A stretch of DNA of 43,347 bases from Thioploca sp. (GTDB lineage Bacteria; Pseudomonadota; Gammaproteobacteria; Beggiatoales; Beggiatoaceae). A program made the position numbers and the translations under genes. The first letter of the stretch is position 1, and every line of letters begins with the position of its first letter. This document shows positions 1-43,347 of the stretch, piece after piece. The notes below the pieces were generated by a model. The model was not told the origin of the DNA and ran no database searches. It saw nothing but the letters and a program-made list of their open reading frames with translations. The stretch spans positions 1 to 43,347 of the forward strand of contig DAOUSR010000006.1 of assembly GCA_030627125.1 (NCBI GenBank), in the 5' to 3' direction.

Positions 1-995
1 GGACCAGTAACCAATACCATACCATAAGGATTATCTAAAGCTTCTAAATACAAACGTTTTTGTTCTTCTTCATAACCAAGTATATCTATATTTAGATTTG
101 CGGCTGAAGAATCCAAAATCCGCATAACTATTTTTTCACCCCATAGAATGGGACAAGTACTAACTCGAAAATCGATAGCTTTAGTTTTAGATACTTTGAG
201 TTTAATTCGGCCATCTTGTGGAACTCGACGTTCAGAGACATCTAACCGTGCCATAACTTTGATACGAGCCGCAAGTTTACGAGCCAGACCTATTGGTGGT
301 TCAGCAACACTTCGTAACATACCATCTACACGAAACCGAACTCGAAAAAATTTTTCATAAGGTTCAAAATGTAAGTCTGAAGCCCCTGCCTTAATAGCAT
401 CGAATAACATTTTATTGATAAATTTAACTACTGGTGCTTCATCAGCTTCATTTTTTTCCTCTTCTTTATCATCATCATTTTCATCAACTAGCTCGATATC
501 CTCTAGATCGTCAGTCAAACCACTCATTGTGTCATCACAAACTTCTAAAGCCCATTCAATTTTTTTTGCTAGTTTATCCTCTTCAACCAAAATTGGTTCA
601 ACTCGCATTTTAGTACTGAATTTAATTAACTTAATTGCATCTAAAACTAAAAGATCGGTAAAGTCTGATACTGCAACAAATATATATTTACCACGGCTAT
701 ATAATGGCAAAACGTGATGTTGTCCTATCATTTTTAATTCAATTGATTTAATAACATCCTGATCAGGATCAATACTATTAATGTCAAGTAGAGGAATTCT
801 AAATTCTTTAGAAGAAGTTAAAGCAATATCCTGACTTGAAACTAAATCATTACTTACCAAGTAAGTTACAAAAGGAATTTTCTTGGTTATTGCTTCTTTA
901 AACGCATTATCTGCATTGATTTCGCTAATTAATTCTGCATCAACTAATTTACGAGCAAGTCCGGTTAAATTAATTTCTAGTTCTGGAACAGCCAT
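1..995 (-). CDS. pilB: Type IV pilus assembly ATPase PilB (5' part, cut by window edge)
   Basis: The reverse strand from ATG at 995 reads MAVPELEINLTGLARKLVDA and runs open for 331 codons to the window edge. An N-terminal T2SE/MshEN-like domain (about residues 1-140) is followed by an acidic linker (about 175-195, rich in D and E). The GspE/PilB core then begins, with SDLHFEPYE, FRVRFRVDG, RRVPQDGRI and FRVSTCPILWGEKIVMRILD. The last visible residues are VLVTGP, the first residues of Walker A, so the Walker B and tetracysteine regions lie outside. PilB is the cytoplasmic hexameric extension ATPase of type IVa pili, usually about 570 residues. The order MshEN, ARIKVMARLD and CPILWGEKIVMRIL fits PilB better than GspE. 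No pilC or pilD is visible. The ChpA-like kinase at 17381-22972 suggests pilus-based motility. Confidence 0.9.
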   Translation of the reverse strand, partial: MAVPELEINLTGLARKLVDAELISEINADNAFKEAITKKIPFVTYLVSNDLVSSQDIALTSSKEFRIPLLDINSIDPDQDVIKSIELKMIGQHHVLPLYSRGKYIFVAVSDFTDLLVLDAIKLIKFSTKMRVEPILVEEDKLAKKIEWALEVCDDTMSGLTDDLEDIELVDENDDDKEEEKNEADEAPVVKFINKMLFDAIKAGASDLHFEPYEKFFRVRFRVDGMLRSVAEPPIGLARKLAARIKVMARLDVSERRVPQDGRIKLKVSKTKAIDFRVSTCPILWGEKIVMRILDSSAANLNIDILGYEEEQKRLYLEALDNPYGMVLVTG

Positions 996-1313
996 ATTAT
1001 TCAATTATCGGTAATTAGGTGAAAAGTTAGTAAAACACTTGTTCGGCCAAGATATTATAGATTAAAGATGAAATTGTATACCAGTAATATATGTCAAATT
1101 TCCACAAAATATTTAGGTTCGACAGTTTGAAAATATAGCAAAATTTATTCGCTGTTTCTATCAAATACTAAATAAATTATAGGTGAAAGAATTCTATTTA
1201 TCTATTAATTTTGATATTAAAACAAATTATTTAAAATTAATACCTTCACCACAAACTCAGATAAAAAATATGTAAATAGATAGTTCTAACAAACAATAGA
1301 AAAACAACCATCA

Positions 1314-1508
1314 ATGAAAATTATAAACCTTTTATCCTATCTAAGTCTAGTACTTATTCATACAAATATTTATAGATTATCAATCATAGCGGAAGCAATG
1401 TTATAAATGAGTTGTCGTATCACTATGTTAGGAATCTCTAGTTGGACAGAGGTTAGTTATAGAACAATCCAACGTTTTCTTACAATAAAATCAATCGAGG
1501 TAAATTAA
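1314..1508 (+). pseudogene. Relic of a transposase N-terminus
   Basis: One frame reads MKIINLLSYLSLVLI, continues to IIAEAML, hits a TAA, and continues in the same frame as MSCRITMLGISSWTEV then SYRTIQRFLTIKS before a second stop. The pattern of a gene-start helix, SxRITMLGISxWT and SYRTIQRF is typical of the N-terminus of IS4/IS701-like DDE transposases (family knowledge: GxSRWxxxGGSYRTIQRFF). The Gly-Gly before SYRT is lost, there is an internal stop, and nothing of the catalytic domain remains. It is decayed, non-functional DNA upstream of another IS relic. The region 996-1313 before it holds no gene. At 1116-1135 it has a degenerate match to the arm of the palindrome at 3926-4036. Confidence 0.55.
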
Positions 1509-1558
1509 GATAGTTATTCATCCGTGAGTATCTAACAAATCCCAAAGATATAAATTTT

Positions 1559-2025
1559 GTAATTGCTCACTCCCCCTTGACAAATCAGTAAAAATGGTTT
1601 CCAATAGAAAAGATGAAAAATTATCAGTGTATAACAATCTATCACCTGAAAATAATCTGATAGAAAAGTCATGGGAAGAAAATCAGTAAAATTCAACTAA
1701 TCCGCCGTCAAAAGACCAAAAATAAAAAAGCCCCAAAAAGCAAACCAAAAAAACTAGTAAAAAAGGCAATAATGGTCGTAAGTTAGAGCCAACTCAAACA
1801 GTGATAACTCATGCAAAAATTTGCCCACAGCGAACAAGCTATTCGGATGAGTACCATTTTTCGTAAAGTTACAAATGATTTTCGCTCTAATTGGGGCAAA
1901 AAATTATTTGCTAATGTTCGTTGTTAATACTGGTAGACGTCAAGGATTATCCATCTTTCAATCTATTAAAAATGTTCTCTCTCCTTTTAAATCTATTTTT
2001 TCTTAATTTGGGGGAGAGCAATTAT
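1559..2025 (+). mobile_element. Internally deleted IS66-family element with both ends
   Basis: The left end GTAATTGCTCACTCCCCC (1559-1576) and the right end, which read in reverse is ATAATTGCTCTCCCCCAA (2025-2008), are imperfect terminal inverted repeats. Between them are traces of an IS66 TnpC-type transposase. A start at 1594 gives a coiled N-terminal stretch ending at TAA 1687. The same frame then gives NSTNPPSKDQK, a Lys-rich run and GNNGRKLEPTQTVITHAKIC, matching the SSKPPSSD...GHKG...LEPVE zinc-ribbon N-terminus. After a frame change come MSTIFRKVTNDFRSNWGKKL and, in a further frame, VVNTGRRQGLSIFQSIKNVL, which resemble the IS66 C-terminus. The central DDE domain is missing. No 8-bp target duplication is recognisable (TAAATTTT against AAGTTATT). 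It is immobile by itself. Confidence 0.6.
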
Positions 2026-2082
2026 AAGTTATTTAAATAAATTCCAAACAGCTAGTTATCAATAATCTTGAAGAAAAATATA

Positions 2083-3507
2083 ATGCTAATTTTTGAACAG
2101 AGTAGTTCCAATCGTACAGCAAGTTCACAATATCCAGCCAAACAAAACAATAGTATTCCAACTAAATTTTTGCGTAAAACGCCTCCTATTTTACCTCAGG
2201 TATCGGAAATGCAAGTGGTACGGCATTATACCCGTTTATCCCAAAAGAATTTCTCTATTGATACGCATTTTTATCCGCTTGGTTCCTGCACGATGAAATA
2301 TAATCCAAGGGTTTGCAACACTTTGGCAATGTTACCTAATTTTTTGTCTCAGCACCCGACTAGTCCAGCAATGCAAGGAACTTTAGCTTGTTTGTATGAT
2401 TTGCAAGAAATTTTGAAAGAAGTTACTGGAATGCAAGCAATATCGTTAACCCCAGCTGCTGGAGCTCAGGGGGAATTTGCTGGGGTAGCTATGGTGCGAG
2501 CTTACCATGATGCCAAAAACGATAGCCAACGAACTGAAATTTTAGTCCCAGATGCAGCTCATGGAACTAATCCGGCTTCTGCGGTGATGTGTGGTTTTAA
2601 AGTTCGAGAGATTCCGACTAACAATGAAGGTGATGTTGATATCGCAACATTACGCACTATGGTTGGGCCACAAACTGCTGGGATTATGCTGACTAATCCA
2701 TCAACTCTAGGAGTATTTGAACGCCAGATTAGTGAAATCGCTCAATGTATCCATGCAGTCGGCGGCTTATTGTATTATGATGGAGCTAATCTCAATGCAA
2801 TTTTAGGCAAAGTGCGGCCCGGAGATATGGGATTCGATGTGATTCACATTAATTTACATAAAACTTTCTCAACTCCACATGGTGGTGGTGGGCCTGGAGC
2901 TGGGCCAGTTGGTGTCAATGACAGATTGCTACCATTTTTACCAGTGCCTATAGTTGGTTATCAAGATAATAAATATAGCTGGTTGACAGAAGCTGACTAT
3001 CCACAGACTATTGGCCGTTTATCAGCTCATGCTGGTAATGTTGGAGTTTTATTGCGAGCTTATATTTATGCTCGGTTGCTTGGCAGAGAAGGTTTAACTA
3101 GAGTGGCGGATTTTTCTACTTTGAATGCTAATTATCTACAAGCAAAATTAGTTAAATTTGACCTAGCATTTCCCAACCGGCGGGCTAGTCATGAATTTAT
3201 TTTGACTCTTAAACGTCAAGCTAAACAACAAGGAGTCACCGCAATGGATTTTGCTAAACGTCTGCTAGACAAAAATTTTCATGCTCCAACTACTTATTTT
3301 CCTTTGTTGGTAGCAGAGTGTTTATTGATTGAGCCTACCGAAACTGAAGATAAGCAAACTTTGGATGATTTTGTTGCTGCTATGAATGAAATTCAATTAG
3401 AAGCCGAAACCAATCCGGAAATTTTAAAACAAGCTCCCTATAACTTACCTGTGCGACGTTTGAATGAAATTAAAGCAGCTAGAGATTTGGATATTATTTG
3501 GCAATGA
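2083..3507 (+). CDS. gcvPB: Glycine dehydrogenase (decarboxylating) subunit 2
   Basis: This is the PLP-binding half of the two-subunit P-protein of the glycine cleavage system. It decarboxylates glycine and passes the aminomethyl group to the lipoyl H-protein. About 474 residues, full length. N-terminal [12 protein letters not shown] matches the family opening MLIFERS, so ATG 2083 is preferred over an in-frame TTG at 2068. Visible motifs are [46 protein letters not shown] and [17 protein letters not shown]. Lys260 in that last motif is the expected Schiff-base lysine. Its stop overlaps the dgkA start (ATGA at 3504-3507). The usual partners gcvT, gcvH and gcvPA are not upstream, where only IS relics lie. 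Confidence 0.95.
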
Positions 3508-3869
3508 AACATCAACATACCGGAATAACTCGCATAATAAAAGCAGTTGGTTATTCATTTGAAGGTATTCAAGCTACCTGGATTAATGAAGCCGCTTTCC
3601 GCCAAGAAATAATTGCTTGTATAATATTTATACCATTAGGTTTTTACTTAGGAGACACTGGTATTGAGCAAGCTTTATTAATTTCTAGCTTATTGTTAGT
3701 ATTAATAACGGAATTACTAAATTCTGCTGTTGAGGCTGTAGCGGATTGTGTGAGTCAAGACTGGGACCCATTAATTAAACGAGCTAAAGATATTGGTGCG
3801 GCAGCAGTTCTCATAGCCATATGTTATAGCACTGTAGTGTGGGTATTGATATTAAAAACTAAATTTTAG
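3504..3869 (+). CDS. dgkA: Diacylglycerol kinase (prokaryotic, membrane trimer)
   Basis: An integral membrane kinase that phosphorylates diacylglycerol released by envelope glycan biosynthesis so that it re-enters phospholipid synthesis. The 121-residue length equals that of the E. coli enzyme. Signature residues are in place: FRQEI (Glu35), [12 protein letters not shown] with Glu70, Asn73 and Glu77, and [11 protein letters not shown], each offset by about one residue from E. coli E69/N72/E76. Three hydrophobic segments lie at about 36-50, 56-73 and 98-117. ATG 3504 overlaps the gcvPB stop as ATGA, implying translational coupling. A longer reading from TTG 3498 adds only two residues and is not favoured. 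Confidence 0.93.
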
Positions 3870-3925
3870 CGAGAGAGGTTGGTAAGCTCTTTACATTACT
3901 AACAATTACTTAGTGTTATAATATT

Positions 3926-4036
3926 CAATGGTTCGGACAGTTTTGAAATAGGAAAAATCAGGTATTGAAAATGTAGGGTGGATAACGCTCCGTTTATTCA
4001 CCCTACTATTAAATTTAACAACTGTCCGAACCATTG
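3926..4036. repeat. 111-bp palindromic repeat element
   Basis: Arms CAATGGTTCGGACAGTT (3926-3942) and AACTGTCCGAACCATTG (4020-4036) are perfect 17-bp inverted repeats. A second pair, GTAGGGTG (3973-3980) and CACCCTAC (3999-4006), is nested inside, giving a double-stem structure. No ORF is inside. A degenerate single arm, GGTTCGACAGTTTGAAAATA, lies at 1116-1135. The element sits inside a larger intergenic repeat also seen at 40275-40453. It is probably a MITE- or REP-like element. Confidence 0.75.
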
Positions 4037-4094
4037 ATATTTATCTTGAAGTTCATTAAGAATTAAGCATTCATAATTAAGAATTGCTATAATT
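4037..4094. repeat. Dispersed intergenic repeat with extended -10 motif, copy 1
   Basis: The stretch around TTCATTAAGAATTAAGCATT and CATAATTAAGAATTGCTATA is a short palindrome-rich unit. It recurs inverted at 26728-26800 and in shortened form at 40403-40453. It ends in TGCTATAAT (4085-4093), a good extended -10 sequence 28 bases before the kinase start at 4122. Promoter activity is inferred from sequence only. Confidence 0.55.
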
Positions 4095-4121
4095 CACATT
4101 TTAAAATACGAATAATCCAAA

Positions 4122-7100
4122 TTGAAAAACTCATTTTTTAATCGTTTAATCAGCAAAATATCTGAAAAAGTTCATATTAGGGCAGTTTTAATCGTACCAT
4201 TTATGATTCAGATTATTTTAGCAGTAGGTCTAACTGGTTATTTTTCTTTTCGTAATGGCCAAGAAACTATTAATGATTTAGCTACTCAACTGCATACTGA
4301 AATTACTGCTCGGATTGAACAATACATTAATACTTATCTGAATATTCCGTCATTAGTAGTAAATATGAATGCCAATTCTGTAGCAAATGACCAACTCAAT
4401 ATGCATGATTTACGAAGTTGGTTGCCATATTTATTAAAACAAAGCAATATATTTAAAGAATTAAGTTATATCTATTGTGCTAATTACAATGGAGATTATA
4501 TTGCTTTTCAAAGATTAAATAATGGTAAATTAGCTTACAATTTAAAAGATAGTAAAACCAATGGTTTAATGGCAGATTATAGATTTAATAAAACTGGTAA
4601 AGCAATCAATATTGATAATACAATTTACGATCCACGTTTACGCCCTTGGTATCAAATTGCACTAAAAGCTGGCAAGGCTAAATGGACTAATATTTACCCA
4701 TTTATCGGTTCTAAAGGCACTAATCAACCCGGAATGAGCTTTGTATATCCTTATTATGACAAAACGGGAACTCTATTGGGAGTCTTAGGTTCAGATTTTA
4801 CTTTGACTAAAATTAGTGATTTTTTACGTAATATGAAAATTGGTAAAACTGGTAAAACCTTTATTATCGAACGTTCAGGATTATTAGTTGGTGGTTCATT
4901 TCCATATACTTCCTTTGACGAAAATACGGAACGGCTTAAAGCCCGAGATGTTAAAGACCCATTTATTCAAGCTACTGTTAACTATCTGACTGATTATTAT
5001 GGTGATTTCACCAAAATTAACGACACTAAAAGAATTAATTTCTCTTATCAAAATCAACGTCAATTAGTCAATGTATCACCATTCCACAATAAATTTAATT
5101 TAGACTGGATAATTATAGTAGTTGTGCCAGAAGCAGATTTCATGGAACGAATTAATGCTAATACATATAATACGTTATGGTTGACCTTGATAGCTTTAGT
5201 CATTGCTACTTTAACCGGTATTTTTACTTCCAAGTTTATTGTGCAACCAATCTTACGCCTAAATCAAGCAGTTAAAAAATTGGCAGAAGGGGATTGGGAA
5301 CAAACGTTACCAGTAGACCGAGTCGATGAATTAGGAGCTCTTGCTAACTCGTTTAATAGTATGGCTAAACAACTAAAATCCTCTTTCAATACACTTGAGG
5401 AACAGAATTCTGAATTACAACGGTTAGATAAATTAAAAAATGAATTTTTGGCCAATACTTCCCACGAACTACGCACTCCTTTAAATGGTATTATTAATAT
5501 CGCTGACTCATTGATTGATGGGACTACGGGTAAACTCCCACAAGCTACTTGTGACAATTTGAACATGATTGTTCTTAGTGGTAAGCGTTTGGCTAATTTA
5601 GTTAATAATATTCTCGATTTTTCTAAGCTAAGACATAAAAATATTGAATTAGAAGTTAAGTCGATCGATTTAAGAAAATGTATTGATGTGGTTTTTACTT
5701 TAAGTAAACCATTAATTGGCAAGAAAAAATTACAACTAATTAACTCTGTTCCAATTAATCTACCTCCAGCTGCTGCCGATGAAAATAGATTACAACAGAT
5801 TTTGCACAACTTAATCAGTAATGCAGTTAAATTTACTGATAGTGGGCATGTAGAAGTTTGTGCTAAGATAAAAAAAGGCTTTATTGCAGTCAGTGTTTCT
5901 GATACTGGTATTGGGATTCCAACCAACAAGCTAGACAGTATTTTTAAATCTTTTGAACAAGCTGATGGCACAACTGCACGAGTCTATGGAGGTACTGGTT
6001 TAGGTTTAACTATCACTAAACAACTGGTGGAACTGCACGAAGGTAATATTTCAGTTTCTTCTGAGCTTGGGATAGGTTCCAGATTTATTTTTACTTTACC
6101 AATTAATATTCCTCAACACGAGTTACCATTTACATCTGTTCCAATTATTATCAAAAGTATACCTTGTGAATCAAGGATTTTAGGTAATTTGTATAACAAT
6201 TGCAAAATTTTTATAATTGGTGATGAGTTGGCGAGTATTCAAATTTTGGTAGATCATTTAGAAAAACATTATCTAACTAGTATTGCTATTAACGATATTA
6301 AAACTTTAGAAAATTACCAACCAGATTTAATTTTACTTGACATGCTATCAACCGAATTAATTGATAATTGTCTAAAAATTAGACAGCGTTTTAACGCCAA
6401 TGAATTACCAATTATAACATTAACTACTGCAAATCAAGTCGCTACATTAAGAGAAATTTTTAAGGCAGGAGCTAATGATCATTTAGTAAAACCGATTTCT
6501 AAGCATGAATTAGTTGCAAGGATTGAAGTTCAGTTAAATTTATCTAAACAATTCAAATCATTAAATAGATTTGTGCCTTCAAAAATATTATCTCTGCTGA
6601 ATAAAAATGATTTGAGTTCGGTGGAATTAGGTGACCAAATCTGTACAGAAATGTCGATTTTATGTAATAGAATTAGAGATTTTAGTAATTTATCACAAGA
6701 TATGACTGCTCATAATAATCTAAAATTCATCAATTCTTACCTAAAACGTATGAATTCTGTTATCAGCAGAGGAATTTTGAATAAATATTTTGGCAATATG
6801 TTGATAGTTTTATTTGACAATAATGCTGATATTGCTGTCAAAACTGGATTAGATATGTTGCAGGAATTAAAACAATATAATCAACATCGAATAAGGGTTG
6901 GTTATGTTCCTATTCAAATTAGTATTGCTATTGATATTGGTGATTTAACGCTAGGAGTGGTTGGTAAACAACAACAAATGGATTTAACCGTAGTTAGTGA
7001 AGCAGTTAATTTATCAACTCAAATTGTTGATTTAGCTGATAATTATGAAGTGTCGTTATTAATTACTCAAAATACTTATGAACAATTAGAGGATGAGAAT

Positions 7101-7349
7101 AATTACAATTTACGTATAATTGATGGGGTTTCGCTTCAACATAATATCTATGAAGTATTTGATGCTGACGAACTGGACAATAAAAATGGAAAAATAGCAA
7201 CTAAAGAATTATTTGCCAATGCTGTATTTTTTTATGAACAAAATGAATATACTCAAGCTAGAAAGTTGTTTGATGAATGTCTAAAACAAAATCCATTAGA
7301 CACAGTAGCAAGTTCTTATCTTAAACGCTGGACAATAATGCAGGGTTGA
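4122..7349 (+). CDS. Membrane hybrid sensor kinase with receiver and degenerate cyclase domain
   Basis: The 1075-residue protein has TM1 (about 22-43), a periplasmic double-CACHE-type sensor (about 45-340, with DPRLRPWYQIALKAGKAKWT and SFVYPYYD), TM2 (about 350-368) and a HAMP domain (about 370-422). The HisKA box NTSHELRTPLNG carries His448. A HATPase domain follows with DTGIGIP and GGTGLGLTITKQL. The receiver has Asp740 in LILLDM and VKPIS. From about 820 to 1010 comes a class III nucleotide-cyclase homology region, LNRFVPSKIL to VVSEAVNLSTQI. Its two metal-binding Asp positions are Arg850 (MSILCNRIRDF) and Asn892 (YFGNML), so cyclase activity is unlikely. The last 55 residues look like a TPR-like helical pair. 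TTG at 4122 is the first usable start. It probably senses a small extracellular ligand; the ligand and partner regulator are unknown. Confidence 0.85.
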   Translation: MKNSFFNRLISKISEKVHIRAVLIVPFMIQIILAVGLTGYFSFRNGQETINDLATQLHTEITARIEQYINTYLNIPSLVVNMNANSVANDQLNMHDLRSWLPYLLKQSNIFKELSYIYCANYNGDYIAFQRLNNGKLAYNLKDSKTNGLMADYRFNKTGKAINIDNTIYDPRLRPWYQIALKAGKAKWTNIYPFIGSKGTNQPGMSFVYPYYDKTGTLLGVLGSDFTLTKISDFLRNMKIGKTGKTFIIERSGLLVGGSFPYTSFDENTERLKARDVKDPFIQATVNYLTDYYGDFTKINDTKRINFSYQNQRQLVNVSPFHNKFNLDWIIIVVVPEADFMERINANTYNTLWLTLIALVIATLTGIFTSKFIVQPILRLNQAVKKLAEGDWEQTLPVDRVDELGALANSFNSMAKQLKSSFNTLEEQNSELQRLDKLKNEFLANTSHELRTPLNGIINIADSLIDGTTGKLPQATCDNLNMIVLSGKRLANLVNNILDFSKLRHKNIELEVKSIDLRKCIDVVFTLSKPLIGKKKLQLINSVPINLPPAAADENRLQQILHNLISNAVKFTDSGHVEVCAKIKKGFIAVSVSDTGIGIPTNKLDSIFKSFEQADGTTARVYGGTGLGLTITKQLVELHEGNISVSSELGIGSRFIFTLPINIPQHELPFTSVPIIIKSIPCESRILGNLYNNCKIFIIGDELASIQILVDHLEKHYLTSIAINDIKTLENYQPDLILLDMLSTELIDNCLKIRQRFNANELPIITLTTANQVATLREIFKAGANDHLVKPISKHELVARIEVQLNLSKQFKSLNRFVPSKILSLLNKNDLSSVELGDQICTEMSILCNRIRDFSNLSQDMTAHNNLKFINSYLKRMNSVISRGILNKYFGNMLIVLFDNNADIAVKTGLDMLQELKQYNQHRIRVGYVPIQISIAIDIGDLTLGVVGKQQQMDLTVVSEAVNLSTQIVDLADNYEVSLLITQNTYEQLEDENNYNLRIIDGVSLQHNIYEVFDADELDNKNGKIATKELFANAVFFYEQNEYTQARKLFDECLKQNPLDTVASSYLKRWTIMQG

Positions 7350-7403
7350 TATTAATTTAGATAAATTCCAAGTCCTTAATTTATATTAATATAATTCATT
7401 CAA

Positions 7404-7520
7404 TTGAGAAATACTAAAATTACTAATTTTGATGGGGTGGAATTTAATGGAATAAACAGTTATTATGTTGCTGACTTTATGACTGGTAAGTTATTGCATT
7501 TTGATGCTGCTAACCAATAA
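7404..7520 (+). CDS. Small ORF or gene fragment, unrecognised
   Basis: A 38-codon frame from TTG 7404 reads LRNTKITNFDGVEFNGINSY then YVADFMTGKLLHFDAANQ and stops. The residue composition looks protein-like, with an FDGVEFNG...YYVADF...LLHFDAAN pattern. I cannot assign a family. It has no clear ribosome-binding site. It may be the C-terminal scrap of a larger vanished gene. It lies in the 214-base spacer between the sensor kinase and the PIN-like gene. Confidence 0.25.
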   Translation: MRNTKITNFDGVEFNGINSYYVADFMTGKLLHFDAANQ

Positions 7521-7563
7521 CCCAATTAATGCAATTGCAACAAAATTTATAAAAAATTAGATC

Positions 7564-7968
7564 ATGTTAAATATTACCTTGGATTATGATGTGGTATTAG
7601 ATTTATTGTCTAAGTCTAATAACGATACCAAACATTGTTTTGTCCGTTTACAAAAGTCATCCATATGTTTTTGGATACCTTGTTGTTTAATATCATTGCT
7701 AGAAAATCAAATTACATCAAATAAATATGGACCATTAGTAGAATTACTGAACAAAAATGTTCAATGGTTATCATCATTATCTGAAAATTGGATTAAGATT
7801 CCAGAGAATTCTAAAAATAAAACTCAAGCCATGATGAGCTTAGATGCAGCTAATTTACAAGGTACAACAATTATTTGGACTAATAATCCAGATTTTGTCT
7901 CGATTCATCCTGATATTGAAAGTGGTGATCATGAGTTGGTTTATAGTATGTTGGCTGAAATTGATTAA
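7564..7968 (+). CDS. Putative PIN-like domain protein
   Basis: 134 residues. The opening LDYDVVLDLLSK resembles the first acidic motif of PIN ribonuclease-fold proteins (D-x-x-V-x-x-D-L-L). Near the C-terminus MMSLDAANLQGTTIIWTNNPDFV resembles the later acidic region, where an ASxxG-TxxxTxDxDF arrangement is usual. The middle is atypical (CFWIPCCLISLLENQ). PIN proteins are usually metal-dependent RNases, often toxins of TA pairs. No antitoxin gene lies immediately beside it, so a toxin role is not supported. The start ATG 7564 has no strong Shine-Dalgarno. The assignment is motif-level only; it may be a degenerate or non-catalytic PIN protein. Confidence 0.45.
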   Translation: MLNITLDYDVVLDLLSKSNNDTKHCFVRLQKSSICFWIPCCLISLLENQITSNKYGPLVELLNKNVQWLSSLSENWIKIPENSKNKTQAMMSLDAANLQGTTIIWTNNPDFVSIHPDIESGDHELVYSMLAEID

Positions 7969-7993
7969 TGTTATACTCTAAATTGCAATAATT

Positions 7994-8104
7994 GGTACTG
8001 GGTGTGGACTATTTGAAAAATTTAAATATATTACACAAGTAATACTCGTAACTAATTTATATTTAACACTTTGTTGATTTTTTAAATAGTCCACACCCAG
8101 TACC
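7994..8104. repeat. 111-bp inverted-repeat element with 21-bp perfect arms
   Basis: The left arm (7994-8014) begins GGTACTGGGTGTGGACTATT and is matched perfectly over 21 bases by the right arm (8084-8104), separated by 69 bases. No ORF is inside. It has the same total length as the element at 3926-4036, and its arm also runs GGAC...TTTGAAA, suggesting a related family. It lies between the PIN-like gene and hemW and could fold into a long RNA hairpin. Confidence 0.75.
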
Positions 8105-8192
8105 GTGTTATTAACTATTTGGATTTTTTCAATTATTTATTTTAATAAAAATTGGAATGCACTCCTTTCCTAATAAAAGTATTTAATTAAAT

Positions 8193-9326
8193 TTGATAAA
8201 ACACTTTCCGCCGTTAAGTCTTTATATTCATATACCTTGGTGTATTCAGAAATGTCCTTACTGTGATTTCAATTCCCACCAAATAAAAAATTATTTACCA
8301 GAAGAAGAATATATATCCGCATTATTATTTGATTTAGAACAAGATTTATCTAAAATAACAGGGCGTAATATCAATAGTATTTTTATTGGTGGCGGAACTC
8401 CTAGTGTATTCTCAACCAAAGCCATTGCAAAACTGTTAGCCGCAATAAAAACTAAATTACCAATCATAAAAAATGCTGAAATTACTATGGAGGTTAATCC
8501 CGGTACAGTAAACAGATTACAAGGATTTTATGCAGCTGGAGTTAATCGTTTGTCATTAGGTGTTCAAAGTTTTAATGATGGATTTTTACAAAAATTAGGT
8601 CGTATTCATGGACGTACTGAAGCAATACAAGCTATCAAAATTGCAACTCAAGTTGGTTTCAATAATATAAATTTAGATTTAATGTTTGGTTTACCCGGTC
8701 AAACTGTTACAGATGCTTTAGCAGACTTACGCACCGCCATTACTTATCAGCCAGCCCATCTATCTTGGTATCAATTAACCATCGAAGCCAATACCAGTTT
8801 TTACCATCAACCACCAAAAAATTTACCTGATGATGATTTATTATGGGAAATCCAAACCGCTGGACAAAGTTATTTATCTGAACAAGGATATTCGCAATAT
8901 GAAATTTCTGCGTATGCTAAATCAGGCAGGGAATGTCAACATAACTTAAATTATTGGAAATTTGGAGATTATTTAGGAATAGGAGCTGGAGCCCATAGCA
9001 AAATTACTAATGCTACTACAATTACTCGTTTTTCTAAGCAGAATAATCCTAATGCTTATTTGCAAACCAGGTCAATAATTGAGCCTAAAATACTTACAAA
9101 TGAAGATATTGTATTAGAATTTATGATGAATGCTTTACGTTTATTAGATGGTTTTACTGAAGCTGAATTTATTAAAAATACTGGTTTACATATTGATTAT
9201 ATAGAAAAACCATTACAACAGGCTTATGCAAAAGGTTGGTTACAACAAAATAAGCAACATATTTTTCCTACTAAAATTGGAATAAATTTATTAAACAATG
9301 TATTAGAGCTATTTATGTTGAATTAA
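8193..9326 (+). CDS. hemW: HemW, heme chaperone of the radical SAM family
   Basis: 377 residues, the size of E. coli HemW. It starts with TTG 8193 (IKHFPPLSLYIHIPWC), matching the E. coli start. The radical SAM cluster cysteines Cys17, Cys21 and Cys24 are in IPWCIQKCPYCDFNSH. FIGGGTPSVFS, EVNPGT, GVQSFND, KLGRIHGR and LDLMFGLPGQT follow. The C-terminal HemW domain has LNYWKFGDYLGIGAGAHSK. HemW binds heme and delivers it to respiratory haem proteins. It was long misannotated as an oxygen-independent coproporphyrinogen oxidase, which instead has a longer N-terminus and an extra Cys in CxxxCxxCxC. tRNA-Lys follows 75 bases downstream from its own promoter. Confidence 0.93.
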   Translation: MIKHFPPLSLYIHIPWCIQKCPYCDFNSHQIKNYLPEEEYISALLFDLEQDLSKITGRNINSIFIGGGTPSVFSTKAIAKLLAAIKTKLPIIKNAEITMEVNPGTVNRLQGFYAAGVNRLSLGVQSFNDGFLQKLGRIHGRTEAIQAIKIATQVGFNNINLDLMFGLPGQTVTDALADLRTAITYQPAHLSWYQLTIEANTSFYHQPPKNLPDDDLLWEIQTAGQSYLSEQGYSQYEISAYAKSGRECQHNLNYWKFGDYLGIGAGAHSKITNATTITRFSKQNNPNAYLQTRSIIEPKILTNEDIVLEFMMNALRLLDGFTEAEFIKNTGLHIDYIEKPLQQAYAKGWLQQNKQHIFPTKIGINLLNNVLELFMLN

Positions 9327-9359
9327 GTGTTAATTAAAATATTTTTTATTAAAAAAAGC

Positions 9360-9387
9360 TTGCTTTATATTTTGGATATGTTAGAAT
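9360..9387 (+). promoter_or_regulatory. Sigma-70-type promoter for tRNA-Lys
   Basis: TTGCTT (9360-9365) and TAGAAT (9382-9387) are 16 bases apart. The -10 box ends 14 bases before the mature 5' end of the tRNA. Prediction from consensus only. Confidence 0.55.
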
Positions 9388-9401
9388 GGTTGTTTTTATC
9401 G

Positions 9402-9474
9402 GGGTCGTTAGCTCAGCCGGTAGAGCACCGGACTTTTAATCCGTTGGTCGTGCGTTCGATTCGCACACGACCCA
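9402..9474 (+). tRNA. tRNA-Lys (UUU anticodon)
   Basis: The cloverleaf is complete. Acceptor stem GGGTCGT (9402-9408) pairs with ACGACCC (9467-9473). The D-arm is GCTC...GAGC, the anticodon loop is CTTTTAA and the T-arm is GTGCG TTCGATT CGCAC. The discriminator base is A at 9474. CCA is not encoded. The outer anticodon-stem pair is a C-U mismatch, tolerated in several tRNAs. It stands alone, with no adjacent tRNA. Confidence 0.97.
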
Positions 9475-9809
9475 TATTCCAAATTCCCTCTTTAATTCCT
9501 CTTTTCCATTCTTTAAAATTCTTCTAAATATTTTTCATAATTGTTACTCAGAGCCACCGCATTGAAAATACTATTTAAACCTAAGGATTGGAGCAACTTA
9601 TAGTTGTTTCGTTAAGAATTGAGTAGTTCTTAGGTAAATGTTCCGTGAACGTTATGAAATATTAGGCGAAACTCCACATAAAGTTATATACATAACAAAT
9701 ATTATGTATAATACTAGCCTTACTTAAAAAGACAGAAAAAACTAGACATTGCATTAAGATAATTTCCAGTAACTAAATCCCAAAAACTATTTTTAACTAA
9801 TTGATAAAT

Positions 9810-9968
9810 ATTTTAGGTGTGTATTTATTTCCTTGTATACCACCTACATATCTAAATTTGGTAGTCCTAAATAAAGTAGCGGTAGATTTATTAATTGGTT
9901 TTATTGTAAATTTAAACCATTACCACTACTTTATTTAAAACTACCGGGAAATGCTATACACCTAAAAT
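9810..9968. repeat. Long imperfect palindrome in the spacer before the adhesin gene
   Basis: Outer arms ATTTTAGGTGTGTATTT (from 9810) and AAATGCTATACACCTAAAAT (to 9968) pair imperfectly. Inner arms GGTAGTCCTAAATAAAGTAG and CTACTTTATTTAAAACTACC match at 18 of 20 positions. The left half carries about 24 extra bases. The spacer 9475-9991 (517 bases) otherwise shows no ORF or RNA gene. It is likely a decayed MITE-like element that now ends just before the start of the next gene. Confidence 0.5.
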
Positions 9969-9991
9969 TTACACTATGCAAGAGAACTAAA

Positions 9992-12487
9992 ATGTTAAAA
10001 CAAATGGTTTATCTAAGTCATCCCATCGTAAAAAATCTAAGTCGAGCAATTTTTAATCTGTTCTCTCCTTTTTATGAGATAAGCATCTTAATATTAATAA
10101 GTTACTCAGTAAATGCAGAAATAATTACCGATGGCACGCTTGGTATTAATGTCAATTTACCTGGCCCAGATTTCCAAATTACCTCCGATTTTGGTCAACA
10201 ACACGGCAACAATTTATTTCATAGTTTTCAAGATTTTAATTTACAAAGTCATGAATCTGCAACTTTTTCTGGCTCCAATAACATTGATAATATTATAAGT
10301 CGGGTAACTGGTGCCAATCCTTCCAATATTGATGGACTCATTCGCTCTACAATTCCTAATGCTGATATGTATTTTTTAAATCCACATGGGATTATATTTG
10401 GCCCCAATGCTAAATTAGATATACAAGGCAGCTTTCATGCTAGTACGGCAGATTATTTGCGATTAGGTACAGAACAATTTTATGTTGATTTAGCCAAAGA
10501 CAGCTCATTAAGTATTGCTCCAGTTGCAGCTTTTGGGTTCCTAACTAATTCACCTAAATCTATTACGACTCAAGATAGTAATCTCTCGGTACCTTATGGC
10601 CAAACTTTATCTTTGATTGGTGGAGACTTAGAGCTAAATGGCCAATCTGAAATTATATATGATGACAAGATGGCACTATCCGCAAATTCATTTCTATCAG
10701 CTCAAGGAGGACGTATAAATTTAGCCAGTATTGCTGCAAAAGGTGAAGTTATTTCTGGTACAACTGGGTTAGAATTGAATGCAAGAGGAAGTAAAATTAC
10801 ACTGAATAATACTCTGCTTGATGTTAGTGGTACTGGTGGTGGCAGTATTTTTATTCGTGGAGAACAATTTGTAATGAATAACTCTACTTTACAAGCTAAT
10901 ACATTAGCAGAGCAAAATGGTCAAGTAATTGATATACAATTTAATAAAGAGATTAATATTAGTGGCACACATGGTAAATCTGCTATATCCACTAAAACTT
11001 TCAGCAATGGTAATGCTGGTAATATAACCATTCATACTCCTATTTTGAATATTGATAAAGTTGATGTCCAAACCAATAGTTATGGTAACGGCAATGCTGG
11101 CAATGTCGATATTAAAACAGTAACTATGACCCTTACCGAAGGTGGGGAAATTGTCAGTGATAGTTTTAGTAGTGGTAATGGTGGAGAATTAAATATTACC
11201 GCAACAGAATCATTATCAATTGTGGATAAGAGGATTTTTTTTACTATAGAACAAGCTGATTTTACTAGTCAGATTGGTTCCGGTGCTATAAAAGAAGGTA
11301 ATGGAGGGCAAGTTATAATTAATACTGGTGATTTAATTGTAGATGGCTCTGCGATTGCATCAAATAGTCATGTTAGCGGTGATGCTGGGGAAATTATGAT
11401 TAACGCTGATTCTATTGCATTGGTTAATGGCGGTTTTATTTCAGCAAATACAATGAGTAAATCTTCTGGTCAAGGTGGTAATATAAGCCTAAAGGTAAAA
11501 GAAAAAATTTATCTTACTGGTTTTCGTTTAGGGATACTTGCTACTACAACTGATATATTTGAAAATACTCCAAGTGCTGTTTCCTCAATAACTTTTGGCA
11601 CTGGAGATGCTGGTAGTATAGATGTATTTACCAAAGAATTAATGTTAGATAATAACGCTGTGATTGGTGCTGCAACTGGAGGTATAGGCAATGCTGGTAA
11701 TATAAGTATTAACGTAGATAATTTATATTTAAGCAATGGAGGGTTAATTACCAATAGTAGTGGTGGGATTATTGGTGGACAAGTATTTTTAGGTTTTGGC
11801 TCTGGTGGCACGCTTAAAATTAATGCCAACAATGAAATTATTATAACAGGGCAAGGGGCTTATTCAGCAAGTAGTTTATCGACAAATACTTTAGTTTCTG
11901 CTCATGGTGGAGATATCGAAGTACAAACAAATAATTTAACCCTTACTGATGGAGCAACCATTTCTGCTAATAGTTTAGGCATTGGTAATGCTGGTACATT
12001 GGATATTAAAGCTAATAATATTAATTTGCTAGAAGGTGGTAATATCACAACTTCTGCCACTAATGCTGCTGGTGGGAATATTGCTGTGAACAGTGCCAAT
12101 TTACTATTTTTGCGAGATGGACAGATTACTACGAGTGTTGGTATTGGTGCTGGTAAAGGTGGTGATATTACGATAACTAATCCTATTTTTGTGATTATGG
12201 ATGGAGGCAAAATTAAAGCTCAAGCTGATGCTGGACAAGGAGGCAATATAGATATTAAATCTAATCAATTTATAGCTTCTCCAGATAGCTTGATAAGTGC
12301 ATCTTCCAGATTAGGGATTGATGGACAGATCAAAATTGAATCACCAGATATGGATATGGAAGGATTTCTAATTGTATTATCGGGAGAGTTTGTGGAAGCT
12401 AATATCAAAGGTTGTAATACTAAAGATATTGAAAATAGTTTTAAATTTATTCCTAGGCATAGAGTAGTACCATTTGGAGCTTTCTAG
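9992..12487 (+). CDS. Two-partner-secretion filamentous haemagglutinin-like adhesin (TpsA)
   Basis: 831 residues. An extended signal segment (about 1-44, hydrophobic ISILILISYSVNA) is followed by a haemagglutination-activity/TPS domain (about 45-155). That domain has LGINVNLPGPDFQI, NLFHSFQDFNLQ, SATFSG, ISRVTGANPSNIDGLI and ADMYFLNPHGIIFGPNAKLD. The remainder is a long right-handed beta-helix of irregular repeats (GNAGNI, GGxIxxN, GxGGNIxI). The last 25 residues, with GCNTKD and a basic RHRVVPFGAF, resemble the C-terminal tail of cyanobacterial-type haemagglutinin proteins (C...SSF...GRGGLP). TpsA proteins are exported to the cell surface by a TpsB/Omp85 pore, which is absent from this window. 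No CdiA-like toxin tip is seen. It probably acts as a surface adhesin or sheath protein. Confidence 0.88.
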   Translation: MLKQMVYLSHPIVKNLSRAIFNLFSPFYEISILILISYSVNAEIITDGTLGINVNLPGPDFQITSDFGQQHGNNLFHSFQDFNLQSHESATFSGSNNIDNIISRVTGANPSNIDGLIRSTIPNADMYFLNPHGIIFGPNAKLDIQGSFHASTADYLRLGTEQFYVDLAKDSSLSIAPVAAFGFLTNSPKSITTQDSNLSVPYGQTLSLIGGDLELNGQSEIIYDDKMALSANSFLSAQGGRINLASIAAKGEVISGTTGLELNARGSKITLNNTLLDVSGTGGGSIFIRGEQFVMNNSTLQANTLAEQNGQVIDIQFNKEINISGTHGKSAISTKTFSNGNAGNITIHTPILNIDKVDVQTNSYGNGNAGNVDIKTVTMTLTEGGEIVSDSFSSGNGGELNITATESLSIVDKRIFFTIEQADFTSQIGSGAIKEGNGGQVIINTGDLIVDGSAIASNSHVSGDAGEIMINADSIALVNGGFISANTMSKSSGQGGNISLKVKEKIYLTGFRLGILATTTDIFENTPSAVSSITFGTGDAGSIDVFTKELMLDNNAVIGAATGGIGNAGNISINVDNLYLSNGGLITNSSGGIIGGQVFLGFGSGGTLKINANNEIIITGQGAYSASSLSTNTLVSAHGGDIEVQTNNLTLTDGATISANSLGIGNAGTLDIKANNINLLEGGNITTSATNAAGGNIAVNSANLLFLRDGQITTSVGIGAGKGGDITITNPIFVIMDGGKIKAQADAGQGGNIDIKSNQFIASPDSLISASSRLGIDGQIKIESPDMDMEGFLIVLSGEFVEANIKGCNTKDIENSFKFIPRHRVVPFGAF

Positions 12488-12513
12488 TTATTTATGGTAT
12501 AGATTATTTGTAG

Positions 12514-12539
12514 GGGTAATCCCTTGTGGTTACCCTTTT
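12514..12539 (+). terminator. Repeat-derived hairpin plus T-run after the adhesin gene
   Basis: GGGTAA (12514-12519) pairs with TTACCC (12530-12535) around a 10-base loop and is followed by TTTT. The stem is the TAGGGGTAATCCCTTGTGG motif of the repeat at 43150-43347. A dispersed repeat module therefore seems to sit as the terminator. The stem is short, so efficiency is uncertain. Confidence 0.45.
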
Positions 12540-12627
12540 GGAATAATTAGTTTTACAAAAATTCATGATGCATGTTTTAATTCCTTAAATTGTAAATGCT
12601 TAGTAATATTAAAGTTACAAATTAACT

Positions 12628-13092
12628 ATGCCAATGTCAAATATTTCAAAATTAAATCAATTACAAGAAAAGTTACTCAATAATTTTCAAAAAAACTTTC
12701 CAATTTCACCAACTCCTTATGCAGATATTGCTAATAGTTTAGGCATCACAGAAACAGAAGTTTTAGAAGCTTTGAATGAATTAAAAACCAATGGAATTAT
12801 AAGCCGTATTGGGCCAGTATTTAGACCTCATCGTCTTGGTACTAGTACTTTAGTAACTATGGCAATACCACAAGCAAAATTGGAAGAAGTTGCTAATTAT
12901 ATAAGCTCATTACAAGAAATTAACCATAATTATGAACGTGAACATTATTTTAATTTATGGTTTGTGATAACCGCTACTACAGAAGAACATTTACAAACAG
13001 TATTAACAAATATTGAACAAAATACTGGATTTAAAGTTTTATCATTACCAATGTTAGAAGGCTATTATATTGATTTAGGGTTTAAATTATAG
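12628..13092 (+). CDS. Siroheme decarboxylase-like protein (AhbA/AhbB/NirD-L-G-H family)
   Basis: 154 residues. An N-terminal AsnC-type winged helix (about 20-70) has YADIANSLGITETEVLEALN and GIISRIGPVFRPHRLG. A C-terminal RAM-like domain (about 75-150) contains NYEREHYFNLWFVITAT. The combination of GxISRIGPVF and HNYEREHxxNLWFV is the hallmark of siroheme decarboxylase subunits, which convert siroheme to didecarboxysiroheme for haem d1 (NirDLGH) or for the alternative haem route (AhbAB). The partner subunit and the other nir or ahb genes are not in the window, so the pathway cannot be fixed. The start may be ATG 12628 or ATG 12634. Lrp-type regulators lack the NLWF motif, which argues against a plain transcription factor. 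Confidence 0.75.
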   Translation: MPMSNISKLNQLQEKLLNNFQKNFPISPTPYADIANSLGITETEVLEALNELKTNGIISRIGPVFRPHRLGTSTLVTMAIPQAKLEEVANYISSLQEINHNYEREHYFNLWFVITATTEEHLQTVLTNIEQNTGFKVLSLPMLEGYYIDLGFKL

Positions 13093-13133
13093 TAATATTC
13101 CCATACTTACATACCATAAATAATAGGCAATTG

Positions 13134-13173
13134 AAATCTATTTTTTCTTAATTTGGGAACAGTGAGTAATTAC
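13134..13173. mobile_element. Solo end of the IS66-like element
   Basis: AAATCTATTTTTTCTTAATT followed by TGGG is identical to the 3' end of the IS66 relic at 1989-2012. It is followed by ACAGTGAGTAATTAC, whose reverse complement GTAATTACTCAC matches the left terminal repeat at 1559. No transposase remains here. It indicates a second historic insertion, now reduced to one end, in the 306-base spacer before moaA. Confidence 0.55.
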
Positions 13174-13279
13174 TTTTCAAGAATAGAACACCCAAAAATT
13201 TGATGTTAAAGTATTTAGAAATACTGCCAAATATATCAAAAAGATTAGGTTGTTTCTGGTTAGAATTGCGTAACATAAT

Positions 13280-13307
13280 TTGATTAAGTTACAAAAACTG
13301 ATATAAT
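13280..13307 (+). promoter_or_regulatory. Candidate sigma-70 promoter upstream of moaA
   Basis: TTGATT (13280-13285) and TATAAT (13302-13307) are separated by 16 bases. The -10 lies about 90 bases before the moaA ATG. Prediction by consensus only. Confidence 0.45.
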
Positions 13308-13398
13308 AAATTGCATATCAATCAGTGAAAGCTGCATTAAAGATTTTAAGACGTAACTAACATAAATAACATCTATAATTAGATGCTCTCCATCAAAT

Positions 13399-14391
13399 AT
13401 GCCCTTTCAATTAACAGACCGCTTCGACCGCAAAATTACCTATGTACGTATGTCAGTTACAGATCGCTGTGACTTTCGTTGCGTATACTGTATGGGTGAA
13501 GAAATGACTTTCTTACCACGTCCGCAAGTATTAACTTTAGAAGAGTTAGAATGGTTGGGGCGTGCGTTTGTAGAATTAGGAGTAACTAAAATTCGCTTAA
13601 CTGGAGGCGAACCTTTAGTGCGTTCTAACATATTGCAATTATTTCAAAAACTAGGGAAGTTAGATGGCTTAGCTGAATTAGTGTTGACAACTAATGGTTC
13701 GCAACTAGTTAAAATGGCTCAACCGCTCAAAGATGCCGGCCTAAAACGAATCAATATCAGTCTTGATACTTTAAAACCAGAACGATTTTTAAGAATAACT
13801 CGGGCTGATAAATTAGATATTGTGTTACAAGGGATTGCAGCAGCGATTAAGGCTGGATTTCAAGGAATTAAACTAAATGCAGTGATTTTAAAACATCGTA
13901 ACCATGATGAAGTTATTGATTTAGTAAGATTTGCAATTGAGCATTGTATCGATATTAGCTTTATTGAGGAAATGCCGTTAGGTACAATCGGTAGCCATAA
14001 TCGGGCTGAAGCATTCTATTCCAGTGACCAAATTCATAGTGATTTGAGCCAAACATTTACTCTAATCGCTTCTACAGAAACAACTACTGGCCCTTCTAAA
14101 TATTATCGTATCCCTCAGACCAATACCAGAGTTGGTTTTATCTCTCCACATAGTCATAATTTTTGTGATACCTGCAATCGGGTGCGAATAACTACAGACG
14201 GGCATTTACTGCTGTGCTTAGGTAAAGAAAATTCCGTTAATTTACGAGATGTAATACGTCAACATCCTAATAATATAGAAATTTTAAAACAAACCATTAT
14301 TGATGCAATAGCTTATAAACCTAAAGGTCATGATTTTGAATTAGATAGAGAACCTAAAATCATGCGTTATATGAACGTTACCGGAGGTTAG
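13399..14391 (+). CDS. moaA: GTP 3',8-cyclase MoaA
   Basis: A radical SAM enzyme that starts molybdenum cofactor synthesis by converting GTP to 3',8-cyclo-7,8-dihydro-GTP. 330 residues, normal for the family. The N-terminal cluster is Cys24, Cys28 and Cys31 in MSVTDRCDFRCVYCM. The C-terminal substrate cluster is Cys256, Cys259 and Cys273 in FCDTCNRVRITTDGHLLLCLG. RLTGGEPL is the SAM-binding GGEP motif. The protein ends in Gly-Gly, the conserved tail inserted into the active site. The codons for that Gly-Gly (GGA GGT) form a Shine-Dalgarno for the next gene, whose TTG begins one base after the moaA stop. No other moa genes are present. Confidence 0.96.
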   Translation: MPFQLTDRFDRKITYVRMSVTDRCDFRCVYCMGEEMTFLPRPQVLTLEELEWLGRAFVELGVTKIRLTGGEPLVRSNILQLFQKLGKLDGLAELVLTTNGSQLVKMAQPLKDAGLKRINISLDTLKPERFLRITRADKLDIVLQGIAAAIKAGFQGIKLNAVILKHRNHDEVIDLVRFAIEHCIDISFIEEMPLGTIGSHNRAEAFYSSDQIHSDLSQTFTLIASTETTTGPSKYYRIPQTNTRVGFISPHSHNFCDTCNRVRITTDGHLLLCLGKENSVNLRDVIRQHPNNIEILKQTIIDAIAYKPKGHDFELDREPKIMRYMNVTGG

Positions 14392-14392
14392 A

Positions 14393-16225
14393 TTGTATTT
14401 AAGTTATCATCGCATTCCAATCATCTTACATGATATTTGTATGGTTGCCATAGCCTGGACCTTGGCAATTGTATTACGTTATGATTTACCGTTAGAAGCT
14501 GAAGTAGCGGTCGTTTTTTGGCAAGTTTTACCTATTGCAGTAATAGTACAAAGTTTTGTCTTATGGTACGGTGGATTATATAGAGGAGTGTGGAGATTCG
14601 CCAGTTTGCCTGACTTAGTGACTATATTACGCACTTCTGTTATTGGAACTTTTATCCTAGTCTTAGTTTTAGTATTATTTAATCGGTTAGAATTCATTCC
14701 ACGTTCATCTCTGCTATTTTACCCTTTTTTGCTCATATTTCTACTGGGAATGCCACGTTTATTATACCGTCTCTGGCATGAACATTCATTCGATTTTTTA
14801 TTAACTGATAATACTAAACCACAACAAGTTCTAGTCTTGGGAGCGGGTAGTTCTGGCGATATGCTAGTACGTGATATGTTGCGTAATCGTGGTAGTGGTT
14901 ACATGCCGATTGGATTTTTGGATGATAGAAAACGTTTGCATGGTGGTAAAGTACAAGGAGTACCAGTATTAGGCAGTATTAATAAGCTGTCTGAAGTTAT
15001 CGAATCATTAGATATTGATATAATTATAATTGCGATGCCATCCGCCAGCGATGAACAGATGCGTAGAATTATCGAATTATGCGAACAATGTAGCATACCA
15101 GTACGGACTCTGCCTAAATTAGATCGCATTATCAATCAACCGATAAATCTTAATGACTTACATGCAGTAGCAATTGAGGATTTATTGGGTCGAGCTAAAA
15201 TCCAACTGGATTGGCAAATTATAGTGGCTGGTTTGCATGCTAAAATAGTGATGGTAAGTGGAGGTGGTGGCTCAATTGGCTCTGAATTATGTCGGCAAAT
15301 TGCCAAATTAACTCCAACTGCTTTGATAATTGTAGAACAAGGGGAATTTAATCTATATAAGATCGAGATGCAGTTGCGGCAAGAATTTCCCAAATTAGTT
15401 CTGCACACTTGTTTAGGCGATATTGTTGATGCGGTTGCGATGCGACATATTTTACAACGTTATCAACCAGATATTGTGTTTCATGCGGCTGCTTATAAAC
15501 ATGTCCCAATGTTGCAATCTCAAGCTAGGGCGGCAGTGCGGAATAATATTTTAGGCACTCAAACTTTAGCAAAAGCGGTGGTAGCTCAAGGCTGTCATGC
15601 TTTTGTGATGATCTCTACCGATAAAGCTGTCAATCCAACCAATATTATGGGAGCAACTAAAAGGGCCGCAGAAATTATCTGTCAAGCTATGAATAGCCTT
15701 ACTAAAACCCATTTTATTACAGTACGATTTGGTAATGTGTTAGGCTCGGCTGGGAGTGTAGTACCGCTATTTAATCAACAAATTGCTGCTGGTGGTCCAG
15801 TTACCGTAACTCATCCAGAGATAAGTCGTTATTTTATGACTATTCCAGAGGCCTGCCAGTTGATTTTACAAGCTGGTTCAATGGGACAAGGCGGAGAAAT
15901 ATTTGTATTAGATATGGGAAAACCAGTTAAAATAAAGTATTTAGCTGAACAAATGATTCGTTTATCTGGGAAGCACAAAGAGGTGCAAATTGTTTACACT
16001 GGTTTACGTCCTGGCGAAAAATTATACGAAGAACTATTCCATGCTGATGAAAAGTTTGGAAAAACTACTCATGCTAAAATTTTACTCGCTGACCATCGGA
16101 GTAATAATTTGCAACAATTAACCACTATTTTAGAACAACTAGCAATTGCTTGTGATAATTACGCTGAAGCTGATATTATCAAGATAATGAAACATATAGT
16201 ACCTGAATGGCAAGATAATAAATAA
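14393..16225 (+). CDS. Membrane UDP-sugar 4,6-dehydratase (WbpM/PglF/FlaA1-type)
   Basis: 610 residues. Four N-terminal membrane helices (about 10-115) precede a first degenerate Rossmann region (VLVLGAGSSGDMLVRDML, about 145). The catalytic extended SDR domain begins at about 282 with MVSGGGGSIGSELCRQI. FHAAAYKHVPMLQ and STDKAVNPTNIMGATKRAAE follow, with MxxxK where ordinary SDRs have YxxxK, as known for this dehydratase class. RPGEKLYEELF closes the domain. These enzymes make UDP-4-keto-6-deoxy sugars for O-antigen, capsule or glycoprotein glycans. TTG 14393 is the start, preceded at ideal spacing by GGAGGT (14383-14388). Translation is likely coupled to moaA although the functions are unrelated. 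No glycosyltransferases are nearby. Confidence 0.9.
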   Translation: MYLSYHRIPIILHDICMVAIAWTLAIVLRYDLPLEAEVAVVFWQVLPIAVIVQSFVLWYGGLYRGVWRFASLPDLVTILRTSVIGTFILVLVLVLFNRLEFIPRSSLLFYPFLLIFLLGMPRLLYRLWHEHSFDFLLTDNTKPQQVLVLGAGSSGDMLVRDMLRNRGSGYMPIGFLDDRKRLHGGKVQGVPVLGSINKLSEVIESLDIDIIIIAMPSASDEQMRRIIELCEQCSIPVRTLPKLDRIINQPINLNDLHAVAIEDLLGRAKIQLDWQIIVAGLHAKIVMVSGGGGSIGSELCRQIAKLTPTALIIVEQGEFNLYKIEMQLRQEFPKLVLHTCLGDIVDAVAMRHILQRYQPDIVFHAAAYKHVPMLQSQARAAVRNNILGTQTLAKAVVAQGCHAFVMISTDKAVNPTNIMGATKRAAEIICQAMNSLTKTHFITVRFGNVLGSAGSVVPLFNQQIAAGGPVTVTHPEISRYFMTIPEACQLILQAGSMGQGGEIFVLDMGKPVKIKYLAEQMIRLSGKHKEVQIVYTGLRPGEKLYEELFHADEKFGKTTHAKILLADHRSNNLQQLTTILEQLAIACDNYAEADIIKIMKHIVPEWQDNK

Positions 16226-16318
16226 GCGTTGAAACAAAAATTCAAACTTTAGTTTGAGAACAAGATAATTGTACGGTTTTGGAATGTTATTTTACCAACC
16301 TCATTAGGATAAATTAGA

Positions 16319-17056
16319 TTGAAAAAAGACGAACAAGTTTTTGGCATCCACGCAGTACGACAAGTATTTGAAACTGATATAACTCGTATTCTGGAAGTAT
16401 GGATATTAGATAATAGTAAAATAATGGATTTGTTACAAGAGGCTAAGCAACATGGTATTGTGATCCATAAAGTAGCAAAGAAAACTTTAGATAAATTGAC
16501 TAATCATGGCCGTCATCAAAATGTTGTTATTCGTTGTAAACCTTTACCAATTAAAAATAAAGCAACTTTAGAAGAACTTATTGCTACATTAACAGTTCCT
16601 CCATTTTTATTAGTGCTAGATGAAGTACAAGACCCGCATAATTTAGGGGCCTGTTTAAGAACGGCAGAAGCTAGTGGAGTTCATGCTGTTATAGTTCCAG
16701 AAAATAATGCTTGTAAATTAACTTCAATAGTACGAATGGTTGCTACTGGTGCGGCAGAAAACGTGCCTTTAATCCAAGTAACTAATCTTGCTAGAACTTT
16801 AAGTTGGTTAAAAGAACAAGGAATTTGGTTAATTGGTACTGATGAAGATGGCCAATCTACTGTATTTGATGCTAAGTTAACTGGGCCTTTAGCATTGGTT
16901 TTAGGTTCAGAGGGAAATGGTATGCGGCATTTGACTAAAGAAATTTGTGATACGACAGTCCGTATTCCTATGTTTGGTAAGGTAAAAAGCCTTAATATAT
17001 CGGTGGCTACTGGAGTTTGCTTGTATGAAGCTGTACGACAAAGGATGATTGATTAA
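16319..17056 (+). CDS. rlmB: 23S rRNA (guanosine-2'-O-)-methyltransferase RlmB
   Basis: A SPOUT (trefoil-knot) methyltransferase that modifies G2251 in the P-loop of 23S rRNA. 245 residues. The N-terminal L30e-like substrate-binding domain (about 1-75) begins with EQVFGIHAVRQVFE. The SpoU domain contains DEVQDPHNLGACLRTAEASG, LVLGSEGNGM and IPMFGKVKSLNISVATG, the three knot motifs. The start is TTG 16319, with TAGGAT a few bases upstream as a weak ribosome site. It is the last plus-strand gene before convergent transcription with the ChpA-like gene. A degenerate palindromic repeat lies in the gap. Confidence 0.95.
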   Translation: MKKDEQVFGIHAVRQVFETDITRILEVWILDNSKIMDLLQEAKQHGIVIHKVAKKTLDKLTNHGRHQNVVIRCKPLPIKNKATLEELIATLTVPPFLLVLDEVQDPHNLGACLRTAEASGVHAVIVPENNACKLTSIVRMVATGAAENVPLIQVTNLARTLSWLKEQGIWLIGTDEDGQSTVFDAKLTGPLALVLGSEGNGMRHLTKEICDTTVRIPMFGKVKSLNISVATGVCLYEAVRQRMID

Positions 17057-17101
17057 TCAGCAGATTTTATTTCCAATGATTCCCACGCTGATGTATCACT
17101 A

Positions 17102-17183
17102 CCATTAAGTTAAGAGTTGTCCCTACATAAAATATTGATTTGTAGGGATATATTGCGATTACCCTAACCAGTTTTCTTAACCT
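17102..17183. repeat. Degenerate copy of the CCATTAAGTTAAG palindromic repeat
   Basis: The block starts CCATTAAGTTAAGAGTTG. It contains TCCCTAC...GTAGGGA around an AAAATATTGATTT spacer identical to that in the array at 43238-43328, and ends ACCCTAACCAGTTTTCTTAA, like the copy at 23244. It fills the convergent spacer between rlmB and the ChpA-like gene (17057-17380). Nothing else is recognisable there. Confidence 0.6.
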
Positions 17184-17380
17184 TGAAAATAGATTGCCCT
17201 CAGAATATGGGATTTCTAGTGAATCTTAAAAATCAACTTATTTAAATAAAAAAATGCTAAAAGACAATATGCAAACTATAACTTTAAAAATAGAAGATAG
17301 CGTAAATGAAAAAATCTAGCTATACCATTTCTCAAAAGATGAAATTAAAAATAATTGCCATATTTTCATAAGCATGAAAC

Positions 17381-20300
17381 TTACCCAGCAGCCAAAGCAC
17401 TATCAATCAAATCCAATAACTCTGTTTCCTGATAAGGTTTAGTCAAATAAGCATTTACCCCGGCAGATTTAGCCTGCTTCTTATGTTTTTCTGTGGTTCG
17501 AGAAGTTATCATAAAAATCGGTAAATTCTGAGTTGCTTGATTAGCCCGCACATGAGCTGTCAATTCCAAACCATTCATACGCGGCATTTCCATATCTACT
17601 AACATAACATTTGGATGAGTTTGGTTCATTACTTCAATTGCTTCCACTCCATCTTTAGCTAATAAAACGTTAAATCCAGCATCCTCAACCATCAATGATA
17701 AAGATTTCCGTACACTTAAAGAATCGTCCACAATCATAATATAAGGAATATTAGAAACCACCTCTTCAGCAGTGTCTTGTGTTGCCAATGGACGCATGGT
17801 GGCTTTAGCTGGAGAACGCAACAATTCTGGCACATCTAACAATGGCACTAAACTACCATCACCAAGAATACTAGCCCCAGACACACCACGCAAGTTCTTA
17901 ACATAATTACCCATGTTTTTCATAACCAAATCATGAGTATCCAATAATTCATCTACTACTACTGCTGTGATACCAGTTTCTTCATGTACTAAAATAATAG
18001 GCCGTTCTTCTTGTTCATCAATTACTTCCTTATCGCCTTTGACATGCAATAAATCAGCTAATGCTCTTAACGCATATACATCTTTACCTATCTTCAGGCT
18101 AATTTCTTCTCCAACTTTATAAAATTCAGATATTCCAGCTGCTAAAGCTCGTTCTAAAGTGTTACTAGGAATCCCAAATCGAAAATTTCCTATTCGTATC
18201 AACAATACATGTACAGTCACCAAAGTCATGGGTAATTTAATTAATATGGTGGTACCTTTTCCAGTTTCTGATACTAAATCTAGCGTACCTTTCATGTTCC
18301 GAATGCTAGTATGCACCACATCCATACCAACTCCACGCCCTGACATTTGCGTTACTCCAGATTTAGTCGAAAACCCCGACATCAAAATTAGCCGGGATAA
18401 TTCTCTCTCAGATAATTCTTGTTCTTCGGTGATTAAACCTCGCTGAATAGCAGCATAACGAATATTAGTATAATTTAAGCCTTGACCATCATCTTGACAT
18501 TTTACTACAATATTATTACCTTCCCGATAGAAACTCAGTTTGATAATACCAGTTTCTGGTTTACCCAACATAACTCTTTCATCGGCCGTTTCTAAACCGT
18601 GATCAATAGAATTTCGCAAAATATGCTGCAATGGATCGCCTAAATTATTTACTACATCGCTATCCATCAAAATATCAGTACCAACAACTTCCAATTCAGC
18701 TTTTTTCCCAGTAGATCGACAGGTTTGCCGGACGTTGCGTTGTAACTTGGATAACAAATTACTAGCTGGTACCATACGAGTTGTCATAATCGAGGTCTGA
18801 AATTCTTTACTCAAGCGTCCCTGCCGAATAAACATCGTATCCAAATCTACTAAATCTTCTTGAATTGACAGGCTTAACTCCCGATTATCGGCAATTGATT
18901 CGATAAAGCTATGAGCTACACTATGCAGTTCATTATATTCTTCAAATTCCAATGGATCAAAATTTTCATCATCTTTATTAACTTCATTCTGGGTATTTCC
19001 CATCCCAGTTACACCACGTATATCAACTAAGTTCTCTAATTCAAAGGTTTTTTCATGAAGAACTAAATCTTGTTCGGTTAATAATCGAGTACTTTGGATA
19101 ACATGTTTCATTCGTTCTTGAATCTGTCCTAACGAAATAGACAATTCTCCTACTAACCGCATTAAATCATCAACTGTTTTGGTTGGAACTCGTAAAAATT
19201 GCTCTACGTCTCCAGTAACAGCCTTCTTAACCGGTGTTTTACTTTCAGTCTTAGATTCTGAAGTAGTTGTAACAGTTGGTGTTTCTACTATTTTGGCCGG
19301 AGCTGGTGGTGCGTCTAGTTTACCCTTGTCAATTCGATTTGCCCAATCTAAAACTGACTGTAATACTCGCAAAGATTGTTCTGGAGCATCATCTTGACCA
19401 AGCAAAAAATCAACCATCATTTCGATACAATCGGCTGCTTCCACCATGGTATCGGTTAATTCTTTTGGTGGTGTAACTCTATGTTTGGCTAGATATTCTA
19501 AAGTATCTTCCAAATGATGTCCCATACTAGCAACACCTTTGATACCAATTATATTAGACGAACCTTTTAGAGTGTGAGCAAGTCGTTGAGCTCGTTCAAT
19601 TTCAGATACATCTGCTCCTTGAATAATATTTTGAATTGCTTCGGAAAATTCCTGTGCATGTTGGGGAGTTTCTTGTAAATAAGCTTCTAATAATTCAGGA
19701 TTTATATCTTCTGGAATATTTAACGCTACATCTTCTGGGGTAGCTTGAATTTGCCGCTTAGAGGCTTCATCTTCTTCATCTTCATCAACACTCGAACCAG
19801 CCATTAGCTGAGTTGCTAAAGCCTTAGCTGCTTCATCAGTCAAAGGTTGTTGCCAAGCAGATAATCTAAAATGATTTACTAAAGGTAACACTCCAGTTGT
19901 TGGAGCAGTAAAATAACCTAATAATACGTTAGCCCAACCTTCTAATACTGATTTGGCAGTAATCCGCTTAGATAATTCTAACGTACTGATAGCAATAACA
20001 TTATCAATTATAAAAGTACAGACAGTTTGTAATCCGTCTAATCCTACCATTTCAGCTGCAACATTTAGACGTTGTACTTGCTCAGTATAGTTTTCTACCG
20101 CTTCCATATTATCAGAAGTCATAATTCGTTCAAGTTCTTTAGCTAAATCATCTTTAGCAAATTCAAGCTCTCCGGTTAGAATCTCTATAACTTCTTCATT
20201 ACCTAGTGAAATATTTTCATTTATTGGTATATCAAGTGGAGTTAAAGCCTCAGTAGAAGCGGTACTAACTATTGAAGGAATTTCTTGGACAATTTCTGCT

Positions 20301-22972
20301 TCAGCTTGAACTGGTATTTCATCAGTAGTTGTAGGAGTAGTTAATAAAATTAATAACTTATCCCCAGCATCTGATTCCAACGGATTTGGCCAGACCGGTT
20401 CTTGCAAAAAGCTTATTAGTTCAGCAGCACTGGTTGCCGGAGTAGTTAAGTATCCCAATACCTTTGCCGGCCAAGCGATGAAATTAGGTTGGCTAGCAAG
20501 TTTATTTTCCTGTTGGCTAGCAAGCATCAAATTATCATTGATGAAAGTGCAAACTTCCTGCAAACCAACCAGATTAGCCATTTCGGCCACATCCCAAATT
20601 TCTTGTACTTTATTTGTATATTCTTCAATTGCTTCTAACAAAACTGGATTATCATTTCCCATAGACATACATACCTCAAGAGCGGCTGATAACCCCTCGG
20701 TTAAGTCAACAATCTGGCTACGCACTAATTCCAATACATCTGGTGCTGCCAATTCAATAGTGGTTGGTATTAAATGCTGCTTTAACTTCGCAACATCTTC
20801 TGGTGGTGTCGGCCATTGCTGTAAATGACTTAATAAAGCTTCTATACCTTGGTTTGGAGTTTGTAAGTAGGTTATCACTAACTCCGGCCAAGCTAATAAT
20901 AATTCCCGATAATTACTTCTTATTTCCGTTGATTGTCCACAAAGCTCCATCAAATTATTATTAATCAATGTGCAAATATCTTGTAAACCAATCAAATTAG
21001 CCATTTCACAAATATCCCAGATTGACTGGACATATTCAGTATAGCTTGAAACAGATAATAGTAAATCTTCGCCTTCTGCAGTAATTATTTGGTTAGCTGT
21101 AGTTGCTAGTTCATCATTAAGGTCAATTATTTGGCCAACTATTAACTCAATGATTCCTGTTTCTGCTAAGAAAATTTCTTCAACTTGGTCTGCTGGCTCA
21201 ATAAATTTTTCAATAGAGGCTGGTAGTTCAGAACTAGGTATTAATTTGGCTAATAAATCTATTGCTAATGGAACTGGCCATAATTCATTTTGTAAATGCT
21301 TGATTAATGGTTGAGTTTGAAGCGCTGGTATTTGCAAATAAGCCATTGTCAACTTAGGCCAAGCTACTAATATATCCTGAGTTTTGCTTCTTTCTGTCAG
21401 TGATAAACTTCCCAGCGTCATCACATTTTCATTTATAAAAGTGCAAACTTCTTGCAAACCAACTAAATTAGCCATTTCTGCGGCATCCCAAACTGATTGC
21501 ACTAATTCAGTATAGTCTGAAACAGCCATTAATAATTCATCATCTTCAGCAGTTATTAATTTGGTTAAAGTTGATGCTAATTCATCTTCAATATCAATTA
21601 ATTGACCAACTAATAATTCAATAATATCTTCGCTTGCTAAAATTATTGGTGGAATTTCTGGTTCAATAGGTTCTAAGTTATTTGGAATAATTATTTCATC
21701 TGATAAATTTTCAATAGTAGGGATTTTTATAGCAGATATTTCAGTTTGAGAATCAACAATTTCTGCTTCCAAATCATCAAATAAAATAGATTCATCAATA
21801 TCTGCTATAGGTTCTTCTTCAATCACTTCTGCTAGTTCTTCTGCAATTTTTGGCATTGCTAAATCACCTTGAAATTCTAAGTTATCTAAAATTATCTCCT
21901 GTGATGCTTCTAAAGTTAAATTTTCAGTTTCGGAATAAATTGAATCTTCTATATTTCCTTCTATACCATTTTCAAATGTTTCCATAGTTGGAATTTCTAT
22001 ATCTGTTATATCATTAAAACTTTCTCCATCAATATCATCTATAGGAAATTCATCGTCAATATTTTCTATAATTTCGTCTTTATCAAAATCTTTTTCCATA
22101 TCTGTCACCAATGGTTTCATATCATCACTGCTCATTATATCATCATCAACATCAATTGTACCAATACTACTCATAACAGATAACATCGGCAATTCTGAGT
22201 TAGAATTAAATGTATATTTAGAAGTACCAGATATTAACGCTTCAATATCAGAAGCTATATCTAAACTTCCCGCAATAAGTGGTAAATCATCATTGATTAA
22301 AGCTGTAATATCTAAAATTTCAGATTCATTTAATACGTGGCTATATAAAGTGGATTCAGTATCAGATGTAATTATTTTATTATCACAATTAATCGCTTGC
22401 TCAATTTGCTTAGATGATAATTCAGATGCTATATCCTGAATAGAATTTTCTTGGATAGAATTTTTTTGGTCAATTGATGGTTTAACATATTTAGTTTTTA
22501 TAATTCTAGTAGCATAATCCTTTATAAGCTGTACTGATATATAATTTGCATGTTTTTTTGAGGCTGAAATTGGCCAATTATCTTGACGAATATATGCGAC
22601 TATATCTTTGGTTCCTAACTCTGGTGATAGTAAATATTCTAGTATTAATTGTGGCCATAAATTTAATTGTTCATATAATAGTTTTTTTTCTGCTTTTGAT
22701 TTAAAACTAAACTCAAATATATTATCATTAATAAAAGTACAAATCTCACAAAAACCATTTAAACCTAAATCATTAGAGAATTCCCATAATTCTTGTAGAG
22801 TATCAGTATAATTTTCAACAGATTCTAAAAATTTAGACTCAATAATATCAAGGGCCATAATAATATCTAAATTAGTTGTCAAATCATCTTTTTTTTCTAT
22901 AATTTTATCAGATAAAAGAGTTAGTTGTGGATATTTATCAAAAGAAGACCGTGCTGCAATATTTTTTTGCAT
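17381..22972 (-). CDS. ChpA/PilL-type chemosensory hybrid histidine kinase
   Basis: 1863 residues; ATG 22972 follows a strong AAGGAG. Five degenerate Hpt-like repeats begin near residues 45, 451, 606, 745 and 927. A D/E-rich linker of about 240 residues separates the first from the second. One true Hpt follows (about 1085-1185, AHTLKGSSN, His1133). Next come the CheA dimerisation region (FLRVPTKTVDDLMRLVGELS, about 1257) and the ATPase (HILRNSIDHGLE, GRGVGMDVV, about 1400-1560). A CheW-like domain (about 1575-1720) and a C-terminal receiver with Asp1793 in MLVDMEMPRMNG and LTKPY complete it. ChpA-like kinases control twitching motility and cAMP in Pseudomonas. In the five repeats the phosphorylatable His is replaced by Trp (four times) or Asn. 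No pilG, pilH, pilI or pilJ genes adjoin it. It is read away from lpxB. Confidence 0.9.
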   Translation of the reverse strand: MQKNIAARSSFDKYPQLTLLSDKIIEKKDDLTTNLDIIMALDIIESKFLESVENYTDTLQELWEFSNDLGLNGFCEICTFINDNIFEFSFKSKAEKKLLYEQLNLWPQLILEYLLSPELGTKDIVAYIRQDNWPISASKKHANYISVQLIKDYATRIIKTKYVKPSIDQKNSIQENSIQDIASELSSKQIEQAINCDNKIITSDTESTLYSHVLNESEILDITALINDDLPLIAGSLDIASDIEALISGTSKYTFNSNSELPMLSVMSSIGTIDVDDDIMSSDDMKPLVTDMEKDFDKDEIIENIDDEFPIDDIDGESFNDITDIEIPTMETFENGIEGNIEDSIYSETENLTLEASQEIILDNLEFQGDLAMPKIAEELAEVIEEEPIADIDESILFDDLEAEIVDSQTEISAIKIPTIENLSDEIIIPNNLEPIEPEIPPIILASEDIIELLVGQLIDIEDELASTLTKLITAEDDELLMAVSDYTELVQSVWDAAEMANLVGLQEVCTFINENVMTLGSLSLTERSKTQDILVAWPKLTMAYLQIPALQTQPLIKHLQNELWPVPLAIDLLAKLIPSSELPASIEKFIEPADQVEEIFLAETGIIELIVGQIIDLNDELATTANQIITAEGEDLLLSVSSYTEYVQSIWDICEMANLIGLQDICTLINNNLMELCGQSTEIRSNYRELLLAWPELVITYLQTPNQGIEALLSHLQQWPTPPEDVAKLKQHLIPTTIELAAPDVLELVRSQIVDLTEGLSAALEVCMSMGNDNPVLLEAIEEYTNKVQEIWDVAEMANLVGLQEVCTFINDNLMLASQQENKLASQPNFIAWPAKVLGYLTTPATSAAELISFLQEPVWPNPLESDAGDKLLILLTTPTTTDEIPVQAEAEIVQEIPSIVSTASTEALTPLDIPINENISLGNEEVIEILTGELEFAKDDLAKELERIMTSDNMEAVENYTEQVQRLNVAAEMVGLDGLQTVCTFIIDNVIAISTLELSKRITAKSVLEGWANVLLGYFTAPTTGVLPLVNHFRLSAWQQPLTDEAAKALATQLMAGSSVDEDEEDEASKRQIQATPEDVALNIPEDINPELLEAYLQETPQHAQEFSEAIQNIIQGADVSEIERAQRLAHTLKGSSNIIGIKGVASMGHHLEDTLEYLAKHRVTPPKELTDTMVEAADCIEMMVDFLLGQDDAPEQSLRVLQSVLDWANRIDKGKLDAPPAPAKIVETPTVTTTSESKTESKTPVKKAVTGDVEQFLRVPTKTVDDLMRLVGELSISLGQIQERMKHVIQSTRLLTEQDLVLHEKTFELENLVDIRGVTGMGNTQNEVNKDDENFDPLEFEEYNELHSVAHSFIESIADNRELSLSIQEDLVDLDTMFIRQGRLSKEFQTSIMTTRMVPASNLLSKLQRNVRQTCRSTGKKAELEVVGTDILMDSDVVNNLGDPLQHILRNSIDHGLETADERVMLGKPETGIIKLSFYREGNNIVVKCQDDGQGLNYTNIRYAAIQRGLITEEQELSERELSRLILMSGFSTKSGVTQMSGRGVGMDVVHTSIRNMKGTLDLVSETGKGTTILIKLPMTLVTVHVLLIRIGNFRFGIPSNTLERALAAGISEFYKVGEEISLKIGKDVYALRALADLLHVKGDKEVIDEQEERPIILVHEETGITAVVVDELLDTHDLVMKNMGNYVKNLRGVSGASILGDGSLVPLLDVPELLRSPAKATMRPLATQDTAEEVVSNIPYIMIVDDSLSVRKSLSLMVEDAGFNVLLAKDGVEAIEVMNQTHPNVMLVDMEMPRMNGLELTAHVRANQATQNLPIFMITSRTTEKHKKQAKSAGVNAYLTKPYQETELLDLIDSALAAG

Positions 22973-23243
22973 AAATAACTCCTTGGTAATATTATCAGCT
23001 TTTAGCTAGTTTTGCGGATTAATTATTTGCAACTATGTTACACAGTATATCATTATATATTGAAACTGTTAATTTTTCAAGCTTTTTTATATAGTTCTGC
23101 TATAGTAAATGCTGGAGTATTGATCTTGGAAAACCTAAATTAGAGTTTCAACTCTGGTAAATATTTTATTAAAATTTAACTTATAGTGTTTCCCAATTTA
23201 ATGAAGGATAATCACCCCTAGCTCTTCTCCTAGCTTATCACTG

Positions 23244-23301
23244 CCATTAAGTTAAGGGCAATCCTTTATGGTTACCCTAACCAATTTTCTTAACTTAATG
23301 G
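23244..23301. repeat. Compact palindromic repeat with CCATTAAGTTAAG ends
   Basis: CCATTAAGTTAAG (23244-23256) and CTTAACTTAATGG (23289-23301) are perfect 13-bp inverted repeats. The interior GGGCAATCCTTTATGGTTAC is shared with the array at 43150. Imperfect pairing extends outward (CTCCTAGCT against AGCTTAGGAGG). It lies in the divergent promoter region of the ChpA-like gene and lpxB (22973-23366), which shows no other gene. Confidence 0.7.
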
Positions 23302-23366
23302 AATTGTAGCTTAGGAGGGAATGGGGTAGGTATGCAGAAGCTCTATAACACAAAGGAATACTTAAT

Positions 23367-24500
23367 ATGCATATTGGCATTATTGCTGGTGAATTATCTG
23401 GAGATTTATTAGGAGCCGGACTTATTTATCAGCTTCGTACCCATTATCCTGATGCTAAGATTGAAGGTATAGGTGGCCCACAAATGATAGCTGCTGATTT
23501 TGACAGTCTCTATCCTTTAGAAACTTTATCAGTTATGGGACTAGTTGAAATTCTAAAGCATTATTCTAACCTTAAAAAATGTCGTGATAGTCTGCGTGAA
23601 CATTTTATAAATAATCCGCCTGATGTTTTCATTGGTATTGATGCCCCTGATTTTAACCTTGGTTTGGAAAAAAGTTTAAAACAGGCGGGAATTCCTACTG
23701 TACATTATGTTAGTCCTTCAGTATGGGCTTGGCGGGAATATCGGTTGCCTAAAATAGCTCAGGCTTGTGATTTAATGTTGACCCTGTTTCCGTTTGAAGC
23801 AAATTACTATAAAAAACATGCTATTCCAGTTAAATTTGTGGGTCATTCTTTAGCAGATGAAATTCCTCTCCAAATTACGCAAACTACAGCTAGGATTAAA
23901 TTAGGTTTATCAGTTACTGGGGTGAAGATAGCGTTATTACCCGGAAGCCGTTATAATGAAGTAAAGCAATTAGTTAATCCTTTTTTAGCTACTGCATATT
24001 GGTTATGGAAACAAAGACCAGATTTACATTTTGTGATACCGTTGGCCAATGCCAATTTAAGTAAATTATTTTTGCCACATCTTAATAAATTCCCTAATTT
24101 ACCGCTAACTTTATTGGATGGACAAGCCCATGATGCTATGGCTGCTGCTGATGTGGTAATGTTAGCTTCTGGAACGGCTAGTTTGGAAGCTATGTTGTTG
24201 AAACGACCTATGGTGGTGGCATATCGGTTGGCCAGCATAACTTATTGGTTAGCTAAATTATTAGTGCGAGTGCCTTATTTTTCTTTACCTAATCTCCTTG
24301 CTCAAGAACAATTGGTTCCAGAATTTTTGCAAGCTCAAGTTACTCCTGAAAATTTAGGTACTGCAGTATTATATTGGTTGGATAATCCAGAACAAGTTAA
24401 AATTTTACAACAAAAGTTTTTGGAATTGCATCAAGTTTTACGTTGTGGAGCTAGTCGACAGGCAGCAATGGCAGTGTTAGCAATTATTAATAAAACTTAA
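23367..24500 (+). CDS. lpxB: Lipid-A-disaccharide synthase
   Basis: A peripheral-membrane GT19 glycosyltransferase that joins UDP-2,3-diacylglucosamine and lipid X to form the lipid A disaccharide. 377 residues, normal size. Motifs are IAGELSGDLLGAGLI, GIGGPQM, SVMGLVEIL, IGIDAPDFN, HYVSPSVWAWR, FPFEANYY, FVGHSLAD, LLPGSRYNEV and LASGTASLEAML. ATG 23367 follows GGAA at a suitable distance. The usual neighbours lpxA, fabZ and rnhB are absent, so the gene stands alone beside a repeat. It shows the cell makes lipopolysaccharide. Confidence 0.96.
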   Translation: MHIGIIAGELSGDLLGAGLIYQLRTHYPDAKIEGIGGPQMIAADFDSLYPLETLSVMGLVEILKHYSNLKKCRDSLREHFINNPPDVFIGIDAPDFNLGLEKSLKQAGIPTVHYVSPSVWAWREYRLPKIAQACDLMLTLFPFEANYYKKHAIPVKFVGHSLADEIPLQITQTTARIKLGLSVTGVKIALLPGSRYNEVKQLVNPFLATAYWLWKQRPDLHFVIPLANANLSKLFLPHLNKFPNLPLTLLDGQAHDAMAAADVVMLASGTASLEAMLLKRPMVVAYRLASITYWLAKLLVRVPYFSLPNLLAQEQLVPEFLQAQVTPENLGTAVLYWLDNPEQVKILQQKFLELHQVLRCGASRQAAMAVLAIINKT

Positions 24501-24700
24501 ATCTTGGAAAGTAGCAAAATCAGTTTCCATTCTTTTATAGTTATGATAGATATTGATTAATGTCAATGGTAGTATCAGGTTTATAGTATATTATTAAACT
24601 CTTATTTAGCAGTTAAAAATGAAATTTCCATATCAAATATATCCACTCACCAACTGTTCACCTTTGATACATAAACAAGAACACGTTAAAGGAACAAATC

Positions 24701-26227
24701 TTGAAGAATTTTTTTCACAAACCTATTAAATATACGTATTTATACATAGATGCATGGTTTAATTTTGCTTTTGGTACTAAAAATAATCCTCTATATCACC
24801 TCGGTTCATTAGCTTTCTTTATGCTATGGATAGTATTAATTAGCGGTCTGTATATTTTTATAATATTTGACACTAGTATAACAGGGGCTTTTCAATCGGT
24901 TGAGTATATGACCAATGAGCAATGGTATCTCGGCGGAGTTATGCGAAGTTTACATCGTTATGCTTCAGATGCCACGCTAGTTGTGGTATTGCTACATATA
25001 ATACGGGAATTTTCCTTAGATCGTTATCGAGGATTTCGTTGGTTTTCATGGTTTACCGGCACTCCCAATCTATGGTTAATAGTCTTATTAGGTATTTCTG
25101 GTTATTGGTTGGTATGGGATCAATTAGCCCAATACGTTGCCATCGGTTCCTCCCAATTATTAGATGCGTTACCCATATTTTCTGGGGCTATGAGTCGCAA
25201 TTTTTTAGTTGGCAACCTAAGTGATAGATTTTTTACTCTAATGGCTTTTGTGCATTTATTAGGGTTGCCGGTAATGCTGGTATTTGGTTTGTGGATTCAC
25301 GTCAAAAGATTAACCAAAGTCGAAGTATTTGTACCAAAAACTTTAGCGATTGGTAGTTTTTTAGCCTTGTTAATATTATCTTTGGTGAAACCAGCAATCA
25401 GTCATGCTCAAGCTGATCTAACCATTATACCTACATTATTAAATTTAGATTGGTATTATTTGAATGTTTATCCTCTGTTAGATTATTTTACAGCAGGTGA
25501 AACCTGGATTCTAACTATAGGAATATCAACATTATTAATGCTGATGCCTTGGCTTCCAATCAAGCGTACTCCACCAGCAGTTGTGGTTGACTTAAATAAC
25601 TGTAATGGTTGTTCTCAGTGTTTTGATGATTGTCCATTTGATGCAATTTCGATGCAAGCTCGTACTGATGGTGCTAGATGGAAAATGGAACCAGTGGTCG
25701 ATCCTAATCTTTGTGCTGCTTGTGGTATTTGTGTAGGCTCTTGTCCATATTCTAATCCATCTCGCCGCTCGGAAGTTAAGCTTGCTACCGGAATTGATTT
25801 ACCAGAACAACCAATTCATCAAATTCGTACTGCTACTAAAACTGCATTGACAGAACTTAGTTCTTCTAAAGTAAAGATATTAATATTTGGTTGCAGTCAT
25901 GGAGTTAATTTAACAGAAATTAATGCTCCAGATGTTGCAATTATCACATTGCCTTGCACTGGTATGTTACCGCCAGCCTTTATTGATTACACTTTGCAAC
26001 GTGGTGCTGATGGAGTATTGATTTCAGGTTGCCGTTCTCAAGATTGCTATTATCGGTTTGGTAATCATTGGTTGGAACAGCGTATTAAAGGTGATAGAAC
26101 TCCAATTTTGGCTAAACGAGTTAATAGAGAGAAATTTGATTTTGTTGGTTATGCAGAGACTGACGAAGCTCAATTATTGCAAAATATTGCTACTATTCGC
26201 CAACGAATTACTGAGGGTCAAGGATGA
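24701..26227 (+). CDS. Cytochrome b - 2[4Fe-4S] ferredoxin - MvhD-like fusion
   Basis: 508 residues in three modules. Residues 30-290 form a cytochrome b6-like membrane domain with candidate haem ligands His85/His99 (RSLHRYASD...LLH) and His185/His200 (FVHLLGLP...WIH); the 14- and 15-residue spacings are those of cytochrome b6. Residues 300-350 carry two 4Fe-4S motifs: Cys301/304/307/311 and Cys338/341/344/348. Residues 385-500 resemble the MvhD/hydrogenase iron-sulfur delta subunit. They keep LPCTG (Cys419) and GCRSQDC (Cys444, Cys449), but the first motif has only Cys398 (FGCSHG). TTG 24701 follows AAAGGA at seven bases. The next gene overlaps by ATGA. It probably moves electrons between a soluble reductase, such as an Hdr-like complex, and the quinone pool. 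Partner and direction are unknown. Confidence 0.8.
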   Translation: MKNFFHKPIKYTYLYIDAWFNFAFGTKNNPLYHLGSLAFFMLWIVLISGLYIFIIFDTSITGAFQSVEYMTNEQWYLGGVMRSLHRYASDATLVVVLLHIIREFSLDRYRGFRWFSWFTGTPNLWLIVLLGISGYWLVWDQLAQYVAIGSSQLLDALPIFSGAMSRNFLVGNLSDRFFTLMAFVHLLGLPVMLVFGLWIHVKRLTKVEVFVPKTLAIGSFLALLILSLVKPAISHAQADLTIIPTLLNLDWYYLNVYPLLDYFTAGETWILTIGISTLLMLMPWLPIKRTPPAVVVDLNNCNGCSQCFDDCPFDAISMQARTDGARWKMEPVVDPNLCAACGICVGSCPYSNPSRRSEVKLATGIDLPEQPIHQIRTATKTALTELSSSKVKILIFGCSHGVNLTEINAPDVAIITLPCTGMLPPAFIDYTLQRGADGVLISGCRSQDCYYRFGNHWLEQRIKGDRTPILAKRVNREKFDFVGYAETDEAQLLQNIATIRQRITEGQG

Positions 26228-26727
26228 AAACCGGATTACGTTATATTTTACAAATAGTTAACTATTCAATATTTATGTTAATTATTTGGTATTTTTCCGT
26301 AGCTCCAGCCTATAATCACTTAGCACCTTGCCAAGCTGTGATCGTATTAGCTTTCGGTCATGCTGGACAGCCAATATCAGAATGTAGGAAAAGAACTCCT
26401 GAAGAATTAGCAGCTTTGCCTCCTAATATGCGTAATCCTATGGTTTGTCCTCGGGAACGTTCGCCAATTGAAGTGGAATTGTTGTTAGACGATCAACCAT
26501 TATTTGTTGAAACATTTAGCCCACAAGGTGTTTCTGGAGATTGGGGAGTTGATGTTTATCAAAAGTTTAAAGTTCCTATTGGTCAACATAATCTAAAAAT
26601 GCGGTTGAAGGACAGCGTGCGAGCTAAAGATTTTAATTATGTGCATGAAGTTGATATGGAGTTAATAGCAGCCCAATTGTTAGTGATAGATTTTCAAGCT
26701 GATAAAGGTGGATTTAACGTTAAGTAG
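26224..26727 (+). CDS. Membrane-anchored protein coupled to the cytochrome b fusion, unknown function
   Basis: 167 residues, overlapping the preceding stop as ATGA, so almost certainly co-translated with the fusion. One N-terminal transmembrane anchor (about 9-27, ILQIVNYSIFMLIIWYF) is followed by a predicted periplasmic domain. That domain has three cysteines (CQAV, ECRKR, MVCPRE) and a beta-rich C-terminal half (VELLLDD, GDWGVDVYQKFKVPIGQH, VHEVDME). I do not recognise a family. It has no CxxCH haem site and no clear lipobox. Its tight coupling suggests an assembly factor or small subunit of the electron-transfer protein. Confidence 0.7.
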   Translation: MKTGLRYILQIVNYSIFMLIIWYFSVAPAYNHLAPCQAVIVLAFGHAGQPISECRKRTPEELAALPPNMRNPMVCPRERSPIEVELLLDDQPLFVETFSPQGVSGDWGVDVYQKFKVPIGQHNLKMRLKDSVRAKDFNYVHEVDMELIAAQLLVIDFQADKGGFNVK

Positions 26728-26800
26728 TTATAGTAATTCTTAATTATGAATGCTTAATTCTTAATTAACTTCAAAATAAAGAATTTGGATTGCTATAATA
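26728..26800. repeat. Dispersed intergenic repeat with extended -10 motif, copy 2 (inverted)
   Basis: TAATTCTTAATTATGAATGC followed by TTAATTCTTAATTAACTTCA is the reverse complement of the copy at 4037-4094. It ends in TGCTATAAT (26791-26799), about 90 bases before the CLC start. It begins one base after the upstream stop codon. Confidence 0.6.
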
Positions 26801-26888
26801 TCGTTTTATGTAGCAAAATTTAAAACAAATCTTATAATGTTTCCACTATCCATTATATCCTCAATATTAATCCAAACCGTTAATAAAA

Positions 26889-28178
26889 TTGCGAGATATT
26901 TCTGTTTTAATAATTTTAACCATAATTGTAGGCATTACTGCTGGCCTAGGAGCTTTCTGTTTAGAACGGATATTCTATTCAATTTACACAATACTATTTG
27001 TCCACGAATTGTGGGGAACATTAAGCATTATAGGCCACTATCAGCTAATACTTATTCCAGCAGTTGGAGGATTAATAGTTGGAGCAGTAGTCTTTTTTCT
27101 GGCTCATGAGACTAAAGGTAGAACCGTACCTGATGTATTAACTGGTTTAGTTGTATATGGAGAAGAACTACCGCCGAGGTCTTTAGCGATTAAATCAATT
27201 GCTGCTGCTATTTGTGCTGGGGTAGGTGGATCAGTCGGTCTTGGTGGGCCAACTGCTCAATTTGCTGCTGCTATGAGCATTATAATTGGTAAGTGGTTTA
27301 AACTAAATAAAGATAAACTGCATTTATTGATAATGTGTGGTATTAGTGGTGGTATTGCAGCAGCCTTCAATGCTCCATTAATGGGAACTTTTTTTGTCCT
27401 AGAGGTTATATTAGGTGGTTTTAAAGCTACTGATTTTATTACAAAAGTTATCCTAGGACATTTTAAGGTAATTTATTTTTTCTTAATTTTTATTGCAGCT
27501 TTGGTTGCTGATGCAGTATCTAAATATTTTCGAGAAGGCTTACTATTTTTACCAGAACATTATTTAATTAGTTACTGGGAACTATTGCTATATATTGTTT
27601 TAGGCGTAATTACTGCCGTTGGTACAATTAGTTTCAACAATCTGATGGCTAGTATGAGAAAATTTTGGGATGAGTTACCAATATCTGAACATATAAAACC
27701 AGTAATAGGTTTATCATTGCTCGGTATGATTGGTTTTTTTAGTTTTGACATGTATGGGTTTCCACATTTTTTTGGGCTGGGTAACTTAACAATTATGGAT
27801 GCGTTCAATGGTTCATTAACTTTAAGCCTTATTTTTGCATTGATATTTTTAAAAATGTTAGCTACCAGTATTACAATTAGTTCTGGTTGTTCTGGGGGTA
27901 CGATAACTCCCGCATTTTTCATAGGTGCTATGTTAGGCGGAACATTTGGACTTATAGTAAATTCAATTTTCCCAGCAACTGCACCGTCAGGAACCTATGC
28001 AATGGTTGGCATGGCAGCTTTTTTTGGTGGAGTATTTAACGCACCTTTCACTGCTATTATGGTTGGAATTGAAATTATTGGTCATAACGAAATTATTTGG
28101 CCTATCATATTAACAGTTTTGGTAAATCATGTTGTGACAACGATTATCAGATCACCAAAAATGCCGGGGATTCTTTGA
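26889..28178 (+). CDS. CLC-family chloride channel/transporter lacking the gating glutamate
   Basis: 429 residues with about ten hydrophobic segments. CLC motifs are recognisable: GRTVPDV for GSGIP; SVGLGGPTAQ (Gly117-Pro121) for GREGP; GGTITPAFFIGAMLGG for GxFxP; and GTYAMVGMAAFFGGVFNAPF near the C-terminal chloride-binding tyrosine. In the second motif the external gating Glu is Gly119. Loss of this residue uncouples protons in characterised CLC exchangers, so passive anion flow is more likely than H+/Cl- exchange. There are no C-terminal CBS domains. TTG 26889 is the only in-frame start before the first helix because a stop lies immediately upstream. The opposite-strand kinase gene ends 161 bases downstream; no terminator is clear in that gap. 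Confidence 0.88.
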   Translation: MRDISVLIILTIIVGITAGLGAFCLERIFYSIYTILFVHELWGTLSIIGHYQLILIPAVGGLIVGAVVFFLAHETKGRTVPDVLTGLVVYGEELPPRSLAIKSIAAAICAGVGGSVGLGGPTAQFAAAMSIIIGKWFKLNKDKLHLLIMCGISGGIAAAFNAPLMGTFFVLEVILGGFKATDFITKVILGHFKVIYFFLIFIAALVADAVSKYFREGLLFLPEHYLISYWELLLYIVLGVITAVGTISFNNLMASMRKFWDELPISEHIKPVIGLSLLGMIGFFSFDMYGFPHFFGLGNLTIMDAFNGSLTLSLIFALIFLKMLATSITISSGCSGGTITPAFFIGAMLGGTFGLIVNSIFPATAPSGTYAMVGMAAFFGGVFNAPFTAIMVGIEIIGHNEIIWPIILTVLVNHVVTTIIRSPKMPGIL

Positions 28179-28339
28179 TTATAAGTATTTCCTATTTTTG
28201 CATATTATTTTGGCTTTCCAACATTAAAATGTGAATTAAGAGCTAAAATTATGTATATTATTAAAAATAATCAGTTACAAATTTATATTTTTGTTGGAAG
28301 TCCTAAATTCATAAAAAATACGCAAATATACTGTCAAAA

Positions 28340-31300
28340 TTACAACAAATTATCCCAGTCAGTTTTCCTCCAAACTCTTTGTAATTTATCAAATTCTTCA
28401 TTTAACTTTAAAAAAAAATTTTGGTCTATTAAATCTAATTCCCCTTGTTTCGCAAAAGTTTCTGCATCAAAAGCAATTTCCCCTAAACGGGAAGCACCTA
28501 CTGTACGAGCACTACCTTTCAAAGAATGAGCTAGACGTTCTACATCTTTTTGATTATTAGATTGCAATGCGATTTGTAATTTTTGCAATTGATTGGAAGT
28601 ATCTTGAGTAAATGTATCAATAATTTTACGTAATATATTAATATTTCCTATGGAAATACGTTTAGCTTGTACAGGATCAAAAATTGGTAAATTGTCTATT
28701 TCAGATTCGTTATCTAATTGAAGATTAAATGGCTTATTAGAAGATATGTATTGTCCTATAACAGAAGTTAAATTTTTGATAGTCAAAGGTTTAGGTAAAC
28801 AATTATTCATCCCAACAGCTAAATAAAGTTTAATATCATCTGATTGATAGTTAGCAGTAACAGCAACAATTGGAGTATTTTTATCTCGTTGGCGGATAAT
28901 TTTAGTTGCTTCAATACCATCCATAATGGGCATAAAAATATCCATTAGAATTAGGCCATATTTATATTTTTGGCAAATTTCCACTGCTTCTTTACCATTT
29001 TCAACAATTTCAAAATCATAACCGATTTTTTTAAGTATACTAGTCGCTACAAAACAATTGATTGAATTATCTTCTACTATCAAAATTTTTTTAACTTTGC
29101 TATTGACAGACGATTCAATAGATTTATAAGGTTTTTGGACGGTTAAATTAGATATATTAGAAGATTTATTATCTGGATAATATTGTTTGATAACGTTAAA
29201 AATTCCTTCTAAATTAATAGGTTTGGCTATATAGTTATCCATATCATTGGCTAGGCATTTTTCAGCATCACCTTGCATAGCATTAGCTGTCATAGCAACA
29301 ATAATATTTTTAGTTTTAAATTCTCTAATTTTCTTAGTTGTTTCAAAACCATCCATACCAGGCATATTGATATCCATAAAAATTATGTCAAAAGTTTTCT
29401 GTTTGAGTATTTTTAATGCTTGAATTCCATCAATTGCCTGAGTTACTTTGCAACCAAATTGCTCTAACATAGATTTAGCCACTAAACGATTTACATCATT
29501 ATCTTCGACTAACAAGGTTGAGATATTAGAATAGACCTCACACTTATATTTAAATTGAAATTTATTCACTTTTTCCATAGTAATAAACTCAGATGGCTCA
29601 TTTTGTTCAAAAGCTAACCTTAAAGCTAATAAAGTTTGTTGTAACTGATTTTGGGACAAAGGTTTAGTTAAATGAGCTGAAAATCCAGTTGTCTTTAAAT
29701 GAGAAATATCTTTTTGATAACCAGCTGACGATAGCATAATTAATATCGTATCCTTAATAGCCGGGTCTTGTGTTATTATTTTACCCAACTGTTCACCATC
29801 CATAACTGGCATAAAATAATCAATTATAACTAACCAATAAGAATTAGTATGCAAGGCGTCCAATGCAGCTTTAGCATTAGAAACTGTTTTAGTGCAAATA
29901 TGTAAATTTTCCAATTGTTCTTGTAAAATTTTCCGATTTACAATATTATCATCAACTATTAAAATACTAGTATTCTCCAAAGATTTAAACTCATTTATAT
30001 TTAATTTATTTATAGTGTAATATTTATCTGCTTGCTGTTGAATGTCGGCATGTGGTAATTCTAAAGTAAAAGTAAAGCTTGAACCTTTATCTACCTCACT
30101 GATAACATTTATTTTCCCTCCCATCATTTTAACCAATTTTTTACTAATAGCTAATCCTAAACCAGTGCCACCAAATTGGCGGGTAGTGGACGTATCAGCC
30201 TGAGTAAATTCATGAAAAATAGTGTCAATTTTATCAGCCGGAATGCCAATGCCAGTATCTTCAATTTGAATGCTCATGCAAATAGAGTCTAAAGTTTGAA
30301 TCTGACATTCAGCATTAATTAAAACATGTCCAGAATAGGTAAATTTAATTGCATTACCAACTAAATTAGTGAGAATTTGGCGAATTCTGCTGGCATCCCC
30401 AATAAAAAAACGTGGAGCAGATGGAGCATAACGTACAATAAGTTCAAAACCTTTAGACTCAGCTGTCATAGCCAATAAACGAGCAACTTCTAAAATAGCC
30501 ATTTCTAAATCAAAAACATCGAATTCTAGGGACAGTTTACCAGCTTCAATTTTGGAAAAATCTAGTATATCATTTATCAGAGTTTGTAAGGCATCAGCTG
30601 ATTGGTGAATGGTTTGGGCGTATTCATATTGTTTAAAAGATAAATCGGTATTTAATAATAGTTCAGCCATACCAACTATTCCATTCATAGGGGTACGAAT
30701 TTCATGACTCATATTAGCTAAAAATTCGCTTTTAGCTTTAGTTGCAGCTTCCGCCTCATTTTTAGCTCGACGTAATTCAGCTTCAGTATTACGCCGCTCA
30801 GTAATATCTCGACCAACTGCTTGATATTCAAATAATTCACCATCTTTATTAAACATTGCTCGTACTACCCAATGTTGCCAATGTTCTTCACCAGAAGCTA
30901 AAACAGTAGGATTTTCAGTTTCTGTAACTGGTTCTTCCTGAGTCAAATCATCCATTATTTGTATAAGAACATCTTGCGTTTCATCAAAACTAAAAGGAGT
31001 AAGATGATGGCCAATAAGTTCAGCTTCAGTTTTATCAAAATAACGACAATAAGCGATATTAACAAAACTAAGTAACCCATCTGGCAAGTAACGGCAAATC
31101 AACTCGGTTTGATCTTGGATAATAGCTTTATAACGATGTTCATTATCTCGCAATTTTTTTTCGGTTTGTTTACGCTTGGTAATATCAGTGAAGGTAATAA
31201 GCACTGCATAAATTTTTTCATTCCGAAATAATGGTTGGGTATTAACTGATATCCAAACTAAAGAGTTATCTGCTATATAAATTCCCAGTATATTATTAGA

Positions 31301-31531
31301 ACAGGCTTTACCAGTGCGTAAGCTAATTTGCGTAGGTAAATCTTGCTTGATAATTAAGTGACCATCTTCACAAATTATCTTTTGTTGATTAAAACTACAT
31401 GGTTTATCTGCAAATTTTAGAATTTGTTTGGCACTAGCATTACAAACTCCAATTTTTCCATTGGGATACTGGAGTACAACTCCTTCTTGCATAGAAGAAA
31501 TTATTGATTGGTAGAGTATTTCGGTAGCCAT
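28340..31531 (-). CDS. BarA-like cytoplasmic hybrid kinase (PAS-PAS-HisKA-HATPase-REC-REC-REC-Hpt)
   Basis: 1063 residues with no transmembrane segment. Two PAS domains (about 5-110 and 125-245) are followed by HisKA with His276 in MSHEIRTPMNGIVGMAE. The ATPase has EDTGIGIPADK and GGTGLGLAISKKL (about 375-490). Three receivers carry Asp571 (VIIDYFMPVMDG), Asp720 (IIFMDINMPGMDG) and Asp864 (LILMDIFMPIMDG). A C-terminal Hpt has His1002 in LAHSLKGSARTVG. All phosphorelay residues are intact, so several His-Asp-His-Asp routes are possible inside one chain. The start is ATG 31531. No separate output regulator is adjacent. Soluble PAS sensing suggests an internal redox or metabolite signal. Confidence 0.9.
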   Translation of the reverse strand: MATEILYQSIISSMQEGVVLQYPNGKIGVCNASAKQILKFADKPCSFNQQKIICEDGHLIIKQDLPTQISLRTGKACSNNILGIYIADNSLVWISVNTQPLFRNEKIYAVLITFTDITKRKQTEKKLRDNEHRYKAIIQDQTELICRYLPDGLLSFVNIAYCRYFDKTEAELIGHHLTPFSFDETQDVLIQIMDDLTQEEPVTETENPTVLASGEEHWQHWVVRAMFNKDGELFEYQAVGRDITERRNTEAELRRAKNEAEAATKAKSEFLANMSHEIRTPMNGIVGMAELLLNTDLSFKQYEYAQTIHQSADALQTLINDILDFSKIEAGKLSLEFDVFDLEMAILEVARLLAMTAESKGFELIVRYAPSAPRFFIGDASRIRQILTNLVGNAIKFTYSGHVLINAECQIQTLDSICMSIQIEDTGIGIPADKIDTIFHEFTQADTSTTRQFGGTGLGLAISKKLVKMMGGKINVISEVDKGSSFTFTLELPHADIQQQADKYYTINKLNINEFKSLENTSILIVDDNIVNRKILQEQLENLHICTKTVSNAKAALDALHTNSYWLVIIDYFMPVMDGEQLGKIITQDPAIKDTILIMLSSAGYQKDISHLKTTGFSAHLTKPLSQNQLQQTLLALRLAFEQNEPSEFITMEKVNKFQFKYKCEVYSNISTLLVEDNDVNRLVAKSMLEQFGCKVTQAIDGIQALKILKQKTFDIIFMDINMPGMDGFETTKKIREFKTKNIIVAMTANAMQGDAEKCLANDMDNYIAKPINLEGIFNVIKQYYPDNKSSNISNLTVQKPYKSIESSVNSKVKKILIVEDNSINCFVATSILKKIGYDFEIVENGKEAVEICQKYKYGLILMDIFMPIMDGIEATKIIRQRDKNTPIVAVTANYQSDDIKLYLAVGMNNCLPKPLTIKNLTSVIGQYISSNKPFNLQLDNESEIDNLPIFDPVQAKRISIGNINILRKIIDTFTQDTSNQLQKLQIALQSNNQKDVERLAHSLKGSARTVGASRLGEIAFDAETFAKQGELDLIDQNFFLKLNEEFDKLQRVWRKTDWDNLL

Positions 31532-31620
31532 TAGTGAATTTTTATAATAATTTTATGAAACCGTTTAAATATAATATTCAAATATGAACTAATAGTTTAC
31601 AATAGCATAATTAAAGAACT

Positions 31621-31674
31621 AAACCAATCAGAAACCTGCCCACATTGTGGAAGCTCAGAGACAAAGATAATTTG
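31621..31674 (+). pseudogene. Tiny zinc-ribbon scrap, possible transposase relic
   Basis: One frame reads NQSETCPHCGSSETKII between stops. CPHCGSxxT is the zinc-ribbon opening common to many transposases (IS1, IS66 and ISL3 types) and to some other small proteins. There is no start codon, and it is too short to be functional. It lies in the spacer between the hybrid kinase and yfiR-like genes. Confidence 0.3.
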
Positions 31675-31765
31675 AATTCTAAAAAATAATAAAACTTATG
31701 CTTCAGTACTTAGATTGTGTAATCCTTCATTTGTTAAAATTTATTTATTAAAGGAGTTAGAAACC

Positions 31766-32347
31766 TTGTTATTTATAATGAGAACTGGGATTTTGGGTAA
31801 TAAACGGTTCAGATTGCTAATAATACTTATATTATTTGTAGGTGTAAGTATTGTGAGTTATGCTGCCACCCAAACCTCCGCTAAAGAATACCAAATTAAG
31901 GCAGTGTATCTGTCTAAACTTATTCATTTTATCACTTGGCCAACTATTGCTTTTAGTTCGGTTGACGCTCCATATCAGCTTTGCATTCTTGGTGAAGACC
32001 CATTCAAGCATAATATTGATATTGTATTTCGTGATAGAAAAATCAAAAATCGTTCGGTTATTATTAAGCGTCTTAAGCAAGCTACTGCAACTGACCATTG
32101 TCATATACTTTTTGTCGCTGCTAGTCATTTGCGTCAGGTTTCTTTTATTGTTGATAATGTTCGCAATAAGCATACGTTGACTGTTAGTGATATGCCGACT
32201 TTTATTAGTCAAGGCGGTATGATTGAACTTTATAGTAATCGTAAACGTCAGGTTCGTTTGGCGATTGACCCGGCAACCTTGCTAGAAGCTAAACTTAAGG
32301 TTAGTGCTAATTTATTGCGTATTTCACGCACTGCCGGAGGTAATTAA
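31766..32347 (+). CDS. YfiR-family (DUF4154) periplasmic protein
   Basis: About 193 residues. TTG 31766 is preferred because AAGGAG (31751-31756) lies nine bases upstream; ATG 31778 is too far from it. A signal peptide (FRLLIILILFVGVSIVSYAA) precedes the DUF4154 domain with EYQIKAVYLSKLIHFITWP, YQLCILGEDPF, HCHILFVAASH, TVSDMPTFISQGGMIEL and VRLAIDPATLLEAKLKVSANLLRI. In Pseudomonas, YfiR is a periplasmic repressor of the CHASE8 diguanylate cyclase YfiN. Genes of this family often precede TonB-dependent receptors. Its last codons GGA GGT serve as the Shine-Dalgarno of the receptor gene two bases downstream, so the two are coupled. Confidence 0.85.
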   Translation: MLFIMRTGILGNKRFRLLIILILFVGVSIVSYAATQTSAKEYQIKAVYLSKLIHFITWPTIAFSSVDAPYQLCILGEDPFKHNIDIVFRDRKIKNRSVIIKRLKQATATDHCHILFVAASHLRQVSFIVDNVRNKHTLTVSDMPTFISQGGMIELYSNRKRQVRLAIDPATLLEAKLKVSANLLRISRTAGGN

Positions 32348-32349
32348 TT

Positions 32350-34524
32350 ATGAATAAGAAACTTATTAAGTTTTTTGGCTTGGCACTCTTATTTATTTGT
32401 AGTGTTGCTCAGGCTAAGTTTGCTGATGATGAGGCTGCGATTGCTGCTTTAATGGATATGGATATGGAGCAGTTGGGTGAAGTCGAAATGAAACTGGATG
32501 ATACATTCGATATATTTGATGGTTTGATTGTAGCTAAAAAAACAAGCATTGCGACTGGGACTAAACAATTTGCCGATTTTGCCCCTTCGGTAACTTCTGT
32601 AATTACGGCACAGGATATTGAGGTGACTGGAGCTAGAACAATAGAAGAAGTATTACAAAGTGTACCCGGTTTTCAAGTCTCATATAGTTTCATTAATGTT
32701 CCAATATACTCCATTCGTGGTGTGTCTTCAGTATTTAATCCTGAAGTATTGTTCTTAGTGAACGGTATCCGAGTAAATGATATTTTTTCTGGTGGGAAAG
32801 CTTTGTTTTGGAGCGGTTTTCCAGTAAGTTCTATTGCCCGTATTGAAATTATTCGTGGCCCGGGTTCTGCTGTGTATGGAGCGGATGCTTTTGCCGGAGT
32901 TATTAATATTATTACTAAAACTGCAAACAATATTAATGGCACAGAAGCAGGGGTGCGGTTAGGTAATTTTAATACACAGGATGCTTGGGTGATACATGGC
33001 AGTGAATGGAATGGGTTAAACATTGCGACAATGCTTGATTTTAGTAAAACTGATGGACATCAGCGTATTGTTGAAAGCGATGCACAAACGGTATTTGATC
33101 AAATGTTCAATACCAGTGCTTCTTTAGCCCCCGGAGAATATGGTTCTGAATTGATAACTTATGATGCTCGATTGGATATCTCCAAACAACACTGGCAATT
33201 TAGAGCTGGATTTCACAAAGGCGATAGTATGGGAGTTGGTGTCGGTAGAGCACAGACATTAGACCCAACTAAACCGTTAAATGAAGAAAGAATTAATACT
33301 GATTTGACTTATCATAATCCAACTGTTACCGAAAATTGGGATGTTACAGCACAGCTAAGTTATTTCCACTCCAGTTTTTTGGCAAATTATCAACTATTTC
33401 CACCGGGAGCCTTTGGGGGAGCTTATCCGATTGGTTACCTTGGCTATCCTTCTGAATCTGAAGAACAAACCCAACTATCATTGTCAGGTATCTATAAAGG
33501 TTTTAAAGACCATAAAGTTCGCCTTGGAATAGGTTATGCAAATTATGATATGTATAAAATTGGTGATAAGAGAAATTTTGGTGTTAGCCCTTTTACCGGA
33601 CAAGAAATTTCCCCTACAGAACTCTTAGATGTAACTGACACTATCGCTGCCTATATGCCTGAAGTTTCGAGAAATGATTGGTATGGCTTTATACAAGATA
33701 CTTGGGCTATAAACCAACAATGGGAATTAACCGCCGGTATGCGTTATGATAATTACTCTGATTTTGGTAGTACTACTAACCCACGTTTAGGTTTGGTTTG
33801 GGAAACAACCCCCAATTTGATTACCAAACTGCTTTATGGTCAGGCATTTCGTGCGCCGGCATTTCAGGAGTTACACAATCAAAATAACCCCGTTAGTCGT
33901 GGTAATCCTAATTTGGACCCTGAAACCATTGAAACATGGGAAATTGCTTTTAATTATATAGCTACAGCTAATGTGCATTTGACATTGAATTTGTTTCAAT
34001 ATAAGGCCAAGGATAAAATCGTCTTGATTCCTTTGAATAATACAGAATCAGGATACGGAAATGCTGCAAGTTGGAAAGGACAGGGAGGAGAATTTGAAAT
34101 TCGTTGGAAAACCAGTACTAAATCTAGTTTATTGTTTAACTATAGCTTTCAAGATTCCAAAGATGAAACTACAGGTGCCACTTTAACTAATGCTTCGCAA
34201 CAAACAGCATTTTTACGAGGAGATTATTTGTTAGGCTCTAAATGGTATATTGATACCCAAGTGAACTGGAATGATGGTTGGGCTAGAAATGCAAATGATT
34301 TACGCCCGGCATTGGATGGTTACACCACTGTCGATTTAATTATGCGTCACAAAAACAATCGTACAAGTAATATCAATTTGGCTGTTGGAATCAGAAATAT
34401 TTTTGATGAAGATATACGTTATCCTTCGCCCGGGCCAGATACTAGCGGTATCCTTAATTTACCCAACGACTTGCCGGGAGCCGGACGGAGTTATTTCATG
34501 GAATTACGGTATAAATTTGATTAA
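32350..34524 (+). CDS. TonB-dependent outer-membrane receptor
   Basis: 724 residues. The signal peptide ends near VAQA (about 22). The plug domain (about 75-190) contains SVTSVITAQDIEVTGARTIE, EVLQSVPGFQVS, YSIRGV, LVNGIRVND, IEIIRGPGSAVYGADAFAGV and INIITK. The 22-strand barrel includes LTAGMRYDNY, FRAPAFQELH and NPNLDPETIETWE, and the C-terminus is RSYFMELRYKFD. It transports an iron complex, vitamin or other ligand with TonB/ExbBD energy. The substrate is not evident. The acidic region before the plug (DMDMEQLGEVEM) is typical of receptors paired with YfiR-like genes. GGAGG at 32336-32340 within yfiR is its ribosome site, nine bases before ATG. Confidence 0.93.
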   Translation: MNKKLIKFFGLALLFICSVAQAKFADDEAAIAALMDMDMEQLGEVEMKLDDTFDIFDGLIVAKKTSIATGTKQFADFAPSVTSVITAQDIEVTGARTIEEVLQSVPGFQVSYSFINVPIYSIRGVSSVFNPEVLFLVNGIRVNDIFSGGKALFWSGFPVSSIARIEIIRGPGSAVYGADAFAGVINIITKTANNINGTEAGVRLGNFNTQDAWVIHGSEWNGLNIATMLDFSKTDGHQRIVESDAQTVFDQMFNTSASLAPGEYGSELITYDARLDISKQHWQFRAGFHKGDSMGVGVGRAQTLDPTKPLNEERINTDLTYHNPTVTENWDVTAQLSYFHSSFLANYQLFPPGAFGGAYPIGYLGYPSESEEQTQLSLSGIYKGFKDHKVRLGIGYANYDMYKIGDKRNFGVSPFTGQEISPTELLDVTDTIAAYMPEVSRNDWYGFIQDTWAINQQWELTAGMRYDNYSDFGSTTNPRLGLVWETTPNLITKLLYGQAFRAPAFQELHNQNNPVSRGNPNLDPETIETWEIAFNYIATANVHLTLNLFQYKAKDKIVLIPLNNTESGYGNAASWKGQGGEFEIRWKTSTKSSLLFNYSFQDSKDETTGATLTNASQQTAFLRGDYLLGSKWYIDTQVNWNDGWARNANDLRPALDGYTTVDLIMRHKNNRTSNINLAVGIRNIFDEDIRYPSPGPDTSGILNLPNDLPGAGRSYFMELRYKFD

Positions 34525-34525
34525 T

Positions 34526-34570
34526 TTACTAGTGCCAAGGCTTTGCCATTTAATCACAAGTGGCAAAGCC
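34526..34570. repeat. Direct-repeat end and hairpin after the TonB receptor gene
   Basis: TTACTAGTGCCAAGGCTT (34526-34543) recurs as TTACTAGTGTCAAGGCTT at 38509-38526. Overlapping it, GGCTTTGCCA (34539-34548) pairs perfectly with TGGCAAAGCC (34561-34570) around 12 bases. The hairpin has no T-run and may act as a stabiliser or weak terminator of the receptor transcript. Confidence 0.55.
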
Positions 34571-34656
34571 ACTAAAAGTGAGTATCAAGGCGGAGCCTGG
34601 ATAACTAGCAGAACGTTTTAAAAAACTTGTCAGGTTTGATAAATGAGGTGTATAAT

Positions 34657-35378
34657 ATGACAAAACTTACAGCTGAAGCAAAACTTGGAGAATTTTTCAA
34701 TCAGGAATGGGAGATATATAAAAAAGTTGTTCAATTAAATCTATTGGCTCATAAGGAAATAGCCATTGCTTTGAAAGAATTTTTGGGTGTTCATGTACCC
34801 ACTCAATTTTCATTGATGGATATTGGTTGTGGAGATGCTATTATATCACACGGATTTTAAAAGATGTTCCAATATCTCGCTACTTAGGGGTCGATTTATC
34901 AAGTTTTGCTTTAGGTTATGCCCAGAAAAACATGGAATTCTATAATTTCGATAAAAAATTTATTGTTGGTGATTTTAAAAAGGTTGTAACTGGATTCCAT
35001 TCAGAATTTGACGTTATTGTAGCGGGATATTCCGTACATCACTTATTGCTGGAAGATAAGTTGAACTTATTTAGGGATATTCATAGTGCATTGAAACACA
35101 ATGGTTACTTCATTATTTATGATTCCATGCGTGAAAATGATGAACAAAGAGAAGTATATCTTAAACGGCAATGGGATGTTTATAATAACGATGCAATGAC
35201 AGATGAAGAGAAAAGCCTGATTTACAAACATCTTATTGAGAGTGATTATCCTGAATCATTTGAAACTTTATGCAGTTTAGCCAAGAAAAGCGGTTTTTTA
35301 CCACCGCAAAGCTTACTATGGGATGATAATAAAGTTTTTAATCTCAGTATATTGCCAGTTTCTAAAACGGAGGTATAA
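34657..35378 (+). pseudogene. Class I SAM methyltransferase with a frameshift
   Basis: ATG 34657 follows GAGG at eight bases and reads MTKLTAEAKLGEFFNQEWEI to the SAM motif LMDIGCGDA, then stops at 34860. The protein clearly continues in another frame with ITRILKDVPISRYLGVDLSS, VIVAGYSVHHLL and HNGYFIIYDSM, to the end at 35378. The break is between 34840 and 34844; one missing base restores a GDA-x-YITRILKDV reading. The joined product would be about 240 residues with Rossmann motifs I to IV. The substrate is unknown. Its stop is followed by an SDR fragment with its own ribosome site, so this was once a small enzyme operon. A sequencing error is possible. Confidence 0.75.
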
Positions 35379-35380
35379 GC

Positions 35381-35452
35381 ATGAAAAAAACAGCTTTGGT
35401 AACTGGAGGCAACTCAGGTATTGGTTATGCGACAGCCAAACAAATACTTTAA
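35381..35452 (+). pseudogene. SDR oxidoreductase stub
   Basis: ATG 35381, eight bases after GGAGG, reads MKKTALVTGGNSGIGYATAK then QIL and a stop. TGGNSGIG is the NAD(P)-binding TGxxxGxG motif of classical short-chain dehydrogenases. Everything after residue 23, including the catalytic YxxxK, is missing. The stop is formed at the junction with the MITE at 35447. Removing the MITE gives only two more codons before TAG, so the rest of the gene was lost by deletion as well. It is non-functional. Confidence 0.8.
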
Positions 35453-35564
35453 ACGTTCAAGTTTTCATATTAGTTCTTGTTCCCACGCACTGCGGAGTAA
35501 GTTAAATACGCATTGCGATACGTTGAAACAAGAGATTAAAATCTGAAAACTTGAATGTTTAAAG
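35447..35564. mobile_element. 118-bp MITE flanked by TA, inserted at the SDR stub
   Basis: The ends CTTTAAACGTTCAAGTTTTC and GAAAACTTGAATGTTTAAAG are terminal inverted repeats with one mismatch. TA lies directly outside each end (35445-35446 and 35565-35566), the target duplication expected of IS630/Tc1-mariner-type transposition. There is no ORF inside. The inner CTTGTT...AACAAG forms a second stem. TTCCCACGCACTGCG inside resembles the REP-like hairpins nearby. Its family is inferred from the TA target only. Confidence 0.75.
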
Positions 35565-35596
35565 TATACTTAATTAGATGAAATGGAGAATAGCAG

Positions 35597-36580
35597 ATGG
35601 TAGTTCCCAATAAAACTACAGACAAAATGCTCAGAGCTTTTAATGACACTCTGGCACTTTTGTTTGCCCATAAAGCCGGTTTTTTTAAGATATTGAGCAG
35701 AAATGATGCTTTATCAGAAACTGAACTATCAGAACAAATGTGTATTCCGCAACGTAGTACTTCCGCACTAATCTCCCTTTTTGTTGCTCAAGTGCCACCC
35801 CTCGTTAAAAAAGATGAAAATGGTAAAATTTCTCTAGCAACAGAAGCTAGAACCTATCTAGTTCCTGACAGTCCGCTCTTTATGGGTGGTTTAATTGACT
35901 TTATTAATGAAAACCCGGATACTTTTCAACCAGATGTTTTTGCCAAACAAATGCGGGAAGACAAACCACATCGTCCAATGTTTATAGAAGATAAAACCTT
36001 CAATCAACAAATGGTTGCAGCCATGAATGGAAAAAGCACTGGCCCTGCTTCTATTTGGGCGGAAAAACTTGATCTTAGCAATTATAAACACTTTTTGGAT
36101 ATTGGTGGTGGTTCCGGGATTTTCTCAAAAAATCTTTTAAAGTCACACCCACACCTTAAAGCAACTGTATTTGAGTTACCTTACATTGTTGAAGTGACAC
36201 AGGAATTTGTCAAAGGTACAGCAGTTGAAACGGTTAATGGCAGTTTTTTTGAAGATGATTATCCGGTTGCAGATATTCACTTCTACTCAGATATTTTCCA
36301 TGATTATGCTGAGAACGATTGTATCATGTTGGCAACAAAAAGTTTTAAGTTTTTACCAAAAAATGGGCGTATTATTTTGCATGAGTTACCTTTTAATGAT
36401 TCAAAAACGGAACCATTGAGTACGGCTGTTTATAATTTTTCAGTGATTCGCTGGACGCATGGTAGACAGTATTCGCAAAACGAATTAATTAGGTTTCTAA
36501 AAAATGCAGGGTTTTCTCAAATAGAATCAATTGCTACTGGTTATTTAGACTGGATGTTAGTGACTGGTATAAAATTATAA
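35597..36580 (+). CDS. SAM-dependent O-methyltransferase (acetylserotonin OMT-like family)
   Basis: 327 residues. An N-terminal winged-helix dimerisation domain (about 5-95) has LALLFAHKAGFFKIL, ALSETELSEQM and RSTSALISLFVA. A Rossmann catalytic domain has HFLDIGGGSGIFSKNL (motif I, about 170), ATVFELPYIVE (acidic SAM-ribose contact), YSDIFHDYAENDCIML (position of the catalytic His-Asp) and GRIILHELPFN. The family methylates hydroxyls of small aromatic or polyketide-type compounds. ATG 35597 follows GGAG at nine bases. It is the only intact member of the methyltransferase/SDR block. The substrate cannot be told from sequence. Confidence 0.82.
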   Translation: MVVPNKTTDKMLRAFNDTLALLFAHKAGFFKILSRNDALSETELSEQMCIPQRSTSALISLFVAQVPPLVKKDENGKISLATEARTYLVPDSPLFMGGLIDFINENPDTFQPDVFAKQMREDKPHRPMFIEDKTFNQQMVAAMNGKSTGPASIWAEKLDLSNYKHFLDIGGGSGIFSKNLLKSHPHLKATVFELPYIVEVTQEFVKGTAVETVNGSFFEDDYPVADIHFYSDIFHDYAENDCIMLATKSFKFLPKNGRIILHELPFNDSKTEPLSTAVYNFSVIRWTHGRQYSQNELIRFLKNAGFSQIESIATGYLDWMLVTGIKL

Positions 36581-36597
36581 GTAGATATTTTTCCTCG

Positions 36598-36643
36598 TTC
36601 CCAACCTCCGGTTGGGAATGCCTTCCCCCGACGCTCTGCGTCG
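36598..36643. repeat. Two adjacent REP-like hairpins
   Basis: TTCCCAACC-tcc-GGTTGGGAA (36598-36618) and CGACGC-tct-GCGTCG (36629-36643) are two perfect GC-rich stems with three-base loops, quite unlike the AT-rich surroundings. They lie between the O-methyltransferase and TPP-enzyme genes. An open frame runs through them into the TPP enzyme, which is why a false upstream start appears there. Confidence 0.7.
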
Positions 36644-36668
36644 TACAACCAGAAACAGAAACATAACT

Positions 36669-38456
36669 ATGAAAACTGAACACACCTTAGCTGACTTACT
36701 TATTCTTTACCTAGAAATGCTAGAAATAGAATATATATTTGGCATTCCCGGTGGAGCCATCGAACCACTATACAGTGCATTAACACGTAGTAGCAAACGT
36801 GGTAGCATTCGTCCAATAATAGCACGCCACGAAAGTGGAGCCGCATTTATGGCAGACGGCTACGCCCGCGAAACCGGCAAATTTGGAGTATGCTGTGCCA
36901 CAACCGGCCCCGGCACTACCAACTTGATTACTGCTATTGCCTCCTCCCATCTGGATAACATACCCGTATTAGCCATAACCGCCCAAACCATGCTATCAAC
37001 CTCTGGTCGTGGAGCCTTTCAAGAATCATCTTTTGACGCAATTGATACTGTTGGTATGTTAAAATCTTGTACTCTATACAGTAGTGCAATAACCCACCCA
37101 GAACAATTTGAATTAAAACTCACAGCAGCCTTAATAGCAGCAATGCGCGAACCAAAAGGACCAGTGCATCTTAGCATACCCATTGACATATTCCGTATGC
37201 CAGCCCCCCAACAACCAAGTTTTCCTAATTTCAGCACCATATTAAATCAACAACCAGTATTAATAGATAATGCCACACTGGATAGACTATGTCAATTCAT
37301 GCGAGAATCTAAAAAAACTGTGATATTAGTTGGACAGCGAGCATGTTCTGCTCGGCAACAAGTCCTTGAATTTGCTAAACTCATGTCTGCCATAATTGTC
37401 ACCACCCCACAAGCTAAAAGTTGTATAGATTCATATAGTTTACATAATTTTGGAGTATTCGGATTTGCCGGTCACCAAAGTGCAATTGATATCATGAATG
37501 ACCCAGAAGTAGAATTAATTATTGGCTGTGGTAGCAATTTTCTGGAATGGTCCACCAACAATTGGGACTCTAATTCGATAATGAACAGCAAATTAGCAGT
37601 TATTGATATATCTCCAACAAGCTTTCAACGTACTCCTATGGCCAAGCTCCATGTTTATGGAGATATTACCGAAATCTTTAACATTCTGCTAATTCGTACC
37701 AAAGAAGCAATAGATATAGGTAAAATAAAACCAATGAAATTACCAGAACTAGAACCACCCCTAAACTCAGAAAATATCCATGACCGTCGCAAACGAGAGA
37801 AATACCGTTGTGCACCACGTCATATCCAAATCGAACAAGCTGAAAAATATCGTGCTAATGGAAACATCTCTCCTATCAAACCACAACGCTTAATGTGTGA
37901 ACTCAACCAACATTTTCCGCCAGAAACCCGTTTTCTCGCTGATACTGGTAATAGCTTTTCTTGGAGTACCCACTACTTATTTCGTGGCCACCAAGGTGCA
38001 TACCGTTTAGCAATGGGTTTTGCTACTATGGGTTGGGCAATTGGGGCTGCTATTGGTACTGCCCTTGGAAATCGCAGCAGTCCGGTTGTTGCAATCATTG
38101 GTGATGGTAGTTTTTTAATGAACGGTTTAGAAATAAGCGTAGCTGTAGCTGAACGTGTACCAGTAATTTTTGTTGTACTTAATGATCATGCTTTTGGTAT
38201 GGTTAGACATGGCCAAATTCTCACTGGTGTAGAACCGGTTGGTTGCGATTTGCCAGAAACAGATTTTGCTGCTATTGGCCGTGCTTTAGGGGGGCAGGGA
38301 TATAATATCCGTGAAACAGATGATTTTGCTAAAATTGATTATCAACAAATTTGTACTGGAACACTCCCCACAGTGTTAGATATATCACTGGATCGTGAAG
38401 AAATACCACCAATGGGAATGCGGCTTGAAACATTAAATTATCCAATAGATTTTTAA
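36669..38456 (+). CDS. Acetolactate synthase-like ThDP-dependent enzyme
   Basis: About 595 residues from ATG 36669. The in-frame ATG 57 bases upstream lies in REP-like hairpins and is rejected. The N-terminal PYR domain has VFGIPGG-like IFGIPGGAIEPLY and ARHESGAAFMADGYAR with the ThDP-activating Glu55. A central domain (about 200-350) has GFAGHQSAI. The C-terminal PP domain has IGDGSFLMNG...VVLNDHAFG, giving GDG (478-480) followed by ND at 505-506 for the Mg-ThDP site. Acetolactate synthase is the closest style (STSGRGAFQESSFDAID, then PKGPVHLSIPID). A linker at about 360-400 is unusually charged. There is no ilvN or ilvC next to it, so it may be a catabolic or secondary-metabolism carboligase. 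C-ending codons are commoner here than in neighbours. Confidence 0.8.
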   Translation: MKTEHTLADLLILYLEMLEIEYIFGIPGGAIEPLYSALTRSSKRGSIRPIIARHESGAAFMADGYARETGKFGVCCATTGPGTTNLITAIASSHLDNIPVLAITAQTMLSTSGRGAFQESSFDAIDTVGMLKSCTLYSSAITHPEQFELKLTAALIAAMREPKGPVHLSIPIDIFRMPAPQQPSFPNFSTILNQQPVLIDNATLDRLCQFMRESKKTVILVGQRACSARQQVLEFAKLMSAIIVTTPQAKSCIDSYSLHNFGVFGFAGHQSAIDIMNDPEVELIIGCGSNFLEWSTNNWDSNSIMNSKLAVIDISPTSFQRTPMAKLHVYGDITEIFNILLIRTKEAIDIGKIKPMKLPELEPPLNSENIHDRRKREKYRCAPRHIQIEQAEKYRANGNISPIKPQRLMCELNQHFPPETRFLADTGNSFSWSTHYLFRGHQGAYRLAMGFATMGWAIGAAIGTALGNRSSPVVAIIGDGSFLMNGLEISVAVAERVPVIFVVLNDHAFGMVRHGQILTGVEPVGCDLPETDFAAIGRALGGQGYNIRETDDFAKIDYQQICTGTLPTVLDISLDREEIPPMGMRLETLNYPIDF

Positions 38457-38508
38457 TTCTCCTTATAACTCTCCACAATATCCACATCGTATATAATCCA
38501 AAAATTTA

Positions 38509-38530
38509 TTACTAGTGTCAAGGCTTCGTT
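38509..38530. repeat. Second direct repeat bounding the methyltransferase/TPP block
   Basis: TTACTAGTGTCAAGGCTTCG matches the copy right after the TonB-receptor gene at 34526 with two or three differences, in the same orientation. It lies 59 bases before the PP2C phosphatase gene. Confidence 0.5.
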
Positions 38531-38588
38531 AGGATTAAATCCCCAAAATTAGTTATACTCTTACAAATATAATAACCCATTTAAATTT

Positions 38589-40154
38589 ATGAAAAAATGG
38601 TTTTACAATCTATCAATAAAATATAAAATGATACTCGTTATGTCGCTTATAAGTGGCATAGTTTTAACTCTTGCATCAACAACTATTTTGATTAATGATG
38701 TGTTGCGTTTTCGCCAAAATATGGTTAGTGAATTAAATTCACTTGCTAGTTTGGTTGCTTTAAGTAATGATGCTGGGATATTTTTCGGGATTTCTGATAC
38801 TGCTTATGACAATTTAAAGGTATTAACTGCAAATCCTAACATCGTTGAAGCCATATTGTTCACTGAAGATGGTAATCTATTTGCAAACTACTCTCCTCTC
38901 TCTAATGACCAACAAGAAATATCAATCACCTTAGCTCAATATTATTTTGCCACGGATATACCACCTAAAAATGGTTTAATCCAAGAAAATTCCTTTTTTC
39001 GTGACAATCATTTAGAAACTTTTAAATTTGTTGTATTTGAAGGTGAAAAAATTGGTATGGTCTATCTGCGTTCTGATTTAAAAGCATTCTATGATCACCT
39101 ATGGCGAGCTGGGCTATTATTCTTAGTAGTATTAGTAGCTTCTATGTTAATAGCCGTTATTTTAGCTACAGCCTTGCAACGTTTACTAACTGAGCCAGTG
39201 TACAAACTTTTACAAACTATGCTTGAAGTAGCTAGAACTAATGACTATTCAAAACGAGAATTAAAACAACATGATGATGAATTAGGTCAGTTATGTACTG
39301 GCTTCAACAGTATGTTAACATATATTGAAAGACGTGATAAGGAACTAGAATACGCAAACACAGAAATTAATAAACTCAATGAATATCTGAAATCTGATAA
39401 TTTGCGTATGAGTGCAGAATTAGATATAACAAGACGTTTGCAACAGATGGTTCTACCAAGTGCGGCTGAACTAGAAAAGATTAAAGAGCTTGATATCGCA
39501 GCTTATATGAAACCGGCTGATGAAGTTGGTGGCGATTATTATGATGTATTATGTCACCCTTCAGGAAGAATTCACATTGGTATTGGTGATGTTACCGGTC
39601 ATGGATTAGAAAGTGGGGTATTAATGTTGATGGTACAAACAGCAATTCGCACTTTATTGGAAAATAACATCTCTAATCCAGAAGAATTTTTAGAAATTTT
39701 GAATCGGGCTATTTTTCAAAATGTGCAACGTATGAATATAGATAAAAACCTGACTATGACTATGCTTGACTATCATAACGGTAAATTAAGAATTAGTGGT
39801 CAGCATGAATATTTTTTGATTTTCCGTAAAGATGGTAGCTGTGAACGTATAGATACATGTGAGTTAGGTTTTATGGTTGGCTTACTTCCAGATATTAATA
39901 AATTCCTTGATGGTAAAAATTTTTATTTGGAAAATGGTGATGGTTTTGTACTATACACTGATGGCATAACAGAAGCTTTTGACCAAAATGATGAAATGTA
40001 TGATTTAGAACGTCTAGAAAAGGTAATATCTGAGAACTGGCAAAAATCAGCTAAGGAAATTCAGCATGAAGTTATTAATAATCTTAACACACATATTAAT
40101 GGTAGTAAAATAAATGATGATATAACCCTACTTGTAGTTAAACGGCGTGAATAG
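38589..40154 (+). CDS. Membrane sensor PP2C (SpoIIE/RsbU-type) phosphatase
   Basis: 521 residues. TM1 (about 14-33), a CHASE8-like periplasmic sensor (about 34-165, with SLASLVALSNDAGIFFG and NPNIVEAILFTEDGNLFA), TM2 (about 174-193), HAMP (about 195-248) and a coiled coil (about 250-290) lead to a PP2C/SpoIIE domain. Its metal-binding motifs are intact: DEVGGDYYDV, GIGDVTGHGLESG, LYTDGITEAFD and INDDITLL. Such phosphatases dephosphorylate anti-sigma-factor antagonists (STAS proteins), but no STAS or kinase partner is in the window. CHASE8 is the sensor type of YfiN, the partner of YfiR, which gives the yfiR-like gene at 31766 special interest. ATG 38589 lacks a strong ribosome site. Confidence 0.88.
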   Translation: MKKWFYNLSIKYKMILVMSLISGIVLTLASTTILINDVLRFRQNMVSELNSLASLVALSNDAGIFFGISDTAYDNLKVLTANPNIVEAILFTEDGNLFANYSPLSNDQQEISITLAQYYFATDIPPKNGLIQENSFFRDNHLETFKFVVFEGEKIGMVYLRSDLKAFYDHLWRAGLLFLVVLVASMLIAVILATALQRLLTEPVYKLLQTMLEVARTNDYSKRELKQHDDELGQLCTGFNSMLTYIERRDKELEYANTEINKLNEYLKSDNLRMSAELDITRRLQQMVLPSAAELEKIKELDIAAYMKPADEVGGDYYDVLCHPSGRIHIGIGDVTGHGLESGVLMLMVQTAIRTLLENNISNPEEFLEILNRAIFQNVQRMNIDKNLTMTMLDYHNGKLRISGQHEYFLIFRKDGSCERIDTCELGFMVGLLPDINKFLDGKNFYLENGDGFVLYTDGITEAFDQNDEMYDLERLEKVISENWQKSAKEIQHEVINNLNTHINGSKINDDITLLVVKRRE

Positions 40155-40177
40155 ATAAAAATAGGTAACTACCTACC

Positions 40178-40282
40178 ATGGAAAAAAGGTATGTACAAGA
40201 AAAAAGTAGTAAAGAGATGAAAGAATTACCAAACGAGATAGAATCGCTAAAAGCAATAACATTGGAGCTGCACATTTTTTAG
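40178..40282 (+). other. Short open frame of doubtful coding value
   Basis: MEKRYVQEKSSKEMKELPNE continues to a stop after 34 residues. It is charged and helical in character, with no recognised family and no clear ribosome site. It lies in a spacer (40155-40504) dominated by repeats and is probably a gene scrap. Confidence 0.15.
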
Positions 40283-40453
40283 CGGTAGAGGTTGGTAATT
40301 GCAACAATTACATATGATTTATAGCATTAAGATGTTATAATAATTTTTTTGTACTGGGCATTCTTTTGTATAGCATTTTCCAATTGAATACAAATTAAAT
40401 AATTGATATTTATATTGAATTTCATTAAGAATTAAGCATTAAGAATTACTATA
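40275..40453. repeat. Composite dispersed intergenic repeat, copy 3
   Basis: AGCGGTAGAGGTTGGTAA matches AGCGAGAGAGGTTGGTAA at 3868. TTGATATTTATATTGAATTT then CATTAAGAATTAAGCATT (40403-40440) matches 4034-4071. At 3926-4036 the same composite unit is occupied in its middle by the 111-bp palindrome. Here the motif ends ACTATAAAATAG, about 60 bases before the LysR gene. Confidence 0.6.
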
Positions 40454-40516
40454 AAATAGTCTATACAAAATTTTAACCATCATCAAATAACCTTAATTAG
40501 CTAATTGACTGAATTT

Positions 40517-41431
40517 ATGATGAATATGACGTTAAGACAATTAACCTTGTTTCAAGCAGTAGCCCAACATTTAAGTTTTACCCGGGCTGCAATTGAACTG
40601 TCTTTAACCCAACCAGCAGTTTCTATCCAGATTAAACAGTTGGAAGGACATATTGGAATGCCATTATTTGAACAAATAGGCAAAAGAATTTTTCTTACTG
40701 ATGCTGGACATAAATTATATGCAACATGCGAAGATATTTTTGAACGGCTCAATTCTTTAGAAACTTCCTTAAATGAATTACAAGGTAGTATCAAAGGTCA
40801 GTTAAAAATAGCGGTGGTGACAACTGCAACTTATTTTGTTCCTAGATTATTTCAAGCATTTTCACGTATTTATCCTGAAGTAAATTTGCGATTACAAGTG
40901 GATAATCGAGTAAAAATTTTAGAACGACTTACTAATAATAAAGATGATTTAGTAATTATGGGGCAAGCTCCAGAACACCTTAATGTAACCGCTCATTCTT
41001 TTTTAAATAATCCTTTAGTAGTACTTGCATCGTCACAACATCAACTTACAGGACAATCTAAAATTCCACTAACAAGACTATTACAAGAAAATATTTTAAT
41101 GCGGGAAGTGGGTTCTGGTACACGTTTGGCTATAGAGAAAAATTTCGCCAATAATCATTTGGAAATGCGAACCAAAATAGAGTTAGGTAGTACAGAAGCA
41201 ATTAAGCAAGGTATATTAGCTAATATGGGAGTTTCTATACTATCTAAACATGCAGTATCTTTGGAATTAGCAACTAAAAAAATTAGTATACTAGATGTAG
41301 AAACTTTTCCATTGCAACGAACTTGGTATGTAACTCACTTAACTGAGAAAGAATTATCTTTAGTTGCCAGAACTTTTTTAGAATTTTTATTGACTAATGC
41401 ACAAAAAGTAGTGGAACAAGATATTTTTTAA
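40517..41431 (+). CDS. LysR-family transcriptional regulator (CbbR-like)
   Basis: About 305 residues. An N-terminal winged helix-turn-helix (about 5-65) has TLRQLTLFQAVAQHLSFTRA, LTQPAVSIQIKQLEGHIGMP and LTDAGHKLYATCEDI. A LysR effector domain (about 93-300) has GQLKIAVVTTATYFVPRLFQ. MREVGSGTRLAIE and KIELGSTEAIKQGILANMGV are features shared with CbbR/RbcR regulators of carbon fixation. No Calvin-cycle genes are nearby, so the target is uncertain. Possible starts are TTG 40505 and ATG 40517, 40520 or 40526. The TLRQL opening favours one of the ATGs. It shares orientation with the beta-helix gene 82 bases downstream. Confidence 0.85.
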   Translation: MMNMTLRQLTLFQAVAQHLSFTRAAIELSLTQPAVSIQIKQLEGHIGMPLFEQIGKRIFLTDAGHKLYATCEDIFERLNSLETSLNELQGSIKGQLKIAVVTTATYFVPRLFQAFSRIYPEVNLRLQVDNRVKILERLTNNKDDLVIMGQAPEHLNVTAHSFLNNPLVVLASSQHQLTGQSKIPLTRLLQENILMREVGSGTRLAIEKNFANNHLEMRTKIELGSTEAIKQGILANMGVSILSKHAVSLELATKKISILDVETFPLQRTWYVTHLTEKELSLVARTFLEFLLTNAQKVVEQDIF

Positions 41432-41513
41432 TTTACTTTTAACCAATTGAAATATATTGGCTAATTTCATGATATAATTTTTTCAGTATATTAACATTTA
41501 TAGGTAGATAATT

Positions 41514-43100
41514 ATGAAGTTAAAATATGCACTAGTCATATTGATGTTGGGCTGTATTAATACTCAAACCTCGCTGGCAGAAAATTTATTTAAGCAATAT
41601 AAAATGCCACCTTTGGAAAGAGTTGATAATTCTTCTCCAATTAAACCCTTGCTGTATCAATCCAAAGTATTAAAGCGTTCGCAAACTGTATCAATTCCAC
41701 TTTCTGCCATAGATGATCCGAATACCTATCAACAGCAATTACGCACTGAAATTCAAAATAGCTTACCAAACTGGGAAGTTGTTGAAACAGTTGTATTTAC
41801 TGGTAATAAAGTTAGTGAACTCAATTCATTATTGCATAGTTTAACCTTAACCGGTAGTAAAAAAGTTACTTTACAAGGACAGCGGATAATTGGAGATGAG
41901 GCTTTATCCATACCAAATAATACCTTAATACTAGGTAATAATGCCACATTGGTAACATCTACGCCTCAACCTAGCATATTAATATCTGCCAATAATATTG
42001 AGCTAAAAGATTTTATTATTGAAACAACTGGGCTTGGTATTCAAATTACCCAGGCATCAGGAGTGATACTGAATAATTTACAACTCACTAATTCTGGACG
42101 TGGTATTGCTATATTAGCTGATAGTCACTTCGTTGAAATGAATCAAATTAAAATTACTAATCCTAGCCAGGGTGGTATTTTGATCCAAGGTAATGTTTCT
42201 CATGTTTGGTTACATAATTCACAAGTTAGCAATAGCAAACGGACTGATAACGGTGGAGCCGGAGTATTAATCAGTGATGCTAAATTTAAAGAAAATTTGG
42301 AAGAAAGTACTAAAAACAGCTCGCTTATAGAACATATCTGGCCTCTAAAACAACCAGCTCCTTATGCTCTATTAATTGAAAATAATATATTTGCTAATAA
42401 TCAGGCTCAAGGCATATTTGTCGATGGTGGCTATGGTTTAGTAATCCAACATAATGAAATTAGCAATAATGATAAGGAAGGACTCTGTTTAAGTTTTGGA
42501 GCGGTAAATAATATTGTAATGGGTAATAATTTTCACAGCAATGGTTTCCGTACTCGCCAGACTGATGATGATTTACGCCGAGATTTAGCTTTTGAGTTTG
42601 GGCGTTTGCCTGATGGTTCATCAGTCTTAAAATTACCAGCTATAGCTTTGGACAATGCCGCTCAAAATTTATTGTTATGGAATATTATTCGCAATAATGC
42701 TGGTGATGGAATCAAAATAGTACGAACTGGTATTCGTAATATAATAATGTTTAACTCTATAATAGATAACAACAAAGGCCATAATAAATATTTTCATTTT
42801 TTTGGAGTATTATTGGGCAGTGCTGGTATAGAAGCGAAAATTGATACTACTAATCATCCAATTGATTTTATTCCATCTATTGAAAATATTGTTGCTGGCA
42901 ATGTCATTTATGGAAAACATTGGGCTGGTATTTATTTAGAACTAGGGAGTGCTTTTAATGATATTTACGATAATATGGTACACAAATACCGTCTCACCCC
43001 ATTAGACTCTACTAGTACGAATTTTAATAGCATTGTTGGGAATAGTTGGCAAATTCCAACTTCACCTGGTTCTTCTTGGTGGAATAAGCTGTTTGACTAG
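41514..43100 (+). CDS. Secreted right-handed parallel beta-helix protein
   Basis: 528 residues. The signal peptide (about 1-22, KYALVILMLGCINTQTSLA) has a likely signal-peptidase I cut after SLA. The Cys in LMLGC makes an imperfect lipobox, so a lipoprotein is possible. From about 100 onward PbH1-type coils repeat: NNTLILGNNATLV, NNIELKDFIIETTG, GVILNNLQLTNSGRG, ENNIFANNQAQGIFVDGGYG, HNEISNNDKEGLCLSFG and NIVAGNVIYGKHWAGIYLELGS. This is the fold of NosD, AlgG and polysaccharide lyases or epimerases. No catalytic signature is recognised, so the role may be polysaccharide binding or modification in the periplasm or outside the cell. ATG 41514 follows AGGTAG at a fair distance. Confidence 0.8.
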   Translation: MKLKYALVILMLGCINTQTSLAENLFKQYKMPPLERVDNSSPIKPLLYQSKVLKRSQTVSIPLSAIDDPNTYQQQLRTEIQNSLPNWEVVETVVFTGNKVSELNSLLHSLTLTGSKKVTLQGQRIIGDEALSIPNNTLILGNNATLVTSTPQPSILISANNIELKDFIIETTGLGIQITQASGVILNNLQLTNSGRGIAILADSHFVEMNQIKITNPSQGGILIQGNVSHVWLHNSQVSNSKRTDNGGAGVLISDAKFKENLEESTKNSSLIEHIWPLKQPAPYALLIENNIFANNQAQGIFVDGGYGLVIQHNEISNNDKEGLCLSFGAVNNIVMGNNFHSNGFRTRQTDDDLRRDLAFEFGRLPDGSSVLKLPAIALDNAAQNLLLWNIIRNNAGDGIKIVRTGIRNIIMFNSIIDNNKGHNKYFHFFGVLLGSAGIEAKIDTTNHPIDFIPSIENIVAGNVIYGKHWAGIYLELGSAFNDIYDNMVHKYRLTPLDSTSTNFNSIVGNSWQIPTSPGSSWWNKLFD

Positions 43101-43149
43101 TATTTATCGTATAGAGCTGGTACAGAATATTTACATATGCACTGTTAAT

Positions 43150-43347
43150 ATCAATGTCATTAAGTTAAGGGCAACCATAAAGGATTGCCCCGTAATATGA
43201 TAATTTGTAGGGGTAATCCCTTGTGGTTACCCTAAATATCAATGCCATTAAGTTAAGGGCAACCATAAAGGATTGCCCCTACATAAAATATTGATTTGTA
43301 GGGGTAATCCCTTGTGGTTACCCTAAATATCAATGCCATTAAGTTAA
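43150..43347. repeat. Tandem palindromic repeat array (runs off the window)
   Basis: Units begin ATCAATGYCATTAAGTTAAG at 43150, 43238 and 43329, so unit lengths are 88 and 91 bases and the third is cut by the edge. Each full unit holds two hairpins: GGGCAA...TTGCCC and GGGTAA...TTACCC. The second unit also has CCCCTAC...GTAGGGG. Single or decayed relatives are at 12511-12539, 17102-17183 and 23244-23301. There is no ORF, no spacer diversity and no cas genes, so it is not CRISPR. Confidence 0.8.

Follow-up and report, generated by a model that had tools for sequence, protein, structure and literature searches.

A cytochrome b/FlpD fusion protein and its membrane-anchored partner co-occur with eNOR-type NO reductases and are candidates for their electron supply

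Gene organization at the locus

The window analyzed here is a stretch of 43,347 nucleotides from Thioploca sp. (GenBank assembly GCA_030627125.1, contig DAOUSR010000006.1, positions 1 to 43,347 of the forward strand). It carries two adjacent genes that we call FUS and PAR (Table 1), whose present annotations read "cytochrome b N-terminal domain-containing protein" (FUS) and "hypothetical protein" (PAR). The TTG start of FUS is seen again in the homologues L011 and L047, the latter from a Thioploca MAG and 89% identical. PAR begins within the stop of FUS, so that the two genes overlap by ATGA. Pfam recognized in FUS a Cytochrome_B domain (residues 30-203, 3.5e-16), Fer4 (294-351) and FlpD (410-504, 3.9e-15). 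This agrees with a preliminary description of the locus, in which one polypeptide was said to join a di-haem b6-like domain, two 4Fe-4S clusters and an MvhD-like module. The same description gave the second gene an ATGA overlap, one transmembrane helix and a domain that could not be placed, and the ORF coordinates, the structural model and the empty Pfam and NCBIfam searches bear this out. Full-length FUS is present as a single copy in its own genome. Elsewhere in the window, we noted an ORF of 1863 aa on the reverse strand (17381-22972) and an 831-aa protein with a TPS secretion domain (9992-12487).

Table 1. Features of the FUS/PAR locus, in window coordinates.
Feature	Position	Strand	Basis
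Shine-Dalgarno-like AAAGGA, ahead of the TTG start of FUS	24690..24695	+	read from sequence
FUS, cytochrome b / 2x[4Fe-4S] / FlpD(MvhD) fusion, 508 aa	24701..26227	+	ORF and Pfam
b6-like helices A-D of FUS, residues 30-203, with haem ligands H85, H99, H185, H200	24788..25309	+	Pfam PF00033; conservation
Cytochrome-b C-terminal part of FUS (helix E, ef loop, helix F), residues 212-288	25334..25564	+	hhalign; model
DWYY motif, residues 250-253, at the position of Qo-site PEWY	25448..25459	+	alignment
Two 4Fe-4S ferredoxin motifs, residues 294-351	25580..25753	+	Pfam Fer4; Cys conservation
FlpD/MvhD-like domain with four invariant Cys (398, 419, 444, 449)	25874..26212	+	Pfam FlpD; Cys conservation
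PAR, 167-aa partner with one N-terminal TM helix and a periplasmic beta-sandwich	26224..26727	+	ORF, model, conservation

The membrane domain of FUS

The haem ligands of FUS are invariant among 81 aligned homologues (H85 and H99 in 80/80, H185 and H200 in 81/81), with the spacing of 14 and 15 found in b6. The preliminary description had made its reading depend on the conservation of these histidines, and they are conserved throughout. Its b6-like di-haem part stands, but it overlooked the C-terminal half of the domain. Set against eight bona fide cytochromes b in hhalign, 50 FUS homologues aligned over FUS residues 27-288 with cytochrome b 34-333 (E 4.3e-17). The domain thus aligns with the full-length cytochrome b of bc1: residues 205-288 correspond to its C-terminal part, with helix E, an ef loop of putative Qo type and helix F. 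The alignment pairs 'PADL..VP..L.LDWFYL..YPLL' of FUS with 'PADP..TP.HI.PxWYF.PFYAIL' of cytochrome b. The ef loop of the homologues thus reads xDWFY where cytochrome b has PEWY, and it lines up with PxWY in the bona fide cytochrome b of these genomes; the D, the W and the second Y of this DWYY/DWFY motif are invariant. PF00032 matched only 8 of the 50 homologues (best E 0.0033). An AlphaFold model of a natural FUS-PAR fusion (L090, pLDDT 80) fits bc1 cytochrome b over residues ~29-290, with Z up to 19.

FUS has in common with the cytochrome b of bc1 and b6f complexes the four haem histidines with b6 spacing and helices A-F, and its ef loop has a Qo-like motif. It differs from it by having no helices G/H, by DWFY in place of PEWY, by the added cytosolic Fe-S and FlpD parts, and by a conserved gene neighbourhood that includes neither a Rieske protein nor a c-type cytochrome (c1/f). 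If the topology of FUS is that of cytochrome b, its six helices would leave the Fe-S/FlpD part in the cytoplasm and turn the DWFY loop towards the periplasm.

Iron-sulfur and FlpD parts, and their replacement in relatives

Seven of the eight ferredoxin cysteines are invariant in the 81 homologues and the remaining one, C301, is found in 80/81. An FlpD domain was detected by Pfam in 50/50 FUS homologues scanned. The N-terminal Cys-pair motif of MvhD/FlpD is not present in FUS, where C398 stands alone. As C398, C419, C444 and C449 are all invariant across the 81 homologues, the reduction of the first MvhD motif to one Cys, already pointed out in the preliminary description, is real and general. 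FUS shares its FlpD domain with the MvhD/FlpD proteins of [NiFe] hydrogenase-heterodisulfide reductase complexes, from which it is set apart by this single Cys and by having no link to HdrA (see below).

In some relatives, the cytosolic part is a different one. In L117:1622-3559 (-) and L118:1086-3071 (-), a plant-type [2Fe-2S] ferredoxin (Fer2) and FNR-like FAD/NAD domains are attached to the cytochrome b domain; the L117 gene lies directly downstream of PAR inside an eNOR locus (described below). A third locus, L116, also of the eNOR type, encodes a fusion of the b domain to a flavodoxin-FAD-NAD diflavin reductase. FNR and diflavin heads usually oxidize NAD(P)H. That the b domain is fused to such NAD(P)H-flavin heads is the chief reason why we favour electron entry from the cytosolic side, by analogy also in FUS. 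We also observed that the b parts of FUS and of the diflavin fusion of L116 (L116:2172-4712 (-) and L116:9150-10961 (-)) are identical over 873 nt, the identity stopping at the domain boundary; either a recent gene conversion or an assembly artefact could account for it. L117 and L118 are independent of this issue.

The partner protein PAR

The model of PAR (pLDDT 94.6) consists of one helix and a beta sandwich. Nine residues, H46, C54, C75, R77, R79, G102, D106, G120 and F157, are invariant in 59 homologues, and M69 and H122 are nearly so. Given the invariance of H46, C54 and C75 and the near invariance of M69 and H122, both a disulfide and a metal site would be possible.

Several candidate identities for PAR were rejected. 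A comparison of the 59 members with Pfam at E<=1 gave no match to FixH or any other family, although kinship at the level of the fold is possible. A PDB fold search with the model returned nothing at E<=1e-3. The top VIA match, the luminal domain of HGSNAT (Z 9.2, rmsd 2.9, 94 residues aligned), is a generic sandwich match, and the best hit of a PDB sequence search with the PAR profile, eIF2 subunit 1 (E 0.0027), is not credible. PAR is not a c-type cytochrome either, CxxCH being absent from the protein of the window. Finally, a joint alignment of FUS and PAR scattered the PAR rows, and the pair was modelled on the natural fusion L090, whose alignment included three rows of PAR; the PAR part of this model is of low confidence and the interface is not readable from it.

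Pairing of the two genes

A scan of bacterial genome contigs yielded 358 FUS relatives, from which 80 loci were retained, belonging to Gamma-, Alpha- and Betaproteobacteria and Magnetococcales. PAR lies beside FUS in 69 of the 77 judgeable loci, is fused to it in 3 and is absent in 5; three further loci stop at a contig end and are outside this count. The two genes are therefore adjacent or fused in 72/77 loci, and the frequent absence of the partner, which the preliminary description had named as a finding against its reading, did not occur. In the three fusions (L072, L078 and L090), PAR is joined to the C terminus of FUS, an arrangement that fits the predicted topology, as PAR is a helix followed by a soluble domain. 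All five loci devoid of PAR (L014, L021, L027, L028 and L036) are also devoid of oxidase genes nearby. Four of these five share a neighbourhood of housekeeping-looking genes. In Thioalkalivibrio denitrificans ALJD, a second full FUS paralogue was found downstream of PAR (L069:12247-13785).

An eNOR-type oxidase is encoded around the pair

In most homologous loci with enough sequence, the gene order COX2(CuA) - COX1a(Gln) - CyoE - SCO - FUS - PAR is conserved. A second COX1-like gene, COX1b, often follows PAR, genes for COX15, DUF420 and hemerythrin proteins lie near, and a cytochrome cd1 protein is a recurrent neighbour family. COX1a belongs to the B-family haem-copper subunits I and has, in 45/45 sequences, a Gln where the catalytic Tyr would be; the Gln of the COX1a from the window genome is aligned with Y237 of Thermus thermophilus ba3. 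The CuB and haem ligands H66, H228, H277, H278, H382 and H384 are kept in 45/45, and COX2 has the CuA motif CNEYCGxxHHxMLGK both in the window genome and in 44 homologues. A Gln replacing the catalytic Tyr has been published as the hallmark of eNOR (PMC8756737), and the ba3-a1 subtype, which corresponds to eNOR, has NO reductase activity according to a secondary report (PMC8879329). On sequence grounds, the associated oxidase is thus assigned to the eNOR type by its Gln, its CuB and haem histidines and its adjacent cupredoxin subunit II. The pair is encoded and co-occurs with this enzyme, while FUS and PAR themselves are not haem-copper proteins.

In the window genome, COX1a and COX2 lie on contig C245 and COX1b on C176, apart from the contig of FUS and PAR. 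The earlier remark that no catalytic subunit is nearby is thus true locally, but does not hold for the genome, where the subunits are found on other contigs.

As a separate observation, COX1b (L040:6457-7851 and relatives; G000:C176:1797-3113 in the window genome) has retained the histidines of helices II and VI as well as the HxH motif. It has neither of the two helix VII CuB histidines, mostly showing I/V-Y for HH, nor the Gln at the catalytic-Tyr position. From these residues, COX1b is probably a haem protein without CuB.

Co-occurrence across genomes

Among 58 relatives, FUS and COX1a are found in the identical seven genomes (7/7), a count that leaves out two COX1a search matches at 26-27% identity, which are different oxidases. 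Of 370 Gammaproteobacteria, 35 have FUS, 36 have COX1a and 34 have both, the COX1a match of G401 being 33% identical and probably a different enzyme. For 397 Pseudomonadota, the corresponding numbers are 20, 20 and 19. FUS and COX1a often lie on different contigs of one genome. Fisher P values for the association range from 3e-9 to 1e-44 and are descriptive, as they ignore shared ancestry. The exceptions, in fragmented assemblies, are FUS without detected eNOR in G378 and G496 and eNOR without FUS in G270 and G461. NirS-family genes, a family that also covers NirN and NirF, were detected in 36/40 FUS-positive versus 11/40 FUS-negative genomes, often on the same contig.

On the other hand, HdrA-type proteins were detected in 21/40 genomes with FUS and 16/40 without it, which is no association, and the tracking with shdr-type partners considered in the preliminary description was not observed. 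Its proposal of a generic adapter is likewise not supported, since the pair follows one enzyme, eNOR, together with nirS. What holds is its broader picture of a membrane electron-transfer unit in which a cytosolic Fe-S/MvhD-like module is joined to a quinone-type cytochrome, as both the pairing and the cofactor ligands are conserved.

Proposed role of FUS and PAR

We are confident that FUS and PAR are a dedicated part of the eNOR system. As the pair is found almost only in genomes with eNOR, it very probably takes part in the electron supply or the assembly of this enzyme rather than acting as a general adapter. We propose that FUS would be a bc1-type cytochrome b that works with neither a Rieske protein nor cytochrome c1 and bears two [4Fe-4S] clusters and FlpD at its cytoplasmic end (n-side). 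A soluble cytosolic reductant would deliver electrons to FlpD, from where they would pass through the [4Fe-4S] clusters to haems bH and bL, and then to the CuA subunit and the active site of eNOR, a transfer involving a quinone bound at the Qo-like site and, in the periplasm, PAR. eNOR would in turn reduce the NO produced by NirS to N2O. To this mechanism, in which we infer the physical complex, the direction of flow, the identity of the donor and the role of PAR, we give about an even chance. A tentative and rather doubtful version would have the Rieske- and c1-less cytochrome b form a supercomplex with eNOR and wire a cytosolic reductant across the membrane to CuA, the FlpD, FNR or diflavin heads having been swapped in evolution, or else run in reverse and use quinol to make a low-potential reductant, at a cost to NO reduction. 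According to a secondary source (PMC8879329), reduced cytochrome c was found to donate electrons to eNOR, so that an extra electron route would not be strictly needed. The five FUS loci lacking PAR and nearby oxidase genes, and the genomes in which FUS or eNOR was detected singly, also weigh against the proposed role.

The main rival, which we consider unlikely, is an assembly role. A parallel can be drawn with CcoG/CcoH (FixG/FixH) of the cbb3 oxidase, where the gene for a membrane polyferredoxin protein is followed, beside the oxidase, by that for a one-helix periplasmic beta-domain protein. The layout of FUS and PAR resembles this one; FUS would keep copper or thiols reduced and PAR, with its invariant H46, C54 and C75 and nearly invariant M69 and H122, would help to deliver or stabilize CuA/CuB during eNOR maturation. 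SCO, CyoE and COX15, amid which the pair sits, are assembly factors, and an assembly role fits them equally well. However, PAR has no FixH match in Pfam, and a cupric reductase needs less machinery than the whole di-haem cytochrome b, the Qo-like loop and the exchangeable NAD(P)H modules found here.

One could also assume, in line with the generic adapter mentioned above, that FUS is an NAD(P)H- or ferredoxin-type quinone reductase serving the general quinone pool, inherited together with eNOR in a denitrification package and having no contact with it. A cytochrome b with a quinone-type site and a cytosolic input domain would suit such a function, and FUS is unlinked to eNOR in many genomes. 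Yet a pool enzyme would be expected beside other terminal reductases too, whereas FUS co-occurs nearly one-to-one with eNOR and not with HdrA, which makes this explanation improbable.

Least probable, and very improbable, is quinol bifurcation. Here quinol would be oxidized at the Qo-like site; one electron would go to eNOR, and the other would travel via bL, bH and the Fe-S/FlpD part to a cytosolic acceptor of low potential, so that reductant for autotrophy would be gained at the cost of NO reduction. In its favour, the Qo-like loop and both haems are conserved, Rieske and c1 are outside the conserved neighbourhood, and many FUS carriers belong to sulfur-oxidizer lineages, which need reverse electron transport. 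Against it, the step from bL to a low-potential n-side acceptor is uphill with respect to redox as well as membrane potential, FNR and diflavin modules usually serve NAD(P)H oxidation, and the Glu of PEWY is Asp in FUS.

Significance

eNOR is a recently recognized and usually misannotated NO reductase, whose product N2O is a greenhouse gas. In the literature that we searched, we found no description of its electron supply in Proteobacteria, nothing relevant on a cytochrome b/MvhD protein in NO reduction and no description of FUS and PAR as eNOR subunits; the primary eNOR paper lay outside this literature and a prior mention is possible. Two proteins annotated so far in generic terms would be added to the eNOR system, and they represent a concrete, genetically testable candidate for its electron supply in Proteobacteria. 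FUS would also illustrate how a bc1-type cytochrome b can be reused with interchangeable cytosolic electron-entry domains. Finally, the pair points to a way in which large sulfur bacteria may reduce NO; how these organisms reduce nitrate has been debated (PMC6052272). We also noted that an eNOR-FUS-PAR operon is carried by a plasmid in Defluviimonas sp. SAOS-178_SWC (NZ_CP156080.1, 14059-20598; L133).
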